Source: Chryseobacterium sp. ISL-80 (GTDB lineage Bacteria; Bacillota; Bacilli; Bacillales; Cytobacillaceae). Taken from it: a DNA stretch of 64,000 nucleotides. Within the stretch, counting starts at the first letter, position 1; every line of letters starts with the position of its first letter. The stretch spans positions 62,001 through 126,000 of the forward strand of contig JAGGQZ010000014.1 in NCBI GenBank assembly GCA_018613055.1, given 5' to 3'. The translations under genes were made by a program, and so were the position numbers. Of the stretch, positions 1 through 64,000 are shown one piece after another. Below the pieces are notes generated by a model. It saw only the letters and a list, made by a program, of their open reading frames with translations. It was not told the origin of the DNA and searched no databases.

Positions 1-301
1 GGTTAATTGGAGCAATGGCTTCCTGTTCGACAAAATGGAAAATGATCCGGGTGCTGATCCCGGCCAAAATTGCCAGCATGCACATAATGAAGAACCCTTT
101 TTGAAGAAAGAGAGGTTTATCTGTATTTGCCGTCTCCCTGAAATGCAATCTTTCATACCAAACACGAAGAATATGAGAATCAGGATTTTGTTTCCATGCC
201 TGTGTGAATGACTTTTTGAAGGCTTTCGGATCCTTTCTATACATTCTCTCCAGCTCATGAGGATCAGCCATGTTTTCAATGATCAAATTGTTATTGTCCA
301 T
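1..301 (-). CDS. Membrane protein, N-terminal part (gene runs off the left edge)
   Basis: The reading frame starts at the ATG at 301 and stays open to base 1, so only about 100 N-terminal residues are visible. The first 70 residues are hydrophilic (MDNNNLIIENMADPHELERM at the start). A hydrophobic stretch with IMCMLAILAGIST then begins a membrane segment and the sequence leaves the window. It resembles the Bacillus multi-pass membrane proteins annotated as DUF4153-type, but the diagnostic part is missing, so the family name is a guess. No strong Shine-Dalgarno site decides the start. Confidence 0.7.
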   Translation of the reverse strand, partial: MDNNNLIIENMADPHELERMYRKDPKAFKKSFTQAWKQNPDSHILRVWYERLHFRETANTDKPLFLQKGFFIMCMLAILAGISTRIIFHFVEQEAIAPIN

Positions 302-354
302 CTTTTTACCCTCCCCTAATAACCTACCTGTATAGCAAGTTTCCTCCGCATGGT

Positions 355-570
355 TTAAACGTCTTCATCGCTTTTGTATTCCAAAATATCTCCCGGCTGA
401 CAATCCAAAGCCTTACAAATTGCCTCTAAGGTGGATAACCGAATGGCCTTTGCCTTTCCATTTTTCAATATAGAAAGGTTCGCCATTGTAATCCCAACCT
501 TCTCCGACAGTTCCGTTACGCTCATTTTCCTTTTTGCAATCATTACGTCAATATTTATGATAATGGCCAT
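355..570 (-). CDS. Small XRE-family (Cro/CI-type) HTH regulator, YozG-like
   Basis: This 71-residue protein is almost entirely one helix-turn-helix domain: KRKMSVTELSEKVGITMANL is the HTH, followed by LSTLEAICKALDCQPGDILEY, typical of the single-domain YozG/YdaS-like XRE group in Bacillus. It presumably binds DNA as a dimer. It lies 11 bases downstream of a DUF2975 membrane protein gene on the same strand. B. subtilis has the same pairing (yoaS-yozG), so an operon is likely. The target is unknown. Confidence 0.88.
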   Translation of the reverse strand: MAIIINIDVMIAKRKMSVTELSEKVGITMANLSILKNGKAKAIRLSTLEAICKALDCQPGDILEYKSDEDV

Positions 571-580
571 TGTTTACACC

Positions 581-1063
581 TCACACCGTTAAATCATTTT
601 CTGATTTAATCTCAATTGCTTCTTGTAAAAGTTTTTGAAGAACAGCAGCAAAGACGGCGATGACCATCGAAGCAAACGGGACAGCCAATCCGACCAAGAT
701 CACTCCTGGGGCATCGTCTATTTCCGCAAAGATATAGAAGAGCGGAAAAACGAGCACATGCAAAGTACTAATTGTGACTGCAGAGTATTTGATTTTTCTT
801 AGAGCCTTTACAGATAAATCAGAAAAAGAAATATTTTTATCAATATAGCGTAAGAGTTTGAAAGCCTGATACAAAGCAAAGTAATAAGGTATTGCCGATC
901 CATCAAAAATGATGAAAACAAAATATTTTATTAAAGGAAACTCCGGAAGCAATTCTGATGAAAGATTGGCCAGCTCAGGCACCAAAAAGATGCACAGACC
1001 GAGAACTGGAACTCCTAAAAGAATAACCGCCATTTTTAAAAACAACGTTTTAACCTTTTCCAT
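581..1063 (-). CDS. DUF2975 integral membrane protein (YoaS-like)
   Basis: About 160 residues with four predicted hydrophobic segments (for example LKMAVILLGVPVLGLCIF near the N-terminus and VILVGLAVPFASMVIAVFAA near the C-terminus), the pattern of DUF2975 proteins. The start is placed at the ATG at 1063 because GAGGTG lies 5 bases upstream; the longer frame to 1081 has no ribosome site of its own. The pairing with the downstream small XRE gene suggests the two act together, possibly as a membrane-linked regulator. No biochemical function is known for the family. Confidence 0.85.
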   Translation of the reverse strand: MEKVKTLFLKMAVILLGVPVLGLCIFLVPELANLSSELLPEFPLIKYFVFIIFDGSAIPYYFALYQAFKLLRYIDKNISFSDLSVKALRKIKYSAVTISTLHVLVFPLFYIFAEIDDAPGVILVGLAVPFASMVIAVFAAVLQKLLQEAIEIKSENDLTV

Positions 1064-1215
1064 AAAGCACCTCGCTACCATATTCTAATTTTGATTTTAA
1101 TACACGATTTATTGATTTACAATAAATATTTATTAATTTTAATGATTTATTTATTATAATTCAACATAAATAAAAAGCGTTCCCCAGCCAAAGAAACGCT
1201 CAAGTACTTCATATT

Positions 1216-1296
1216 GAAACAAAGGGACGGTTCCGGCGTTTCATAAACTGTTAAAATATACAATTTATTGAAACAGAAGAACCGTCCCAATGTTTC
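1216..1296. repeat. Dispersed inverted-repeat element (GGGACGGTTC family), short form
   Basis: GAAACAAAGGGACGGTTC at the left end and its near inverse GAACCGTCCC-N2-TGTTTC at the right end enclose about 35 AT-rich bases. Closely similar copies lie at 7012 and 31183 and longer forms at 43671, 45133 and 55572. The unit could fold into one long stem-loop. It sits between convergent/tandem genes and contains no reading frame. Confidence 0.8.
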
Positions 1297-1355
1297 TTTT
1301 TTTAACAGTTAAAGAGGAAATTTTCGAGGTGAATTTGCTGGATGGGCAAAAAAAT

Positions 1356-1389
1356 ACGATAAGCAGCATGACTGCTTATCGTTTTGTTT
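1356..1389 (+). terminator. Terminator-like hairpin
   Basis: ACGATAAGCAG and CTGCTTATCGT form an 11-bp stem with a 5-base loop, followed on the + strand by TTTGTTT. Related but less perfect versions occur near 6950 and 10290, so it may be part of a dispersed repeat rather than a dedicated terminator. Confidence 0.45.
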
Positions 1390-1427
1390 CAGGATTTTCA
1401 TTGGACTTATTGGACCGTCCCTATGTC

Positions 1428-1652
1428 TCATAAAACTTCTAAAATCGTTTTATACAAGTAATTACATGCTTCATCTTCAGAGTGAAAATGCTTTAATTGA
1501 GATTTAACTCCACGTTCACTATAGTAAACTTCCCAAATTTCACCTTCTTTATTTAAACAAAAAGCTTCATTAGGTAGCCCGCCATTCAAGTTGTATAAAT
1601 CCTTGGGAACATTTGCATTAATTAAAGACTCGTTCAATTTTTCTTTTTTCAT
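1428..1652 (-). CDS. Small protein, probable immunity protein of the adjacent toxin locus
   Basis: A 74-residue acidic cytoplasmic protein with no signal peptide. The central segment LYNLNGGLPNEAFCLN followed by WEVYYSERG looks like a conserved small-immunity fold seen behind polymorphic toxins. I infer the immunity role mainly from position: it is the last gene of a same-strand run that begins with SseB-like genes and a toxin. The ribosome site is weak (AAAGTAGA), so it may be co-translated or poorly expressed. Confidence 0.6.
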   Translation of the reverse strand: MKKEKLNESLINANVPKDLYNLNGGLPNEAFCLNKEGEIWEVYYSERGVKSQLKHFHSEDEACNYLYKTILEVL

Positions 1653-1710
1653 TCTACTTTATCCATTGTATCTATACTCTCTTACCTTAAAATAAATCCT
1701 CTGCGTAAAC

Positions 1711-2097
1711 CTAAATATTGATTTCCTGAATCTCTTCAAAAACTTCTACCATTTCTTTCGGTACCCATTTCTCGTAATAATATTTATCTGTTCGTTCCGC
1801 CCCTAAGTCTTTGGCTATATCTGCATTTGAGGTACCAACAAAATATTCATTGCCATTTTCATTCGATATGTTAACAATTTTTCCGTTTAACTTCCCCTTA
1901 GTGGATACCCTATAACATTTTGTTAATTCACTCGGGTTAACAACTTTACTATATACGCCACTATTGAAGTGGTCGATAAACCCATGTTTCTCTGGGAAAG
2001 TTGGATTCTCAGATAATATAATTAAATTATCATTCATATCTTCTGAGAGTTCATATTCTTTACCATTGTAGATGCAATAGTTACCGTTTCTGATCAT
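1711..2097 (-). CDS. Probable immunity protein for the toxin at 2112-3512
   Basis: A 128-residue soluble protein that starts 14 bases after the toxin stop, with AAAGGTG as ribosome site. It has no membrane segment or signal. I do not recognise the family. The reasons to call it immunity are the placement directly after a secreted toxin gene on the same strand, the size, and the acidic composition (C-terminus rich in E). The alternative is that the smaller gene at 1428-1652 is the cognate immunity protein and this one protects against another toxin. Confidence 0.6.
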   Translation of the reverse strand: MIRNGNYCIYNGKEYELSEDMNDNLIILSENPTFPEKHGFIDHFNSGVYSKVVNPSELTKCYRVSTKGKLNGKIVNISNENGNEYFVGTSNADIAKDLGAERTDKYYYEKWVPKEMVEVFEEIQEINI

Positions 2098-2111
2098 TTT
2101 TATTCACCTTT

Positions 2112-3512
2112 TCAATTTTGATTAATATCTACGAACTTTTTGCCATCAAATATAGCTATTAATGTTTCTTGCCCATTCTCTACATGATATAATTCTGCTC
2201 CTGGCTTTGGCTTAAACCTTCCATTAAATGTCCATTCAGGAACGACCATTCCATTTCTGGCTGCAGTGAATCCATTTTGAGTACATGGTGGACCATCTTT
2301 GTTATTACCGCCAAACCTTTCACCATATGGAATCTCCACCATGTCTGATTGAGTTGTCTTAAATCTTATCATTCCGTAAGAAGTGCCATTCACAGGATAT
2401 GGCCTAGTACCATCATTTAGTGTATAGTCCAACCTTGATGTCTCTATAACATCATCATACATTCTTACATTACTTACATCTTCTACTTTTGCAACATATC
2501 CACCAATTTCTGTATACTTGCCTGATAAATAATTTTCAATTTCCCCCACCGGAATGGTCTTTTGCAACAAAGTTTTATTATTAACCGGTGGTACAGCATC
2601 CCTAATATTTTTTATAATATTTACTTCTGAATCAGTTAATTTATCAACCGCTTTTAGACGTAAATCATGAAATCTTTCAATATTTATTCCATTCATCTCT
2701 AAATATGAAGGAAGCTTTTCACTAAACCCTTTCAACCCTTGAGTAGAATCAAAATCAAACTTTCCTTTTACAGTATTACTGATACCACTTATGCCTGCAT
2801 CTTTATTATTTATTATATTAGGAGCCTGAGCAGTATCTTTTCTAACAACCCGAACTCCCCCAGCTTCCTCCACAACCTTAGCCCCTTTAGCCATCTTTAT
2901 GGCCTTGTCAACGCCTTTGGTTCCGATGACTGCCAGAGCGACTTCTCCTATGGCGCGGCCAAACCACTGCGAACGGCTTTTCGCATCTCCATTTATAACG
3001 TCATTCTTCCAGGAATCGGAGATCGACTTCCAGATGCTTTTGGCTGTTTCAACGGGGTGGCTTACGGCATACACAATTCCCTTGGCAGTCTCGATTGGAT
3101 GGGTGATGGCGTTCCAAATTCCTTCAACGGATGAAAAGACAGCTTCAGCTACCCCTTTGCGAAATCCTGATACAACATCATCAGCCGTTCCAAATATATC
3201 TTTCATTTTGTCCCAGACCGACTTCTTTTCAGGTTCCTTGAATCGGTCCGCTTTCTTATCGGCTTTCACATACAAATCCATGGATACATCAACAAACTGA
3301 TGAATTTTCTTCAGTTTCTTTGCAGCCTCTCTTACCTTTGAAGCTGCTTCATTTAAATTCCTCCCTATGCTCCTTCGGGAGGCAATCCTGCCATCAACCT
3401 GTTGCCTGACGGACGAAATCTGGTTTCCAACCCCATTCACCCGGGAGGATAAGTTGACTAAATCCTTGTTGGCCGCCTTCACCTGCTTCACTTTTATATT
3501 AATCTTTGACAC
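2112..3512 (-). CDS. WXG/LXG-like polymorphic toxin, C-terminal toxin domain unrecognised
   Basis: 466 residues from a GTG with AGGAGG 6 bases upstream. Residues 1-95 are helical with spaced hydrophobics, like the N-terminal export domain of type VII secretion (Esx) substrates. Residues about 130-210 contain the repeated phrase HPIETAK / HPVETAK and INGDAKSRSQWFGRAIGEVA, a linker common in Bacillus LXG toxins. The last about 200 residues form a separate domain with YGMIRFKT, IPYGERFGG and NGFTAARNG motifs; I do not recognise the activity. There is no signal peptide, as expected for this secretion route. Likely immunity genes follow directly downstream. No secretion machinery genes are in the window. 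Confidence 0.75.
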   Translation of the reverse strand: MSKINIKVKQVKAANKDLVNLSSRVNGVGNQISSVRQQVDGRIASRRSIGRNLNEAASKVREAAKKLKKIHQFVDVSMDLYVKADKKADRFKEPEKKSVWDKMKDIFGTADDVVSGFRKGVAEAVFSSVEGIWNAITHPIETAKGIVYAVSHPVETAKSIWKSISDSWKNDVINGDAKSRSQWFGRAIGEVALAVIGTKGVDKAIKMAKGAKVVEEAGGVRVVRKDTAQAPNIINNKDAGISGISNTVKGKFDFDSTQGLKGFSEKLPSYLEMNGINIERFHDLRLKAVDKLTDSEVNIIKNIRDAVPPVNNKTLLQKTIPVGEIENYLSGKYTEIGGYVAKVEDVSNVRMYDDVIETSRLDYTLNDGTRPYPVNGTSYGMIRFKTTQSDMVEIPYGERFGGNNKDGPPCTQNGFTAARNGMVVPEWTFNGRFKPKPGAELYHVENGQETLIAIFDGKKFVDINQN

Positions 3513-3523
3513 TCGGTAACCTC

Positions 3524-4033
3524 CTACTCAAACATCGTCCGCAATTCTTCCACTGGTTCACGGAAATAAAATGGCCTGGTGTCTTCAATAATGGAGCCGG
3601 TCAGCGGGATAGCCTCATCTAGAATCAATACTTCAACCTGCTGTTCTGCGTGTTGATTTATAGCTTCGAAAACTTCTTTAGTCAGGCCTTCTTCCAAGTC
3701 ATCCACATCCAATGCTACTAGAGGAAAAGGAGGCCCAGCAGCCGATGGATTATATATATTAACCAGGTAAGCTTTTCTTACAGCTGAGAACTTCTTAAGG
3801 CATGAGCGCAGCCTTTCCATAACACCTTCGGGAAGCTCCACTATTTGTCCAGTCAGAAACCTTTCCTTCTCTTCGTCACTTAACTGTTCGAAAAAATAAT
3901 ACAGAATGCTGCCATCCTTCATCGTTTCCAGTTCTTCACTTATGACTTTCTTGCTCAAACCGGTAAAAGGATTCAACACCCACGGAATGTCCGTCCCCGC
4001 CATTTCCAACAAAAGATCCGTTGGGATTTTCAC
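3524..4033 (-). CDS. SseB-like protein, C-terminal half
   Basis: 169 residues that match the second half of the SseB (enhanced serine sensitivity) family: KIPTDLLLEMAGTDIPWVLN then a long alpha/beta domain with YLVNIYNPSAAGPPFPLVAL. The frame opens with GTG at 4033, overlapping the TGA of the preceding gene by four bases (GTGA). In full-length relatives both halves are one protein, so this is either a frameshift remnant or a coupled two-gene arrangement. It stands directly upstream of the toxin (11 bases), so it is probably part of that operon. Confidence 0.7.
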   Translation of the reverse strand: MKIPTDLLLEMAGTDIPWVLNPFTGLSKKVISEELETMKDGSILYYFFEQLSDEEKERFLTGQIVELPEGVMERLRSCLKKFSAVRKAYLVNIYNPSAAGPPFPLVALDVDDLEEGLTKEVFEAINQHAEQQVEVLILDEAIPLTGSIIEDTRPFYFREPVEELRTMFE

Positions 4034-4275
4034 ATATGGATACTCGGATGGATGATCTCATCGAACTTCTCCCAACTCGTAAAAACTGGCAAGACTAGCT
4101 CACCATCCTCTTCGATGTACTTTAAATTCAATGTCTCATCATCCGCAACCGTTCCAATCACGATCAGTTCAAGTTCAACCAACGCTTTATAAAATTGAAA
4201 ACGGCTAGATGGCTCATCAATAGCCGCAGACAACAAATCATCAAAAGACTCATTCGTAAGATTATTCATAACCAC
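4030..4275 (-). CDS. SseB-like protein, N-terminal half
   Basis: 81 residues matching the SseB N-terminal domain: SSRFQFYKALVELELIVIG, then LPVFTSWEKFDEI. It ends in ...PSIHM with TGA; a one-base change near 4032-4036 would join it to the next frame as ...PSIH-VKIPTDLL, which reads naturally. First gene of the 4275-1428 run. Role in this setting is unknown; SseB-like proteins recur beside Esx-type substrates in Firmicutes, which is context and not proof. Confidence 0.7.
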   Translation of the reverse strand: MVMNNLTNESFDDLLSAAIDEPSSRFQFYKALVELELIVIGTVADDETLNLKYIEEDGELVLPVFTSWEKFDEIIHPSIHM

Positions 4276-4435
4276 TCCTGAAAATTAGACATAACCAATA
4301 TATAATTCCACAAATATCCAATTATCCCTGTTAAAAAAATACGAGTCTAAAGACTCAAAAATAAAATAAAAAAGCTCGCTATCTCCAATAGAGTTAGCAA
4401 GCAATGAGGACTCCCACTTAAACTGGGGTCTCTCG

Positions 4436-4594
4436 TTAATATCTTAAAATGGTTGTAATTCCATACTCTCTCACTAAAGTCCGATGGGCAAGTTCTTCTA
4501 CCCAATTCTTTTCTTTAAGCTTAAAGGTGCCGTACACATTCTCATATGTACAACTACCGATATTTATGGAAATAGGATGAGGATTATCCATCAT
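4436..4594 (-). CDS. Small open frame, uncharacterised, possibly a gene remnant
   Basis: A 52-residue frame (MMDNPHPISINIGSCTYENV at the start, ending TTILRY) that lies just downstream of the FAD monooxygenase. The composition is protein-like, but the frame is open upstream of the first ATG (DFFDK precedes it) and the only ribosome-like site, AAAGGA, is 13 bases away. It may be the tail of a lost gene. I do not recognise it. Confidence 0.3.
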   Translation of the reverse strand: MMDNPHPISINIGSCTYENVYGTFKLKEKNWVEELAHRTLVREYGITTILRY

Positions 4595-4612
4595 CTTATC
4601 GAAAAAAATCCT

Positions 4613-5776
4613 TTACAATAATCCCTTAAGCTCTACTTCATATAGAAACTGAAGCTGCTTTTCCAGGACCCTATCTGGAATAAGCGGGAATAGTGTATCA
4701 CGAAGAGCGACAGAAACGCGCTCATTCAACTGGGCCACCATTCCAATACGGTTCGACATTCTTGTAATTTGCCTGGTACGGCCGGTTCGTTTCTGTTCAT
4801 ATCTTTTTAAAGCTTCTTTAATGGGGGAATTCCGTTTCAAATGGCTTGCCAGGATGACTGCATCTTCAATAGATTGCCCGGCCCCTTGACCCAAGTTGGG
4901 TGTCATGGCATGAGCCGCGTCTCCGAGTAAAACAATGCGTCCGAATGCAAAGCGGCGGATTGGAGGCAGATCATAAATATCATGGTGTAGCAATTGGTGA
5001 TTGGAGGTTTGCGCTAGTATTTGAGGAATCGGTTCATGATAGCCTTCAAAAATCTTCATCAAGTCCCGAGGTGTAAAGGCTTTTAATTGGGGATTCCGGG
5101 CTTTAGCATTCACGCATGCGAACCAATAGATCCGGTTGTCCGGCAAGGGAACCAATCCGAAGCGGCCCCTGCGGCCCCAAGTTTCTATAAATACATTCGG
5201 ATCATAATCACGCAAATCCGGTCCGGCCTTCACAACCGCCCTCCAACAAGTGTATCCTGCATATCGTGGTTTTACATTCGGCAACAGGGTTTCGCGAATG
5301 GTGGAGTAAACACCGTCCGCGCCGATCAGTAAATCACCTTCCACCGTTGAACCATCTTCAAACCATACTTTGACCCCGTTGTCATTTTGTTCAAAACGAT
5401 TACAAGTCTTTCCTGTGTGGACAATTTGCTCCGGACCTAGGGCGCCCATAAGCAGCTCCAGGAGCTTTCCTCGCTCAATCGTAACATTATTAGGTCCATA
5501 CTTGTGGCTAATTAGGGCTGTGTCCGTCCGCTGCAGGATTTTCCCTGAAGGCGTAAGGATGCGAAGCTCATCCAACACCATCCCTTCCCGAAGGACTGAA
5601 CCGCCTGTACCAAGCTGTTGCAAGGCTCGAACAGCATTTGCTCCAATTGCGAGTCCGGCACCTGCAAAACGCACTTCCTGCTTGCGTTCAAACACCTTCA
5701 CATCCATCCCGATTTTGCGCAGGGCAATGGCTGTGCTCAGCCCCCCGATACCAGCGCCAATAATGATTGCTTTCAT
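4613..5776 (-). CDS. FAD-dependent monooxygenase (salicylate hydroxylase/UbiH type)
   Basis: The N-terminus KAIIIGAGIGGLSTAIALRK is the FAD-binding Rossmann GxGxxG fold. Around residue 150 DLLIGADGVYSTIR is the DG motif, and near residue 285 GRIVLLGDAAHAMTPNLGQG is the GD motif binding FAD ribityl. These three in order define group A flavoprotein aromatic monooxygenases, which hydroxylate an aromatic or polyene substrate with NAD(P)H and O2. The start is put at ATG 5776 with GGTGAT upstream rather than the in-frame ATG at 5794. It stands alone, with no aromatic degradation genes around it, so the substrate is unknown. Confidence 0.9.
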   Translation of the reverse strand: MKAIIIGAGIGGLSTAIALRKIGMDVKVFERKQEVRFAGAGLAIGANAVRALQQLGTGGSVLREGMVLDELRILTPSGKILQRTDTALISHKYGPNNVTIERGKLLELLMGALGPEQIVHTGKTCNRFEQNDNGVKVWFEDGSTVEGDLLIGADGVYSTIRETLLPNVKPRYAGYTCWRAVVKAGPDLRDYDPNVFIETWGRRGRFGLVPLPDNRIYWFACVNAKARNPQLKAFTPRDLMKIFEGYHEPIPQILAQTSNHQLLHHDIYDLPPIRRFAFGRIVLLGDAAHAMTPNLGQGAGQSIEDAVILASHLKRNSPIKEALKRYEQKRTGRTRQITRMSNRIGMVAQLNERVSVALRDTLFPLIPDRVLEKQLQFLYEVELKGLL

Positions 5777-5993
5777 CGTATCACCGCTTTCCAATACATG
5801 TGATCCAGCCCTGAAATAGCTATAAATAGTGAGACGCCCCTCCGGAAATCTTCCACCATGGATATATTGTAAGTAAATGCTTTTAATAAGAATTACACTA
5901 TGTTAATAAGATGTTTTATTATATGACTCCAGATTCGTAATCCGTCTTCATTTCTTAATAATATTTGGGTTCTTCCTAATACAACTACACAGC

Positions 5994-6821
5994 TTAACAA
6001 ACCTTCAACTCATAAAGCTCCTCAAAATAAAGCTCCTGGAACTTCTTATTCAGGATCCCTGTAAAATAGGCAATAGGATTCCTCACTTCCACCTTCGATT
6101 TCAGCTTCCGGACGAGCTGTTTGAAGGAGGCAAGGGAAACCGATAACAGGAGATCTGTATCTTTTTCATAGTTGTTGCGGTAGGCAGCGACCTTGCTCAT
6201 CCGCCAGAATTCTTCAATCGACTTTGCAGTTGGGTAAAAGTATTTTACAAGATTCACGAATTCCCTCGGAACACGGTCACTGGCAAAAAGATAATCTTCT
6301 GGTGCTTGTTCAGTAACAGGTTTTACCTCTATGAATTCGGATAATTGTTCTCCAGTAGCCTTTTCTTCACGTTTATTATTCTTTTTAATATTTGTTTCAG
6401 AAGGAATGATAGTTTTATATTGGTGGCTCAATTGATCGCCATCAGGTAGTTCATTCATCGGGAAACGATTGAATACATACAGGTTGCTAGACTGTGAGCC
6501 GTTCTTGCGCGCAGTTTCATATACAGTGAAAATACCAATCTCACTAGCCTTCAGGATCATTCTTTTAAAAGTAGAACGGGAAATCCCCATCTCCCCATAC
6601 TCCTCATAGATCGCCTTCAGGACCGTGCCGATTTTGGCATTCGCCACCCCAGGAACCTTCGCAGCAAAACGAGCCAGCCGCTTCAGACCAATCAACTCAC
6701 TCTTACTGAAAAAACGCTTCTTATCCGCCATCCACATCTCAAAATGATTGTTAAACTCCTTCAACGAACCAAACTGTGAATACTCCGCAAAACTCTCAAC
6801 AACCGCCGATTTAATTGTCAT
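5994..6821 (-). CDS. HTH/winged-helix conserved cytosolic protein, copy 1
   Basis: 275 residues. Residues about 40-115 (SELIGLKRLARFAAKVPGV, then GISRSTFKRMILKASEIGIF) look like a winged helix-turn-helix. A low-complexity, charged linker with NIKKNNKREEK follows, and the C-terminal domain EFWRMSKVAAYRNNY ... NPIAYFTGILNKKFQELYF resembles the DnaD-like or replication-protein tail found in Bacillus. A second copy with about 85-90 percent similarity lies at 9323-10153 in the same orientation. The start is the ATG at 6821, which aligns with the second copy; AGGGTGG precedes it but lies inside a hairpin. Confidence 0.75.
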   Translation of the reverse strand: MTIKSAVVESFAEYSQFGSLKEFNNHFEMWMADKKRFFSKSELIGLKRLARFAAKVPGVANAKIGTVLKAIYEEYGEMGISRSTFKRMILKASEIGIFTVYETARKNGSQSSNLYVFNRFPMNELPDGDQLSHQYKTIIPSETNIKKNNKREEKATGEQLSEFIEVKPVTEQAPEDYLFASDRVPREFVNLVKYFYPTAKSIEEFWRMSKVAAYRNNYEKDTDLLLSVSLASFKQLVRKLKSKVEVRNPIAYFTGILNKKFQELYFEELYELKVC

Positions 6822-6825
6822 GCTA

Positions 6826-6870
6826 ATGCACCACCCTTTCACCCTTTATATATGGATGAAAGGGTGGAAA
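6826..6870 (-). promoter_or_regulatory. Hairpin that can mask the ribosome site of the HTH gene
   Basis: On the minus strand CCACCCTTTCA and TGAAAGGGTGG flank about 13 AT-rich bases and could form an 11-bp stem. The 3' arm is the purine-rich ribosome site of the gene starting at 6821. The second copy of the gene has a similar but imperfect hairpin, so an autoregulatory or thermosensor-like translation switch is possible. Confidence 0.55.
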
Positions 6871-7011
6871 GGACAGGATGGGTAGCGGTGGATTGTGGCG
6901 GTTTTGTGAACAATTAAATAGAAACTTTTATAGGAGAGATGGCTCTTTGCCAAAAAATACCATAAGCAGTGCGGACTGCTTATCTCCCTCATTAGATTTC
7001 TGAATAAAACC

Positions 7012-7087
7012 CCAGGAACGGTTCAGCGTTTCGTAAATTGTTAACATATGCAATTTACTGAAACAGAAGAATCGTCCCCACGTTTCT
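7012..7087. repeat. Dispersed inverted-repeat element (GGGACGGTTC family), short form
   Basis: AGGAACGGTTCAGCGTTTC on the left and GAAACAGAAGAATCGTCCCC-N-CGTTTC on the right, the same design as the element at 1216, with a few base changes. It lies in the 500-base gap between the HTH gene and the membrane protein gene. The rest of that gap holds a degenerate copy of the 1356 hairpin near 6950 and no gene. Confidence 0.75.
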
Positions 7088-7348
7088 CGAGGTGCTGCCT
7101 AAGCAAAATACAAATATTTTGCCCTAAAAACCCTAGCTATCGGAATATTGATTAAATTTGTTAGTGAGACCATCATGATGGCAGGTCCAACGCTGCGCAA
7201 AGAACATAAAGTAAGACTCCTTTTTAATAAACTATACGGATAATATAAATTTAACGAATTGTAGACTAAGAGAATACATGTTTGTTATAATATAACATTA
7301 AAGGTAAATTTTGATTTAAACGATTCTATAAACGATTGGGGAATGAAA

Positions 7349-7864
7349 ATGATTGGAGTAGTAATCTTTTTTATACTTATTGTTGTACTAGTTGCAATGC
7401 CTATGAAACGTTTTGTATTCGGAAAAGGAAAAGTCCTATCAGAAATTGAAGAAGAAAAAAGAGCTAAAAGAGTACTCTTTTCTTGTTTCATTGCTTTAGC
7501 TGTTTTAATATTTGGGATTCCGCTTTTTTATCCAGAATTCCCCTCCTGGACTGTTGGTGAGGAAGAATGGCCGAATTATGAGAGCGCATTTTACGGTGGA
7601 TTATTTTTTATTGGTTCACTGTTTGCGGCATTAATGATTACCTCTTTGCAAGAACTATCAGGGATAAAAACTAAAAGAGATATTAGACTGTATATAAATT
7701 CGACTAAGGAAGAAAAAGTGACACATGTTGAAAACTCTTACAAGAAACTATTGGAATTAAAAAAGGCTTGCGCTAAGGAGCCCATTATTAGTATTCCTAT
7801 ACTGGAAGAAGCAATAACAGAGTTAGAAAGTTTTTTAGATGAGAACCCCAATGATAATAAGTGA
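7349..7864 (+). CDS. Small membrane protein, uncharacterised
   Basis: About 171 residues with three hydrophobic segments: the N-terminal IGVVIFFILIVVLVAMPM, a second near residue 47 (VLFSCFIALAVLIFGIPLF) and a third near residue 90. The C-terminal 70 residues are soluble, charged and probably helical. GGGGA sits 7 bases before the ATG at 7349 and only one base before the alternative ATG at 7343, so 7349 is preferred. It precedes the TIR gene on the same strand with about 140 bases between; whether they work together is not shown. Confidence 0.6.
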   Translation: MIGVVIFFILIVVLVAMPMKRFVFGKGKVLSEIEEEKRAKRVLFSCFIALAVLIFGIPLFYPEFPSWTVGEEEWPNYESAFYGGLFFIGSLFAALMITSLQELSGIKTKRDIRLYINSTKEEKVTHVENSYKKLLELKKACAKEPIISIPILEEAITELESFLDENPNDNK

Positions 7865-8005
7865 AATCGTTTTTAGAGGCGATAAGTTTCATTTATAAAA
7901 GGAGGAAAAACAAAGTTACTCCTGTTTAACAGGATTACCATGATGCACGCCATATTTTTAAAGATTAAAATTTATCCACAAAGTTTACATTACGGAGGTG
8001 CTTAT

Positions 8006-9157
8006 ATGAGTAAAAGATATGATTTTTTCATTAGTTATAATCATAGAGATGAAGCCTTTGCTAAATGGATCAGTTGGATTCTTGAGGAAGCTGGATATAA
8101 TGTGTTTGTCCAGGCATGGGATTTTAGACCTGGCCATAACATTGTTTTAAAAATGCAAGAAGGTGCTGCAGATGCTGATTGTACTATTGCGTTATTATCA
8201 AATAATTATATGTTATCTCAATTTACACAGCCTGAATGGGCAGCTGCTTTCGGTGCAGATCCAACAGGAAAAACAAGAAAACTAATCCCAATCTTAATTG
8301 AGGATTTTAAACTAGAAGGTTTGTTGCCACAAATTAGTTATATTAGCTTGGTTGGTAAAGAACAAGAAGAAGCTAAACAAGCTATATTAACTGGAGTTCA
8401 GTTAGAGAGAGCAAAACCAGTTGACCCTCCAGCGTTTCCTGGAATGGTACAAAAAAAACAAACAGAATCTGAGGATATTCCTACAGGATGGTACAATCCG
8501 TGGCTGGATAAACGTGTTAAGGAATTAGAAAACGGTCAGTTTAACGACAGAATTCGGGAAGGCGCAAAGATCGTCCTCCATCTCTTACCAATAGAGTCTA
8601 TTTCAACTAATAAAAGATATGAAATAAAGGAAATTAACAATCCTTCAAATCTAAAACCCTTTTTCACTACAGGTTGGGACTACAAAGTAAATAAAGACGG
8701 TTATCTAACTTTTGCAAAATGGCCAAGCGATAATTCCCCACACTCCTATGTTCAGTTCTATAGAAATGGAATAATCGAATCTGTTGATATGGGAATGCTG
8801 ATGGAACGTAGTGGAGAGAAGTATATTCCAATCGCTAAGTTGGAAAAAGATATAATAGAAAGCATCAGACATCACTATTTAAAAGCCCTTAAGGCGATAA
8901 ATGTAAAACTACCTATTGCTGTTAGTATCACTCTTTTATATATAAGAGATTATTATCTAGCGGGTAATTTTGGACGTTCAAGAGAAACTATCGACCAAAC
9001 AACATTAAGACTTCCAACTGTCCTTATTAATTCATGGGATGATGACATCGCAAAAACTTTAAAGCCGAGTTTTGATTTATTATGGAATCATTTCGGCTAT
9101 GAACAATCGCTTAACTATTCCGAGGATGGAACATGGAGAGAAACTAGAGGGTTTTAA
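8006..9157 (+). CDS. TIR-domain protein with C-terminal sensor-like domain, probable anti-phage effector
   Basis: 383 residues. Residues 3-135 are a TIR domain: YDFFISYNHRDEAFAKWISW, then VFVQAWDFRPG, then a ALLSNNYMLS strand and the QPEWAAAF helix bearing the conserved glutamate. Bacterial TIR domains commonly cleave NAD+ or make signalling nucleotides. The rest (about 180-383) resembles the C-terminal module also found with AlbA-like ATPases: IVLHLLPIES, then VQFYRNGIIESVDMGMLMER, then KLPIAVSITLLYIRDYYL. GGAGGTG precedes the ATG at 8006. The gene lies between two duplicated HTH genes. Defence is inferred from family and neighbourhood. Confidence 0.8.
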   Translation: MSKRYDFFISYNHRDEAFAKWISWILEEAGYNVFVQAWDFRPGHNIVLKMQEGAADADCTIALLSNNYMLSQFTQPEWAAAFGADPTGKTRKLIPILIEDFKLEGLLPQISYISLVGKEQEEAKQAILTGVQLERAKPVDPPAFPGMVQKKQTESEDIPTGWYNPWLDKRVKELENGQFNDRIREGAKIVLHLLPIESISTNKRYEIKEINNPSNLKPFFTTGWDYKVNKDGYLTFAKWPSDNSPHSYVQFYRNGIIESVDMGMLMERSGEKYIPIAKLEKDIIESIRHHYLKALKAINVKLPIAVSITLLYIRDYYLAGNFGRSRETIDQTTLRLPTVLINSWDDDIAKTLKPSFDLLWNHFGYEQSLNYSEDGTWRETRGF

Positions 9158-9221
9158 ATAAATAATTCGTAAAAATTGTATTACACAAATACTAATTCTC
9201 TTTTGTGAGGTGTAACTATGA

Positions 9222-9302
9222 GACGAGGGACGGTTCCACTGTCTCATAGTTACATATTTTCACAATTCATTAGACATTCAAAACCTTCCCCTTGTCCCTC
9301 GA
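9222..9302. repeat. Dispersed inverted-repeat element (GGGACGGTTC family)
   Basis: GAGACGAGGGACGGTTC at the left and CCTTCCCCTTGTCCCTCG at the right, separated by about 50 AT-rich bases. It lies directly after the TIR gene. The right arm has drifted from the GAACCGTCCC consensus. Confidence 0.6.
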
Positions 9303-9322
9303 AAAAAACTCTTTGGCTTACT

Positions 9323-10153
9323 TCACCCAACCTGCTTCATATTATAAAGCTCCTCAAAATAAAGCTCCTGAAACTTCTTATTCAGAATCCCGGTAAAATA
9401 AGCAATCGGATTCTTCACTTCCACCTTCAATTTTAGCTTCCGGACGAGCTGCTTGAAGGAATCAAGGGACAGTGATAACAGGAGGTCTGTTTCCTGTTCA
9501 TAGTTGTTACGGTATGCAGCGACCTTGCTCATCCGCCAGAATTCCTCGATCGACTTTTCAGCTGGGTAAAAGTATTTTACAAGATTAACGAAATCACTTG
9601 GAATCCTGTCACTCACAAAAAGATGCTCTTCCGGTGTTTTTTCAGCAATGGGTTTTACCTCTGTGAGTTCGGATGATTGTTCTTCAGCAGCCTTTTCTTC
9701 ACGTTTATTATTCTTTTTAATATTAGTTTCAGAAGGAATGATAGTTTTATATGGGTGGCTCAATTGATCGCCATCCGGTAGTTCATTCATCGGGAAACGA
9801 TTGAACACATACGGGTTGCTGGATTGTGATCCGTTCTTGCGCCCAGTTTCATACACAGTGAAAATACCAATTTCACTAGCCTTCAGGAACATCCTTTTAA
9901 AAGTAGAGCGGGAAATCCCCATCTCCCCATACTCCTCATATATTGCCTTCAGCACCGTCCCAATCTTGGCATTGGCCACACCAGGAACCTTCGCAGCAAA
10001 ACGAGCCAGCCGCTTCAACCCAATCAACTCACCCTTACTGAAAAAACGCTTCTTATCCGCCATCCACATCTCAAAATGATTGTTAAACTCCTTCAACGAA
10101 CCAAACTGTGAATACTCCGCAAAACTCTCAATAACCGCCGATTTAATTGTCAT
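9323..10153 (-). CDS. HTH/winged-helix conserved cytosolic protein, copy 2
   Basis: 276 residues, nearly the same as the protein at 5994-6821: both share the N-terminus TIKSAV(V/I)ESFAEYSQFG and the winged-helix segment GISRSTFKRM. Differences concentrate in the charged linker (residues about 160-185) and at the very C-terminus (YNMKQVG versus YELKVC). The DNA similarity continues about 60 bases upstream of the ATG. Both copies point the same way, so they form direct repeats with about 2.5 kb between them. Two intact copies suggest a recent duplication or parallel acquisition. Confidence 0.75.
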   Translation of the reverse strand: MTIKSAVIESFAEYSQFGSLKEFNNHFEMWMADKKRFFSKGELIGLKRLARFAAKVPGVANAKIGTVLKAIYEEYGEMGISRSTFKRMFLKASEIGIFTVYETGRKNGSQSSNPYVFNRFPMNELPDGDQLSHPYKTIIPSETNIKKNNKREEKAAEEQSSELTEVKPIAEKTPEEHLFVSDRIPSDFVNLVKYFYPAEKSIEEFWRMSKVAAYRNNYEQETDLLLSLSLDSFKQLVRKLKLKVEVKNPIAYFTGILNKKFQELYFEELYNMKQVG

Positions 10154-10157
10154 GCTA

Positions 10158-10200
10158 ATGCACCACCCTTCACTCTTTATATATGGATGAAAGGGCGGAA
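10158..10200 (-). promoter_or_regulatory. Hairpin over the ribosome site of HTH copy 2
   Basis: CCGCCCTTTCA and TGAAGGGTGG on the minus strand mirror the 6826 hairpin with one bulged base and a wobble. The arm nearest the start includes the ribosome site. Confidence 0.4.
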
Positions 10201-10578
10201 AGGACAGGGTGGGAAGCAGAGGATTGTGGCCGTTTTGTGAACAAATTAGATAGGAGATTTCATAAGAAAGTTTGCTGCCTTATATAAAAAAATACGATTA
10301 GAAACGTGACTGCTTATCGTGTTTTATGGATTTCTCAATTAATCGTGCACGTATACTACAATTAACAATGCCTAGTTGGATTACCGCCATAAGCATGTAC
10401 TACTTCTTTCATGTTTTCATAAGCGGTTTTTGCATATATAACCACTTTTTACCAACCTGAGTATCAAAGAAGTAATATCAAAAAATAAATTTATTACGTT
10501 TAGGACTTTGAAAAAATCTAATTCTCCACATTAATCGAGGAATTAGACTAACGATCGCACCCAATCGTAGAAGATCAA
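10201..10578. other. Intergenic gap
   Basis: A stretch of about 380 bases without a convincing gene. Near 10290 it has a degenerate copy of the ACGATAAGCAG hairpin seen at 1356. The remainder is AT-rich and I see nothing else in it. Confidence 0.5.
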
Positions 10579-11175
10579 TTAATTATTAAAATCCTTTTCG
10601 TGGTTTTTAAAGGAATTAAAATCAATAATTTTGATTTTATGGTCTTTGAATAAATTAGGATCTTTTTCTCCATAATACTTTTCAGCAGATAGACATATGT
10701 ACTCACACAATTTATCGATATTTACTCTGACTGTTCTTTTCTTTAATATTTTCAAGTTATTTTTAGTAGGAGTTACCCAAGATATACCATTTTTATCTGC
10801 TCCACCTATTGCTAATTCAAATTCGTAGGAATAATAAAAATTCGCGTCTTCTTCTTCGCCCCATTTCTTTATATCCGAATTTCCAGCATGTAAGAAAGAA
10901 CAACGGAGAGAATAACACATCTCTCCCGTAAAATAGGGATTACTTGCCTTTGATCCATCTTTTGTCCAACCTGTGTTATCTGCAAAATATTGGTTTACCC
11001 AATCATCAAACCATGCTACATATTGTTTTCTTATATTTCGTTCTCCATTTTTTTTCTTCAAATCTGGATATTCAATTTGCCCACAAATATCAGGTATAGT
11101 TAAAGATAGTGCAAGCGCTGATAAATAACTTTTATTAGTAAGAGCAAGGTTAATGTCCTTTATTTTCTCTAACAA
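10579..11175 (-). CDS. Uncharacterised protein with HEPN-like RxxxxH motif
   Basis: 198 residues starting at a TTG with GGGGAGA upstream. ALALSLTIPDICGQIEYPDL near residue 20 and EMCYSLRCSFLHAGN near residue 110 are recognisable landmarks. RCSFLH fits the R-x4-H pattern of HEPN nucleases, and the mostly helical composition agrees. I know no named family for it. It lies in a run of probable defence genes. HEPN proteins often act as ribonuclease toxins, but a catalytic role is inference from one short motif. Confidence 0.55.
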   Translation of the reverse strand: MLEKIKDINLALTNKSYLSALALSLTIPDICGQIEYPDLKKKNGERNIRKQYVAWFDDWVNQYFADNTGWTKDGSKASNPYFTGEMCYSLRCSFLHAGNSDIKKWGEEEDANFYYSYEFELAIGGADKNGISWVTPTKNNLKILKKRTVRVNIDKLCEYICLSAEKYYGEKDPNLFKDHKIKIIDFNSFKNHEKDFNN

Positions 11176-11411
11176 TTGTATCTCCCCAATATATAAGTCA
11201 ATTTAATTCTAATTTTAACATAAATATCCAAATGGATAGATAGAGATGTTTTAGGCTTTTTTTCTCGATATATCATGACATGCCACTTCTCAATTCACTT
11301 CCATCTTTAGATCACTTAGAATATTGGAATAGCATTTGTTTGGTTAACGAAATACTTTATGATTTAATCAAAAGTATACCAACACTAAAATGGATTGCGA
11401 GGGGATGAAAT

Positions 11412-11451
11412 TAAAAAGGACGGTCTAATGCTCTCGAAACATTAGACCGTC
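11412..11451 (-). terminator. Rho-independent terminator built from a GGGACGGT-type repeat
   Basis: GGACGGTCTAATG and CATTAGACCGTCC form a perfect 13-bp stem with a 9-base loop, followed on the minus strand by TTTTT. It sits just after the stop of the PH-domain gene at 11457, so a dispersed repeat appears to serve as its terminator. Confidence 0.75.
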
Positions 11452-11456
11452 CCCTA

Positions 11457-12128
11457 TTATATCGCTCTACTCGTCGCCTTGTTCAAAATAGTATTTCCAA
11501 CTCTCTCCATTTGTTCCTGGTCAAACATCTCATCGAATTCCAATTTCCTTTTGCCATATTGGATCCTTAATCCTCTTTCAAGGAAGCCGTCTTTGAACCA
11601 GTTGACGTTGATGATTGTCTGATATCTGAACTTATCCATGAAGGTAAGGTTTTTGGTTACAAATAAAACCCTTTTATTTGTTGGTATGAGATATCCTTTT
11701 ATCTCTTTCTTACTTGATTTATCAAATTCACAAAAAATAAAAGCAAGAGCTTTTTCATTGGTATCAAATACTCTTTGTACGAGATTTAGGAAAAACTGTT
11801 TATTGTTCTTAATCTCGTTAACTTCATATTGTGAAGCACCATTAACTCCATTCTCCAACACTTTTAATAGCAAAGCCTCAACTTCTTTTCTCTGAGTCTC
11901 TTCCTTCTCTTTACGCTGCTTTTCTTGGGCTTCATATCTTTGTTTGTTTAGTTTCGTCTGTTCTGCTCTTTTCTTTTCCTTCTCAAGCTTTTTCGCTTGC
12001 AGCTTTTGATCTGCTTCTGTCCTGTACTTTGCAACCTTTTCCTTTACTACTTCAGGGTCTTGCTTCCCTGCTAAAATTTTTACAAATACATCTTCAACCT
12101 TACGACTGACAGTTCGGTAAATTCCCAT
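11457..12128 (-). CDS. Coiled-coil protein with bacterial PH-like domain
   Basis: 223 residues. Residues 30-85 are a highly charged K/E coiled coil (KLEKEKKRAEQTKLNKQR). The C-terminal half has GYLIPTNKRVLFVTKN, then TIINVNWFKDG and GLRIQYGKRKLEFDEM, the strand pattern of the bacterial PH-like (YokE/bPH_3-like) domain. No signal peptide. Start ATG 12128 with GGGGAGG upstream, 12 bases after the YHYH gene, so the two are co-transcribed. Function unknown; similar genes occur in prophages and accessory regions. Confidence 0.7.
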   Translation of the reverse strand: MGIYRTVSRKVEDVFVKILAGKQDPEVVKEKVAKYRTEADQKLQAKKLEKEKKRAEQTKLNKQRYEAQEKQRKEKEETQRKEVEALLLKVLENGVNGASQYEVNEIKNNKQFFLNLVQRVFDTNEKALAFIFCEFDKSSKKEIKGYLIPTNKRVLFVTKNLTFMDKFRYQTIINVNWFKDGFLERGLRIQYGKRKLEFDEMFDQEQMERVGNTILNKATSRAI

Positions 12129-12140
12129 AGCGGCCTCCCC

Positions 12141-13364
12141 TTAACCAATCATTTTCTTTGCCACATAGAATCGTCTTCCCAACCATGCAAGTGCAGCTAT
12201 ACCTAATCCCCCAGCAGTTGTCTGTTGATTAGCCTCTTGTTCAGCTTCATATTCTTTAAAGCCCTCTTCGTAGTAAAATTTATAGACTACTTCTCCCTTT
12301 TTATATTCTTTAGAGATTGCCAGCTCTGCCCCTTCCTTCCCTTGTGCAAGTGCCGCATCTCTAATTTTCAATACCTCTTTGTTAGACTCAAAACCTTCTT
12401 TATACCAATCTATGAACTTCTCATTTTTCAAGTCAGGCCTCTTATATTCCACTAAGCTAAAAGCAGCTTCATAACCCTGCTTCACGTAAAGGTCTTTTAA
12501 TTCCTTTTGACCCTTTTCGTACCCTTCTTGATAAGCTTCAACAAAGTCTTTTTCTTTTGGTGGATTATTCACATCATTTTTTCCATCTTTTAGACCTAAA
12601 GCAAAGTACTCTTCTTTCTTAGCTTCTATTCGTTCTTTAACAGCTTTATTAAAACCTTCTTCAAACGCTGCCTTTAATTGAGCGTTAGCTGCATATGTTT
12701 CAGGAATTGAGATTTTATCTTGTTTCTTCCCTAATGAATAACCTTCTTCATTAGCTTTTTCCTTTTCAGTTTCTAACTTTGCTTTTCCTTCTTCAAATCC
12801 CTTGTCATAACCAGTTTTATAGCCATTCTTGAAAGCATCACTTTCACTCTCAGCTACATTGTTACTAGTGTTCCCCTGATATCCATCCTTCTGACCTTGA
12901 GCATATCCTTGCTGCTCACCGTTTTTACTATCTTGTTGATCTTTCTTAAATTGTACCTGCTCAGGGCTGTTGTTTATTTTGGTTTTGTCATAGCCACCTG
13001 GGGCCTCACAAGGTATTCCATCATCAACCGCATTTCCCCATCCATCCAATCCTTCAGGATCATATGTAGCGGAATATCCTTTTGAATTCCAGTATTCAAC
13101 TACTTCATCATAGGTTGCAAAATCAGAACAATCTTTATCATTTCTAGTTGCTGCCGGAGCAGTCCCCGAAGTGCTGCCACCAGACGAACTTCCCCCAGAA
13201 GATCCTCCATTATGGGAGTGATACCCTGTGCAAAGGCCCTTTGCTTTAGATTTCTCACTGCAATTATGTCCTCCACTAGAATCTGTTCTACCAGAGTGTG
13301 CAAAAGAAACAGTCCCAAATACAAAAGTAAATAACAACGTTAAGATGGCGATTTTCTTATACAT
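12141..13364 (-). CDS. Secreted/surface YHYH-domain protein with Gly-Tyr repeats
   Basis: About 407 residues. A signal peptide (MYKKIAILTLLFTFVFGTVS, cut after SFA) is followed by HSGRTDSSGGHNC and GYHSHN, the YHYH domain. A Ser/Gly linker follows, then an excalibur-like calcium motif (KDCSDF ... DGWGNAVDDGIPCE). From residue about 150 the protein is a set of degenerate GY-x3-G repeats (GYAQGQKDGYQG, GYKTGYDKGFEEG, AYQEGYEKGQ). It ends in a hydrophobic GLGIAALAWLGRRFYV segment with basic residues, like a membrane anchor. GAGGGGGAG precedes the ATG at 13364. Confidence 0.8.
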   Translation of the reverse strand: MYKKIAILTLLFTFVFGTVSFAHSGRTDSSGGHNCSEKSKAKGLCTGYHSHNGGSSGGSSSGGSTSGTAPAATRNDKDCSDFATYDEVVEYWNSKGYSATYDPEGLDGWGNAVDDGIPCEAPGGYDKTKINNSPEQVQFKKDQQDSKNGEQQGYAQGQKDGYQGNTSNNVAESESDAFKNGYKTGYDKGFEEGKAKLETEKEKANEEGYSLGKKQDKISIPETYAANAQLKAAFEEGFNKAVKERIEAKKEEYFALGLKDGKNDVNNPPKEKDFVEAYQEGYEKGQKELKDLYVKQGYEAAFSLVEYKRPDLKNEKFIDWYKEGFESNKEVLKIRDAALAQGKEGAELAISKEYKKGEVVYKFYYEEGFKEYEAEQEANQQTTAGGLGIAALAWLGRRFYVAKKMIG

Positions 13365-13491
13365 GTTTCTCCCCCTCAAAATAACTAAGGCGCTATTTTT
13401 ATGTTGCCAATGCTGTTTTCAAGTTATATCTTAAGGTAGATTCCACATATTTACAATACACTTTTGAACTATCTCCTATTTTTTTCTCAAT

Positions 13492-13522
13492 AAAAAAACT
13501 CAGTCGTTTTCAGACTGAGTTT
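13492..13522 (-). terminator. Rho-independent terminator
   Basis: AAACTCAGTC and GACTGAGTTT form a 10-bp stem around TGAAAAC, followed by TTTT on the minus strand. It terminates the MazG/helicase operon that ends at 13544. Confidence 0.9.
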
Positions 13523-13543
13523 CTAGTTAATTGTCTTTTTGTA

Positions 13544-15493
13544 TTATTTATACTTGGTCTTATCTTCCGCCACTTGTGGCATCTCCCTAAAAAACTCATT
13601 CTCCTCATAACTCTGCTGAATATCACTAACCCGCTCAATCAAATAACCCTCTAATTCCTTATCGGTACAATAAACAAAGCATCCCTTCTGCCCTCGTGTC
13701 ATCAATGTACGATAAGTATTTCGGATAATCTCATCCGCAAGCTGCTTAGCTTCTTCAGGTTTTTCCTTCAGCATTTTCTTCAAGCCTTTTAATGAGTTGT
13801 CAGTTTTAGCGCGTTTGGTATAATCGGTGATTACTTCTCCATCCTTATATACGAGGTCATCTCCTATAACAACACCAACATAGTCAAACTCAAGTCCCTG
13901 GCAGGTGTGAATACAGCCAATTTCATTTACTGAGCTTTCGTCAATCGCCCATGTGGCGGAGTTATCGAGATTCCAGCTCATACTAAACTTATGTTCTGGT
14001 AACTCAATATCATGAAAATTGGTGTTAGACTTTCCTTCCTTAATCCAGTTCCAGCAATAGCCAGCCACCATCCGCGACTTGTTGTTCTTTTTATTCAGCT
14101 TTTCAATTTTCTGACGCATTTCGTTAGGATCTTTAAAGATACGGAAATCATAATTTGTCCCAATGTAATTCGAGTTAGCTGTCTCCCGAATCTGCAGCAC
14201 GTCGTCAATCCAGCTCAGATAACCATCCGAGCCATTGCAGCGAAACTGTGATTCAAGCTTGACCGTCGACACCTCTGCTCCGAGTTCTCCAGCAAACTTC
14301 TTAATCATGCCAATACTTCCGATATCCTTCAGAGTCACCCGCTGGCGCTCATCAATAAAAAAGACAGCCAGTTTTGAAGCATTGATAATTTCCTTGACTT
14401 GATTTTCACCAAGGTTGCTGAAAAGTCCTGACTTCTCATTCAGCCGATGGGCTTCATCAACAACCAGAACATCAAATTCATTCGCCGGTGCATTAATATA
14501 GCTGCCTGAACCAACAAATAAGTTATCGATATGGCCTTTACGGAAATTCTGCTTCAGCTTGGTCGCATAGATGTTTCTCGGTGCCGCATTTTTAGTGACA
14601 TATTGAGCGACTAAACTGCGGTTCGTAGCCTCTACCAACAAGTTAATCGCCAATACAGACTTCCCAGTACCCGGTCCGCCCTCAACAACTAATACCTGCT
14701 TCGTGTTTGTCCGTAAGGCTTCACTCGCCAGATGCAACGCAGTCTCATAAACCACTTTCTGGTCATCAATCATAACAAACTCTCTATTCCCCTGGAGCAT
14801 GCTGTTCAGAGAATCTTGCAGCGATTTGGACGGCCTAATCCTTCCTTTATCAATCGTATATAAAATCTCTTTATTATCACCGTGCTTGATATACCTTTTT
14901 ATAAAGTCGCGAAGCTTACCAGAATCCCCTTTTACAAAAACCGGCGCTTCCTCAATATAATAATCATATACAGGATCAGTCAGCGGATCCTGTTCACCCT
15001 GGTTTATGTAATTATGAAGGTATGCACACGGATAAAGTTGAATTTCCTCTTTTTGCGCATTCTCATTATAATCCTTGATCAATGCAGCATAGGACCAGGC
15101 CTGATAGGATGGATGTGTCGTCTCCCGCACTCCCCTGTTAATCACCGTTTTTACAATCGCCTCTTTGCCTTCAATCTTCTCAACACTTTCCCACTGCTTC
15201 AACTCAACAATGACAATCGATTGCTTGGCATCCAGATCCGATCCAGAGATGAGGAAATCCACACGCTTCGAGGTGTGAGGAATCTTGAACTCAATCGCAA
15301 CACCTGCATCCTTAGGAATCTCACTGTCACTTAACACTCTATACATATATTGCATCGAGTTGTCCCACGACCGAACCTCCCGCTCATTAATTCGGCCAAT
15401 TTTGCTGTTATAATTGCTGACAATATTATTTACCAGCTCATCATCAAAAACATCCTTCAAAAACTCATCCTTCGTCGCCTCATATACGATCAA
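13544..15493 (-). CDS. DUF2075 (Schlafen-type) helicase with N-terminal nuclease-like domain
   Basis: 649 residues. Near residue 75-105 RVDFLISGSDLD and IVIVELKQWE give the D-x(n)-ExK pattern of a PD-(D/E)xK nuclease. Near 270 VLVVEGGPGTGKSVLAINLL is a Walker A motif, FDVLVVDEAHRL the Walker B, and further on FIDERQRVT and the HTCQGLEFDYVGVVIGDDL region are superfamily I helicase motifs; LMTRGQKGCFVY is motif VI. This is the DUF2075 architecture. It starts at TTG, 6 bases after the MazG gene, so translation is coupled. A nuclease-helicase beside a nucleotide pyrophosphatase suggests nucleic-acid defence. Confidence 0.85.
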   Translation of the reverse strand: MIVYEATKDEFLKDVFDDELVNNIVSNYNSKIGRINEREVRSWDNSMQYMYRVLSDSEIPKDAGVAIEFKIPHTSKRVDFLISGSDLDAKQSIVIVELKQWESVEKIEGKEAIVKTVINRGVRETTHPSYQAWSYAALIKDYNENAQKEEIQLYPCAYLHNYINQGEQDPLTDPVYDYYIEEAPVFVKGDSGKLRDFIKRYIKHGDNKEILYTIDKGRIRPSKSLQDSLNSMLQGNREFVMIDDQKVVYETALHLASEALRTNTKQVLVVEGGPGTGKSVLAINLLVEATNRSLVAQYVTKNAAPRNIYATKLKQNFRKGHIDNLFVGSGSYINAPANEFDVLVVDEAHRLNEKSGLFSNLGENQVKEIINASKLAVFFIDERQRVTLKDIGSIGMIKKFAGELGAEVSTVKLESQFRCNGSDGYLSWIDDVLQIRETANSNYIGTNYDFRIFKDPNEMRQKIEKLNKKNNKSRMVAGYCWNWIKEGKSNTNFHDIELPEHKFSMSWNLDNSATWAIDESSVNEIGCIHTCQGLEFDYVGVVIGDDLVYKDGEVITDYTKRAKTDNSLKGLKKMLKEKPEEAKQLADEIIRNTYRTLMTRGQKGCFVYCTDKELEGYLIERVSDIQQSYEENEFFREMPQVAEDKTKYK

Positions 15494-15499
15494 CTACCC

Positions 15500-15799
15500 T
15501 CACCCCTTCTGTACGGGATACTTCAGCGCATTCTTCTTCATCTTCTCCAAAACTTCTTCTTCAGGATCAATATCCAACTTATCCGCCAACTGAACAAGAT
15601 AAATCAAAATATCAGCCATTTCCTCTTTAATATTCTGTTGCGAATCCCTGACAGCTTCCTCACTGCTTTTCCATTGGAAGTTCTCCAGTAGTTCGTTTGC
15701 TTCAAGAGAAATCGAAATTGCTAGGTCCTTTTCGTTGTGATACGGCTTCCAGTTGCGTTCGTCACGGAAGTTTAGGATTGTTTGGCGGATTTTATTCAT
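15500..15799 (-). CDS. MazG-like nucleotide pyrophosphohydrolase
   Basis: 99 residues. SLEANELLENFQW gives the first acidic pair and KEEMADILIYLVQLADKL the EExxD metal motif of the all-alpha NTP pyrophosphohydrolases (MazG / dCTPase-like). These hydrolyse (d)NTPs to monophosphates. It is the first gene of a two-gene operon with the DUF2075 helicase; GAGGTGA lies upstream of the ATG. This type of pair recurs in bacterial accessory regions in my recollection, which I cannot verify here. Confidence 0.85.
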   Translation of the reverse strand: MNKIRQTILNFRDERNWKPYHNEKDLAISISLEANELLENFQWKSSEEAVRDSQQNIKEEMADILIYLVQLADKLDIDPEEEVLEKMKKNALKYPVQKG

Positions 15800-16385
15800 T
15801 TTATGTTCACCTCAGGTGTTTTACTTAATTTGTAAATTAATTCTTTTTTATTTTATCACTAGTGCAGAGAATTAGGATAGGAATATAGATTTATACAAAA
15901 AAGCATAATCTTTTAAAGATTCGACTTTATTGTTACAGCATTATAGGTTTATTTATATTTATATTATTAAGGTAGAACCATACTTTCTTTTAGGTTACCT
16001 CTAGAAAAGAACCACAAGGTACGTCCCTATACCCCTTGAAAAAATCACCGTCTAATTTCCTCATTAATTGAAATACGGTTCACGGCGAATAACTGGCATG
16101 AAGTATAATTTTACTAGTTCAAAAGAAAAAGACCCCAATCTTAGGAGTCTTGATATACCCTTCTATGGAGATGAACAGTAACAATTATTCATCAAGCAAG
16201 AATTATTTCATATTTTAATAAGGTGAAATCGTAACAAAGTAGCAATATTGGCAGGTATGGCTGGTTCTTATCCATTTAAAAGACTATTAGCCAAATCATT
16301 AAAGTTGCATACTTTAAGACCGTTCAAAGCAGGGACGTATTTCATCCTCTGCTTCTTATGAAAATTCCCTCCACCAATTCAGTTG
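15800..16385. other. Intergenic region, no gene seen
   Basis: About 590 bases without a convincing gene. It presumably holds the promoter of the MazG operon near its left edge. A fragment of the dispersed repeat family (ACAAGGTACGTCCC near 16015) and a weak hairpin near 16130-16155 are the only structures noticed. Confidence 0.5.
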
Positions 16386-19300
16386 TTATCTTATCTGGTA
16401 TTCACTTTTTATAATGTTGATTTCTTCATTGGATAGATCACCAGATTTTCGTTCTCCTTTAAAGTCCCTATCCATCCCAAAATTCTTGGCCAGTTTTAAT
16501 ACAATTATTTTCATATCATTATTAACACTCTTGAAGAGTCTTAATAATTCTACATAAACCACAGTTTTTGATTTATTAAATCTGTAGTTATTAAAGTATT
16601 TAACGGAGATTTCGTAAACGTCTGATACTTCGTCTTGCACAAGAGAGTTTAGGACATAAGAATATGCTTCAGCTACTAATTTTATAGATAAAACTTCTTT
16701 AAATGACCCAATTACTTCCAGCAACTTAACTTTTAGACTATTATCTTTGTCTCTCATTCCTGCTATTAAATCAGTTAGAAATACTTCCTTATCATTTACG
16801 TGTTCTAAGAGAATATTCTTTAATACATCAAACTTAACCTCTTCAAGTATGTCAAAAAAGAACTCGGCTTTTTCCTCTGTATTTAAGTGTTTGAAAAGAT
16901 TCCCCACCGTTCTTATAGAGACCTTAAGAGTGTTTTGGTCCAGTGGCGTTGGTAAATTACTTATTGATTTCATTAAAGTAACGAATCTAGAATTACCGAT
17001 TATTGAGAACCAATGTAAATCATTTATAAAAAGTTCAGGATTTATTTCAATATTGTCAACTAAAAACTGTGCATAACCGCCAAGGTTTCCTTTTTCACTA
17101 CTAATATTTTTACCTCTTACAGCTCTAAAGAATTCTAAAGCGTCAAGTTTTGCAGTATCACTGTCAGCTTTATTAAGAATTACAGGGATGGCATCTTCTT
17201 TAATTTTATCCGGAAGAACATCACCGAGATAGGAAAGACTCTTAATTAATAAATCTATGAAATTGCTATTATTTATACTTACTTCTTGTATCTTTTTTAC
17301 CATAGAACTTTGGAGATTTACATCAATTATGTCCCTTGTTATTCTTAGTATTTTCACAAAATTCTCAGTCCAAACTGGTGCACTGGTAAAATGATTGTTA
17401 CTAAAATAAGCAAAGTTAGGAACAATTGAATTGACTATTTTTTCTTCATTAGACTTATTTTTTAATAGTAGTGAGAATAATGTGTATGTCCTGTTAAATA
17501 GTCCTATATCAACATTAGCATAGGTGATGCCTGGTTTTAATGTGTCAATCAATTGGATGCGCTGGCCATCCCCAAAGAAATCGTTGTTTAAGTCCAAAAT
17601 ATCATCGTATATTGAAGTTTTCATAATCTCCTTTAGAATATAAGCGAATAATTCAGGAAAATTGCTGAAACCTTCATCCAACATTGATACTATACTATTA
17701 AGAAATCTATTAAATAGCTGTAATTCCTCTGTTTTATCTTGGCCTTTAACAGGTAAGATCGAGTGCATAAATTTGTCAAAATTAGTTAACAATTCTTCAT
17801 TTCCTTTAATTCCCATTAAGTTCAATTTTTCTAAAAAATTAAGTACCTCCAAAACCTCATCCTCATGATCAAATTCATTTTCTATTATGGCTTCTAATAA
17901 TTTTGTACTTAAATCCTCAGTGAAATCACTTATGTCATGTAACATTGTGGTTATTATCATAAGAGAAGTTTCCTTATTAATACTTAACAAAGAAGGTAAA
18001 AAATCTAAAAAGTCTTGTTTATATTTCTTCTTAACTTTTTTAAGAATAGAATACAATGACGCCTTAAAATCCTTAAATGCATTTTTGTCCTTTGAATTAT
18101 CGATAACATGGTTTGCCAGTTGATAAAAAAAAGGAAGTCCAAAGTATTTTTCAAACAAACTTTCATGGTCATTATACAATTGTTGTATTTCGTAGATTGG
18201 GAAAAAGTCATATTTCTCATTTGAATTTGTAATAAATTCTTCTATCGTTTTGCTTATATCAGCATCATTAATTTCTTCATCTTTTGATAAAAGAATATCT
18301 AAAATTTCATAGGATGAGACTACATAATCCTCACTGTCCATCTCTTTGTTGTCTTTAGTTTTCCATTTATCATTTTCAAAAAGGTTTTCCATTACATAAA
18401 GAAGGGCTTTTTTTACACCTGTTTTATTTTCGGCAAACAAATAAACATCTATTAAATTTTTATAATCAACTTGCCAAAGTAAAGTCTTTTCAAGGGGAAT
18501 CTCCTGAATTCTATATGATATGGTATCCGCAAAATTTTCTTTAACATTCTCCGGAACAAAACTTATTACTTGATACGCAGCTTTAAGAACATACAATAAA
18601 TCTTCAATGGATGTTATTTTTATTTGTTCAATAATAGCCTTCGCCATTGTTTCAGCATGACTTGATTGCAAATATGGAATAATGCCTCTTTCGTTGGCAC
18701 CTAATAAATTTTTACGTAAATGGCGTTCTTTTTCGTCACCTGCTAATAAACCAACAGAACCTTGTCCTAAATACAAGAATGGACCGATGTTTTCAGTAGT
18801 AATATGTTGAGTCCTAAGTAAGAAATTAATTAACCCCTCATACTCATCTTTTATTTTGTTATTTTTTTTGTAGAAATAGCTTAAGGTAACTTCATTGGTT
18901 ACTTCTTCACCATTGTAGAAATCTAAAATCTCATCAAGCAGTTTATAGTTACTAACTAACCCATTATAAACATCACTATAATCAGACTGTAAAACTGATA
19001 ATTTGGCTAAAATTCTAATTCCATTGTCACCAGTTAAAAGGTCATTCTCAAGTTTTCTTCCTTCTCTCCTTTTTGCAATGAGTAAATTATTAGCAAAAGT
19101 ATTCAATAGTTTCTTTACTTGACGAGGGGTTGTAGCTGCTGGATGAATTAATATATTAATTATTTCGTTAAATTTACCATTACACATATTAACCAAGTCA
19201 GGTACCTCTTGCATAGCTAAATTCCTAGAGTATTCTTTCATGTCGCTTTCAATTATAGGTGGTAACGGTATCCTAAACTGAAATAACTTATCTAAAAATA

Positions 19301-20252
19301 ACTCTCCGTCAATCTCTTCAAACGTTTTTGAAAGTCTTTGTTTTTCTAAGGCTTTCTTTAGTATTTGTTCATCGCACGAAACTATAAATATACATTCTTC
19401 AACATCAACAAATGCCTTTATTGCATCTAATGCATCTACAACTTTCTTTGGACTTAATCTATCGAGATCATCTATAATTACTACCAGTTTTTTGAAATTC
19501 GGATTCTCAATTTTATATTTTTTTATCTCTTTCTTAAATAGTTCCTCATATTCATCGGGAGTCTCAATAGGTCTGTTCATCTGGATTACAGTAGACTTTT
19601 TTTGTATAGAACTATTAATATAATTCATAAATAATGCAAAAAAAGGCGGGATGGCTAAAGGTATCCAAATTTTGTCTTTAAAGTAATCAATAGATTTATA
19701 AAATTCAAAACTGAAATCCTTGTTTAATATGAAATAAGTTCCTACATCAACTAAAAAAAATGCTAATAAAAAAGCTACACTGGATAGTAACCATAAAGTA
19801 GTCAACATCAGTATATAAGGCTTAAAGTTAGTAAAAGCTTCCTTAAGCGAAATTTTTTCTTCTTTAGGTGTTACCTCAACTATCAGTTGTTTAATTGCAT
19901 TTGTTATTCGGTTATAAACAGTTATATCCTGCTCATTATTAAAGGTTTTCCATAGGTTCTTAAGGAATGATTTTCTTAAAGAATCATTTTCATATTTCCA
20001 GGCATTTATTTCATGAATCTTATATTCATCTCTTCCTTGGAATTCCCTTTTTAACAAATTTATTATTGAGGATTTACCTACACCCCACTTTCCTATTAAT
20101 GCAATATTATAAGGTGGTGTATGTTCTTCTATTATTGTTTTAACATTTTTAACATAATCTATGTGATGAAAAGCATCTTTATTTTTATCTATTAAAGCAG
20201 TGTCTTTTAAAAAGTATTTTTCATTCAATATATGATCCTCCCATTCACCCAT
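16386..20252 (-). CDS. KAP-family P-loop NTPase, membrane-anchored, probable defence protein
   Basis: About 1288 residues. NIALIGKWGVGKSSIINLL near residue 50 is the Walker A motif and LVVIIDDLDRLSPKKVVDAL near 260 the Walker B with the DDLDR signature of KAP NTPases. Between them lie hydrophobic segments (near residues 145-175 and 195-215), the usual membrane hairpin inserted in the KAP ATPase. The rest, over 800 residues, is helical repeat-like and lacks recognised motifs. KAP proteins occur in phage-defence systems and membrane complexes. The ATG at 20252 is used because GGTGA lies 11 bases upstream; the TTG at 20270 has no ribosome site. Confidence 0.85.
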   Translation of the reverse strand: MGEWEDHILNEKYFLKDTALIDKNKDAFHHIDYVKNVKTIIEEHTPPYNIALIGKWGVGKSSIINLLKREFQGRDEYKIHEINAWKYENDSLRKSFLKNLWKTFNNEQDITVYNRITNAIKQLIVEVTPKEEKISLKEAFTNFKPYILMLTTLWLLSSVAFLLAFFLVDVGTYFILNKDFSFEFYKSIDYFKDKIWIPLAIPPFFALFMNYINSSIQKKSTVIQMNRPIETPDEYEELFKKEIKKYKIENPNFKKLVVIIDDLDRLSPKKVVDALDAIKAFVDVEECIFIVSCDEQILKKALEKQRLSKTFEEIDGELFLDKLFQFRIPLPPIIESDMKEYSRNLAMQEVPDLVNMCNGKFNEIINILIHPAATTPRQVKKLLNTFANNLLIAKRREGRKLENDLLTGDNGIRILAKLSVLQSDYSDVYNGLVSNYKLLDEILDFYNGEEVTNEVTLSYFYKKNNKIKDEYEGLINFLLRTQHITTENIGPFLYLGQGSVGLLAGDEKERHLRKNLLGANERGIIPYLQSSHAETMAKAIIEQIKITSIEDLLYVLKAAYQVISFVPENVKENFADTISYRIQEIPLEKTLLWQVDYKNLIDVYLFAENKTGVKKALLYVMENLFENDKWKTKDNKEMDSEDYVVSSYEILDILLSKDEEINDADISKTIEEFITNSNEKYDFFPIYEIQQLYNDHESLFEKYFGLPFFYQLANHVIDNSKDKNAFKDFKASLYSILKKVKKKYKQDFLDFLPSLLSINKETSLMIITTMLHDISDFTEDLSTKLLEAIIENEFDHEDEVLEVLNFLEKLNLMGIKGNEELLTNFDKFMHSILPVKGQDKTEELQLFNRFLNSIVSMLDEGFSNFPELFAYILKEIMKTSIYDDILDLNNDFFGDGQRIQLIDTLKPGITYANVDIGLFNRTYTLFSLLLKNKSNEEKIVNSIVPNFAYFSNNHFTSAPVWTENFVKILRITRDIIDVNLQSSMVKKIQEVSINNSNFIDLLIKSLSYLGDVLPDKIKEDAIPVILNKADSDTAKLDALEFFRAVRGKNISSEKGNLGGYAQFLVDNIEINPELFINDLHWFSIIGNSRFVTLMKSISNLPTPLDQNTLKVSIRTVGNLFKHLNTEEKAEFFFDILEEVKFDVLKNILLEHVNDKEVFLTDLIAGMRDKDNSLKVKLLEVIGSFKEVLSIKLVAEAYSYVLNSLVQDEVSDVYEISVKYFNNYRFNKSKTVVYVELLRLFKSVNNDMKIIVLKLAKNFGMDRDFKGERKSGDLSNEEINIIKSEYQIR

Positions 20253-20270
20253 TTCAACAATTTTCACCAA

Positions 20271-20627
20271 AATAAACCATATTTCTAGTTTACTCCAATT
20301 AACAAGATAAGGAAATACTCAATGAGTTCTTATATATATGGCATTTGAAAAAGAATTTAAGCTCGTAAATAGAAGTGAGCCACAGGGACTGTTTTCGCGT
20401 CTCATTCGGGAATCGAAATAGCAAGGCATTTAGAATCTTTTGGATGAAGTTTCAATTAGTTGAGCTATAAGGAGGATGAACTTAAGTTACTGTTCTTAAG
20501 GCGAAATATTTCAGTCTGAAGTGGTTGCTCTGTCAGCAAAAAATTAATGTTTCAGATTTTAAAAAACATCTAAATAAAAAGGGGACGTGAAATCCGTCCT
20601 CATTTCCCTTAAACCCTTCTCCTTATC
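20271..20627. other. Intergenic region with repeat fragments
   Basis: About 360 bases between the KAP gene start and the end of the cyclodeaminase gene. It contains two decayed pieces of the dispersed repeat family (CACAGGGACTGTTTTCGCG near 20384, GGGGACGTGAAATCCGTCC near 20581). No reading frame looks real. Confidence 0.5.
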
Positions 20628-21602
20628 CTACAAATATATCTCCTCACCCTTATCCATTTCCCCCGCCTTCTCAAAAACCCCCTTAGCCACAGCCAGATCA
20701 AAATGCGCCGCTCCAACTGATTTAAAAATAGTAATATCATCAACACCACGTTCCACTGGATTCACATGAAGTTCAGCCAATGTCCCAGAAAGCTGATCAA
20801 ACGACCATTTCCCTCGTTCCGCAGCATCAATGAATTCTCCAGCTTCTGCTTTCATCCCGTCATAATCATCTGCATAAATCAATGCTGCTTTTTCAATCGC
20901 GCCTAGTGGGATTTCACGCATTTCGGGTAAGTAACTGCCTACGCCGATGATATGTGTCCCTGCTTTTACATAATGTGCATCAAATACTTCTTTGGTTGAT
21001 CGTGTCGCACAGCAAATGACATCGGACTGGGCGACGGCTTCGTTCCGGTCGACTCCGGTATGAATTTTAGCGGTAATACCCGCCTCTTTGAGCTTTTCGC
21101 CGAATGTGTATGTTTTATCGATAGAACGGTTTATTAGATAAATGTCTTGGATCGGCAGCACGTTCACGATTCCCAGTACTTGCTCGAACGCCATTCCGCC
21201 TGTGCCGATGACGGTCAGCACTTGGCTGTCTGGCCTTGCGAGGTGGCGGGCTGAAATGGCACTTAATGCGCCGGTTCTCAAGCGTGTCAGATAGGAAGCG
21301 GACAGTAAGCTTATATGTCTTCCTGTTTGGAGTTCTGTGAGTAAAATGGCTCCTTGTGTGGTCGGAAGATTGGCTGAGCTGTTATCAGGAAAAATCGAGA
21401 CAATTTTGGTCGCTGCCATTGATGTTCCATCTGAACTTGGCATATAGAGAACCGATCCGTTTCGTTCAGGGACATTCAGTACCGTCCGGTGAGGATTTTC
21501 AACACGTCCTTCATGAATGGCCACCAACATGGCTTCGACGTCTCGTATGGCATCTTCGATTTTATAAATGGATTGGATCTGTTGTTCGTTCAATATAAGC
21601 AT
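20628..21602 (-). CDS. Ornithine cyclodeaminase / mu-crystallin family protein
   Basis: 324 residues. Near residue 135 LTVIGTGGMAFEQVLGI is the NAD(P)-binding glycine motif, and LRTGALSAISARHLARPDSQ just before it is characteristic of the ornithine cyclodeaminase/mu-crystallin family (including alanine dehydrogenases and pyrroline-2-carboxylate reductases). The lysine and aspartate environment (TKIVSIFP; GVGSYLPEMREIP) is present. It follows an MHS-type transporter on the same strand, so together they could import and process an amino acid or opine-like substrate; the true substrate cannot be read from sequence. Confidence 0.88.
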   Translation of the reverse strand: MLILNEQQIQSIYKIEDAIRDVEAMLVAIHEGRVENPHRTVLNVPERNGSVLYMPSSDGTSMAATKIVSIFPDNSSANLPTTQGAILLTELQTGRHISLLSASYLTRLRTGALSAISARHLARPDSQVLTVIGTGGMAFEQVLGIVNVLPIQDIYLINRSIDKTYTFGEKLKEAGITAKIHTGVDRNEAVAQSDVICCATRSTKEVFDAHYVKAGTHIIGVGSYLPEMREIPLGAIEKAALIYADDYDGMKAEAGEFIDAAERGKWSFDQLSGTLAELHVNPVERGVDDITIFKSVGAAHFDLAVAKGVFEKAGEMDKGEEIYL

Positions 21603-21624
21603 TTAGAATCTCTCCTTCGTATGT

Positions 21625-21652
21625 AAAAACTCGGCCAAATTATTTGGCCGAG
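21625..21652 (-). terminator. Intercistronic terminator/attenuator hairpin
   Basis: CTCGGCCAAAT and ATTTGGCCGAG form a perfect 11-bp stem with a one-base centre, followed by TTTTT on the minus strand. It overlaps the stop codon of the transporter gene and lies before the cyclodeaminase gene. It should reduce expression of the second gene relative to the first. Confidence 0.8.
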
Positions 21653-22944
21653 CTCATTTTACCAGTGATTACGGTTGGTTCAACGCGGCTTTTCACTGCC
21701 CAGATGGCAATCAGTGACACCACTGCAGTGAACATGATGTAGAGTGCAACCGGGACGTAGGAATTATCGAATGATGCGAGCAGCGCTGTGGCAACGAGCG
21801 GCGCTGTTCCCCCGGCGACTGCGGCCCCGATTTGGTAACCTAGTGAGACCCCGGTATAGCGAACCTTTGCATCAAATATTTCCGAGAACATGGTTCCAAG
21901 TACTGCCGTAATCGGAGCCCAAATGATCCCCAGGCCGATGATCGTCGCCAACACCAGCATGAGTACACTGCCTTGATGGATCATCCAGAAGTATGGGAAA
22001 GCGAAAGCCATCATCGCTAATGTGCCGGCGATATACATTTTCTTGCGGCCAACGCGGTCTGACAGACTTCCCATGATTGGAATAAGGATCGTCGTAATGA
22101 CGGTTGAAACCATGACCGAACCTAACACAGCGGAGCGGCTGAATCCTAGCGTGCTTGTCGCATAGGATACAATGAATGTACTGAAAATATAGAATGGAGC
22201 CGTCTCCACCACTTTCGCACCGATGGTAATCAGCACTTCTTTCCAGTAATAGCGAAGGGTATCGACGATTGGCAGCTTTGGAATTTCACCTTTTTGCTGA
22301 ACTTCCTTGAATTCTGGTGTCTCATCGATTCCTTTTCGGATCCATAAACCGAAGACCACGAGCAATGCACTAAAGATGAATGGCACGCGCCAGCCCCATG
22401 ACATGAATTGCTGCTCTGGCAATAAGCTCATGAGCCAAAGAGCGAGTGTACCCATCACCATCCCGATCGTCACACCCATTTGCGGAATCGAACCGAAGAA
22501 TCCTCTGCGTTCTGCTGGAGCATACTCAGTCGCAAGCAACAGAGCTCCTCCCCATTCCCCGCCGATTCCAAGCCCCTGGATCAGACGAAGGGTAATCAAA
22601 ATGATTGGTGCAGCTACACCGATGGCTTGATATGTAGGCAGAATACCCATTGCGAATGTCGCGGCACCCATCAAGCTCAATGTTAAAACGAGTGTCTTTT
22701 TCCGGCCGATTCGATCCCCGATATGACTGAAAATGATTCCTCCAAATGGCCGGATGAAAAACGAAAGGGCAAATGATGCATACGCTAAAAGCAAGCCTAC
22801 TGTTGGATCCTCGTTGACAAAGAATAATTGGTTAAATACAAGTGCGGCCATCGTTCCATATAGAAAATAGTCAAACCATTCAATGGAACTGCCAACAAGG
22901 CTGGCGATCAATACACGATAAGTCGTTTTCTTATCCAATTGCAT
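21640..22944 (-). CDS. MFS transporter, metabolite:H+ symporter (MHS) family
   Basis: 434 residues with twelve hydrophobic segments. GSSIEWFDYFLYGTMAALVF at the N-terminus, FGGIIFSHIGDRIGRKKTLV after helix 2 and LGIGGEWGGALLL in helix 4 are hallmarks of the MHS subfamily (proline/betaine, shikimate, citrate or alpha-ketoglutarate permeases). GSLSDRVGRKKMY repeats the MFS loop motif in the second half. GGGGGAAGGA precedes the ATG. A perfect palindrome lies 22 bases upstream of the start, in the shared promoter region with the XRE-cupin gene, which likely controls it. Confidence 0.92.
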   Translation of the reverse strand: MQLDKKTTYRVLIASLVGSSIEWFDYFLYGTMAALVFNQLFFVNEDPTVGLLLAYASFALSFFIRPFGGIIFSHIGDRIGRKKTLVLTLSLMGAATFAMGILPTYQAIGVAAPIILITLRLIQGLGIGGEWGGALLLATEYAPAERRGFFGSIPQMGVTIGMVMGTLALWLMSLLPEQQFMSWGWRVPFIFSALLVVFGLWIRKGIDETPEFKEVQQKGEIPKLPIVDTLRYYWKEVLITIGAKVVETAPFYIFSTFIVSYATSTLGFSRSAVLGSVMVSTVITTILIPIMGSLSDRVGRKKMYIAGTLAMMAFAFPYFWMIHQGSVLMLVLATIIGLGIIWAPITAVLGTMFSEIFDAKVRYTGVSLGYQIGAAVAGGTAPLVATALLASFDNSYVPVALYIMFTAVVSLIAIWAVKSRVEPTVITGKMSSAK

Positions 22945-22965
22945 TTTTCCTTCCCCCTTTTTTAA

Positions 22966-22986
22966 AATTGAAGTAGTACTTCAATT
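22966..22986. promoter_or_regulatory. 21-bp perfect palindrome, probable operator
   Basis: AATTGAAGTA-G-TACTTCAATT lies between the divergent transporter and XRE-cupin genes. Perfect symmetry and placement in a 135-base promoter region make it the probable binding site of the XRE-cupin regulator encoded next door. This is inference from position. Confidence 0.75.
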
Positions 22987-23079
22987 AAATTTTAGATAAT
23001 GGTTAATTTTCTGTCAACTTTGTTCAGATTGACACAATCCATATATAAGGGAAAAATAGGAATTAGGAAGGTGAGATTT

Positions 23080-23568
23080 ATGATCGGTGTACGACTGAAA
23101 GAAATCCGTAAAGAGAAAAATATGACCTTAAAAGAACTTGCCGAAGGGGCAGGTGTATCTATAAGCTTTTTATCACAAGTAGAGCGCGGAAAGTCCAGCG
23201 TCACACTGGAGTCCCTGCGAAAAATATCTGAAGTTCTGGGCGTCAATCCAAGTACCTTTTTTCCAAGTAACAATGAGCCAGTGAGTGGACCATCATTTCA
23301 TTATAAAGACCTGACACAGCAAGTCCCAAACCCAGACTTCCATCCAATACTCGTCACTCTCCCAGCAAACCAAAGCGATGGACAACCCTTTGCACATAGC
23401 GGACATGAATTTGTATATGTAATAGAAGGAACATTGACACTGCAAATAGGTACCAAGATGATTGAACTACACCAAGGAGACTCCTGGTTTTTTTCAGCCA
23501 GCGAAACGCATTATTGGTATAACCATACAGATGAGACGATCCGATTCCTTGTCGTGTCTTCAAGGTAA
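23080..23568 (+). CDS. XRE-family HTH regulator with C-terminal cupin domain
   Basis: 162 residues. Residues 1-65 are an HTH (RLKEIRKEKNMTLKELAEGA then ISFLSQVERGKSSVTLESLR). Residues 95-160 are a cupin barrel (HSGHEFVYVIEGTLTLQIG, then GDSWFFSASETHYWYNHTD), the usual ligand sensor of this SinR/PuuR-like class. AGGAAGGTGAG lies before the ATG at 23080; the longer frame from 22999 would place coding over the promoter. It is divergent from the transporter/cyclodeaminase pair and most likely regulates it in response to their substrate. Confidence 0.92.
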   Translation: MIGVRLKEIRKEKNMTLKELAEGAGVSISFLSQVERGKSSVTLESLRKISEVLGVNPSTFFPSNNEPVSGPSFHYKDLTQQVPNPDFHPILVTLPANQSDGQPFAHSGHEFVYVIEGTLTLQIGTKMIELHQGDSWFFSASETHYWYNHTDETIRFLVVSSR

Positions 23569-23698
23569 AAAGGTTCAGTGCTTAAAGACGGAATAATATG
23601 GCGGGAAGAAGGTTTCCCTATATTTTTATTTTTGCTTTCCTCAGTTCTCCTATTTGTCCGGTCTTCCTACAGGCAATGATTACCTCGTTAATTAAGAT

Positions 23699-23725
23699 GG
23701 GAGCAAAGAATCTTCCTTTGCTCCC
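23699..23725. terminator. Hairpin terminator between convergent genes
   Basis: GGGAGCAAAG and CTTTGCTCCC form a 10-bp stem. It lies between the end of the XRE-cupin gene and the end of the immunity gene at 23742. Flanking T runs are weak in both directions. Confidence 0.6.
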
Positions 23726-23741
23726 AAACTGAATATATAAA

Positions 23742-24203
23742 TTATAATAAACTCGTTTCCAAGGCATTACTAATCATAGAATTAAAATCTTGGAATGAGT
23801 CCATGATCGTACCTGAAGGCTTATCAAGCTCATAATATATTTTCTCGTCACTATCAAAACAATACCATGCTGTATCAGAGTCTCCAAAAAAGAGGTATTT
23901 TCTTTGCCAATTATTCTCATGCCAAAGATCATTCAACTCGATAAAACCCTGTATTTCTTCCTCAGCCTCACCGTCTAGTAAATCTTGGTCTACTCCATAG
24001 ATGACCAATCCATTAAAATCCAAACCATTAACAATCCTCAAAAACTCGATATATTGTTTAGGTAAATCCACTTCATCAAACTTATCCTTGAAGGTTTGGC
24101 AAAGTTTCATTATTTCTCCTTCTGATGAGGGTTTTCTCAAGGAGCTCCCATATCTCTGCTCCACTTTCTCAATTTCATTTAAAAGTTCTCTCAAATTGGA
24201 CAT
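23742..24203 (-). CDS. SMI1/KNR4 (SUKH) family immunity protein
   Basis: 153 residues. DLPKQYIEFLRIVNGLDFNG is the SUKH fold signature, followed by FIELNDLWHENNW and YLFFGDSDTAWYCFDSDEK. The YrhA-like subgroup fits. SUKH proteins are the commonest immunity superfamily for nuclease toxins. GGAGG lies before the ATG at 24203. It directly follows the orphan toxin fragment (24215-24501), so it is its likely cognate immunity protein. Last gene in the immunity run. Confidence 0.85.
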   Translation of the reverse strand: MSNLRELLNEIEKVEQRYGSSLRKPSSEGEIMKLCQTFKDKFDEVDLPKQYIEFLRIVNGLDFNGLVIYGVDQDLLDGEAEEEIQGFIELNDLWHENNWQRKYLFFGDSDTAWYCFDSDEKIYYELDKPSGTIMDSFQDFNSMISNALETSLL

Positions 24204-24214
24204 AATAAACCTCC

Positions 24215-24501
24215 TCATTCTTTAATAGCCTTTGGAGGATACAATTCCTCCTTAATTATTGGCCATTTAATAATTTTGCTTTCTCCAGGTAATAATCCTC
24301 TTGTTAATGAATTTTGTTCATTTGTAATAGCTTTATGAAATGGATCATTTTTAATTAAGACCAAGTTAGTGAATTCATTTGTTCCCCCATCATCCAAGGG
24401 TAAATTATGATGTACTTGCCAACCTTTGGGGTTACTATAAATCCTTTTTAAATTTAAAAAACCTTGAAAGGCATATAGCCGATCAAGGTGTAGTTTTACA
24501 A
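24215..24501 (-). pseudogene. Orphan C-terminal toxin domain (HNH-like), 5' truncated
   Basis: The frame opens right after an in-frame TAA at 24500 and runs 95 codons with no credible start. It reads FVKLHLDRLYAFQGFLNL, then NPKGWQVHHNLPLDDGGTNE, then FTNLVLIKNDPFHKAITNEQ, ending YPPKAIKE. The HH...P...DDGG-N...N-L pattern is the metal-binding core of an HNH-type toxin tip. The N-terminal delivery domain is missing. The fragment abuts the stop codon of the previous immunity gene (24496-24498) and is followed at once by a SUKH gene, so it looks like a displaced toxin-immunity cassette. Confidence 0.75.
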
Positions 24502-24960
24502 ATTAGTTTTTTCTACTTCATGGAACCAAGAATCAAAAATATCATCAGGTAATAGTTCACCATCATTCGAATAAACTAAATCATATCTATAGTTTCCTTT
24601 TAAACTGTTTTGTTTTACATTATAATAAAATTTAATTTCTGCAGGCATTTCTTTACTGAACTCTTCACATTTTTTATGGATGAGCTTTAAATTTTGATTA
24701 CCAATTCGCAGTGCCGCCTTCTGTCTTTCTCTCGAAATATCATAAACTGGTTTTTGACTATCCAATTCATTTACAGCCTTGTTTAGTTGATGTTTATGGA
24801 CAACCTTTCCATTAATTCTATAGAAAAAATCAAAAACATACATTGTGGGTTCATACGAACAATAAATAAAGATTTCATCTGCTTTATTTTCGACATACTC
24901 TAAACAAATAGCCACCATGTCCGTTTGTAATTCTGAAAAATAATCCTCAAATACTTTCAC
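24496..24960 (-). CDS. YezG/DUF600-like immunity protein
   Basis: 154 residues from a GTG with AGGGTGA upstream. SLKGNYRYDLVYSNDGELLP and DDIFDSWFHEVEK resemble the tail of the YezG (DUF600) antitoxin family that pairs with LXG toxins. IFIYCSYEPTMYVFDFFYRI fits the central strands. It belongs to the immunity run and is followed immediately by the orphan toxin fragment. Its cognate toxin may be absent. Confidence 0.65.
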   Translation of the reverse strand: MKVFEDYFSELQTDMVAICLEYVENKADEIFIYCSYEPTMYVFDFFYRINGKVVHKHQLNKAVNELDSQKPVYDISRERQKAALRIGNQNLKLIHKKCEEFSKEMPAEIKFYYNVKQNSLKGNYRYDLVYSNDGELLPDDIFDSWFHEVEKTNL

Positions 24961-25032
24961 ATAATCACCCTAGTTGTATATATCATCTCGGCATTTCAAG
25001 TAAAAGAAAAGAAGCTTCTTCATAGTAATATT

Positions 25033-25443
25033 TTACTGTAGATATTCCGCTTCCCATTTATCCTGTTTTTCCACAGGGCTAAGTTCAGAAATATCTTGAT
25101 AGCCATAATCAATCTTCATTTTACCGGTGTTTTCTAATATAAAAGTTAAATTTGTCCACCGTTCTTGTTCTTGCTCCCTGAATTCCACCCATAATCTAGA
25201 AAAATGATCATACAGTTCATTATCTAATTCATCAAATGCATCTTCATCTATATTATATAAATCTGGTATATCCAGGCTATATACCGGTTTTGCTCCCTCT
25301 TGAGGATAGTAGTAGAAAAAAACCTTTCTATAGCCTTCTCTATATTCAGCGTATAAAAATATTTTTACCCAATCTTCTTGAATTAGGTTCACTAACGTAT
25401 TTGCTATTTGCTGATAAATTTGTTCCATCTTTTTAGTCTCCAT
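25033..25443 (-). CDS. YezG-family (DUF600) immunity protein
   Basis: 136 residues. The N-terminus MEQIYQQIANTLVNLIQEDW and the middle VFFYYYPQEG, with a RWTNLTFILENTGKMKIDYG tail, match the YezG antitoxin family found behind Bacillus and Staphylococcus LXG/TspA-type toxins. GGAGG precedes the ATG. It is the third immunity-type gene after the HNH toxin. Confidence 0.85.
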   Translation of the reverse strand: METKKMEQIYQQIANTLVNLIQEDWVKIFLYAEYREGYRKVFFYYYPQEGAKPVYSLDIPDLYNIDEDAFDELDNELYDHFSRLWVEFREQEQERWTNLTFILENTGKMKIDYGYQDISELSPVEKQDKWEAEYLQ

Positions 25444-25541
25444 GTCAGAGACCTCCTAGATTATCTATTAGTATATCTGTATATTTTCTTTATCGTCTAT
25501 AAAACACACCAGGCACGGTTCTCGCTCCTTATTCGGAAACC

Positions 25542-25964
25542 TTAGTTCCAGTTATCAACAGCCTCTTGGAAATTATCAAGTAAAAATTCATCAAAGCTAG
25601 TATATCTAACAACTTCTCTTTTACTTAAATCATCCCATCGAACAACGTTATAGCCTTCTACCGTGTTTAAGCAATACACAAACTCATCCACATTCTCTAA
25701 AACGATATATTTTTTTGGTAATCCTAATTTCCTATATCGCTCCGTACCTTCCACTACAGATGCATATTCTTCTCCTTCAACACCTAAAATGTCAACTCCA
25801 CAAATTCCTCCTGAGCCATAATTTTTAACAAACTCCTTATATTGTAGGGGAAAAGCAACTTCTAATGTGTTCTCAGCCTTTGTTATGGCCTCATTTGAAA
25901 CTTCTCCTATAAAATCTCCATTTTCAAGATATTCATTAATCATTTCTAAAAGTTTTTCATTCAT
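25542..25964 (-). CDS. SMI1/KNR4 (SUKH) family immunity protein
   Basis: 140 residues. AENTLEVAFPLQYKEFVKNY followed by GSGGICGVDILGV is the canonical SUKH signature (YobK-like). The end has YTSFDEFLLDNFQEAVDNW. AGGGG precedes the ATG. Part of the immunity run behind the HNH toxin. Whether it neutralises that toxin or one no longer present cannot be told. Confidence 0.88.
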   Translation of the reverse strand: MNEKLLEMINEYLENGDFIGEVSNEAITKAENTLEVAFPLQYKEFVKNYGSGGICGVDILGVEGEEYASVVEGTERYRKLGLPKKYIVLENVDEFVYCLNTVEGYNVVRWDDLSKREVVRYTSFDEFLLDNFQEAVDNWN

Positions 25965-26086
25965 GGATCAGTCCCCTTATGGAATTAGAATTAACTTTTA
26001 TATACTAGAAGTCTGCCTTAAGGATTAATTATGGCTTGGTTAAGAATCCGGAAAATCGGAATTAATATTGAATATATGGTCCATTT

Positions 26087-26119
26087 AAAAAAGAAGCAAA
26101 GGTGTGTGCCCATGCTTCT
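26087..26119 (-). terminator. Weak terminator hairpin
   Basis: AGAAGCA and TGCTTCT surround a 13-base loop and are followed by TTTTTT on the minus strand, just after the stop of the immunity gene at 26146. It would separate the toxin/cognate-immunity pair from the further immunity genes. Confidence 0.5.
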
Positions 26120-26145
26120 ATTACTCCTGATTAAATGCCTAATAT

Positions 26146-26844
26146 TTATATGTCTTGTAGCCCTATAACAATCCATTCATCTACAATATCCCAAAAATCC
26201 ACATTGTATTCAGGCTTATCATTCGAAAACCATAATGTTGCTATACCATGGAAACAGTTGTTTAAATCTATAGCTACATACCCTCCCATACCATTTTCAA
26301 AGAAACCATAAGTTGTAGCCATATTAATTCCTAATGGTTCATCTAATTCTTCAAGTACTCCCCATTCAAGCTCCTCAAAGTGTGTAATAGTTTCCACGGG
26401 TACAAGCCCCATAGCTCTACTTGGCAGATAATAAAACCCATTGTGTAGCTTTTCATAAAATTCCTTGATAGAATGGGGAACAGTTGACCACTCTTGTTGC
26501 ATTTCTGAAATATAAATAGATTTGTCCGGTATACCACCTTCATAATAAAGAATTTCGTCATTTTCACTTTTTATGCTGTACAGTACTGCATATTGTCCAT
26601 TATCTATTATTAATTCAATTTTTACTAAATTCTCTATTAAGTATGAAATAGTATTACTTAATTCCTTTCCGCACACACTATTCCATAAGCCTATTAATTT
26701 CTCTTTCCTTCTCGTTTTATCCGTCTCTTTAAAAATCTCTATCCATTGGCCAGGTATTTTTTCATTGTCCATACTAAGTAAGTCTTTGTATGGTACAAAC
26801 TCGATATTTCTTCTGTATTGTTTTAAAAAAGATAATTTATCCAC
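26146..26844 (-). CDS. Probable cognate immunity protein (SUKH-like) of the HNH toxin
   Basis: 232 residues from a GTG that overlaps the toxin stop by 8 bases, with AAAGGAGAG upstream, so translation is coupled to the toxin. VPHSIKEFYEKLHNGFYYLP resembles the SUKH core (P..i..fy...nG), and the C-terminus has GGYVAIDLNNCFHGIATLWF and VDFWDIVDEW. The tight overlap makes it the best candidate for the immunity protein of the toxin at 26837. Confidence 0.75.
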   Translation of the reverse strand: MDKLSFLKQYRRNIEFVPYKDLLSMDNEKIPGQWIEIFKETDKTRRKEKLIGLWNSVCGKELSNTISYLIENLVKIELIIDNGQYAVLYSIKSENDEILYYEGGIPDKSIYISEMQQEWSTVPHSIKEFYEKLHNGFYYLPSRAMGLVPVETITHFEELEWGVLEELDEPLGINMATTYGFFENGMGGYVAIDLNNCFHGIATLWFSNDKPEYNVDFWDIVDEWIVIGLQDI

Positions 26845-28129
26845 CCGATAATCTCTCCTTTTTATTTATCCCATTATATCCATCTATAATTTTTTGTATC
26901 TCAATTTCTAGTTCTTTTTCCTTTAATATCATTTTTTCTCTAAATATAGGATTTACCGGAATATTTTCTTTTTTATAGATGTACCAATCTGCAAATGATT
27001 TTGATCCTTTAGAAGTATTTGCTGCTTCACTTAAACCTATAAAGTTCTCTATAAAATTCGCAATTTCCTTTTGTTGATAGTAAGTTAACTTCTCAAAACC
27101 TTCCAACCGAGCTATTTTATCTAGAGGAACAATATGGTCTGCATGCAGTTTTTTATCAATTATTTTTCCAGGTAAAGCAAAATCTTCAGTTCCAATAATA
27201 TCATCAATATTTTTATTAATTTCTCTTTGTATTTTAGAAGATGGGGAAGCTCTTCTTAATTTAGCATATGTCTCATCGGAAATTTTCCTTTCGCCGTATC
27301 TGGCACCTTGCGAGACAATTTTATCTGGGCCTCTAACAACCCCATCCCCCTTCCCAACCACAATCCTCGAAATCTGTTCCTTCGCTTCCTGGAATGCTTC
27401 GCGGACTGTCTTTTGGTAGGCTCCGACTCCAGCGAGCTGGACTTGCAGATTCATTGGGATTGGCAGGTCACCTAATTTCTTGATGACACTGTCGAACCAA
27501 ACCTTGGTTGCTGCTAGTGGGCCGACGACGACATCGTTGTATACCTTCTTGAACGCCTGCAGTACGTTCCCTGTGTCGAGAACGTTCCTGATCGATGTGA
27601 ATATTTTCGGGTCCTTTGCGAACATCAGGAAATCAACCCTGGCCCCTGCCTTACCTGCTTTGGCTCCTGCGACGGCTACTTTCCCGCCTATCCCGACTGC
27701 TTTTGCTGGTGGGAAAATCGACAGACCTAGCATGATTGCGGCGAGAGCCTTGTCCCCGGCTGAGAGTTTCTCACCTGTCACCGGGTCGTATTCTCCGGCA
27801 AGTCGCTGGAGATCGTACCAGCCAACCAGCTCTAGCAGGAAGTTGCCGACTTTCCCGGACATCTTCCTGTCTGCCTCTTCCATCTTCGCTGCTGTCAGCT
27901 TGACCAGGCGCTGGGCATCGTCAAGTTTGCTTTTATACCGTTTGATCGAATACTTGAAGTCTGCCTCGAGGTTATGTATATGGCCAGGCACAGCACCGGG
28001 AAAATTGGCGAGCAGGGAGTTGAAATGCCAGTTGATTGCATCCAAGGCCTGGTCGCATTCCTGTTCCGCCTTTCCAATTTGCCGGGCAAACGCCTCCAGT
28101 TCATTGACCTTAATCTGTGTGCGGCTCAT
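26837..28129 (-). CDS. Type VII-type polymorphic toxin with C-terminal HNH nuclease
   Basis: 430 residues. Residues 1-95 are a helical Esx/WXG-like export domain (IKVNELEAFARQIGKAEQEC). Residues about 105-165 are a pre-toxin region (GWYDLQRLAGEYDPVTGEKL, then SAGDKALAAIMLGLSIFPP). The last about 110 residues hold an HNH nuclease: LHADHIVPLDKI, then FIENFIGLSEAANTSKGSKS. The expected target is DNA or RNA of competing cells. The gene overlaps the upstream helper by 4 bases (ATGA) and the downstream immunity gene by 8. Confidence 0.85.
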   Translation of the reverse strand: MSRTQIKVNELEAFARQIGKAEQECDQALDAINWHFNSLLANFPGAVPGHIHNLEADFKYSIKRYKSKLDDAQRLVKLTAAKMEEADRKMSGKVGNFLLELVGWYDLQRLAGEYDPVTGEKLSAGDKALAAIMLGLSIFPPAKAVGIGGKVAVAGAKAGKAGARVDFLMFAKDPKIFTSIRNVLDTGNVLQAFKKVYNDVVVGPLAATKVWFDSVIKKLGDLPIPMNLQVQLAGVGAYQKTVREAFQEAKEQISRIVVGKGDGVVRGPDKIVSQGARYGERKISDETYAKLRRASPSSKIQREINKNIDDIIGTEDFALPGKIIDKKLHADHIVPLDKIARLEGFEKLTYYQQKEIANFIENFIGLSEAANTSKGSKSFADWYIYKKENIPVNPIFREKMILKEKELEIEIQKIIDGYNGINKKERLSGG

Positions 28130-28443
28130 CTGAGTGCCTCCGCCTGGTCCTGGAGTCTGCGAATCTCCCGGGTGATGGCATTCATTAAGTCATTACCTAC
28201 AGTATAGGATTTGTTACCCGCAGCATTCAACTCTCCTGCAATGTGTTCATAGGCCTGTCGTGTCTCTCCTTGCCAGGAAGGGACATAGCACCCATGAGCT
28301 GATCTATAAAGGCTTTTGGCATCCTCCAGCCGCTCGATTGCCTGACGGATATTTCGCCTGTATCCCTCCAGTACATGAACCTGCATCAGCAGCTTTTGCC
28401 TTTTCGCTTTGCGTTCAAGCTCCTCAACCAACTTTAACTCCAC
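28126..28443 (-). CDS. YwqH-like DUF5082 helper protein of the toxin
   Basis: 105 residues from a GTG with GGGAGGAG upstream; the longer frame to 28488 lacks a ribosome site. It is helical throughout, with YRRNIRQAIERLEDAKSLYR and VPSWQGETRQAYEHI. The W-x-G turn in SWQG is the Esx-like hallmark. Small partner proteins of this kind bind the toxin N-terminus and help it through the type VII machine. First gene of the toxin operon. Confidence 0.8.
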   Translation of the reverse strand: MELKLVEELERKAKRQKLLMQVHVLEGYRRNIRQAIERLEDAKSLYRSAHGCYVPSWQGETRQAYEHIAGELNAAGNKSYTVGNDLMNAITREIRRLQDQAEALR

Positions 28444-28642
28444 TATATCTCCTCCCAATCCGACATTAATCACATCATACAATACCAATATTTGGTTTTT
28501 AGGTAATCCTACGAAAGCACCAAAAATGCTGCATTTTGTTCGACAAAGCTTTAGAAACAGGAGGGAAACGGGTCACAGGGGCGATGGTGTGACTCCCTGT
28601 AAGTAAAAGTTGAGTTAGAAGAGTTTCATGTGACTCCATATG

Positions 28643-28693
28643 AAAAAGGGCTTGTCACCAGCTCTATATCCAGAATTAGTGACAAGCCCTTTT
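28643..28693. terminator. Bidirectional Rho-independent terminator
   Basis: AAAAAGGGCTTGTCAC and GTGACAAGCCCTTTT form a long, near-perfect stem with A and T runs on the two sides. It lies after the stop of the 66-residue membrane protein gene (28726) and so ends that two-gene transcript on the minus strand. Confidence 0.85.
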
Positions 28694-28725
28694 GGTTCTA
28701 TCGGTCTCTTGTTCTCGTAAGCTTC

Positions 28726-28926
28726 CTATTGCCTAAAAAGGAATGAGAAAAGCTTATACATTAAGAATGGGCCTGCTGTAAAAAAGACTAAAAATATAAT
28801 AGCCATCAGTAGTTTTTGTTGTAAAGAATAATTATCACTGGCAAAGGTTGATGATAATGTAATGAGTAACCCTAATATACTGAATAGCAGAAAGAAATAT
28901 TTTATAAAAATTAAAGGTTTGGTCAT
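28726..28926 (-). CDS. Small two-helix membrane protein
   Basis: 66 residues with two hydrophobic stretches (FIKYFFLLFSILGLLITLSS and LLMAIIFLVFFTAGPFLMYK). Its ATG overlaps the stop of the upstream membrane protein (TAATG), so the two are translationally coupled. Function unknown. Confidence 0.7.
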   Translation of the reverse strand: MTKPLIFIKYFFLLFSILGLLITLSSTFASDNYSLQQKLLMAIIFLVFFTAGPFLMYKLFSFLFRQ

Positions 28927-29678
28927 TATCTTACTTTTCTCCCCTTATTCACTTTTGGTGCTGGTGTCTTCTTTGTACTTGGCATGTTTGCATCGAAAAA
29001 AGAAGGAAACTTCCACTTCCCATACGCAAGGAAGAAAAATTCCGGATAGGCGTAGCTCAGGCCGAGAACCATCGGCATGACTATCGCCAAATACCAGCCA
29101 TTTCCGATCCCTCCAAAGAAAAACAATGTCAGTACTGCTAGAAGGAGGACATACATCAGTACAGGAAGCCATGGCCATAACTTAAAGTGGCCCGAATAAA
29201 GGATGCCCTTCCCCTCAATAGTCCCTTCTCCTTTTTCAATGTTTATTTTAGCTCTCTGAATGGACCATAGTAGAAAGGCAATCGTGAAAGAGATGTAAGC
29301 AATGCCAAGTCCTATTAAATAGGGATGCTCTCCTTTTACACTGAGAAAATAACCGCCAAACCCTTCCACAATCAACTTCACATAAAAGATGTTAACCAGT
29401 ATCACTAGCCAATTCTGATATCGATACGCCCTTTCAATTGACATGAATACAATAATCGTGATTCCTTGCAGTACCCAGAGGATAAAAAGAATTGTCAAAA
29501 AAGCGGTGATCCAGGGTACTTGGAAGTTGTTCGTCTTATCTGCAAAAAAAGGAATCAATGTAAACCATAAACTTAGGATAAATGATACAACCAAGAAGGT
29601 GCGGAGACCATCCGGACTCAAGCGGTTGAATCCGACGTCTCTCACTTTCTGCAGTTGTTGTTCAGGAATCCTCTTCAC
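28926..29678 (-). CDS. Multi-pass membrane protein, uncharacterised
   Basis: 250 residues from a GTG with AGGGG upstream. I count six hydrophobic segments, with soluble ends; the C-terminus is very basic (TKKTPAPKVNKGRKVR). I recognise no family. It lies directly upstream of the small membrane protein and, beyond a terminator, the toxin operon. Confidence 0.7.
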   Translation of the reverse strand: MKRIPEQQLQKVRDVGFNRLSPDGLRTFLVVSFILSLWFTLIPFFADKTNNFQVPWITAFLTILFILWVLQGITIIVFMSIERAYRYQNWLVILVNIFYVKLIVEGFGGYFLSVKGEHPYLIGLGIAYISFTIAFLLWSIQRAKINIEKGEGTIEGKGILYSGHFKLWPWLPVLMYVLLLAVLTLFFFGGIGNGWYLAIVMPMVLGLSYAYPEFFFLAYGKWKFPSFFDANMPSTKKTPAPKVNKGRKVR

Positions 29679-29727
29679 ATTCTTTTTCCCCTAACAAAGT
29701 CGAATTTTATGTTATACCCGATCGTCA

Positions 29728-29841
29728 CTACTCTTCTCCCGGCAACTGCTCGTCGAGTACCGCATCTAGAACCTGTATATCTTTTATTTCATGTATCTCC
29801 TCAAGCATAAGGAAATCAACCGCATCGCCACACGGAAAACT
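29728..29841 (-). pseudogene. Short 3' gene remnant
   Basis: A 37-codon frame between two stops reads ...CGDAVDFLMLEEIHEIKDIQ and ends DEQLPGEE. It has good protein character but no start or ribosome site. It looks like the tail of a lost gene. I do not recognise the parent. Confidence 0.35.
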
Positions 29842-29865
29842 CTAACTCTTTGGCAGATCTGCCCT

Positions 29866-30027
29866 CTAGACCTTGAAACTGCTCCTCCCTCCATTGTTTT
29901 CGTTAATCAGTGATCTTGAAATAATCTTGACTTTAAAATTGTACTTATAAATATAATCCTTAAGATCCTGGTCACTCACTGAACAGCCTGTTAGAGACAG
30001 AATAACCAGAGTAAAAGCAATTAACAT
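29866..30027 (-). CDS. Very small lipoprotein, possibly truncated
   Basis: 53 residues. MLIAFTLVILSLTGCS is a lipoprotein signal with the lipobox LTGC; the mature part is only about 38 residues. AGGAG is 18 bases before the ATG, which is too far, so the original start may have been altered. It could be the remnant of a longer lipoprotein gene. Confidence 0.45.
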   Translation of the reverse strand: MLIAFTLVILSLTGCSVSDQDLKDYIYKYNFKVKIISRSLINENNGGRSSFKV

Positions 30028-30439
30028 AAAGTTTTTTTCAGATGTATCTCCTAAAAATAAGTATAGGAAGATTATAAACAACTATTTCACCAATTTCAAA
30101 AAATTTCCACAGGCTGTTTTTAAATATTCAAGGACATTGGAGGTCCACTGTTGTCAAAGGAGTGCTTGTAAGTGTGGCGGGAATAGTCTTTAAATCCTAC
30201 TCACCTATAAAGCTACAAATTGGGTGTCCTACTTTCCAACGCACTGCCGAAGTAAATATTCGGGCTTTTTAGTTTTGTTGATTCCATCGCTAGGACGAAT
30301 CAGTACTTTCAATACACCTTCTTCACTTTACTAATTATATAATTTATCTGGCTTGTAAAAATAGGATGGAGAAACAAGAATATTTAAACCATGATAAGAT
30401 GGTGCTAAACAGAACTTTTTTTGAAATGGGGTATGGAAC
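30028..30439. other. Intergenic region, no gene seen
   Basis: About 410 bases. A small hairpin near 30252-30276 (CCGAA ... TTCGG followed by GCTTTTT) could terminate + strand transcripts. Nothing else recognisable. Confidence 0.45.
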
Positions 30440-30952
30440 TTGCTTGTATTCGAGACAGAACGTTTAAATGTCCGCTGGCTAGAAGTCAGTGATCAAGGGT
30501 TTATTTTTAAATTACTTAATGAACCAGGATGGCTGAAATATATAGGAGATAAAGGCATTCGGTACCTTGAGGATGCTAAGAATTATATTTTGACAGGGCC
30601 AAGAAAGATGTACGAACGAGTGGGGTTCGGGCTTTTTGTGGTTGAACTAAAAGAGAGCCAACTGCCGGTTGGTTTATGCGGTTTGATTAAACGGGATGGG
30701 CTGGAGGACGTCGATATTGGATATGCCTTTCTCGCCGAATATCGATCAAGAGGATATGCCTTTGAATCTGCAAAAGGAACATTGGAATATGCCCGCAAAC
30801 TAGGTTTGGACCGGATCGTTGCCATTACAACCAAAGACAATGCTTCCTCCTCGAAACTCCTTGAAAAGCTTGGTATGGCTTTTGAAGGATACGTGACCCT
30901 TCCTCAAGACGATGAGGAGCTTAAACTCTATACTCTAAACACAGCAAAATAA
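30440..30952 (+). CDS. GNAT N-acetyltransferase (RimJ/RimL type)
   Basis: 170 residues from a TTG start. FETERLNVRWLEVSD is the usual opening of the RimJ/RimL class; IGYAFLAEYRSRGYAFESAK is the acetyl-CoA binding motif region, and AITTKDNASSSKLLEKLGM the conserved C-terminal segment. Such enzymes acetylate N-termini of proteins or small molecules. Single gene with no informative neighbour. Confidence 0.88.
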   Translation: MLVFETERLNVRWLEVSDQGFIFKLLNEPGWLKYIGDKGIRYLEDAKNYILTGPRKMYERVGFGLFVVELKESQLPVGLCGLIKRDGLEDVDIGYAFLAEYRSRGYAFESAKGTLEYARKLGLDRIVAITTKDNASSSKLLEKLGMAFEGYVTLPQDDEELKLYTLNTAK

Positions 30953-31021
30953 TAGTTTTTGGGGAGTACTTTTGCTTCCGAAAAAAATTAGGAAGCAAAA
31001 GGTCCGTCCCTTTGCCCCCAT

Positions 31022-31180
31022 GAATATAAACATGAGGAAGAGGATGATGTAACTTACCGATTCTTAGTATAAGGATAATATTTTTAAAGTTTTTTGCTCC
31101 GCAGAGAGGATCTGTCACCTCCGCTACACTAAACCTCCATCCTCCACCCCGACACCGCGAGCCAGCGCTCATACCGTTCA
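31022..31180 (-). pseudogene. Duplicated 3' end of the YgjP-like peptidase gene
   Basis: Bases 31130-31180 are almost identical to 36942-36990, the last codons of the zinc peptidase gene (ERYERWLAVSGWRMEV plus stop), and weaker similarity extends downstream to about 31022 (counterpart near 36820). Only the tail of the gene is present. The copy breaks off three bases before a dispersed repeat element at 31183. Confidence 0.75.
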
Positions 31181-31182
31181 AA

Positions 31183-31263
31183 GAAACACCGGGACGGTTC
31201 TGGCGTTTCATAAATTGTTAATATTTGCTATCCACTGAAACGGAAGAACCGTCCCCACGTTTC
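31183..31263. repeat. Dispersed inverted-repeat element (GGGACGGTTC family), short form
   Basis: GAAACACCGGGACGGTTC at the left and GAAGAACCGTCCCCACGTTTC at the right; nearly the same unit as 1216 and 7012. It marks the break of the partial duplication to its left. Confidence 0.8.
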
Positions 31264-31275
31264 CAAGAGCAGTTC

Positions 31276-31416
31276 TTCTCGGGGCGTGCGGTGGGCCTCC
31301 TCGTCGCTTTGCTCCTACGGGGTAAAATGGCCCCTCCTTCTTGGGCCATTTCTACCTGGGTCTCACCTGACCGCTTCATCCCGAAGGAGTCTACGCGTCT
31401 TCCACTACAATCAACA
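31276..31416. repeat. GC-rich intergenic repeat of Bacillaceae type
   Basis: A GC-rich block (GGGGCGTGCGGTGGGCCTCC ... CGAAGGAGTCTACGCGTCTT) that contrasts with the AT-rich surroundings. I recall closely similar sequences as high-copy intergenic repeats in Bacillus-type genomes, which I cannot check here. It has inverted-repeat potential (GGGCC...GGCCC parts) and frames on both strands that I regard as artefacts. Confidence 0.5.
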
Positions 31417-31599
31417 GGGTTAAAAATCAACATTCACCTTTAACACAGCCATTTTTTTAAAAGTTCACCGCAATTTTTAATCGGCGGTTTGCATTTATTT
31501 TAGCCCATTTAGAACAATGTTCATTGGATATTCAGTGAAAATGCAATCCGTTATTTTGTTTATGCTCCTCTTCATATCACTTAATGATGCTTTCCAATT

Positions 31600-31980
31600 T
31601 CATTGGCTGTTTCGCACTTCATTCCCAGTTCCTTCAATGGTCTTGTCAAAAACGAATACAGTCATTGCAATATCTTCTTTAATATTAATATCAGAAAACA
31701 ACCGCAGTACTTTTGCCCCTATTAAGTTTTCAAATCTTAAAAGGACTTCTGGCTTTTTGTATATTTCCTTCACAAATCTTGTTCTCGTTTCATGGACCAT
31801 TTCTTCACCATGGCTTGAAGTAAGCATGAACTTCTCCACATTTGTGAGGTTTCCTTTCATTTCAGTGACCGCCCAGGAACCGATAATTTTGGTGGTGATT
31901 TCTTTTGGGCCATTTCCTACATATTCTTTTCTAATTTCGCGAACAAGCATACTAAATTGATGCTCCATATTTTTTGCCAT
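31600..31980 (-). CDS. DUF2294 family protein (YrhF-like)
   Basis: 126 residues, start ATG 31980 with AAGGAGG 8 bases upstream. REIRKEYVGNGPKEITTKII near the start and MVHETRTRFVKEIYKKPEVL in the middle are the DUF2294 pattern. In B. subtilis the homologue yrhF sits with the formate dehydrogenase genes yrhE and yrhD and the transporter yrhG, the same neighbourhood as here. Its biochemical role is unknown. Confidence 0.85.
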   Translation of the reverse strand: MAKNMEHQFSMLVREIRKEYVGNGPKEITTKIIGSWAVTEMKGNLTNVEKFMLTSSHGEEMVHETRTRFVKEIYKKPEVLLRFENLIGAKVLRLFSDINIKEDIAMTVFVFDKTIEGTGNEVRNSQ

Positions 31981-32021
31981 TTCATGATCCTCCTTATCCA
32001 CTTATTTTGATTCTAAAGAGG

Positions 32022-32052
32022 AAACCCATTCATTACGTGAACGAATGGGTTT
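32022..32052 (-). terminator. Hairpin between the DUF1641 and DUF2294 genes
   Basis: AAACCCATTC and GAATGGGTTT form a 10-bp stem. The following bases are CCTCTTT, a poor T run, so it may attenuate rather than end transcription into the DUF2294 gene. Confidence 0.5.
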
Positions 32053-32072
32053 GCATTTTGTCTTTGTATTTA

Positions 32073-32549
32073 CTATTTTAAACCTTCGCCCATACCTTTT
32101 AAAAGATTAAACCCAAATCCTATCGCACGATTTATATCAGGATCCTTTAAAGCCTTCATTAGGTCAAAAAGTCCAACCTTGGCATCTTCATCTAACCCCT
32201 GCTGGGCCTTTTGCAATCCATTCGTCAAGCCTTTAGCGAGCTTACCCGTTGTTTCAGGGTCCAGTTCAGTCAGTATACCGCCTGCAGCCATCGCATTATT
32301 GATCATGTTAGTGACTGGCTGGCGTGAAAGCTGCCCGACAGCAATTGTTGCTGCCTTCTCTTTTGATTTTAACAGACTTCCTATAGCATCCATAATCCCG
32401 CTATCGTGTAATTCCTGCAGCAAAGCTAACGTCTCGAGCAGAGAATCCTTATTATCGGCAACCCCGGAGAGAAGATTCTCCAGGGATTGCGTCTTCTTTT
32501 GTTCTTCTGTCAGTTCTGTCTTTTGAACGACCTTTATCGGCTTTGCCAT
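32073..32549 (-). CDS. DUF1641 protein, formate dehydrogenase accessory (YrhD/YjgD-like)
   Basis: 158 residues. LLSGVADNKDSLLETLALLQ followed by ELHDSGIMDAIGSLLKSKEK is the DUF1641 signature. The ATG overlaps the FdhF stop by one base (TAATG), so it is translated with it. The same pair exists twice in B. subtilis (yrhED, yjgCD). It probably helps the enzyme or links it to an electron acceptor. Confidence 0.88.
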   Translation of the reverse strand: MAKPIKVVQKTELTEEQKKTQSLENLLSGVADNKDSLLETLALLQELHDSGIMDAIGSLLKSKEKAATIAVGQLSRQPVTNMINNAMAAGGILTELDPETTGKLAKGLTNGLQKAQQGLDEDAKVGLFDLMKALKDPDINRAIGFGFNLLKGMGEGLK

Positions 32550-35521
32550 TACACATTCCTCCTGTCATAGACACCAGGCTCGACATGCTCATTGATACTA
32601 GCAATCGGAACGTAATCACCGCGTTCCCACTTGCGGTATATTTCCAGCCCCTTTTGCGGAGTACGAGTGGCATAGCGCGGATTGTACCTTGGCAGCGGAT
32701 TTTCTCCGTTGAGTGTAAGGATTTCCATCCGCACTTTCGTTTGTTTGTATGCTGGTGTATGTGTCACGACATCCACTGCCCCGCCGGTTAGAAGGTTAAC
32801 CGCACTCTCGTGGCTTGAGGAGTGCATTGGAACATAGACCGTTTTTCCTTCCACACGATCCGTTACGAGAACTGGCAGCTTAATTGCTCCATACGGTGAG
32901 ACAAGACGAACGAGTGAACCGTCTTTTATGCCGCGTTCATTCGCCAGTTCCGGCGATGTTTCCACGAACACTTTTGGGAATTTGTAGTTAAGTCCTTCTG
33001 ATTTCTGAGTTAAGTTTCCTTCATGGAAGTGCTCCAACAATCGTCCATTATCTAACGCGAGATCGAATTCCTGTGGGAACTCCATTGGCGGAATATAATC
33101 AAACAAACCGAAACGTGCTTTTTTATCTGGAAAATTGAAGCCGTCTTTGAAAAGGAGCGGCGTGTCGGATCCATCAAGTGAACCCCAGTGGAAACTGTTC
33201 CACCCTTCTAGAACATCATAATTACACTGGCTGAAGAAAGGAGTTAAACTTGCCATTTCTTCAAAAATCTCACTCGGATGTGAATAGTTCCATTCAAAGC
33301 CCATCTTTTTAGCCAGCTGTGTCAAAATCCACCAGTCTGGTTTACTATTGCCTAGAGGCTGTAATGCTTGGTATAAACGCTGCACACGGCGCTCGGTATT
33401 GGTAAACGTTCCATCCTTTTCAAGAGACGGAGCACCTGGCAAGATAACATCTGCAAATCGAGCGGTTGTCGTTAAGAAGATTTCTTGAACAACAAGGAAA
33501 TCTAACTTCGCAAGCATCGCCTGTGTATGGTTCGAGTCCGCATCGACCCATGCCATATCCTCACCAGCTATGAACATCGCCTTCATCTCGTCTTTATCGA
33601 CAGCACCGAGCATTTCGATATTATCAAGCCCAGGATTTTCAGGAATTTTCACTCCATAAGCCTTTTCAAATTTTTCACGTAATTCAACATTTGTTACGGA
33701 TTGATAGCCTGGGAAGATATTTGGCATTGTTCCCATGTCTGCGGCACCCTGGACATTATTATGTCCGCGTAATGGGTAAGCACCAGCGTTTGGTCGCATC
33801 ATGTTTCCTGTTGCAAGAAGCAAATTCGCAATGGCCACAGAAGTGTGTGATCCCGCGATATTTTGTGTTACACCCATTCCCCAGCAAATCACGGTTCCAT
33901 CCGCATCACGGATCATTTCTGCCATTTGCATCAGGGTTTCCACCGGAATTCCAGTGACATTCTCAGCCTCTTCCAAACTATAAGGCTCCATCATTTCCAA
34001 AAATTCATCATATTGATTCACATGTTCTCTGATGAATTTCTCATCATGCCAGCCTTGGTCAATCATATACTTCGTTATAGCAGAAAGCCATACATAGTCC
34101 GTTCCTTGTTTTGGACGAACGAACAAGTCAGCACGGTCACCCATTTCATGTCTGCGCACATCCACGGTGATTAATTTCTGACCGTGAAGTTTCTGCGCCC
34201 GCTTAATCCGCGTGGCAAGTACAGGATGTCCTTCTGCAGGTGCGCATCCCACGAGCATGACAAGCCCTGCACCTGCAATATCCTGAATCGTTCCTGAGTC
34301 CCCGCCAATGCCTCCAGTTTGCTGCAGCCCCCATGAAGCAGGTGACTGGCAATAGCGAGAGCAATTGTCCACATTATTCGTACCGAATACTTGCCGTGCC
34401 AGCTTTTGGATGAGGTAATTTTCCTCGTTCGTAATTTTGGATGAAGAAATAAAACCAATGGCATCACTGCCGTATGTTTCTTTAATACCGCCAAGCCTCT
34501 CAGCCACTAAAGAAAGAGCCTCATCCCAGCTTGCTTCTACAAACACATCACCTTTACGGATTAAAGGAGATGTAATTCGTTCTTGAGAATTGACAAAATC
34601 CCAGCCGAATTTTCCTTTTACACAGGTTGAAACACTGTTCACAGGAGCGTTTTCAGATGGTTCAATTTTAAGGATTTCACGGTCTTTAGTCCAAACTTCA
34701 AAGGAACAGCCAACACCGCAGAACGTACAAACCGTTTTTGTTTTCTCTATTTTCGTTTCACGCATGGCTGCTTCTACTTCTGAAACGGCCATGATTGTTT
34801 GGTAGTCAGGCTCTACTGCTTTGACGATGTCAATCATTGGAGTAAGCAAGTCATCGGAAATCCCGGTCATGAATCCTGCATTTCCAAGCATCGATTTTTC
34901 CATCAATGCGTTACAAGGACAAACCGTCACACATTGTCCGCAGGATACACAAGAGGACTCATTAATGCTTTTTCCTCCATCCCATAATACGCGCGGCTGC
35001 CCGCTTTCCCAATCGATGGTCAGCGTTTCATTCACTTGAAGATCCTGGCAGGTTTCTACACATCGCCCGCACAAGATACACTGATCAGGATCGTAACGAT
35101 AAAACGGATGAGAGATATCTACTCCATAGCCCTTAGAACGATGGGGCCGTGTCTGGTGTTCAATCCCCATTAGTTCTGCTGTATTATGTACACGACAATT
35201 GCCATTGTTATTGTCACATACCGTACAATATAATAAGTGGTTTTCCAGTATACGATCCATTGCTTCCTCTTGGGCATTCTTTGCAAGCTCAGATGAAGTC
35301 AAAATATCCATACCGTCTTCGATTTCAGTGGAACATGCACGCATAATGCTGCCATTTACTTCACACATACATGTATCACAGCTCTGTACCGGTCCAAGAA
35401 CATCAGAATAGCAAATGTGCGGATGCTCCATATCTTGTTTTAGTAAATAATCTATAATACGAGTCCCTTTTTCCACTTGGTGTGCTGTTCCGTTAATAAG
35501 AACACTCACTTTTTCCTTCAC
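32549..35521 (-). CDS. fdhF: Formate dehydrogenase alpha subunit, molybdopterin enzyme (YrhE/YjgC-like)
   Basis: 990 residues from GTG with AAGGAGG. The N-terminus has a 2Fe-2S ferredoxin domain (CYSDVLGPVQSCDTCMCEVN), then a cysteine-rich region, then two 4Fe-4S motifs (CILCGRCVETC; CVSCGQCVTVCPC). Near residue 265 CTFCGVGCSFEVW binds another 4Fe-4S cluster, and the molybdopterin domains follow; SRYCQSPASWGL carries a cysteine where selenoprotein homologues have selenocysteine. The C-terminal dinucleotide-binding domain is intact. Oxidises formate to CO2, probably cytoplasmic. Followed by DUF1641 and DUF2294 genes and preceded by a formate/nitrite channel gene. Confidence 0.95.
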   Translation of the reverse strand: MKEKVSVLINGTAHQVEKGTRIIDYLLKQDMEHPHICYSDVLGPVQSCDTCMCEVNGSIMRACSTEIEDGMDILTSSELAKNAQEEAMDRILENHLLYCTVCDNNNGNCRVHNTAELMGIEHQTRPHRSKGYGVDISHPFYRYDPDQCILCGRCVETCQDLQVNETLTIDWESGQPRVLWDGGKSINESSCVSCGQCVTVCPCNALMEKSMLGNAGFMTGISDDLLTPMIDIVKAVEPDYQTIMAVSEVEAAMRETKIEKTKTVCTFCGVGCSFEVWTKDREILKIEPSENAPVNSVSTCVKGKFGWDFVNSQERITSPLIRKGDVFVEASWDEALSLVAERLGGIKETYGSDAIGFISSSKITNEENYLIQKLARQVFGTNNVDNCSRYCQSPASWGLQQTGGIGGDSGTIQDIAGAGLVMLVGCAPAEGHPVLATRIKRAQKLHGQKLITVDVRRHEMGDRADLFVRPKQGTDYVWLSAITKYMIDQGWHDEKFIREHVNQYDEFLEMMEPYSLEEAENVTGIPVETLMQMAEMIRDADGTVICWGMGVTQNIAGSHTSVAIANLLLATGNMMRPNAGAYPLRGHNNVQGAADMGTMPNIFPGYQSVTNVELREKFEKAYGVKIPENPGLDNIEMLGAVDKDEMKAMFIAGEDMAWVDADSNHTQAMLAKLDFLVVQEIFLTTTARFADVILPGAPSLEKDGTFTNTERRVQRLYQALQPLGNSKPDWWILTQLAKKMGFEWNYSHPSEIFEEMASLTPFFSQCNYDVLEGWNSFHWGSLDGSDTPLLFKDGFNFPDKKARFGLFDYIPPMEFPQEFDLALDNGRLLEHFHEGNLTQKSEGLNYKFPKVFVETSPELANERGIKDGSLVRLVSPYGAIKLPVLVTDRVEGKTVYVPMHSSSHESAVNLLTGGAVDVVTHTPAYKQTKVRMEILTLNGENPLPRYNPRYATRTPQKGLEIYRKWERGDYVPIASINEHVEPGVYDRRNV

Positions 35522-35592
35522 AGTAAATCCTCCTTAGTAAAAAACAAAGAAATCTATCGTACTTCAAAAAAATTATTACTATTTTCTAATAG

Positions 35593-36405
35593 TTAACTTG
35601 CTTTCTTAATCCTTGAGTTTGCTTTTGAAAGTGATTGAAGGGAATCCTTGTGAACCATCCAATAGATTAAAGCTACAAAAACACCGCCGCCAATCACATT
35701 GCCAATTAAAACAGGAACAAAGTTAGCTACATAATCACCCCATGTCAAGTGCCCCGCAAAGATTGCTGCAGGGATGACAAACATATTAGCCACAACGTGC
35801 TGAAAACCAATCGCTACAAACGCCATAATCGGGAACCAAATAGCAAGTATTTTCCCGCCGATATCATCGGCACCAAAAGCCAGCCAAATGCCTAAACAAA
35901 CGAGCCAGTTACAGCCAATAGCGGAAATTAAGGTTTTAATAAATGTTTCATCGACTTTTGCTTCTGCTATCTCAACGGTTTTGGTAAGGAATACTCCTGT
36001 TTCCGTTAATCCAACTATGTGTCCAAAAAAATAAGCAACAAAGATTGCTCCAATAAAATTACTTACTAAAACTAACAGCCAATTTTTACCCAGTTGCGTT
36101 AGTGTGGCACGCTTAGCCAGAACAGTTATCGGAAGTGCCATCATATTTCCCGTTAACAATTCTCCACCCGCAATAATGATTAACATTAGACCCACCGGAA
36201 AAACTGCTCCACCTAAAAGTGAGCTGAAGGAACCCCATTCCTGTGGTAAGTCTGCAATAACTCGAATGTCTAATAAGAAACCAAATGATATAAAGGCTCC
36301 ACCTAAAAACCCTAATAATAGTGTATGAGCAGGCCGCATTGTGGCCTTCTTGAATCCAGCTTCAACCGCTAATTCCGCGATTTGCTGAGAACTGTGAAAC
36401 GCCAT
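35593..36405 (-). CDS. Formate/nitrite transporter (FNT) family channel (YrhG-like)
   Basis: 270 residues, six hydrophobic segments. GGELLTGNMMALPITVLAKR and the later QHVVANMFVIPAAIFAGH are the two conserved FNT signatures (the first contains the omega loop, the second the H of the pore). GGAGGAG precedes ATG 36405. It lies 72 bases upstream of fdhF on the same strand, so it most likely brings formate in or out for that enzyme. A structured leader lies further upstream. Confidence 0.92.
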   Translation of the reverse strand: MAFHSSQQIAELAVEAGFKKATMRPAHTLLLGFLGGAFISFGFLLDIRVIADLPQEWGSFSSLLGGAVFPVGLMLIIIAGGELLTGNMMALPITVLAKRATLTQLGKNWLLVLVSNFIGAIFVAYFFGHIVGLTETGVFLTKTVEIAEAKVDETFIKTLISAIGCNWLVCLGIWLAFGADDIGGKILAIWFPIMAFVAIGFQHVVANMFVIPAAIFAGHLTWGDYVANFVPVLIGNVIGGGVFVALIYWMVHKDSLQSLSKANSRIKKAS

Positions 36406-36526
36406 ATTCATCTCCTCCAAAAATTGATTTTGTAGTGTTCCTCATAACATAAGGACTATAATCCACCTCTTTGATCCTAGTTTTAGAATTAGATGTGAGT
36501 AGAAATTCGCGGAAGAAAAAGAACGC

Positions 36527-36720
36527 AAAAAAGCCCACTATAAACCGGTTCACATGCTAATACATGTACCGTTTTACAGTGGGCTGACAGCTGAGCATTT
36601 TCTTATACTAGCAATCCTTCCCGCAATAAACAATGGAGAAACAGGATGTACAGTCAATCTCATTAACCTACATCAATGAACTTTCCATTCTCTACAAATC
36701 CTTTTAATTTTAACATAGAT
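36527..36720 (-). promoter_or_regulatory. Structured leader ending in a terminator hairpin, upstream of the formate operon
   Basis: On the minus strand AGCCCACTGTAAAACGGT and ACCGGTTTATAGTGGGCT pair imperfectly around CATG...CATG and are followed by TTTTTT, about 120 bases before the FNT start. Upstream of it lies a further stretch with possible short pairings and a 17-codon frame that starts MLKLKGFVENGK. It may be a riboswitch-like attenuator of the formate operon, or simply the terminator of the peptidase gene 350 bases upstream. I match it to no known riboswitch class. Confidence 0.5.
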
Positions 36721-36941
36721 TCATTGTGTTGTGAACATTTTATGAACTTTCTTAAGTGTTATAAAAATTATAGGGATTTTCACAGAATTCGCCTCTTCAT
36801 TTAATCAATCCTATACAGGAGGAAGGGGATGAGGTAACTTACCGATTCCAACAGAAAAGAATGCTCATCTATCCCTTTTTAGGATAAGGATAGAATTATT
36901 GAAGTTTTTTGCTCCGCTGAGAGGATGTGACCCCCGCTACA

Positions 36942-37649
36942 CTAAACCTCCATCCTCCACCCCGACACCGCGAGCCAGCGCTCATACCGTTCATATTCAG
37001 GCATGATTTTTCCGACAAGCCGCCAAAATGAACGGTCGTGATTCATATGGACCATATGGCACATTTCATGGACGACAACATAATCAATCACTTCCATTGG
37101 TGCCATGGACAGCTTCCAATTGAATGTCAAATTCCTCATCGAATCACACGTTCCCCAGTTCGTCTTACTGTCCGTGATTCGAATCGAGCGCGGCTTTATT
37201 TTGAATTCGCTTTGATAAAATTTAACCCGTTTTTCGACTAATGCCTTGCACTGCTGATAGTAAAATCGCTTCAAAGCCTGTTTGATGCTCTCTTCATTTT
37301 GCTCTTTCACGTATACGTGGAGCTTGTCAGCCTCGAACACGGCATTGTCTTTTTTGATATCTTCATCCTGGGAAATTAGAATGTGATAAAGGCTGCCCAA
37401 ATATAGAAATTGTCCGCCTGGTCCGTACTCTTTTTCCCTACCGGCTGAGGCCCGCTCTTTCATTTCCTTCGCCCTTTGCAGGATCAAGTCCCATTGGCCT
37501 TCTAGGGTTTGAAGCACACTTGCATCTGAGGTCCCCTTAGGAGCGTGGACTTCGACATGGCCGTACAAATCCATAAAAATGCCGATTGTTTTCCGATTTT
37601 TAAAAATCACATCATACCCGATTGTTTCACCCAAAAAAGTATGAAGCAT
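36942..37649 (-). CDS. YgjP-like zinc metallopeptidase (DUF45/WLM-SprT group)
   Basis: 235 residues. VVHEMCHMVHMNHDRSFW near the C-terminus is the HExxH zinc site with the third histidine of the DUF45 (YgjP) family, preceded by RSIRITDSKTNWGTCDSMRN, another family hallmark (WGxC). The N-terminal half is beta-rich. Predicted cytoplasmic peptidase of unknown substrate. Its 3' end is duplicated at 31022-31180. Confidence 0.9.
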   Translation of the reverse strand: MLHTFLGETIGYDVIFKNRKTIGIFMDLYGHVEVHAPKGTSDASVLQTLEGQWDLILQRAKEMKERASAGREKEYGPGGQFLYLGSLYHILISQDEDIKKDNAVFEADKLHVYVKEQNEESIKQALKRFYYQQCKALVEKRVKFYQSEFKIKPRSIRITDSKTNWGTCDSMRNLTFNWKLSMAPMEVIDYVVVHEMCHMVHMNHDRSFWRLVGKIMPEYERYERWLAVSGWRMEV

Positions 37650-37664
37650 GTCATCACCTTCATT

Positions 37665-37985
37665 TTATTCTATAAATACGCCCCAGCCATCAGAATGGCC
37701 GCCGTAAGGCCTGCTTATTTTATCCAGCTTTTCCTGCACTTTTTTTAATTCACTATGGTTAAGGAGCATCCTTTTCGAGCAGCAGCAAGCCCACTCATCT
37801 GTCTCATCATCCTGATCGAGTAAGCCATGAAAGCCTTCTTCCTTCAATACTGGTAGAAGCTTCTCGCCAGTTGCCTTATCCGGCACAGCTATAAAAAACT
37901 CGACTGGCTGCGGCTTTTTAAAACTGACACCTTCATTAAACAAACTGCGCAATGCTTCTCCATCCGCGTCGTTTGGAAATTTCAT
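37665..37985 (-). CDS. RraB-family protein (ribonuclease E inhibitor-like)
   Basis: 106 residues. KFPNDADGEALRSLFNEG opens the RraB domain and ISRPYGGHSDGWGVFIE ends it, both highly typical. Most relatives begin with MKFPND, and GGAGG lies 8 bases before the ATG at 37985, so this start is used instead of the earlier ones. In gamma-proteobacteria RraB inhibits RNase E; Bacillus lacks RNase E, so the role here is unknown. An IS200/IS605 element begins just upstream. Confidence 0.85.
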   Translation of the reverse strand: MKFPNDADGEALRSLFNEGVSFKKPQPVEFFIAVPDKATGEKLLPVLKEEGFHGLLDQDDETDEWACCCSKRMLLNHSELKKVQEKLDKISRPYGGHSDGWGVFIE

Positions 37986-38025
37986 CATCCATTCCTCCAT
38001 TTGTATGCCTTCTATGTTGTCATTA

Positions 38026-38524
38026 TCATGCACTTGCTAAATTTCTGCTAATCATTTGATCAAAAAAAATTAGGGGCGCAAATTCCATATTGAATCTACG
38101 ATTTAGGTGGAGATAGCCCCTCTTTTTACGCTTCCGGTTGGCTTGTTCTTCTATATACTGCTTTATTATTTCAACTGTAGCCCCTCCAGTGCTGATAATA
38201 GAGTAGCTGCGATTCCAGAAATAGGGTTTCCAATAGTATGGTTTTAAATGTTCTTCGAACTCTTTTCGAATATAACGGGAGCTGACAGTTTTAAAGTTAT
38301 TTATTGCTTTAGAGAGCTCTATCTGCGGGTGAGCCTCGAACAAGATATGAATAGGATCCGACTCTCCGCTTATTTCAATTACCTCGCAACCCCACTTTTC
38401 GAACAAATTGTGTGCAATCTCTATGGCGGATTAATATGTCTTTATTAATGCACTTTTTCCGAGTCACTACAACTAAATGATATTGAAGGTTATAAACCGC
38501 ATGTCTATTCCTTTTAAATTGCAT
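38026..38524 (-). pseudogene. tnpA: tnpA, IS200/IS605 Y1 transposase, frameshifted
   Basis: From ATG 38524 the frame reads MQFKRNRHAVYNLQYHLVVV then TRKKCINKDIL, with the QYHLV metal/HUH-side motif, but then leaves the family sequence. The rest, IAHNLFEKWGCEVIEISGES then DPIHILFEAHPQIELSKAIN and the catalytic-Tyr helix region VEIIKQYIEEQ, is in another frame starting near 38430. The frames join at about 38425-38435. The expected HIH-type motif reads PIHI here, with the first histidine replaced by P. Confidence 0.8.
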
Positions 38525-38612
38525 TGTTTAATCATACCTTTCTGTTTTACGACTAATACCGTGTATGCTATACTATATTACAGAACACACGTTTGGCAAG
38601 GGAGGGTTATTC

Positions 38613-39971
38613 GTGAAGATTGCTAAAACTTTAAGGTGCAAGGTTACAAATCATTCTAGCATCTTTGAAGCTACGGTTGCTGTGTATAACGAGGCTTTAT
38701 CTTTTGTGATTGACGTTATTGAACAAGAATATGACCATCTCAGCCACCTATCCACGAAGTTTGTTGTGCCTTCAGTTGAAAAGCTAATACATATAACGAA
38801 ATCAAACCCTTCTCCAAAGTACAAGGAGTTTAATCAACGCCTTTACAAGTTCCCTTCTTATTTCAGAAGAGGAGCCATTAATGCTGCTTTCGGTAAAGTG
38901 AAAAGCTATCGCTCCAATTATCAAAACTGGTTAAATGAGAAGGAGGTCGCTCTTGCCGAAGGTAAGAAGTTCAATAAGAATCCTCCGAGGTTGCAACTCG
39001 AACACAAGGAGTTTCCTGTTTTCTATAAAAGCAATATGTTCGAGCGTACATGGGCAACGTCTGCCCAAATCAAAGTCTTCCATAACAACGATTGGGTGTG
39101 GATGGATATCGAGTTCAAAGAACAAAATCTATACAAACGTGATGTTTGGGATTGGAAAGAACATAATCCTAAGCTTGTTAAAGTCGGAAAGAAATATTTC
39201 CTTAATTTCACTTACACTCACAAAGTTAAACTTAGTGAGACAAAAATAAAAGATCAGAAAGTGTGCGCTATAGACCTGGGGATCACCAACTCTGCAGTTT
39301 GTTCTGTCATGGATGCGAAAGGAACTGTCTTGGCACGGAAATTTATCAATCAGCCAAAAGAAAAAGACCGATTGTATCGCATGACGAACAAACTACGGAA
39401 AGTTCAGCGAGTATCCGGCTGGGTGTCTGCGCCTAACTATTGGCGACAAATTAATGGTCTACAGAAACACATTGTTCATATTACCTCACATGAGATTGTG
39501 AAATTCGCAAAAGAACATAACTGTGATGTTGTTGTCTTTGAATACCTCGATAAAATGAAGGTACCAAAGGGTTTTTGGGGCGCAAAGAAACTTCGTTTCA
39601 AATTGCGCTATTGGCGTAAAACAGCCATCCAAAACAAAGTAACAGAAATGGCCCACTATGCCGGAATGCGAATTTCAAGAATCAATGCTCGTAACACAAG
39701 CGCCTTAGCTTATGATGGTTCAGGCGAAGTAGAGCGTAACTACAAAAAAGACCTTGCCACATTTACAACGGGCAAGGTGTATCACGCTGATCTTTCGGCC
39801 AGTTACAATATAGCTGCTCGATATTTCATTCGAGCTTACCAAAAATCCATGTCTGAAAAGTCGTGGTTGTCCTTGCAGGCAAAGGTCCCTGTGTTGGCAA
39901 AAAGAGCATATCAAACCTTGTCTTCATTAATTAGTCTTACCCAGGCACTAGGGGCACCGAAGGTGGCTTAA
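38613..39971 (+). CDS. tnpB: TnpB, RNA-guided nuclease of IS200/IS605 (zinc-ribbon cysteines missing)
   Basis: 452 residues from a GTG with GGGAGGG upstream. The three RuvC acidic residues are present: D221 in CAIDLGITNS, E310 in DVVVFEYLDKM and D393 in YHADLSASYNIAARYF. Between the second and third sites TnpB normally has a CxxC...CxxC zinc ribbon; here the segment NTSALAYDGSGEVERNY ... LATFTTGKVYHADL contains no cysteine. Related TnpB proteins with the same replacement exist in Bacillus to my knowledge. The enzyme is guided by an RNA from its own 3' end and helps keep the element in the genome. Confidence 0.88.
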   Translation: MKIAKTLRCKVTNHSSIFEATVAVYNEALSFVIDVIEQEYDHLSHLSTKFVVPSVEKLIHITKSNPSPKYKEFNQRLYKFPSYFRRGAINAAFGKVKSYRSNYQNWLNEKEVALAEGKKFNKNPPRLQLEHKEFPVFYKSNMFERTWATSAQIKVFHNNDWVWMDIEFKEQNLYKRDVWDWKEHNPKLVKVGKKYFLNFTYTHKVKLSETKIKDQKVCAIDLGITNSAVCSVMDAKGTVLARKFINQPKEKDRLYRMTNKLRKVQRVSGWVSAPNYWRQINGLQKHIVHITSHEIVKFAKEHNCDVVVFEYLDKMKVPKGFWGAKKLRFKLRYWRKTAIQNKVTEMAHYAGMRISRINARNTSALAYDGSGEVERNYKKDLATFTTGKVYHADLSASYNIAARYFIRAYQKSMSEKSWLSLQAKVPVLAKRAYQTLSSLISLTQALGAPKVA

Positions 39972-40042
39972 GCTCGGTTTGTACTGTATTTAAGATAAGG
40001 GAAGCACCATCTATAATCTCTGATTTGGGTGGTGAGGTTCAC
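39930..40042 (+). ncRNA. Predicted TnpB guide RNA scaffold (omega/reRNA) at the element right end
   Basis: By analogy with other IS605 elements the guide RNA spans the 3' end of tnpB and the element right end. The bases after the stop (GCTCGGTTTGTACTG ... CACCATCTATAATC ... GGTGGTGAGGTTCAC) fit such a scaffold. The guide would begin at about 40043 (TATGAGATTG...). Boundaries are inferred. Confidence 0.5.
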
Positions 40043-40110
40043 TATGAGATTGTTGTGTTATAATGTAAATAACCTTTTGCTTTAAATTTTTTACTTTACC
40101 GGTTCCATGC

Positions 40111-40139
40111 CCCTACTCGTTCGTTGAGTAGGGTTTTTT
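40111..40139 (+). terminator. Rho-independent terminator (+ strand)
   Basis: CCCTACTC and GAGTAGGG form an 8-bp stem followed by TTTTTT. It lies about 70 bases past the IS right end and would end transcripts coming from tnpB. Confidence 0.85.
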
Positions 40140-40161
40140 ATTGCTGTTATTTTTGGAAAAT

Positions 40162-40190
40162 AAAAAAAACAGACCCTTTTGGAGTCTGTT
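40162..40190 (-). terminator. Rho-independent terminator of cspD
   Basis: AACAGACTCC and GGGTCTGTT pair on the minus strand, followed by TTTTTT, 20 bases after the cspD stop. Confidence 0.9.
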
Positions 40191-40209
40191 TCGGTATGCT
40201 ATATCAAAA

Positions 40210-40410
40210 TTAAGCTTTTTGAACGTTAGCAGCTTGAGGTCCACGTGCACCTTGCTCAACGTCGAAAGTAACTTTTTGACCTTCGTCTAATGATTTGAAG
40301 CCTTCAGATTGGATTGCAGAGAAATGAACGAATACATCTTCTCCACCTTCGCGCTCGATGAATCCGAAACCTTTTTCTGCGTTAAACCATTTAACTGTAC
40401 CTTGTTCCAT
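40210..40410 (-). CDS. cspD: Cold-shock protein
   Basis: 66 residues. [20 protein letters not shown] contains RNP1 (KGFGFI) and VFVHFSAIQ is RNP2. This is a full-length CspB/CspD-type OB-fold protein that binds single-stranded RNA and DNA. AGGAGG precedes the ATG by 9 bases. Among Bacillus paralogues the [15 protein letters not shown] wording is nearest to CspD, so the letter is probable, not certain. Confidence 0.95.
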
Positions 40411-40609
40411 GTTTGTTGCCTCCTAGTGCTAATGCACATTGTATTACTATCCTTGCCCAAAGTGATCATTAGAACGAAGAGTCGAACTTTACACCGAACA
40501 AAAATAATTCTACCTAAGAATAACAAGAATTAGGAAAAATTGCAAGGGACTTTAGTAGGATGAGAATGTTACGGTTCAACTGCGATGAAATTCGATCACA
40601 AGAACAAAA

Positions 40610-40720
40610 AGCGCAAGCGCCTTGGTCAGCCCCGACAAGCGCTGGAGGGCCGACCGGTGAAGTCGTTCTTTGACTTCATTGGGCGGACCGAAGCGTCTCG
40701 AGGGGCTAGGCGCTGGAGCT
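40610..40720. repeat. GC-rich intergenic repeat with inverted-repeat structure
   Basis: A 110-base GC-rich block, GCGCAAGCGCCTTGGTCAGC to GGGGCTAGGCGCTGGAGCT. GAAGTCG-TTCTTT-GACTTC forms a small hairpin in its middle, flanked by CCGACCGGT and GGCGGACCG, and CAGCCCC pairs with GGGGCTAG further out. I recall the same block in many Bacillaceae intergenic regions. No reading frame. Confidence 0.6.
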
Positions 40721-40834
40721 GGATTAAGAAAACCATATATAGTTATCAACAATCAGGGTAATTTATAATTTCCTAAACAATAAAAGAAGCAGCGGATTCA
40801 AAAACTGAATCCCTCTGCTTTTAGGGTGATATCA

Positions 40835-42103
40835 CTATTTATTAAAAAGAATGTTCTCCTCTGACTCACCTATTCGAATGGATGCTTCACTCGGTTTAGT
40901 CTCGGCAATTATTTTCCCTTCACGAATCGAGTACCTTACTGCTGCCTGCTTACGGATTGCTTCGTATTCGTTTTCAGCGGCTAGTACAATGAAATTGGCA
41001 GGTTTGCCTGTTTCGATTCCATAGTTCTCCTCGATGTTCAAGGTTTTGGCGCTGTTTGTTGTGATTAAATCGATCGAGTTCATGATTTGCTCATAGCCCA
41101 TCAATTGGGAAACATGGATGCCCATATGCAGAACCTGAAGCATATTGCCTGTTCCAAGTGGATACCACGGATCAAAAATGTCATCATGGCCGAAGCTTAC
41201 ATTCAGTCCTGCTTCAAGCAATTCTTTTACCCGTGTGATTCCCCTGCGCTTTGGATACGTATCGAATCTGCCTTGAAGATGGATGTTCACTAACGGGTTT
41301 GCAACAAAATTGATGTTGGACATCTTCAATAATCTGAACAATTTGTACGTATAGGCGTCATTATAAGAGCCCATTGCTGTTGTGTGGCTGGCTGTGACCC
41401 GGTTGTTCAGTCCACGTTCATAAGCCTCGGCCGCCACTACTTCAACGAATCGAGATTGTTCATCATCGATTTCATCGCAATGGATATCTACAAGGCGGTC
41501 ATATTTCTCGGCCAGGTCAAACGCTGTTTTCATGGAAGAAACGCCATATTCCCTTGTGAACTCAAAATGAGGAATTCCGCCGACGACATCGGCCCCCATT
41601 TTCAAAGCTTCCTCAAGCAGCTCTGCTCCGCTTGGGAAAGAGTTGATTCCTTCCTGAGGGAAAGCTACAAGCTGTAAGTCTACATAAGAGGCCATTTCTT
41701 CTTTTACCTCAAGCAGCGCTTTTAAAGCTGTCAACTTCGGGTCCGTCACATCTACATGTGTACGGACATGCTGGATCCCCTGGGCAATTTGCCATTTCAA
41801 TGCTGTTTTAGCTCTTGTTTTTACATCATTCTCTGTTAATGTTTCTTTTCGCTGTGACCATCTCTGGATGCCTTCAAACAATGTTCCGCTCTGGTTCCAT
41901 TCCGGCTCGCCTGCCGTCAAAGTGGTGTCAAGATGGATATGCGGCTCGATGAAAGGAGGCAGCACAAGTGAACCTTCAGCATCAAGCACTTCCTGCCCTG
42001 TTTCATCTATTACATTCTGTGTGATTTCTTCGAACTTCCCTGCTTTTATAGCTATATTCCAAAGTCCGTCTCTTCCTCTGAGTTTTGCATTTTTAATAAT
42101 CAC
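40835..42103 (-). CDS. codA: Cytosine deaminase
   Basis: 422 residues from a [23 protein letters not shown] carries the HxH metal site; [26 protein letters not shown] and [11 protein letters not shown] supply the further histidine, the proton-shuttling glutamate and the metal aspartate of the CodA amidohydrolase family. It converts cytosine to uracil for pyrimidine salvage (or acts on a related compound). It follows codB by 3 bases in an operon headed by a PyrR-type attenuator. Confidence 0.92.
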
Positions 42104-42106
42104 TTT

Positions 42107-43372
42107 TTAAGCCACCTTCTTCAGTTCTGTCATAGAAGCCTTTCTTGCCTGCACTAAATCCGCAAGCTTTGAAACGATTACGAATGTTAAGACTGATCCC
42201 AATAGAGCATTGATTGGCGCGATGCCTGGAACAAAGTTCGCTCCTGCAATACCAACGCCCCATGCAAGTATTGCAATCCAGTTAACTGCTTTAAATTCCA
42301 TTTCTTCAAATCGCTTGTATTTTCCGCGATTAACGATGAAGTAATCCGCTAAAATAATCGCTCCGATTGATGGCAGAGCAGTACCTAAAATCGTCAGCCA
42401 GCCAACAAAGTTATTGTAAAGCCACATTGCTGCAATCGTACCGACAATTCCGTTGAAGATGACGACCTTGCTTTTCGCGATTTTAGTAATATTGGAAAAC
42501 CCAAGACCTGATGCGTATAATGCATTATCATTTGTTGTCCAGATATTTAAGCCAAGCACGATGATTGCTGGGATGATCAATTTTTGAAGGAACATAACCT
42601 CTGAGATATCAGACTGTCCTGTCGCAATCGCACCGATTGCTCCAAACACGAACATGAGGGAATTTCCGATAAAGAAGGCCACGACTGTTGTGATGACTGC
42701 TGACTTTTTCGTATGGGCAAAGCGGGCAAAGTCTGGTGTCAATGTACCTGCACTGATGAATGATCCGACAGTAATGGTTAACGCTGCCGCCAGTCCAATC
42801 GCTTCTGTTGGCTGATATTGCATTAATCCTTCCAAACCGCCAACTGTTTCGGTTGCTTTGAAAACCGAGAAGCTACCTAATACAGTGATTAGCGGCACGG
42901 CTATGAAACTAAGAATTGCGAGTGCCTTCATTCCGAAGAATGCGGTGGCTGTCATTAAAATACCTGCCACTGCTATGAGCAAAGTAGTATCCATTCCAGT
43001 CACTTTTTGGACCGGAAGAGCGAACATCGCTACCCCAACTCCAAACCAGCCTACCTGTGTAGCTGCCAGTAAAAACGAGGAAAGATAGGAGCCTTTTTCC
43101 CCAAAAGCGTAGCGTGCAAGCAAGTGTGTTGATAACCCAGTTTTTGCTGCGATATAAGCAAGGGCTCCTGTATAAGCCCCAAGAATCAAGTTTCCAGCCA
43201 GGACAATTCCGATGAACTGGATAAATGTCAAACCAGTTCCTAATGTTCCTCCAGACCACATACTAGCTGAGAAGAAAGTAAGCCCCAGCATCACAACAAG
43301 CATTTTCCAGAATCCACTTCGGTTGCCTTGTGGCACGGCCTGTAACGGAAAATCTAAATCTACTTTTTTCAT
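42107..43372 (-). CDS. codB: Cytosine permease, NCS1 family
   Basis: 421 residues with about twelve hydrophobic segments. FSASMWSGGTLGTGLTFIQF and AFGEKGSYLSSFLLAATQVG are typical of CodB-type nucleobase:cation symporters. The start is ATG 43372 with GGAGGAATTGAA upstream; the longer frame to 43513 would run over the terminator hairpin. Works with CodA: import of cytosine and deamination to uracil. Expression is probably controlled by the PyrR-type attenuator upstream. Confidence 0.93.
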   Translation of the reverse strand: MKKVDLDFPLQAVPQGNRSGFWKMLVVMLGLTFFSASMWSGGTLGTGLTFIQFIGIVLAGNLILGAYTGALAYIAAKTGLSTHLLARYAFGEKGSYLSSFLLAATQVGWFGVGVAMFALPVQKVTGMDTTLLIAVAGILMTATAFFGMKALAILSFIAVPLITVLGSFSVFKATETVGGLEGLMQYQPTEAIGLAAALTITVGSFISAGTLTPDFARFAHTKKSAVITTVVAFFIGNSLMFVFGAIGAIATGQSDISEVMFLQKLIIPAIIVLGLNIWTTNDNALYASGLGFSNITKIAKSKVVIFNGIVGTIAAMWLYNNFVGWLTILGTALPSIGAIILADYFIVNRGKYKRFEEMEFKAVNWIAILAWGVGIAGANFVPGIAPINALLGSVLTFVIVSKLADLVQARKASMTELKKVA

Positions 43373-43443
43373 TTCAATTCCTCCAATGTCTAATGTTTTG
43401 TTTCTGGTACCGAAGAGATCTTCGATTTTAGACATTTGGAAAC

Positions 43444-43573
43444 GAAAAAAGGCCACTTGCCGTTTTCCGACAAGTAGCCATTTTCGCCATGATGAACCAA
43501 AGAGCATGGGCATACCTCACCCAATGGCCATCATTACATCCGCTGTCCTTGTCAGCCTCACGGGACTGAATTA
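43444..43573 (-). promoter_or_regulatory. PyrR-type transcription attenuator of codBA
   Basis: On the minus strand TTAATTCAGTCCCGTGAGGC followed by TGACAAGGA (43542-43573) matches the PyrR binding loop of Bacillus pyr leaders (consensus AGUCCAGAGAGGCU). About 60 bases later GGCTACTTGTCG and CGGCAAGTGGCC form a terminator stem followed by TTTTTT (43444-43479), ahead of codB. When UMP/UTP is plentiful PyrR should bind and favour termination. Only one binding loop is visible in this stretch. Confidence 0.85.
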
Positions 43574-43670
43574 AAGGTACCAGTATTTAATTGTTCTTAG
43601 TATTACAAAAAGTCTGCTAGATGTCAATAAGTATATTTTGATAGGATGATTTCTTAAGAAGTGAAATTTT

Positions 43671-43855
43671 GAGACACCGGGACGGTCCTGACGTCTCAGT
43701 CTGGAATCAAACTAGTTAAGAAAACCCTAATTAATCTTGGCTGAATCTATGCCGTACCAGATAAAAAAGAAGTAAGACAAACCTCATTTCAGACTGGACC
43801 CTAATTAAATGGTTAGATCCTTTCATTAACGAGACGCCGGAACCGTTCCCTTGTC
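43671..43855. repeat. Long form of the GGGACGGTTC dispersed element
   Basis: GAGACACCGGGACGGTCCTG at the left and GAGACGCCGGAACCGTTCCC-TTGTC at the right, with about 145 bases between. Similar in length and end structure to 45133 and 55572. The interior differs between copies, and no frame is present. Confidence 0.75.
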
Positions 43856-43879
43856 GTATTGTTATTGTTATTTAAATAA

Positions 43880-44061
43880 GGCTCTTTTCTCAAACTTTGT
43901 TGCTTTTGAATACAAAATGGTTTGAATTGGCTGTATTCCTTCGTATAGTAGACACTTTTTATGAGAAAAGAGCATGCAAACTTGATAAGGACCTCCAAAA
44001 TAGGGGTCTATTACGTTAAAATCGGCTTTAGGATTTTAACAACAATTCTTACGAAAACAGC
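43880..44061. mobile_element. 182-bp MITE with terminal inverted repeats and 8-bp target duplication
   Basis: Left end GGCTCTTTTCTCAAACTTTG and right end (reverse complement) GGCTGTTTTCGTAAGAATTG share most positions over about 23 bases. The element is bounded on both sides by TTAAATAA (43872-43879 and 44062-44069), an 8-base target duplication. It carries no credible gene. The 8-base duplication is compatible with several IS families (IS1595 among them); the source transposase is not in the window. Confidence 0.8.
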
Positions 44062-44067
44062 CTTAAA

Positions 44068-44102
44068 TAAAAAAAGGTTTCCTCGTCTGGGAACCCTTTT
44101 TG
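44068..44102. terminator. Terminator-like hairpin, both strands
   Basis: AAAAAGGTTTCC and GGGAACCCTTTTT pair with one wobble and one mismatch around TCGTCT. It directly follows the MITE. Confidence 0.5.
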
Positions 44103-44537
44103 TAGTGGACCATATAGTGATACCAATTCGTTTTTCTCTTTTACGTAAGGAAGCTAAACAATTACTATTCCCCGTCTCAGTAGATGCAAGAAATCCTTAA
44201 AGATAGAGGTGAGATTGATTGTTTTTTCTGCTTAAAATAATGACTTAAATACTATATTGTATACCTAAAACAATGAAAGCCCTACCTCTCTTTCATCCTT
44301 ACGGCTCCTAGTCCGTGCCAGTGTGAATCAGGATTGCAAAAATCAAGCAACTATTTTATCGAGTTATTTGATGAAACTTTAAACATTCGTATAGGAAATT
44401 CAAGTAATAGAAATGGATTAGATTGTAGAAAAAACAAAAGTGGTTAATACTCTAATGGTGAGTTGAAGAAGTTGAATGTCTTTGAAAAGATTATTTTAAT
44501 AATAAAGGTTATTTTCTGGAGATGTATTAAAGAAAAT
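44103..44537. other. Intergenic region, no gene seen
   Basis: About 430 bases, AT-rich. I see no convincing gene, RNA or repeat. Confidence 0.5.
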
Positions 44538-44966
44538 TTAACAGAAACTGTTTATTTGATTTTCAGTTATCCCTTTAATTAATCCCAGTTCACTAATCAA
44601 AAATTTATGTGCGTTATCTAACATTTGCTTTTCGCTTGTATTAAGTGCCTTTTCTTTCTTTATACGCATTAAATCACGTACAACTTCAGTACATTCTTGT
44701 ATTTTACCTGTTTTTATTTTGTCCGTGTTCACTTTATACCTTTGTTTCCACGACAGTAAACGATCAGATTCTCCATGATGAAAAATGTTAATGATGTGTT
44801 TTAATGCAGTTATGTCAGTAACAGGTCGAATATTCGAACTCGATATTTTACCCGCAGGAATCATGACTTGCATATTACCGATTAACATTTTAATGACATA
44901 ATACTGTTGTTTTTTCCCTGAGATTTCCTTTTCTTCTATAGCTTTAATTATACCTACTCCGTGCAT
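44538..44966 (-). CDS. CarD-family transcription regulator with a stop at codon 3 of the expected start
   Basis: 142 residues from the ATG at 44966. MHGVGIIKAIEEKEISGKKQ is the CarD/CdnL RNA-polymerase interaction domain, and the C-terminal helical part follows (RYKVNTDKIKTGKIQECTEV, then VRDLMRIKKEKALNTSEKQM). Relatives begin about 11 residues earlier (M-F-Q-I-x-D-T-I-V-Y-P-M-H-G). Here IDDTIVYP is in frame upstream, but the codon where Q is expected is TAA (44991-44993), preceded by TTG TTT with GGAGG at ideal spacing. So the gene has lost its normal start, or starts at an internal codon with poor ribosome binding. CarD binds the polymerase beta subunit and helps open promoters. Confidence 0.8.
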   Translation of the reverse strand: MHGVGIIKAIEEKEISGKKQQYYVIKMLIGNMQVMIPAGKISSSNIRPVTDITALKHIINIFHHGESDRLLSWKQRYKVNTDKIKTGKIQECTEVVRDLMRIKKEKALNTSEKQMLDNAHKFLISELGLIKGITENQINSFC

Positions 44967-45132
44967 TGGATAAACAATGGTATCGTCAATTTAAAACAAA
45001 TAATCCACCTCCATATATGATAACCTTCTTAACCTTAACACACATATATATTTTTAGCAAATTTATAATAATATCATAAATTTATTTTCAGTGTCAACTA
45101 CTTTTTCTTTAAAATCAGAAAAAATAAACACA

Positions 45133-45290
45133 GAGACACAGAGACGGTTCTCTCGTCTCAATCGTGAACCGAAATAATCATAGAAGTGCCTTGAGTATTC
45201 TTGTTTGAGTCCATGCCGTACGAGACTGTGCCAGAGATTACATGGTTATATTTTTTCCATTCACGAGACGCCGGAACCGTCCTCTTGTCG
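45133..45290. repeat. Long form of the GGGACGGTTC dispersed element
   Basis: GAGACACAGAGACGGTTCTC and GAGACGCCGGAACCGTCCTC-TTGTC bound about 115 bases. Ends match those of 43671 and 55572; the interior shares CATGCCGTAC... with 43671. Confidence 0.75.
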
Positions 45291-45305
45291 CGCAGAGCCA
45301 AAACA

Positions 45306-45340
45306 AAAAAAACACTTAGAGAATCGACTCTAGGTGTTTT
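45306..45340 (-). terminator. Rho-independent terminator
   Basis: AACACCTAGAG and CTCTAAGTGTT pair on the minus strand followed by TTTTTT, right after the DUF3934 gene. Confidence 0.9.
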
Positions 45341-45352
45341 CTGAAATCTATA

Positions 45353-45511
45353 TCAATCATCATTACTCGTCTTGGAACCATCTGTGTGTTTTACGCCTTT
45401 ACTTTTGTAAGGTTTAGCACTTTTTGCTTTGTTTGCACTAGCTTGCCAGCGGTTCCAACCTTTCTTGCCTGTTCCTCTGCCTGTTCCGCTTTTACCCTTG
45501 GTTTTACTCAT
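45353..45511 (-). CDS. DUF3934 small basic protein
   Basis: 52 residues, start ATG 45511 with GGAG 8 bases upstream. GRGTGKKGWNRWQASANKAK is the DUF3934 signature; the whole protein is lysine- and glycine-rich and probably unfolded or nucleic-acid binding. Widespread in Bacillus, function unknown. Confidence 0.85.
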   Translation of the reverse strand: MSKTKGKSGTGRGTGKKGWNRWQASANKAKSAKPYKSKGVKHTDGSKTSNDD

Positions 45512-45737
45512 TGAATCAACTCCATTATTCTTTACGTTGTTGTGCCGCTCATTGAATAGTCTTAACCATTTTACATTGGTAAAACCAAAAAGCAATGAAA
45601 TATAAGCATATTACATTAGATAGTATTTTACCATCACACAATTATTAAAAACTGATCCCAGCAAAGGAATGTTTCCTTTGCTTCTATCTTGAGCATAGGT
45701 GATGGGGGCATGGGGTACCTCCTCTTGCTCCCAGTTA

Positions 45738-45764
45738 AACGCCTGGTTTCATCAACCAGGCGTT
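45738..45764. terminator. Hairpin terminator after the metallo-hydrolase gene
   Basis: AACGCCTGGTT and AACCAGGCGTT form a perfect 11-bp stem with a 5-base loop, about 19 bases past the stop at 45783 on the minus strand. The T run is short. Confidence 0.7.
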
Positions 45765-45782
45765 ATCTTCATAATGATCATT

Positions 45783-46613
45783 TTAATTGCTGATATTAAC
45801 GAACTTCCCCTCCAAAGCCTCAATATACCTCTTAGCGGATTTTTGAACAGATTGATGGGCATCTTCCTTAATGACCCGATGAAATGCATTATATAGTCTG
45901 TCAAACTTCAGGACGCTAACTTTAGCTGCCATCTTTTGAACCTTGTTAGCTGGCAATGGAATAAGGTTTGGATAACTATACATGAAACTGACCCATTGTC
46001 GATCGGCCACTATTTGAATAATATCACCAGTAAGAAGTACCCCTTGCTTGTTTATATCATTTTCCCAGTGTAAAACACTTCCCCCATTAAAATGACCACC
46101 CAAACGATGCAATGTTACACCCGCATCAAGCTCAAGGGAATCACCAGACCAGAAAATGATCCTGTCACTCGGCCTAGTGACCCACTGCCGGTCTGCTTCG
46201 TGGATATAAATGCTTGCTCCGAATCGTTCAGCCCATTCAACCTGTGTCGAATAATAATGCGGATGCGATAATGCGATGGCATCGATTCCTCCTAGGGAAT
46301 GTATTTCCTTTTCTGTTTTTTCGTCCAGGTAGGTGATGCAGTCCCATAACAAGTTGAACCCTTCATTCCGAACTAAATAAGCTGTCTGCCCAATAGCAAA
46401 CGAAGGGGCAGTGGTAAGGCTGTACAGTCCTTCCTCTTCTTGAACAATGGCATTTTTATATTCCCCTGAGTCTACAAGCTGTTGAAGCGTTGTCCATGAC
46501 TGTCCATCTGGATGGACGTACTGCCTTTCGTCAGCGCAAATCAAGCAGCTTTCAGGAGCATGAGCAGAATCGGAATATTGGACACCGCAAGTATTGCATA
46601 TATAATGGTTCAT
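45783..46613 (-). CDS. MBL-fold metallo-hydrolase with N-terminal rubredoxin-like zinc finger
   Basis: 276 residues from ATG 46613 with GGAAGGTG upstream. HYICNTCGVQYSDSA and PESCLICADERQY give a CxxC...CxxC metal site in the first 30 residues. The rest is a metallo-beta-lactamase fold: IALSHPHYYSTQVEW replaces the HxHxDH motif in a degenerate form, HRLGGHFNGGSVLHW and LLTGDIIQIV are later motifs. Because the HxHxDH motif is partly lost, activity may differ from classical hydrolases. Soluble. Confidence 0.82.
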   Translation of the reverse strand: MNHYICNTCGVQYSDSAHAPESCLICADERQYVHPDGQSWTTLQQLVDSGEYKNAIVQEEEGLYSLTTAPSFAIGQTAYLVRNEGFNLLWDCITYLDEKTEKEIHSLGGIDAIALSHPHYYSTQVEWAERFGASIYIHEADRQWVTRPSDRIIFWSGDSLELDAGVTLHRLGGHFNGGSVLHWENDINKQGVLLTGDIIQIVADRQWVSFMYSYPNLIPLPANKVQKMAAKVSVLKFDRLYNAFHRVIKEDAHQSVQKSAKRYIEALEGKFVNISN

Positions 46614-46729
46614 CTTGAACACCTTCCTATGATTTTTCTTATCTTAATTATAAGTAAACCATTAAACGAACTCTTCGGAAGAACGGTGTAACGTATCTAC
46701 AACTTTTGGCTGAGGTTTTGAAGAAGCAC

Positions 46730-46790
46730 AGGACGTACCTTTTGCTCCCATAACTAATCAAGGTACGTCCCCGTGCACCCTTGTCTCAGC
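46730..46790. repeat. Fragment of the dispersed repeat family
   Basis: GCACAGGACGTACCTTTTGC and AAGGTACGTCCCCGTGCACC form an interrupted inverted repeat. Same general design as the GGGACGGTTC elements with GTACGTCC in place of ACCGTCC, like fragments near 16015 and 49905. Confidence 0.5.
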
Positions 46791-46859
46791 AATAATTAAA
46801 AAGGTTTTTACAGGCATTTAGCGAATTCTTAATCTAATGGAAAGGAGATGGAAAAAGGT

Positions 46860-48689
46860 ATGGTTAAAGACAGTAAGGCTACGGAAGTGAAGCGGTACAC
46901 AATACAGCAGTTTTATGGGTCAGAGTCGATTACAGGTAACTCGATTTCGGCTGACGGAAAGAAAGTTTTGTTTTCAGGAGACAAGACGGGGATTTACAAC
47001 GCGTATTGTGTGTCGGTTGAAGACGGTGTGAGGACACAGCTGACGCATTCTGAGGATAATGCAGTTCTTGTTTCGGGCTACTTTCCCGATGATCACCGCT
47101 TTTTATTTTTAAGCGATAAGGGCGGGAATGAAATCCTACATATTTATGTGAAAAATGAGAATGGCGAAGAGGTTGACCTCACTCCAGGGGAGCATGAGCG
47201 TGCGGAATTTTACGGCTGGAGCCAGGACGGGAAAAGCTTTTTCTACGGATCCAATAAGCGGAATCCTAGTTACATGGACGTCTATGAAATGGATATTGCT
47301 ACTTTTGAACCTACATGTATTTTTACGAACGATGAAGGATATGAATTTGGGTCCATCTCTCCGGATAAGCGATTTATTTCCCTAGGAAAAGTGAACAACT
47401 CCAATGATTCCAATGTTTACATTTTTGACCGGCAACCGGAGAAGCTTAAGCATGCCACACCGCATGAAGGGAATATCCAGAACATCCCGCAGGCATTCTG
47501 CAAGAATTCCGAGAACCTTTATTTCCTTACGGATGAAAATGAGGAATTCCTCTATCTGAAAAAGTATCATATCGCTACGGGTGTAACAGAGGATATTGTG
47601 AAGGAAAATTGGGATATCATGTTCACGCGCTTCTCCAAACAGAATACCTATATGGTTTATGGGGTTAATCAGGATGCCAGTACTGTCGTTAAGGTCCTTC
47701 ATATGGGCAGTGGGGATTATCTGGACCTGCCGCAACTTCCGGAAGGACAAATTTTGGACTTGAAATTTTCAGCGGATGAGAGTCTAATGACCTTCTTGTT
47801 TAATGGCCCGAATTCGCCTACGAACTTATATAGCTACGAGCTTGGGACATCTCAATTAAAACAGCTCACACATACCCTTAACCCAGAGATCAGCCAGGTT
47901 GACTTGGCCGACGCGGAAGTCATCCGCTACCCTTCCTTTGATGGCTTGGAGATCCCGGCAATTTATTACCATCCAAATGTGAAGGCAGACGAAAAGGCTC
48001 CAGCACTTGTCTTTGTCCATGGAGGTCCCGGCGGGCAGTCAAGAACGGATTACAATCCGCTTTTGCAATACCTGGCCAATAATGGCTATGCTGTTTTGGC
48101 AGTCAATAACCGCGGCAGTTCAGGATACGGTAAAACGTTCTTTAGCGCAGCTGATCTCAAGCACGGGGAAATTGACCTTGAGGATTGCATCCAGGCGAAG
48201 AAGTTTTTGCAGGGGCAGGCTGATATTGATGGAGAAAAGATCGGCATCATTGGCGGAAGCTACGGCGGCTATATGGTTCTTGCCGCGCTCGCTTTCAGAC
48301 CTGATGAGTTCAATGTCGGAGTGGATATCTTTGGAGTCTCGAATTGGGAACGCACGCTGAAAAGCATTCCTGCCTGGTGGGAGAGCTTCCGAGATGCCCT
48401 CTACAAAAAAATCGGCAACCCATTTACGCAGACCGAATACATCCGGAGCATCTCTCCATTGTTCCATGCTGACAAAATCAACAAGCCGATGATTGTTTTA
48501 CAGGGAGCAAACGACCCGCGTGTCCTGAAGGTCGAGTCCGACGAAATCGTGGCCGCATTAGAAAAGAACAACGTACCGGTGGAATATATCGTCTTCCCTG
48601 ATGAGGGACACGGCTTTATGAAAAAAGAAAACAGGATAAAAGGCTATCAGGCCGTCCTGGATTTCTTGGAACAATATTTAAAACGATAA
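46860..48689 (+). CDS. S9-family serine peptidase (prolyl oligopeptidase / acylaminoacyl-peptidase type)
   Basis: About 609 residues. The first 350 form a beta-propeller with WD40-like repeats (ISADGKKVLFSGDKTGIYNA; ISPDKRFISLG). The C-terminal 250 are an alpha/beta hydrolase: FVHGGPGGQSRTDY forms the oxyanion region, GIIGGSYGGYMVLAALA holds S467, NDPRVLKVESDEIV D552 and PDEGHGFMKKENR H584. No signal peptide, so cytoplasmic. The ATG at 46860 is preferred over 46848, whose putative ribosome site touches it. Cleaves short peptides. Confidence 0.9.
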   Translation: MVKDSKATEVKRYTIQQFYGSESITGNSISADGKKVLFSGDKTGIYNAYCVSVEDGVRTQLTHSEDNAVLVSGYFPDDHRFLFLSDKGGNEILHIYVKNENGEEVDLTPGEHERAEFYGWSQDGKSFFYGSNKRNPSYMDVYEMDIATFEPTCIFTNDEGYEFGSISPDKRFISLGKVNNSNDSNVYIFDRQPEKLKHATPHEGNIQNIPQAFCKNSENLYFLTDENEEFLYLKKYHIATGVTEDIVKENWDIMFTRFSKQNTYMVYGVNQDASTVVKVLHMGSGDYLDLPQLPEGQILDLKFSADESLMTFLFNGPNSPTNLYSYELGTSQLKQLTHTLNPEISQVDLADAEVIRYPSFDGLEIPAIYYHPNVKADEKAPALVFVHGGPGGQSRTDYNPLLQYLANNGYAVLAVNNRGSSGYGKTFFSAADLKHGEIDLEDCIQAKKFLQGQADIDGEKIGIIGGSYGGYMVLAALAFRPDEFNVGVDIFGVSNWERTLKSIPAWWESFRDALYKKIGNPFTQTEYIRSISPLFHADKINKPMIVLQGANDPRVLKVESDEIVAALEKNNVPVEYIVFPDEGHGFMKKENRIKGYQAVLDFLEQYLKR

Positions 48690-48698
48690 TACAAAAAA

Positions 48699-48730
48699 AT
48701 CGTCTGGAGTTTCTTCCAGGCGATTTTTTA
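48699..48730 (+). terminator. Rho-independent terminator
   Basis: AATCGTCTGGA and TCCAGGCGATT pair, followed by TTTTT, just after the peptidase stop. Confidence 0.9.
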
Positions 48731-48964
48731 GTGGGACACCAGAACGGTTTTCGCGTTCCATTCGGTAATCGAAATTAAATTAGTGTCTTTTTCCGAATAA
48801 ACACAGCTCACTCTCTCCTACCGCCCCAAAAAACCGCAAATTTGGAAAAGAAATCATCTCACTCGCTCTCTATAATCTGGGTAGGCGTCGAGCTTTGTTA
48901 TAATTACCCATTGGAAGATAAATGATATACTTATAAAAACATTATATATTAGGAGACTACTATT

Positions 48965-49165
48965 ATGGTCATTCAGCCAAATATGTCCTCAAAATCTATC
49001 ATTGATACTTGGGACAGCACCAAAGATGTCTTTAAAAAGCACAACATGACAATTTCAGAATCCCCTTTAGAAAAAGTAGTTGATGGAGATATTCTGGATT
49101 CACTTATCAAAGAACTAAATAATATTGTAGGAAGCTCTTCCGCAACCTGTGTCGAAGGTGGCTGA
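48965..49165 (+). CDS. Small protein resembling the DUF1858/DUF542 (Ric N-terminal) fold
   Basis: 66 residues, AGGAG 9 bases before the ATG. IIDTWDSTKDVFKKHNMTIS is like the short helix pair that opens DUF1858 and Ric-type proteins, and ILDSLIKELNNIVGSSSATC is a second helix region. A single cysteine is near the C-terminus. Function unknown. A strong terminator follows. Confidence 0.6.
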   Translation: MVIQPNMSSKSIIDTWDSTKDVFKKHNMTISESPLEKVVDGDILDSLIKELNNIVGSSSATCVEGG

Positions 49166-49176
49166 CAACTACCATC

Positions 49177-49209
49177 CAAAAAGGAGTAGGTTACTCCTTT
49201 TATTTTTTT
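49177..49209 (+). terminator. Rho-independent terminator
   Basis: AAAGGAGTA and TACTCCTTT form a 9-bp stem with a 3-base loop, followed by TATTTTTTT. Confidence 0.88.
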
Positions 49210-49357
49210 GGATGCTCAGGATCGGTACTTGTGGCTCATCCGCAAGTTGAATAATTAATAGAGAAGGCCAGGGTACATTATCTATTTTATACGATCAAAA
49301 ATCTCTAAAAATTCATTAGGGAGAAATATGCTCCAAACGGTTCAACGAGATCTGCTT

Positions 49358-49861
49358 TTATTGATTCCCCACTACCCTGCTTCTTCTTTCCAATATGATC
49401 GTATCACGCCATACCCCATCCATTTTACCTATGCGCTCCCGCCGGCCCATTTCTCTGAAGCCATGCTTTTTATGTAATCTGATACTGCCTGCGTTTTCAG
49501 GAAAAATGCTAGATTGCAAGGTCCAAAAGCCATTCTGCTCACTTAATTCAATCAAGGATTTTAAAAGCAAGCTGCCAATCCCTTTTCCATTATGCTTTTG
49601 ACTGACATACACACTCACTTCTCCGACACCTGCGTATACTCTCCTGCTCGATACAGGACTTAACGCGGCCCAACCCGCGACTTCTCCCTCTAAATGCGCA
49701 ACAATCCGACATTCCGCATCATGACCGAGATCCCATTCCTCCCAGGAGGGTGCCTCCTTTTGGAAAGTTGCATGGCCAGTAGCAATCCCGTCAAGGTAGA
49801 TTGCTCGTACCGCTTCCCAATCATCTGAACGCATTTTTTCTATATTAATAGAACCTTCCAT
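49358..49861 (-). CDS. GNAT acetyltransferase, phosphinothricin acetyltransferase-like
   Basis: 167 residues from ATG 49861 with AAGGTGG upstream. IEKMRSDDWEAVRAIYLDGI followed by TFQKEAPSWEEWD is the opening of the PAT/YwnH group; EVSVYVSQKHNGKGIGSLLL is the acetyl-CoA motif and HKKHGFREMGRRERIGKMDG the C-terminal signature. The family acetylates phosphinothricin, methionine sulfoximine or related amino acids. Single gene. Confidence 0.9.
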   Translation of the reverse strand: MEGSINIEKMRSDDWEAVRAIYLDGIATGHATFQKEAPSWEEWDLGHDAECRIVAHLEGEVAGWAALSPVSSRRVYAGVGEVSVYVSQKHNGKGIGSLLLKSLIELSEQNGFWTLQSSIFPENAGSIRLHKKHGFREMGRRERIGKMDGVWRDTIILERRSRVVGNQ

Positions 49862-50092
49862 ATTGGCCACCTTGTCTTTCTTATTAAAGTAAGCTTTACC
49901 TTTTCAGGCGCAAAGGGACGTACCCTTTGTTTCCCTATACCCTGCTTGCTGAGCCTGGATCAATGTTTCGATTGTTGTTGAAAGACTTGTCTAAAGAAGT
50001 GATGAATGATCAATTTTGTCACTGATCACGAAATTAACGGCCATCATAAAATTGCTGTCTTTCATTCCACATTGCTTTTAACCGACTCCTTT

Positions 50093-50617
50093 TTAGGATG
50101 AAGAATAATTATTGAACCATTTTTGCAAGTTGTTCACAAGCTCAGGTTCGGATTCAGCAGAAACTTTTTTGGGCTTGAACCCTCCCAACTCCACCACTTC
50201 AATATGCTCTTCCCCTTCAATCTGCACGACGCAATAATCTTCATAGGGGGAAGCCTTAATTTCCCTGACATTTTTGTCTTGATAGAGTTCTAGAATGGCT
50301 TCAAGATCCTGAGGCGATGGGTGCCAATTCTTTTGTTCTCCACCCTTTGGGACGTTGCTTGATGATGAAGCGGATGTCTCGAACCTGTCCTGATGGAGTC
50401 GATTATAGATTTTTTGAAGCAAAGCAATGACTTCAGAAAACCCAACGAAAAGCATCCCTGTGGTAAAACCGGAAAACAGAACAGTCAAGGCGCTGCTCCA
50501 AAATAGACCACCCTCGGGTGCACTGGAACCAATGATGATCGCAAAGAAAAAACCGCCGATCATGATCGCAATCCCAATGACTCGTAACACTTTAGCAACT
50601 GAATTTTGTTTCTCCAC
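50093..50617 (-). CDS. Two-helix membrane protein, uncharacterised
   Basis: 174 residues from GTG 50617 with GGGGGAG. Two hydrophobic segments in the first 70 residues (VIGIAIMIGGFFFAIIIGSS; ALTVLFSGFTTGMLFVGFSE), then a soluble part with a Ser-rich linker and a small acidic C-terminal domain. Family not recognised. Confidence 0.7.
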   Translation of the reverse strand: MEKQNSVAKVLRVIGIAIMIGGFFFAIIIGSSAPEGGLFWSSALTVLFSGFTTGMLFVGFSEVIALLQKIYNRLHQDRFETSASSSSNVPKGGEQKNWHPSPQDLEAILELYQDKNVREIKASPYEDYCVVQIEGEEHIEVVELGGFKPKKVSAESEPELVNNLQKWFNNYSSS

Positions 50618-50905
50618 TTGTTCTCCCCCGTTTTACACCTGGAGATTTCGAGCATTCCAGGAATATTATTAAATCTTTTTGCTAGTTTCAAAGAGAGCTT
50701 TCTATAATAGCCCCAACAACCCCGAATTTTACATTTTATTACATTATTAATAGTATTCGATTTCGACATATAAAATCCTTCCACACATTTCTATTCATCT
50801 ATTTGTTTCAGTAACTTAAGCATACCCCTTTAGAAAATTACAAATATTGTCTAATATTGTGATAAAATGTATTGGAAAATATTAACTTTAAAGGAGAGTT
50901 AGGTA

Positions 50906-51844
50906 ATGTACAATGCAGGTATACTAGGGATCGGAGCAAACATTCCGGAAACAGTCATTACAAACGAAGTGATCGCCAAAAGGTTTGGTATTACGGAAGA
51001 AGAGATTTACAGGAAGACAGGCATTTTGGAAAGACGCTATGAATCTACCGATGCTTCGCTTGCGGACATGTGTGAAGTTGCTGGAATACGGGCTATCAAA
51101 GATGCCGGAATTGATCCAACGGACATCGACATGGTCATTATTGGAACCAACACTCATGACACCCATATCACAGCTGCACTGGTACAAGACAGAATTGGGG
51201 CTGTCCAATGCGCAGGCCTGGACCTGCATTCTGGATGTTCCAGCTTTATTACCGCATTGGCAACAGGAGCCCAGTTTGTCCAGACCGGATTATACAAAAA
51301 CGTGCTGGTCATTGCCGTCGATAAATGCTCTTCCCTCTTGAATCCCATGGATAAAAAGACTGCGCTGCTATTTTCTGATGGTGCTGCAGCTGTCGTTGTC
51401 GGGCAAGTTGGAGAAAACAAAGGGATCCTGGGAATCAATATGCAGATGGACGGAAGCGGAGGAAAATACCTTCATCTTGATGAAAATAAGAATATCAAGA
51501 TGGACGGAAGGGCAGTCTTCGAATTCGCTGTCAACAAGTTTCCGGAGGCGGTTCACAGTGTATTGGAAATTTCAGGACTGAATCTATCGGATGTCGATTT
51601 CATCGTCCCGCACCAATCAAATCTGCGAATTATCGAAAAAGGAGTTGAGACTCTGGGATATCCAATGGAAAAAGTACATACAAAAACCATCCAATATTAC
51701 GGGAATTCATCAGCACCAACAGTTGCACTTGGCCTTCATGAGGAAGTGAAGCAAGGAAAGATCAAGGAAGGAGATTTGGTAGTTTTAGTCGGGTACGGAG
51801 CAGGTCTCGGCTGGGGAGCCATCACCCTTCGCTGGGGGAAATAA
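50906..51844 (+). CDS. 3-oxoacyl-ACP synthase III (FabH) family protein
   Basis: 312 residues. The thiolase-fold catalytic triad is visible: C111 in LHSGCSSFITAL, H236 in VPHQSNLRI and N267 in YYGNSSAPTVAL. GAGLGWGAITLRW ends the protein as usual. AAAGGAGAG precedes the ATG. Not beside other fatty-acid synthesis genes, so it could be a housekeeping FabH paralogue or a specialised KAS III-like enzyme. It condenses acyl-CoA with malonyl-ACP in known homologues. Confidence 0.88.
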   Translation: MYNAGILGIGANIPETVITNEVIAKRFGITEEEIYRKTGILERRYESTDASLADMCEVAGIRAIKDAGIDPTDIDMVIIGTNTHDTHITAALVQDRIGAVQCAGLDLHSGCSSFITALATGAQFVQTGLYKNVLVIAVDKCSSLLNPMDKKTALLFSDGAAAVVVGQVGENKGILGINMQMDGSGGKYLHLDENKNIKMDGRAVFEFAVNKFPEAVHSVLEISGLNLSDVDFIVPHQSNLRIIEKGVETLGYPMEKVHTKTIQYYGNSSAPTVALGLHEEVKQGKIKEGDLVVLVGYGAGLGWGAITLRWGK

Positions 51845-51949
51845 TTGCTTAAACTGAAGTGCGAGAGACACATAGACTGCGGAGTCACCGGGCATTCGAC
51901 GATTTTAATCAAACGTTTGATTAACAGATACAAGAATCATAGATATTAG

Positions 51950-51990
51950 TGGACAGGCGTGGTTCTAGCGTCTCGCGCGGGAACCACCTG
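51950..51990. repeat. Fragment of the dispersed repeat family
   Basis: GTGGACAGGCGTGGTTCTAGC and CGTCTCGCGCGGGAACCACC match the left part of the long-form elements (compare 45133 and 55572). The right arm is missing. Confidence 0.5.
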
Positions 51991-52006
51991 AATCCACTTT
52001 TTCAAG

Positions 52007-52564
52007 CTACTTCAAAATAGCTAACACCGTCTCCTTAAAACTATCATAGACATCAGACCAAAGTGCTGTTTCCTCCGTATACCTTTTTCTTAACGAACCA
52101 AAGGCTTCTTTTTGTTTTTCCGCAAAGGAAGGATCCTCTTTTGGCGGCAACGACGCACGGACTTCATCTACGATTTGCTGAGATTTGGGTGCACGAGGTC
52201 CCCACTTTCCAAGTAATTGTCCTTGATTATCCAAGATTAAAATCATAGGAATTGCCCGTCCGCCGTTTGTTAAGTGACGATCAATCAAATCTGTATCTGC
52301 ATCCCGTAATGCCACGCGCACTTCAATATCTGCAGCTTCTGCTAGTTTGCGAATAATGGGATTAATCATCATCGCATCTCCACACCAATCCTCGGTAATC
52401 GTCAGGAAATGAAGTTGATGTTGTTTCAACTCTTCAGCAAATCCATCTGCTGGAAGCTGGAATTGTTCATACACAGCAAAGCTTTCCTCTTTTAACATGC
52501 TCATTTCATTCATATAAGTTTGTATTGATTTTCCCTCTTCGAAATACTGTTGTTCTGTTTTCAT
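52007..52564 (-). CDS. Thioredoxin-like protein with a WCGDA active site
   Basis: 185 residues. LTITEDWCGDAMMINPIIRK is the thioredoxin-fold active-site region with a single cysteine (CGDA in place of CxxC). IPMILILDNQGQLLGKWGPR contains the conserved cis-proline. Found widely in Bacillus as a thioredoxin family protein; with one cysteine it cannot act as a classical dithiol reductase. GGAGG precedes the ATG. Confidence 0.85.
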   Translation of the reverse strand: MKTEQQYFEEGKSIQTYMNEMSMLKEESFAVYEQFQLPADGFAEELKQHQLHFLTITEDWCGDAMMINPIIRKLAEAADIEVRVALRDADTDLIDRHLTNGGRAIPMILILDNQGQLLGKWGPRAPKSQQIVDEVRASLPPKEDPSFAEKQKEAFGSLRKRYTEETALWSDVYDSFKETVLAILK

Positions 52565-52672
52565 CTAAATTCCTCCCGCATTTCTATGGGCGTCGTGACG
52601 ACACCCTTCTTTCACCTGATCTGGACTATCTAATAATACTTAATTCTATCTAGTCGAAACAGTAATCTTATT

Positions 52673-53110
52673 TTATAAAGTTTTTCTAAATGAATAGCAC
52701 CATTTATCATAATCTAATTTCTCTTCATAAAAACGATGAGCTTTGTCTCGCTGAATTCCCGATTCTAATGCCACATATTCAGCTCCATTTTCTTTTGCCC
52801 AATTATGTATATAGCTTAATAATTTCTCTCCAAACCCAGATGATCGATAAGCAGGATCCGTTACCAGATCATAGATAAAAACGTGTCGTTTATTATAGAA
52901 GTTCACTCTCCAGCTTAAACCAGCTAAGGATACAATCCGATTATCTCTATATAAAGCATATAAAGTATATCCATCTTTCCTCATTTCCTCTAGTAACTCC
53001 AGGTATGTCTCTTGGGTCAACTCAGTACGTAACTGCTTCATAATTGGAAAAGCCTCTAACCATTGTTCTTTATCCGTTAATTCCTGTATTGTTTCTGCCG
53101 CAGAATTCAT
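52673..53110 (-). CDS. GNAT N-acetyltransferase
   Basis: 145 residues, start ATG 53110 with AGGGG upstream. VFIYDLVTDPAYRSSGFGEK is the acetyl-CoA loop and YVALESGIQRDKAHRFYEEK the C-terminal motif. Substrate unknown. It lies 40 bases after a NUDIX gene on the same strand. Confidence 0.88.
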   Translation of the reverse strand: MNSAAETIQELTDKEQWLEAFPIMKQLRTELTQETYLELLEEMRKDGYTLYALYRDNRIVSLAGLSWRVNFYNKRHVFIYDLVTDPAYRSSGFGEKLLSYIHNWAKENGAEYVALESGIQRDKAHRFYEEKLDYDKWCYSFRKTL

Positions 53111-53150
53111 ATTTACGCCCCTAAAAATTTTATTCATGATGATAAAGGTA

Positions 53151-53633
53151 CTATCGTATTACCGATAAAACTGTATGTTCAATCCCCCTGCTGTCCTGCA
53201 ACTTTTGCAACTGAGGAACAACAAATTCAGGTACAATCTTGTACTTATCGAGCTCATCGATCTCAATCCACTTGTGAACATATCCTTCTTCCATACCTTT
53301 GAACTCATTTTCATAGTTAACTAATTTATGGTCTTCCGGAATTTCCACAAGATAATGCATACCCAATTCCTGAATTTTTTTATTCTCTGTCTCTAAAAAA
53401 TATTCCACTACCCAACAGAGGTTCATATGGTCAACTTTTAAGTTGAACTCTTCTATTAACTCTCTTTTTAACGTCTCCTCTGTTGATTCAAAATGCTCAA
53501 CTCTTCCCCCTGGTAAAAACCAATTTTCACTATTAACTGGCCTTTGAAATAAGACCTTTCCATTTTGTTTGATAATCGCAGCAGATCTTAAGTGAAAGCT
53601 TCTATCATTTTTTATTGAGAACTTGATCATCAT
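53151..53633 (-). CDS. NUDIX hydrolase
   Basis: 160 residues. GGRVEHFESTEETLKRELIE followed by EF is a complete NUDIX box (G-x5-E-x7-REUxEE). GGAGGAG precedes the ATG. Hydrolyses a nucleoside-diphosphate-linked substrate. Forms a run with the GNAT gene downstream. Confidence 0.93.
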   Translation of the reverse strand: MMIKFSIKNDRSFHLRSAAIIKQNGKVLFQRPVNSENWFLPGGRVEHFESTEETLKRELIEEFNLKVDHMNLCWVVEYFLETENKKIQELGMHYLVEIPEDHKLVNYENEFKGMEEGYVHKWIEIDELDKYKIVPEFVVPQLQKLQDSRGIEHTVLSVIR

Positions 53634-53714
53634 TTTGGTTCTCCTCCAAATTGCTATCCGCTACTTTCCCTTTTGCACAAAGGAAAATGTCACCGATGAC
53701 GGGGACACTTTGTT

Positions 53715-54197
53715 CTATGCTCTTCTCTTTTCAACTGGTATAAATAAATCAACCCGGCACTTCCCTTCAGGATCTTCGGAAGGGTTATTCATATTGAATT
53801 CCAGATTATATCTTTGGTAATCGGCTGCATAATCGCTATTTGGCAGCCATTCGCCAAACATATATTGATAGGCAGAATGAAGTTTTTCAGGTTTTTCATA
53901 AAAGGAATACAAAGCATATTGCCCGCCATCCAATTTCCTGAATTCCATCTCTTTATGGTTTTCTTTAATAAATCCCTCTGGTATTGTAACGCAGGCATCG
54001 TGACGGCAATCCTTGCTTTCTACTTGGTCCGGATTATCTAAAGATACACCGATGAATGACTGCTGGGGAGGATATAGTCCATTGCTGACCGCCCAATTGA
54101 TCAGCTTTACCCAGTGTTCCTGGGGTTCAAAATAACTCCCCGTCCGTCTTATATAGGCTATTTCCATTTCAGGTAAGTTCTTGATTAAGATATTCAT
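53715..54197 (-). CDS. GyrI-like small-molecule-binding protein
   Basis: 160 residues. IAYIRRTGSYFEPQEHWVKL at the start and ALYSFYEKPEKLHSAYQYMF then GEWLPNSDY toward the C-terminus are the pattern of the GyrI/SbmC and AraC effector-binding fold. It lacks a DNA-binding part. These proteins bind aromatic or cationic compounds, sometimes for resistance. Confidence 0.85.
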   Translation of the reverse strand: MNILIKNLPEMEIAYIRRTGSYFEPQEHWVKLINWAVSNGLYPPQQSFIGVSLDNPDQVESKDCRHDACVTIPEGFIKENHKEMEFRKLDGGQYALYSFYEKPEKLHSAYQYMFGEWLPNSDYAADYQRYNLEFNMNNPSEDPEGKCRVDLFIPVEKRRA

Positions 54198-54254
54198 TTT
54201 TTACATCCTCTTAAAAAAGATTTGGTCTGCCGCTAGTTTTGCGGTTTCCCATCC

Positions 54255-55034
54255 TTATTCATTATTCATAAAGTTTTGTCTCTCCAAGTAGTTGAGCACT
54301 GTTTGTGAAAATTCCTGATGCGATTCCTTCGTATACTTAGCTATCGTATAAATTTGGGCAAGGTTCTTTAATCCCAATTGCTCTGTCATTTCTTTTAGTT
54401 TTGGGACAGCCATATAGCGGTTCCAGCCTTTTTCATTACGATCTTTATAGATTTCCTGAATATCCTCATCTGAATAGTCGTGATACTGATCGTAGTGAAC
54501 AAGTCCATGCAATGGCAGCCGGTCCCGCGGGGCAGGGTTTTCCGCCGGATACCCTAATGAATAGCCAACAATGGGAACGACATTTAGCGGTAGGTTCAGC
54601 AATTCACCAATTTGATCACAATTTGCAAGCGTAGAACCCATATAGCAAATGCCCAGTCCCTCATTTTCAGCTGCTAAAGCGCAGTTTTGTGCCGCCAAAG
54701 CTGCATCAATGGCCCCAATCATAAAGCTCATGTAATTATCAAAATGTACAGGTGCATCGTTGAGTACAAGCCATTTCCTCATCCTATTAAAATCCGCACA
54801 AAAGGTTAAAAGGATCGGCGCATCAACAACCATCGATTGCTCCATATGAGCATGGTATAACTTTTCCTTCAGCTCCTTGTCTTTCGTGACGATGATCGAA
54901 TACGTTTGCATATTGCCACTTGATGAAGCACGAATACCCGCCTGTAAAATTCGGTCTAGCAGCTCTTGGCTGATTTCCCTATCTTCATATTCTCGGATAG
55001 ACCGGTGCCCGTGAATCACATCATTCAATTCCAA
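54255..55034 (-). CDS. NADPH-dependent nitroreductase (NfsA/NfrA group)
   Basis: 259 residues from TTG with AGGAG. HRSIREYEDREISQELLDRI opens the nitroreductase fold; ASSSGNMQTYSIIVTKDKEL contains the FMN-phosphate contacts and ENEGLGICYMGSTLANCDQI the conserved C-terminal FMN loop. GYSLGYPAENPAPRDRLPLH is typical of the NfsA/NfrA subgroup. Reduces flavins, nitro compounds or quinones with NADPH. Confidence 0.9.
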   Translation of the reverse strand: MELNDVIHGHRSIREYEDREISQELLDRILQAGIRASSSGNMQTYSIIVTKDKELKEKLYHAHMEQSMVVDAPILLTFCADFNRMRKWLVLNDAPVHFDNYMSFMIGAIDAALAAQNCALAAENEGLGICYMGSTLANCDQIGELLNLPLNVVPIVGYSLGYPAENPAPRDRLPLHGLVHYDQYHDYSDEDIQEIYKDRNEKGWNRYMAVPKLKEMTEQLGLKNLAQIYTIAKYTKESHQEFSQTVLNYLERQNFMNNE

Positions 55035-55070
55035 AACAAATCACTCCTAATGATCAGCCTTTTGTTTCTA

Positions 55071-55496
55071 TTATTCTAGTTCCACCAAATATTCCTTCAA
55101 TCGTTCTTTTGTTTCTGGTAAAAGAGGCGCCGACTTCCTGGTGTGCTCGTCCATTTGCACGATGACGGTTTCTGCCACCGCAGCAAGCTTTCCATTTTGA
55201 TAGATTCCTTGGAATAATGAAAAGGAACTATTGCCAACTCTTGTAATGGCACTGCCAATCTCCACTGTTCCAGGCCACCGTATTTCCGAAAGTAAATCCA
55301 GCTTTAGATTCGCTATGACAAAGGAAGCATTATCCGCATGCAGCGGCTCCTTTGCATATATTAGCTCCGTTCTTCCCGTTTCCAGGAAGGTTGAAAACAA
55401 TGCGTTATTTACATGTCCCTGCCGATCCGTATCTGCATACCTGATCTTGTCATATGCCTTTAATGGGAAATCCTCATATTTAGGTCTCATCTGCAT
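55071..55496 (-). CDS. Acyl-CoA thioesterase, hotdog fold (4HBT/YbgC type)
   Basis: About 141 residues. IRYADTDRQGHVNNALFSTF carries the catalytic Asp and the HVNN motif of the 4-hydroxybenzoyl-CoA thioesterase group. The start is ambiguous: ATG at 55505, 55496 or 55490 all sit behind GGAGG or GAGGGTG; 55496 is used. Hydrolyses acyl-CoA or acyl-ACP thioesters. Confidence 0.88.
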   Translation of the reverse strand: MQMRPKYEDFPLKAYDKIRYADTDRQGHVNNALFSTFLETGRTELIYAKEPLHADNASFVIANLKLDLLSEIRWPGTVEIGSAITRVGNSSFSLFQGIYQNGKLAAVAETVIVQMDEHTRKSAPLLPETKERLKEYLVELE

Positions 55497-55571
55497 CACC
55501 CTCATTCCTCCTGCAACTATGCCTATAGATACATTGTTCAACACTTTTAGCCATAAATCCTGCTTCAACAA

Positions 55572-55710
55572 GAGACACAGAGACGGTTCTTGTGCTCACA
55601 CGGGAGCCGAAGTATTTTTTAATTTGGCCAAGAATAACTCATTACAGACTGTACCTGAGATTATTTGGCTAGATTCATTAAATTCACAAGGACCGGAACC
55701 ACCCCCTTGT
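55572..55710. repeat. Long form of the GGGACGGTTC dispersed element
   Basis: GAGACACAGAGACGGTTCTT at the left, and GGACCGGAACCACCCCCTTG at the right, with about 100 bases between. The right arm has drifted. Confidence 0.65.
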
Positions 55711-55823
55711 TATTCCCCCATTCCCACCGAAAACTTTATCTATCAGGAAGTATAAAATTAAGTTTCAACAAACCACTTTTTAGGTATAAGTATCTAAAAC
55801 TTTAATCACAGGAGGCGTCTTAA

Positions 55824-55979
55824 TTGCCAAATGAGGAATTAGTCATTTATCAAGGAAAAGAATATATTATTGTGCATCAATATGATTCAGGCTATGTGGA
55901 AATCAGAAAGCTAAAAAGCAGAAGTATTGAACTGGTACACGAGTCGGAACTAAAACACTTAAGTAATTCTGATTCCTAG
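55824..55979 (+). CDS. Small 51-residue protein with a TTG start
   Basis: AGGAGG lies 9 bases before TTG 55824. The protein reads MPNEELVIYQGKEYIIVHQY then DSGYVEIRKLKSRSIELVHE and ends SNSDS. It has an alternating hydrophobic pattern like a small beta barrel (SH3-like) and no signal. I do not recognise the family, but the ribosome site and composition support a real gene. It stands alone between a repeat and the first hairpin array. Confidence 0.65.
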   Translation: MPNEELVIYQGKEYIIVHQYDSGYVEIRKLKSRSIELVHESELKHLSNSDS

Positions 55980-56111
55980 GAAAATGGTAATTTCGCAAAA
56001 ATAAGACGCAGAATAAGGCAAAACAGAAGCTGGAACAAAGCTCATTTTATGGAGGTTAGATTCTTACAAATTATAGGACGCCGGACCCCTCCCATGTCTC
56101 CTTTTATAGGG

Positions 56112-56791
56112 GAAAGATGCCCTTATGTGAGCTTGACATCCTCCATAAGGGTATCTTTATGGGGAAAAGATGCCCTTATGTGACCTCGATGCCGTGTATA
56201 AGGGTATCTTTACGAGCGAAAGATGACCTTATGAGACCTCGATACTGTGCATAAGGGTGTCTTTTTACGCGAAAGGTGACCTTATGAGGCCTTGAAACCC
56301 TACATAAGGGTATCTTTATGGGCGAAAGGTGACCTTATGTGACCTCGATGCCGTGCATAAGGGTATCTTTATAGGAGAATGATGCCCTTATGAGACCTCG
56401 TTACTGTGCATAAGGGTATCTTTTTACGCGAAAGGTGACCTTATGAGGCCTTGAAACCCTACATAAGGGTATCTTTATGGGCGAAAGGTGACCTTATGTG
56501 ACCTCGATGCCGTGCATAAGGGTATCTTTATAGGAGAATGATGCCCTTATGAGACCTCGATACTGTGCATAAGGGTATCTTTTTACGCGAAAGATGACCT
56601 TATGTGACCTTGATACCGTGCATAAGGGTATCTTTATAGATGAAAGATGCCCTTATGAAGCCTTGAAACCACGCATAAGGGTATCTTTTTAAGAGAATGA
56701 TGCCCTTATGTAGCCTTGAAACCGTGCATAAGGGTATCTTTTTAGACGAAAGATGTCCTTATGAAGCCTCGATGCTGTGCCTAGGGGTATC
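56112..56791. repeat. Tandem array 1: twelve 53-bp hairpin units plus one partial
   Basis: Units begin at 56112, 56164, 56218, 56271, 56324, 56377, 56430, 56483, 56536, 56589, 56642, 56695 and 56748 (partial). From the third unit onward the period is exactly 53. Each has GAAAGATGCCCTTATG, a variable 16-base middle, then CATAAGGGTATCTTT, so each unit can pair as a long stem. Units 4-6 are repeated as 7-9 (159-bp higher-order copy). No reading frame crosses the array. The middles are of recurring types (TGACCTCGATGCCGTG, GGCCTTGAAACCCTA), not unique spacers, so it is not CRISPR. Confidence 0.95.
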
Positions 56792-56852
56792 GAAAGGTGC
56801 TCTTATGAGACCACAAATCCCCGGAACCATCCCCTAGTCCCATAATTAATCG

Positions 56853-56885
56853 AAAAAAAAACCAGCAGAGCTCCCCCGCTGGTTT
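56853..56885 (-). terminator. Rho-independent terminator of the desaturase gene
   Basis: AAACCAGC and GCTGGTTT pair around a GC-rich loop and are followed by TTTTTTT on the minus strand. It lies between the gene stop (56891) and array 1. Confidence 0.88.
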
Positions 56886-56890
56886 AACTA

Positions 56891-57781
56891 TCACTTTGTC
56901 TTATAAAACCTGTCCCTTACTCTTTTTAACCGTGCATGATACTTCAAAATATCAAGCCTTGCTTTTTCAGCTTCTGGTGCGATCGGGCGCAGTTTTTCAA
57001 CTTCCCAGTAGTCTACAATGACATCAAGGACCTGATCGAAATACTCCAGCGGGCCGTAATTGGCTTCCTTGGCAATGATGGACATCCGGTCTTCAAAGTC
57101 AGGCATGACGGCACCCGGCATTTTGAAATTCATGATCACATGCCCAAGGTAGTAGCAGTAATTCGGCTCCAATTGCAGATGATATTTTATGACATCCCGG
57201 TAAAAAGCATAATGCAAGGTCTCGTCCTTTGCCAGGCGCCGCAGCAGGCTGGACAAATCACGATCGTGTGGACCCGCTACTTTTGCCACATTGTTATAAA
57301 AGACCATGGTGGCAAGCTCCTGCAGTGAGGTATAAACCATCGTCTCAAATGGTGTATGGAAGTCAGGGTTCCAGCCATTTTCAACGGTTTGCTTATGTAG
57401 CTGATGAAGCCGGTCTGGATTGACATTCCGCGTAATTAATAGATACGTTTCCAGCAAGTTTGAATGCTGATCCTCTTCTGCTGTCCAGGTATGAACGAAA
57501 TCCTTGATGACCGTTAATGACCCTTTGAAGGTCTGATCAAGATACGAAGTAAACCACGGGAGATTCACTTCCGTTAAGAGAGCTGTTTCAACAGCGGTGA
57601 CGACGGATCCAGGCAGGGTCACCTGGCTTTCGTCCCATGGAACACGCCTGAAATCCTGCGCCTTATCCCATGGCAGGAATTCATGATAGCCCCAGTCTAT
57701 TTTCTCAGCCCTCTTCTTATGTTCTTCATATAACTCTCTGACCTTTGGTTCAAGTCTGAAATCTAAATGGTTAGTTAGCAA
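56891..57781 (-). CDS. Acyl-ACP desaturase, ferritin-like di-iron enzyme
   Basis: 296 residues from TTG with GGAGGG upstream. TALLTEVNLPWF gives the first iron ligand E, TAEEDQHSNLL the EExxH, SLQELATMVFYNNVA the next E, and RLAKDETLHYAFY the second ExxH. This is the stearoyl-ACP desaturase fold; typical plant enzymes are longer (about 360), bacterial ones close to this length. Introduces a double bond into acyl-ACP with O2 and reduced ferredoxin. It stands between the two hairpin arrays. Confidence 0.85.
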   Translation of the reverse strand: MLTNHLDFRLEPKVRELYEEHKKRAEKIDWGYHEFLPWDKAQDFRRVPWDESQVTLPGSVVTAVETALLTEVNLPWFTSYLDQTFKGSLTVIKDFVHTWTAEEDQHSNLLETYLLITRNVNPDRLHQLHKQTVENGWNPDFHTPFETMVYTSLQELATMVFYNNVAKVAGPHDRDLSSLLRRLAKDETLHYAFYRDVIKYHLQLEPNYCYYLGHVIMNFKMPGAVMPDFEDRMSIIAKEANYGPLEYFDQVLDVIVDYWEVEKLRPIAPEAEKARLDILKYHARLKRVRDRFYKTK

Positions 57782-58083
57782 AGTACACCCTCCATGACGA
57801 ATAAAGTTTGTTTAATAAAACCGAAATCCAATCCTGAAAACCTTTTACAACTAACTTATAGGACCTGTTACTAAAATTACTATATCACATTAACACTATA
57901 GAAAACTAAAATATGATTCCCATCTATATTATTTTGAGTCTTTTAACCTCTTTTGCTAAATGAGATTTAGGATGGTGGACACAGGGACCGTTCACCTCCC
58001 CCTATGCCTCACACGCTTCCCAAGCAGCTTAATTAGCTGGTAAACTAAACATAAACCTTTTTACGGACGGAAGGAGCAACACT

Positions 58084-58980
58084 TTGAAAAAGCATGGGAT
58101 TATATCACTGGGCGAAGTAATCGTTGATTTGATTGCAACCGATTCCTCCAATACCACATTTCAGCGATTATTAGGGGGAGCCACTGTCAATGTCGCAGTC
58201 GGGGTTAGCAGACATGGCATTCCATCGTATTATTTATGCAAATTGGGAAGGGATGAAAGCAGTAAATTTGTTGATGGCGAATTAAAGAAGGAAGGGGTTG
58301 ATCTTTCTTTTTGTTCTTATAATATGAATAAACAAATCTGCTCAGTTTACATCCATTTAAATGAGCTGGGAGAACGGTATTTCCATTCGTATGTAAACGA
58401 AACTCCTGATGAGTGGATCACTGCGGAGGAACTTGATCGTGGCCCGTTCCTGAAAAGCAAGCTGTTTTACTTTGGATCTGGCACTCTTTTTCACCCAATT
58501 GCCAGAAAAACAACTAAACAAGCTATCCACAATGCCAGAGAAGAGAATATGCAAATTGCATTCGATACCAATATCCGGTTGAAACGATGGAAAAGTGAGC
58601 ACCAGTGCAGAGAAACGATTCTCTCCTTTGTGCAGAAGGCCGATATCGTAAAAATGACGGAAGAAGAAATGCAGTTTTTAACAGAAACAGAAACTCTAGA
58701 ATCCGCGTTAGATCAGATTGCAAAACTGGAGATCCCTTTCCTATTTGTCACGAAAGGAAAGGACGGAGCATATGCCATTCATGAAAATAGGATTGTGCAT
58801 GTCCCTGGAATTCCGGTAAAAGCGATTGACACAACAGGTGCCGGAGACGCGTTCATGGCTGCCATTCTATCCCGCTTCCATGACAACGGGATCCCTCACA
58901 ACGAAGCTGAATTAAGGGAGTATACTGAGTTTGCCAATAAAGCCGGAGCACTGTCTGCCACTAAATTGGGATCTTTATAA
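58084..58980 (+). CDS. PfkB-family carbohydrate kinase, fructokinase-like
   Basis: 298 residues from TTG with GGAAGGAG upstream. ISLGEVIVDLIATDS opens the fold; RLLGGATVNVAVGVSRHG is PfkB signature 1 and AIDTTGAGDAFMAAIL signature 2 with the catalytic aspartate. FVTKGKDGAY is the adenine-loop strand. Phosphorylates fructose or a similar sugar with ATP. No sugar transporter lies beside it. Array 2 begins 86 bases downstream. Confidence 0.9.
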   Translation: MKKHGIISLGEVIVDLIATDSSNTTFQRLLGGATVNVAVGVSRHGIPSYYLCKLGRDESSKFVDGELKKEGVDLSFCSYNMNKQICSVYIHLNELGERYFHSYVNETPDEWITAEELDRGPFLKSKLFYFGSGTLFHPIARKTTKQAIHNAREENMQIAFDTNIRLKRWKSEHQCRETILSFVQKADIVKMTEEEMQFLTETETLESALDQIAKLEIPFLFVTKGKDGAYAIHENRIVHVPGIPVKAIDTTGAGDAFMAAILSRFHDNGIPHNEAELREYTEFANKAGALSATKLGSL

Positions 58981-59065
58981 AGAGCAAAAGGGACCATTCT
59001 CCTGTCTCCTCCCTCCCCAAAAACCGCAAATTCGGAAAAGAAATCGTCTTCCTAGATGCCGAACC

Positions 59066-59505
59066 AAAGGGTATCTTTATCACCGAAAGATACCCTTATG
59101 TGACCCCGAACTCTTTCCAAAGGGTATCTTTATCACCCAAAGATAACCTTATGTGACCCCGAACTCTTTCCAAAGGGTATCTTTATCGGCGAAAGGTACC
59201 CTTATGTGACCTCGAACCCCACCCAAAGGGTATCTTTATCCACCAAAGGTACCCTTATGTAACCCCGAACCCCATCCAAAGGGTATCTTTATCACCGAAA
59301 GGTACCCTTATGTAACCCCAAACTCCACCCAAAGGGTATCTTTATCACTGAAAGATACCCTTATGTGACGCCGAACCCTATCCAAAGGGTATCTTTATCA
59401 CCGAAAGATACCCTTATGTAGCCTGGAAGCCTCCCCAAAGGGTATCTTTATCCACCAAAGATACCCTTATGAGGACCCGAACTACTTCCAAAGGGTATCT
59501 TTATC
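59066..59505. repeat. Tandem array 2: eight 53-bp hairpin units plus one partial
   Basis: Units begin at 59066, 59119, 59172, 59225, 59278, 59331, 59384, 59437 and 59490 (partial); the period is exactly 53 throughout. Each unit starts AAAGGGTATCTTTATC, has a short ACCG-type loop, then GAAAGATACCCTTATG, giving a 12-bp stem, followed by a variable GTGACCCCGAACTCTTTCC-type linker. The core and the linker start (TTATGTGACC) match array 1 in the same orientation, so both arrays descend from one unit. Confidence 0.95.
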
Positions 59506-59545
59506 GAAAAAACTGCCCCTAAAAATGCGGTTATAGCCTCCGTCC

Positions 59546-59590
59546 TCAAAAAAAGGCTCTCCTAGTCAAAAATGATCAAGGAGAGCCTTT
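59546..59590 (-). terminator. Rho-independent terminator, convergent genes
   Basis: AAAGGCTCTCC and GGAGAGCCTTT form an 11-bp stem; on the minus strand it is followed by TTTT and on the + strand by ATTTTTT. Serves the stressosome gene at 59601 and may stop transcripts from array 2. Confidence 0.9.
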
Positions 59591-59600
59591 ATTTTTTCAC

Positions 59601-60437
59601 TTAAGCGATTTTCACTTTCAGTAACCTTTCCATAGCCATATGCACGCTAGAGGTTACTGGGATGTCCGATACATTAACGCCTAGGTTAACCATTGTTTGC
59701 GCGATTTCTGGGCGTATACCTGAGAGGATCGTATTAACCCCTAAGAGCGACAACGCCCTTACTACTTTAAAGATCCGATCAGCAACCATCGTATCAATAA
59801 TAGGAACACCAGAGAGGTCAATGATTAAATGTTCCAATGATAATTCACTGCTTTTCATTAGAGCTTTGTTCATTAATTCTTGAGCTCTTTGGGTATCTAT
59901 ATCCCCGATGATCGGTAGTACCCCAATTTGATTTGATATCTTAATGACTGGAATGGACAATTCTAACGCAGAGGCTTCAGCTACCATTATTCGAGTGTAG
60001 AACATTCGTGTGTAAGAGATGCTTAACCAATGAACAGCGCGGTCAACCACGGAATCAAAATCTGATAATAAATCGTAAAATTCCGCTATTGGCAGATTAA
60101 GCTCTACAGCTTCTTCCTTGATGATATGTCCTATTAGATTTCTATAATCTCTGACTTCATCAAGAGCGATTTCCAAAGGCAGGTTGTAGTTTACTAAAGT
60201 GTCAACTGCTTCCTGCCCCCATTCCTTTAATACTTGAAAAGAAGTTTCTAAATCACTCGTAACAGAAAGTGCATATATATTAATGATATTCTCACGCCAC
60301 TCTTGTAGCTGAGAGTCAATTTTAAACGATGTTTGGTGGGAATCTAGCTGAGTTTTATGTTCAATGAGCCTTTGTTTTTCTAAAAGAATCTTATCCGATA
60401 TACTCTGAAGATAATCAATTTCCGTTTGCTCGTTCAC
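59601..60437 (-). CDS. RsbR-paralogue stressosome protein with STAS domain
   Basis: 278 residues from GTG. Residues 1-140 match the globin-like sensor half of RsbR proteins. Residues 155-270 form a STAS domain: ISNQIGVLPIIGDIDTQRAQ carries the first regulatory threonine and LIIDLSGVPIIDTMVADRIF the second, the RsbT phosphorylation sites in B. subtilis RsbRA. Standalone, without rsbS, rsbT or rsbX nearby, like the ykoB/yojH/yqhA paralogues. Part of the multi-protein complex that signals stress to SigB. Confidence 0.9.
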   Translation of the reverse strand: MNEQTEIDYLQSISDKILLEKQRLIEHKTQLDSHQTSFKIDSQLQEWRENIINIYALSVTSDLETSFQVLKEWGQEAVDTLVNYNLPLEIALDEVRDYRNLIGHIIKEEAVELNLPIAEFYDLLSDFDSVVDRAVHWLSISYTRMFYTRIMVAEASALELSIPVIKISNQIGVLPIIGDIDTQRAQELMNKALMKSSELSLEHLIIDLSGVPIIDTMVADRIFKVVRALSLLGVNTILSGIRPEIAQTMVNLGVNVSDIPVTSSVHMAMERLLKVKIA

Positions 60438-60579
60438 AGTTTCTCCCTCCCTAAAACGTCATGGTCTTTTTCAGCTTAACACATCAACTGAACAGAATGT
60501 CCACTTGGATTATTGTACCAATTCCCCGCCTTCATTCCATAAAAAAACAATGGTTACACTATGAATTATTCACCTGGAA

Positions 60580-61026
60580 TTGGTGGGTTTTAGTCGCTTT
60601 ATCGTCCTCCCACTGCTGGTCTGGATTTTAGTGGTTGACCGAAGGAGAATGTTGGAGCTCCTCTTAGTCTGGACATTAGCCATCATTCCAACTATTTACC
60701 TGGATTCTGCCGGTTATGACCTTCAATTTGGGCTGTACCCGGTTAAATTTATACCGATCATTCCAAATGCAACACCTTTCAACATTTTCATGGTCGGAAT
60801 TACCTTTATGCTGTTATATCAATATCTCAGCAGTTGGAAAACTTACATTAAAGGCCTAATCATTATGGCGTCCACCTTTGCTTTTATCGGCGAACCACTC
60901 AGTCACTACCTAAACTTGGTGTATTACATAAAGTGGAAGTATCACTATTCGTTTATGTATTATATTGTGCTGGGTATTACCGTTAAAGCCATTGTGAACA
61001 AATGCAAAAATGCGTATTTAAGGTAA
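60580..61026 (+). CDS. CBO0543-family multi-pass membrane protein
   Basis: 148 residues with several hydrophobic segments (FIVLPLLVWILVV, LVWTLAIIPTIYL, ...). LYPVKFIPIIPNATPFNIFM, then a WKYHYSFMYYIVLGITVKAI tail, are the CBO0543 pattern common in sporeforming Firmicutes. The start is unsure: GTG 60580 (or TTG 60577) has no strong ribosome site, and a stop lies 24 bases upstream in frame, so the N-terminus may be truncated. Function unknown. Confidence 0.6.
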   Translation: MVGFSRFIVLPLLVWILVVDRRRMLELLLVWTLAIIPTIYLDSAGYDLQFGLYPVKFIPIIPNATPFNIFMVGITFMLLYQYLSSWKTYIKGLIIMASTFAFIGEPLSHYLNLVYYIKWKYHYSFMYYIVLGITVKAIVNKCKNAYLR

Positions 61027-61186
61027 ACACATAGTTTTCAGCCAGGAACTCCTGGCTGCATTTAATAGTGAAAATTAGTAAAGTGGCTAATGTCAATTCT
61101 AAAGACAAAGGGCCGGCTTTTCAGTCCGCATATTTTCCTGGAACCCTAGACCCTCCCCTTGTCCCCCAATTCACGCAAGGTCTGCC

Positions 61187-61306
61187 TTAAGCACTAGCTG
61201 CGATCTCCCCGAGTTTTCTATACTCACCGAGAAAGACCAAAAATGCACCGATCACCAGAATCGCCGTACCAAGAACAATGATACTTTGGGTAGCATAGCT
61301 CTCCAT
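61187..61306 (-). CDS. 39-residue single-pass membrane protein
   Basis: GGAGGTG lies 5 bases before ATG 61306, one of the best ribosome sites in the window. The protein is MESYATQSIIVLGTAILVIG followed by AFLVFLGEYRKLGEIAASA: one transmembrane helix then a short charged tail. This is the design of small regulatory or assembly membrane proteins such as CydS or KdpF, but there is no oxidase or Kdp operon beside it. Unrecognised. Confidence 0.7.
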   Translation of the reverse strand: MESYATQSIIVLGTAILVIGAFLVFLGEYRKLGEIAASA

Positions 61307-61456
61307 TCCGCACCTCCAAAAATCATTCGCCCAATATCGTATTCTCTTTTTATTCAATGGTGCAGGTCTGCTCATGCAACACAGGATTCACGCATTTACA
61401 TGAGTCCTTCTAAATTGGACCCGATTTCCCTACTCCCTCCCTTTTCCCCGGAAGTA

Positions 61457-61525
61457 TGACACGATGTCACATTGACATATGACACCATGTCATATACTAT
61501 TTACTTATAATATGACACAGTGTCA
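61457..61525. promoter_or_regulatory. Three TGACAC-N-RTGTCA operators over the tetR promoter
   Basis: TGACACGATGTCA (61457), TGACACCATGTCA (61480) and TGACACAGTGTCA (61513) are near-identical 13-base palindromes within 70 bases, right before the TetR gene. TTGACA at 61472 and TATACT at 61493 could be promoter elements overlapped by the sites (15-base spacing, short). The likely binder is the TetR protein encoded 25 bases downstream, giving autorepression. Confidence 0.85.
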
Positions 61526-61549
61526 CATCACTTAAATGAGGTGATCATT

Positions 61550-62179
61550 TTGCCTAAGCAAACATTTTTTAATTTGCCAGAGCAGAAAATGAAAACGCTT
61601 CTTAAAGCAGCAGAAATCGAGTTCACAAGGGTTCCGTTTTTCGAAGCTTCAATCGCGAATATTGTAAAAACTGCGAGTATATCGAGGGGCAGCTTTTATC
61701 AATATTTCGAGGATAAGGACGATTTATATTTCTATTTATTAGAAGATAAATTGAAAATGGCCAAAATCTATTTCAGCGCCTTATTGGAAAAACATCAGGG
61801 GGATTTAATCGAAGCTCTGATTGAACTGCAAAATTACTTTTTACATGCATTATCTGATGAAGAAGAGAAGCAATTTTTAAAAAATGCCCTGCTCTACACC
61901 ACACATAGAGTGGAAAGCTCTTTCACTAGCATCTGGGATACCTATCTGGAAAAAGAGGAATTCAAAAAGGTCGGGAAACTGATTGATCGAAATTTTTTGA
62001 ATATCCATGCAGAAAAAGAGTTGCTGCAAATCTTCAAAATCGTCTCTGCATTGGCCTTTAACAACCTGATTGAAAAAACAGTAAAGGGCTTATCGGATGA
62101 AGAGGCTATCGAATCGTTCAAACTTAGTATGAATTTGCTAAAACACGGAATCTACAATTCGGAGGTGCAGGATAAATGA
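61550..62179 (+). CDS. TetR/AcrR-family transcription regulator
   Basis: 209 residues from TTG 61550 with GAGGTGAT; the longer frame from 61520 would overlap an operator. FFEASIANIVKTASISRGSF followed by YQYFEDKDDLYFY is the TetR HTH. The rest is the helical ligand-binding domain. The stop overlaps the ATG of the Spx-like gene (ATGA at 62176), so the two are translated together. Ligand unknown. Confidence 0.92.
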   Translation: MPKQTFFNLPEQKMKTLLKAAEIEFTRVPFFEASIANIVKTASISRGSFYQYFEDKDDLYFYLLEDKLKMAKIYFSALLEKHQGDLIEALIELQNYFLHALSDEEEKQFLKNALLYTTHRVESSFTSIWDTYLEKEEFKKVGKLIDRNFLNIHAEKELLQIFKIVSALAFNNLIEKTVKGLSDEEAIESFKLSMNLLKHGIYNSEVQDK

Positions 62180-62586
62180 CTGTAACAATCTATGGATTAG
62201 GATGCAGGTCCACAAAGAAAGCAAGAAAATGGATGATAAACAACGAAGTCCCTTTCGTCGAAAGGAATATGATGGAGGAGCCTTTAACCGTTCATGAACT
62301 TCAGGAGCTGCTGCGCATGACAACGGATGGTACCGATGACATTATCTCTAAAAGATCCCTTCCCTACAGGACCCTAAATATCGATTTTGACAAACTTTCT
62401 TTAATTGAGTTACTGGAAATCGTCCATCAACATCCGCGTTTGTTGAAAAGCCCGCTAATCGTGGATAACAAGAAGCTTCAAGTTGGTTATAACGAGGAAG
62501 AAATCCGCCAGTTCCTTCCGAGGAAGGTTCGCAAGTTTCAGTGGCTGCAATGGAAAATGGAACACTTATACCCTCTGGAAGGGTAA
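62176..62586 (+). CDS. Spx/MgsR-family protein with single active-site cysteine
   Basis: 136 residues of the ArsC/Spx fold: TVTIYGLGCRSTKKARKWMI. The redox site CxxC of Spx is CRST here, so only one cysteine remains. SKRSLPYRTLNIDFDKLSL matches the Spx region that contacts the RNA polymerase alpha subunit. B. subtilis Spx and MgsR redirect transcription under thiol or energy stress; without the second cysteine a disulfide switch is unlikely. Coupled to the TetR gene. Confidence 0.85.
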   Translation: MTVTIYGLGCRSTKKARKWMINNEVPFVERNMMEEPLTVHELQELLRMTTDGTDDIISKRSLPYRTLNIDFDKLSLIELLEIVHQHPRLLKSPLIVDNKKLQVGYNEEEIRQFLPRKVRKFQWLQWKMEHLYPLEG

Positions 62587-62627
62587 GCTTCCAGAAATGA
62601 ATTTTAACTTCAAGGAGCAGCGTACAG

Positions 62628-63392
62628 ATGGAAGAATTCACTCAGCAGTATACAATCAATCCTAAAAAAATGAGAAACGAACTTAAGAGGTTTTCTTTGA
62701 TCTATAAATTCGCACTGGATGAAATGAATACCAAGATCAATATTTTAAAAGAAGAATTCATCCATATCCATGACTACAATCCCATCGAACATTGCAATTC
62801 CAGGATTAAGTCACCCGAGAGCATCATGAAAAAACTGCACAGGAAGAACCTTGATTTTTCCATTGGCTCAATCAGGGAAAATATTAAAGACATTGCCGGG
62901 ATCCGGATCATTTGTCCCTTCATTACGGATGTTTATAAAATCAGCCAGATGATTGAGAACCAACAGGATATCGAGCTGGTTGAACGAAAGGATTATATCA
63001 AAAATCCAAAACCAAACGGTTATCAAAGCCTGCATCTTATCATTAAAATCCCGGTTTTCATGTCTGACCGAGTCGAAATGGTCTTTGTTGAATTGCAGAT
63101 CCGCACGATTGCCATGGATTTCTGGGCCAGTCTGGAACATAAAATCTACTATAAGTACGATAAGGAAGTACCGGAAAGAATTAAAAAAGACCTGAAAGAC
63201 GCAGCCCTTTCCGCTGCTGAGCTGGATTTGAAAATGGAGAATATCAATAATGAAGTGGCCAATTTAAAAGGGCAAGAAAATGCAAATGAAGACCTCCTTA
63301 TTTTTCCGGAGACTTTGAATTTAGAAAAGACCCATTTTCGGTCTCTCCTTAATGGGTTTCTTGTGGGTGTACCCAAAGACTTAAAAAATTAG
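62628..63392 (+). CDS. Small alarmone ((p)ppGpp) synthetase, RelA/SpoT synthetase domain
   Basis: 254 residues, AAGGAG before the ATG. IAGIRIICPFITDVYKISQM is the GTP/Mg site and NPKPNGYQSLHLIIKIP the conserved synthetase motif (GY-S-H). VFVELQIRTIAMDFWASLEH then KIYYKY is the ELQIRT motif. No hydrolase domain, so it is a SasA/SasB-type (YwaC/YjbM) small synthetase. It is longer than the usual 210 residues by a C-terminal extension rich in E and N. Close behind the TetR/Spx pair, so possibly co-regulated under stress. Confidence 0.92.
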   Translation: MEEFTQQYTINPKKMRNELKRFSLIYKFALDEMNTKINILKEEFIHIHDYNPIEHCNSRIKSPESIMKKLHRKNLDFSIGSIRENIKDIAGIRIICPFITDVYKISQMIENQQDIELVERKDYIKNPKPNGYQSLHLIIKIPVFMSDRVEMVFVELQIRTIAMDFWASLEHKIYYKYDKEVPERIKKDLKDAALSAAELDLKMENINNEVANLKGQENANEDLLIFPETLNLEKTHFRSLLNGFLVGVPKDLKN

Positions 63393-63504
63393 GCAGTCTC
63401 ATCTCTCACGAAGCACTTTGCTTCTTTTTACCGTGGTCACACGGTCTGCTATCCCCTCCCTAAAACACAGAAGCATAAGATTCATCCCTTTGCTTTAACC
63501 ACAA

Positions 63505-63548
63505 AAAAGCCAATATAAAAGGTATCTCAACCTTTTATATTGGCTTTT
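63505..63548. terminator. Bidirectional Rho-independent terminator
   Basis: AAAAGCCAATATAAAAGG and CCTTTTATATTGGCTTTT form an 18-bp perfect stem with an 8-base loop. It separates the synthetase gene from the small peptide gene pointing the other way. Confidence 0.93.
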
Positions 63549-63630
63549 CCCATTGATCAAATTAAGTTGAATTCTTATTAATATGTTAATTATTCAATCA
63601 ATATGTTTGTTACATACAACACAGGAATAA

Positions 63631-63753
63631 TCAATGCTGGTTTGGAAGATCGTGAAGTGGCTCAATATCGTGAGACTTAATTGTTACTTGCCCATTAATA
63701 GTTACAGCAGCCAATAGTCCCATTGCAAGAATCATGCTAACAATCTTTTTCAT
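63631..63753 (-). CDS. 40-residue secreted peptide precursor, candidate RRNPP signalling peptide
   Basis: AAGGAG lies 9 bases before ATG 63753. MKKIVSMILAMGLLAAVTIN is a signal-like N-terminus and the rest, GQVTIKSHDIEPLHDLPNQH, is short and hydrophilic. The layout, basic-hydrophobic leader plus a 15-20 residue tail, is that of Phr/PapR precursors; PapR ends with ...DLPFEF, and this one ends ...DLPNQH. It is divergent from an HTH regulator 165 bases away. That pairing is the main reason to suggest cell-cell signalling. Confidence 0.6.
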   Translation of the reverse strand: MKKIVSMILAMGLLAAVTINGQVTIKSHDIEPLHDLPNQH

Positions 63754-63918
63754 AGAATTTCACTCCTTGATAATTTCTAATACCATCATATATCATTGGT
63801 AAAGTTTCCGAATTTCCAGTTTCATAGGGAATAATATCGAATATTAACGAAAAAACGTCAAATTTTGTAACTTTATTGGTAAAATATAATCATAGTTATA
63901 ACATAGGAGGAGTAGTTT

Positions 63919-64000
63919 GTGAACAGAGCAGATATAATCGGAAAACAAATTAAATACCTTCGAAATCAAGTTCAGATAACCCAAAGCCAGTTGGCTGAGG
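63919..64000 (+). CDS. HTH (XRE) regulator, N-terminal start only, possible PlcR/RRNPP type
   Basis: GTG 63919 with GGAGGAG upstream; 27 residues are visible: MNRADIIGKQIKYLRNQVQI then TQSQLAE. This is the first helix and turn of an XRE domain, like the opening of PlcR (...LGSEIKKLRVLRGLTQKQLS). The gene runs off the right edge, so the TPR part that would define RRNPP membership cannot be seen. Confidence 0.7.
   Translation, partial: MNRADIIGKQIKYLRNQVQITQSQLAE

Follow-up and report, generated by a model that had tools for sequence, protein, structure and literature searches.

The window analysed here, a 64,000-nucleotide stretch of contig C6 in the 4.75-Mb genome of Chryseobacterium sp. ISL-80 (G000), carries two tandem arrays of one repeat family, 2.3 kb apart, among the following features:

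56103–56811, plus strand: array 1, a dispersed member of the CCCTTATG family with 13 units of 53 bp and then a degenerate half unit
56272–56430, plus strand: three-unit block within array 1 (units 4–6), duplicated as units 7–9
56431–56589, plus strand: second copy of the three-unit block (units 7–9), identical to units 4–6 at 158 of 159 bases
56891–57781, minus strand: fatty-acid desaturase-like gene (PF03405, by Pfam), neighbour of array 1
58084–58980, plus strand: PfkB-family kinase gene, neighbour of array 2, ending 83 bp before it
59064–59505, plus strand: dispersed array 2 of the CCCTTATG family, 8.3 copies of 53 bp by TRF
59601–60437, minus strand: STAS-domain gene, neighbour of array 2 and converging on it

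TRF places array 1 at 56103–56791 (period 53, 13.0 copies, score 769), where a preliminary description had located 53-bp hairpin units at 56112–56791. Each unit runs from a left arm, AAAGRTRCCCTTATG, through a 16-nt array-specific loop to a right arm, CATAAGGGTATCTTT, and a 7-nt spacer. Right arms matching CATAAGGGTATC with up to three mismatches occur 13 times from 56144 to 56780, and all 12 intervals between them are exactly 53 bp, which corrects the spacing of 52–54 bp previously ascribed to the early units. The left arms also number 13 at an exact 53-bp step, with a degenerate extra arm 44 bp further on, at 56796; the right arm of unit 13 is degenerate and a remnant half unit follows it. 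The array itself is thus as described, and its count of twelve full units and one partial becomes 13 units plus a remnant half. The copying of units 4–6 as 7–9 was already recognized in that description, as was the intergenic position, which is upheld by the absence of any ORF of 80 aa or more spanning the array. The right neighbour lies on the minus strand, and a terminator-like hairpin with a T run, identified by eye at about 56853–56886, separates the 3′ end of the desaturase gene from the array; the direction of the left neighbour is unsure because ORFs overlap on both strands there. Array 2, flanked by convergent genes, has a variant right core, CCAAAGGG, that is present too at the orthologous site in two other genomes (G011 and G020). 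This second array had escaped the preliminary description, together with the conservation of 8-bp cores as opposed to array-specific loops, and the cognate gene of the family was invisible to it because that gene lies outside the window. A partial match to an IS200-type Y1 transposase at 38143–38427 of the window (minus strand) is the only Y1 match in the window's genome, and no cas genes were found among five array-neighbour proteins scanned with Pfam.

A search for the unit in related genomes, as the preliminary description had proposed, revealed a dispersed family that numbers at least 17 arrays in the window's Mesobacillus-like genome, array 1 among them. Exact matches to the arm pattern (35 stretches) came from Mesobacillus subterraneus, M. 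selenatarsenatis, M. boroniphilus, "Cytobacillus oceanisediminis" DE0166 and Bacillus sp. ISL-37, ISL-41, ISL-45 and ISL-55; the genus label Mesobacillus used below is inferred from the named matches. The exact pattern CCCTTATG-N16-CATAAGGG is present in 16 of 21 genomes of the genus. Among 387 genomes from elsewhere in the order it was met in one, as a lone unit. Our sample of the family comprises, among the matches listed, at least 86 arrays and at least 774 units from eight genomes, and across the 86 arrays the 8-bp arm cores CCCTTATG and CATAAGGG are constant while the loops change from array to array. Core identity is 95.1% when non-orthologous arrays from different species are compared and 95.3% within one array; the corresponding loop identities are 37.7% and 78.2%, with 69.2% between orthologous arrays. 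That the cores are as alike between arrays as within them and the loops are not indicates that the cores are held by selection or by mechanism and that the loops drift and are homogenized locally, a pattern that lends no support to a freely slipping satellite alone, one of the options raised earlier.

Clustering the fetched arrays by matching neighbour genes gave 47 sites from eight species. Among the arrays fetched, at least 21 of these sites are common to two or more species, one of them to six, and 26 occur in one species only. With sites shared in this way and cores conserved, the family does not behave as a set of copies varying randomly in number and sequence with no fixed position, the outcome against which the preliminary description had set its view. 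At the site of array 1, only three of 20 genomes (G000, G011 and G020) have a CCCTTATG array in the roughly 1.5 kb that follow the desaturase gene. A different tandem array, with a 21-bp period and 30.7 copies (L110:2525–3161), lies behind the desaturase gene in G008, a genome without the CCCTTATG family. The intergenic site upstream of ychF (L174, L165, L167, L178) holds a CCCTTATG array in several species and a GGTCACCAAT-like 52-bp array in others, so that one site can host different array families. According to mechanical gene calls, the 45 unique sites that have a gene on either flank divide into 26 codirectional, 16 convergent and 3 divergent, and in 21 of the 26 codirectional gaps the array is closer to the end of the upstream gene. 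Against 368 other adjacent gene pairs from the same loci (264 codirectional, 52 convergent and 52 divergent), convergent gaps are enriched (16/45 versus 52/368, p = 0.0009), and the depletion of divergent gaps is not significant (3/45 versus 52/368, p = 0.24). The positions of CCCTTATG-family arrays in G011 show no departure from uniform (KS p = 0.13). An origin of the arrays from plasmids, phages or viruses was considered and rejected, as no array matched those collections.

The protein partner of the family came to light through one site present in the three best genomes, when the 309-aa neighbour at that site was searched across the genus. In the window's genome the gene lies outside the window:

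Contig C35, 142076–143002: 309-aa NERD gene, with its own CCCTTATG-family array at the 3′ end

The protein belongs to the NERD family (PF08378, 58.6 bits against a Pfam cut-off of 22.1). Orthologs (at least 80% identity over 305–309 matched residues) are present in 14 of the 21 genus genomes, and in 14 of 14 the CCCTTATG-family cores lie directly behind the near-full-length ortholog, where TRF reports an array in 13, the remaining one being cut by a contig end. These 14 genomes carry 11–104 exact units. The ortholog of G017 has an in-frame stop, yet that genome keeps its units, and in G012 the gene is broken in two pieces with no adjoining array and 26 exact units elsewhere. No ortholog was found in G018, which has one exact unit, or in G002, G007, G008, G014 and the 66%-complete G010, which have none. 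Overall, the 15 gene-bearing genomes (one copy broken) have 11–104 exact units and the six without the gene have 0 or 1, and in a tree built from two genes for 19 of the 21 genomes and rooted at its midpoint, the genomes without the gene are spread over four places. The pairing of gene and array is well supported by these observations. Arrays in G012 average 3.5 units, a shortening that would fit decay after the gene broke, but the average is low (4.3 units) in G016 too, where the gene is of full length.

The 309-aa protein is predicted to comprise a nuclease fold, a zinc ribbon with four cysteines and a winged-helix-like tail. In its AlphaFold2 model (mean pLDDT 90.5) the tail is built of helices and two paired strands, which we read as a probable winged helix. 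In an alignment of 22 NERD proteins (A2), all of which match PF08378 at E 0.1 or better, D78, K92 and E46 are invariant, an E or D stands two residues before K92 in 22 of 22, the four cysteines are likewise invariant and the tail is variable. The best PDB hits include the PD-(D/E)xK nucleases Can2, Card1 and a Pyrococcus repair endonuclease, at TM-scores of only 0.2–0.3 and with one such hit at E 0.001; by motif and fold the protein is a member of the PD-(D/E)xK superfamily. Plasmid, phage and viral collections yielded no NERD relatives at the limits used, and a search of viral structures turned up one NERD protein, from Siphoviridae, of modest similarity (E 8e-7).

Other NERD genes raise the question of how general this pairing is. 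Genomes of the genus contain 1–7 NERD matches in 20 cases and none in the incomplete G010, and several matches lie at contig ends. Among the 26 paralog loci examined, out of 90 paralog matches in the genus, each of the 20 taken from six genomes shows a tandem array with a 52-bp period shortly downstream of the NERD gene, and arrays are present at all of six further loci (L196, L201–L205), five with period 52 and one with 51. The arms of these arrays are unlike those of the CCCTTATG family; they vary from one NERD group to another, members of some groups having the same arms, and higher-order periods of 104 and 155–156 bp occur beside several of the genes. Two of the paralog loci have particular structures: at L218:361–1245 in the window's genome, a TTCGGACAG-family NERD gene with an in-frame stop is accompanied by a very homogeneous array (98% match, 4.9 copies) at a contig end, and at L229 in G008 a 26-copy 52-bp array stands behind the gene with a 21-copy array about 1.7 kb away on the other side. 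As controls within Mesobacillus, a 50–54-bp array lies within about 1.5 kb at 4 of 20 desaturase loci and at 15 of 21 ychF loci, ychF having been chosen as an array site. Because arrays are this common in the genus, adjacency there is less striking than the co-occurrence described above and the result from outside the genus.

Outside the genus, the NERD alignment was searched against 55 genomes from the order, nine of which belong to the same family, and 32 matched at E 1e-20. Strong matches numbered 40 above 270 bits in 23 genomes, and TRF reported a 51–53-bp array at 20 of the 23 loci that were best in each genome, downstream of the gene at 17 and upstream only at three (L248, L254, L256). 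The arrays at L241 and L242 have only 2.2–2.5 copies. Of the loci with no TRF array, L251 is masked and L252 and L257 look degenerate by eye. Three further strong loci in two of those genomes all have arrays, bringing the total to 23 of 26 loci, the 26 being those examined among the 40 strong matches. In unselected sequence away from NERD genes, 380 kb of a first outside genome contained two 52-bp arrays and a 50-bp repeat of two copies, and 340 kb of a second contained one 51-bp and one 52-bp array. On this background an array would seldom lie within 1.5 kb of a gene by chance. Distant NERD loci gave a different result, with no 50–54-bp array at any of seven and a two-copy 102-bp repeat at one. 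The flanks of these seven loci, each from a different outside genome (L259–L265), show imperfect repetition at 20–21 bp, or two turns, in 7 of 7; their local autocorrelation is 0.50–1.0 compared with a median of 0.44 and a 95% level of 0.51 in random 600-bp windows, L262 and L265 being weak. A second NERD clade may pair with two-turn arrays.

Five helical turns of DNA correspond to 5 × 10.4 bp. The recurrence of a 52-bp period (or 51 or 53) beside NERD genes with unlike arms bears out the five-turn phasing suggested in the preliminary description, and the constancy of the step despite unlike arms and loop lengths points to phasing on the DNA helix rather than to RNA folding. The same period with unlike arms is also what would be expected if spacing is under selection. 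Dispersal is not peculiar to the CCCTTATG family. A second family in the complete genome G011, with arms TTCGGACAG and CTGTCCGAA and another NERD gene, gives 56 BLAST matches that merge by hand into 33 places, the array of its own NERD gene included, with no departure from uniform positions (KS p = 0.98). Two families of the genus are thus dispersed to many places, those of the CCCTTATG family being intergenic and mostly behind genes or between convergent ones. In the outside genome G034, an array 240 kb from the NERD gene (L274) is by eye of the same family as the array of the gene, and arrays of other 52-bp families were met in loci fetched for other reasons.

The variable tail is a candidate for the part of the protein that reads the arms. 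Loci L219 (G000) and L224 (G011) are one locus whose aligned parts are 89–91% identical, and the alignment is missing over the last 60-odd NERD codons and the array and resumes beyond; the nuclease part is 91% identical and the tail 53%, and the arm word TCCGATAGA occurs 10 times in the L219 array and never in that of L224, where GACATTT occurs 11 times against none in L219. Another single locus, represented by L216, L221 and L230, has a nuclease part 87–94% identical and a tail 48–56% identical, and the three arm words (10, 9 and 6 copies) are each confined to their own array; here the gene aligns throughout, so the tail has diverged rather than been replaced. Common arms go with similar tails in L220/L223 (94%) and L224/L234 (76%). 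At one locus represented by L222 and L232, the nuclease part is 87% and the tail 56% identical, yet both have TTCGGACA arms (23 and 18 copies), and L226 and L231 have tails 58% identical, yet share CACCAAT arms; in both pairs the arms are retained although the tails have diverged, which may mean no more than a higher rate of evolution in the tail. Over 18 NERD proteins, array similarity has a partial rank correlation of 0.31 with the nuclease part and 0.27 with the tail, the latter reached by 2 of 2000 permutations, and the nuclease part is correlated too. These comparisons of sequence suggest, and do not establish, that the tail recognizes the arms. Two degenerate two-copy 52-bp arrays, at L080:10662–10770 and L089:2082–2237 (G011 and G020), resemble the L219 (TGTCCGATAG) family by eye; they are possibly remnants of a family since switched, the G011 gene at that NERD locus having other arms.

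Several explanations of the arrays can be weighed against these data. That the hairpins act as RNA, transcribed arrays binding or inhibiting the nuclease in the manner of type III toxin-antitoxin RNA repeats, is an idea to which we give very little credence. Two of three single units fold better than all 200 dinucleotide shuffles (z = −4.2 and −4.6), the third being weaker (z = −2.0, with 8 of 200 shuffles equally good), and arm complementarity is kept as sequence differs, the palindrome score of array consensuses averaging 7.9 against 4.8 when shuffled and exceeding the shuffled 95% level in 28 of 47. The array adjoins a nuclease-like gene, and co-transcription is conceivable, given that only 2 of 17 NERD loci have a strong terminator-like hairpin separating the stop codon from the array (a third has a weak one). 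Against this, covariation within the CCCTTATG family does not exceed that of shuffles, a two-sided change being present in 2 of 810 cells, a result that also leaves the RNA-folding role entertained in the preliminary description without support in the family; the scattered arrays sit between unrelated genes; and a period kept near 52 while loop length varies among array families is more readily explained by helical phasing. By inspection, the arms carry G-T or A-C pairs depending on strand, with no consistent relation to gene direction. It is hardly credible that the arrays are mere satellites, produced by slippage or unequal exchange at hairpins with the NERD gene only a neighbour. Multi-unit duplications do occur, both in the window (158/159) and as the 104- and 155–156-bp periods beside several NERD genes, but a satellite would not account for arm cores fixed across independent arrays with loops drifting, for genus-wide co-occurrence with one NERD ortholog, or for a period that recurs, inside the genus and beyond it, next to NERD genes whose arrays have unlike arms.

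Two further explanations give the protein a function for the cell. It may be a host chromosome organizer that binds the dispersed, phased arrays and bridges or insulates DNA, its nuclease fold serving for binding or DNA maintenance; we think this unlikely, even though it would suit the five-turn phasing, the constraint on the arm cores, the sites common to up to six species, the preference for convergent gaps and the 33 second-family places that do not differ from uniform. Against an organizer stand the patchy presence of the gene, with several separate absences, the up to seven NERD genes per genome, an active-site motif kept in 22 of 22 proteins, the differences in tail and arms between sister species at two loci, and the 26 of 47 sites that, among the arrays fetched, were seen in one species only. 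A defence system, in which NERD recognizes foreign DNA, the arrays titrate it, mark self or regulate, and conflict with phages underlies the differences in tail and arms, is in our judgement very unlikely. The joint change of tail and arms at two loci and the several NERD genes per genome would be natural for such a system, and four of four proteins have weak similarity, far below cut-off, to MAD6 and one of them to PglW, both known from defence systems. However, PADLOC assigned no family to three of the four, the only hit of the remaining protein being a weak one to Cas10 (15 bits), and the searches of plasmid, phage and viral collections gave no relatives at the limits used.

We consider it somewhat more probable than not (roughly 0.55) that the window array is a dispersed copy of the family belonging to the 309-aa NERD protein, and that protein and arrays form a nuclease-plus-array pair that may be largely a genomic parasite. 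We read the whole as a chromosomal nuclease-plus-cognate-array system, by analogy REPtron-like in layout with an unrelated enzyme, and selfish spread is our leading guess for its role. The kept active site, the homogenization and duplication of the arrays, their spread to many sites that appear harmless, their repeated absence and their changing specificity in our view fit a nuclease-driven repeat parasite best. The inheritance of array sites between species counts against this reading, and site conservation together with a chromosomal spread that shows no departure from uniform leaves room for a host role. We envisage that the variable zinc-ribbon/winged-helix tail recognizes the arms and that protein copies bound every 52–53 bp would sit on one face of the DNA. 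More speculatively, the PD-(D/E)xK-type active site might nick or cut the repeats, and the arrays might then be expanded, homogenized and occasionally spread as the lesions are repaired through copying or unequal exchange, much as has been proposed for the mobilization of REPs by RAYTs. The pair could persist in this way largely as a genomic parasite or as a partly domesticated one. The interpretation offered in the preliminary description is partly supported by this account.

We also entertain, tentatively and at somewhat less than even odds, a broader reading in which NERD proteins are a general class of repeat-partnered DNA enzymes, each with a phased tandem array of its own, at 52 bp (five turns) in the clade studied here and at 20–21 bp (two turns) in a more distant one. 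The pair would spread arrays over the chromosome and could switch specificity through a joint change of C-terminal tail and array. If so, a selfish or semi-domesticated nuclease-driven repeat system would be widespread in the order. A class of bacterial tandem repeats that would otherwise pass as satellite DNA gains a protein partner, a five-turn step rule and group-specific arms, and the arrays become a candidate substrate for the nuclease-like NERD domain. If the tail reads the arms, the natural differences in tail and array between sister species would be material for decoding protein–DNA recognition. The arrays also break genome assemblies; contigs C33 and C35 of the window's genome start or end in one.

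No named element was found to correspond to the unit, in agreement with the preliminary description: Rfam returned a single match at chance level, which we rejected as an identification, and among the matches listed from the open-access literature, with subscription journals mostly outside its scope, no description of NERD-associated arrays was found. Passages of two papers (PMC10910872, PMC9040797) mention no cognate repeat array, and the authors of the second, on the S. aureus protein SmdA, state that to their knowledge NERD function had not been studied experimentally before. As to CRISPR, the likeness lies in regular repeats separated by variable segments. Here, as already noted in the preliminary description, the segments in between are repeated inside one array and are not unique spacers; they also differ from array to array. 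In type III toxin-antitoxin systems of the ToxIN kind the repeats are located before the toxin gene. ToxIN resembles our system in joining a nuclease gene to tandem repeats. Our system departs from it in the usual place of the array, downstream of the gene, in the scattering of the family across the chromosome and in having a NERD protein, and no ToxN-like family is among 25 of the 28 Pfam families listed for 22 NERD proteins.

The nearest layout is that of REPtrons, in which, according to PMC3733652, a dedicated RAYT gene is flanked by a palindromic repeat, repeat-specific pairs occur in one genome, and REP copies are many, scattered and intergenic, mostly behind genes and between convergent genes. 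Both systems have a gene with its own palindromic repeat and scattered intergenic copies, and ours shares with REPtrons extragenic copies that lie mainly 3′ of genes. It has neither the Y1 transposase nor the tag: no unpaired GTAG/CGTC tag is conserved in the position profile of 86 arrays, and mobilization by RAYT/IS200 elements was rejected because Y1 transposase genes (PF01797), found in 18 of 21 genus genomes, fail to track the arrays: G006 and G015 have arrays and no such gene, and G002, G007, G008 and G010 have the gene and no arrays. The REPtron enzyme is an HUH tyrosine transposase and its repeats are 20–40 bp, mostly in close pairs, whereas the protein here is a NERD of PD-(D/E)xK type and the units are 51–53 bp in tandem arrays. 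The partner protein is a clear member of the NERD family (PF08378), and its cognate array is the feature for which no counterpart was found among the NERD papers listed.
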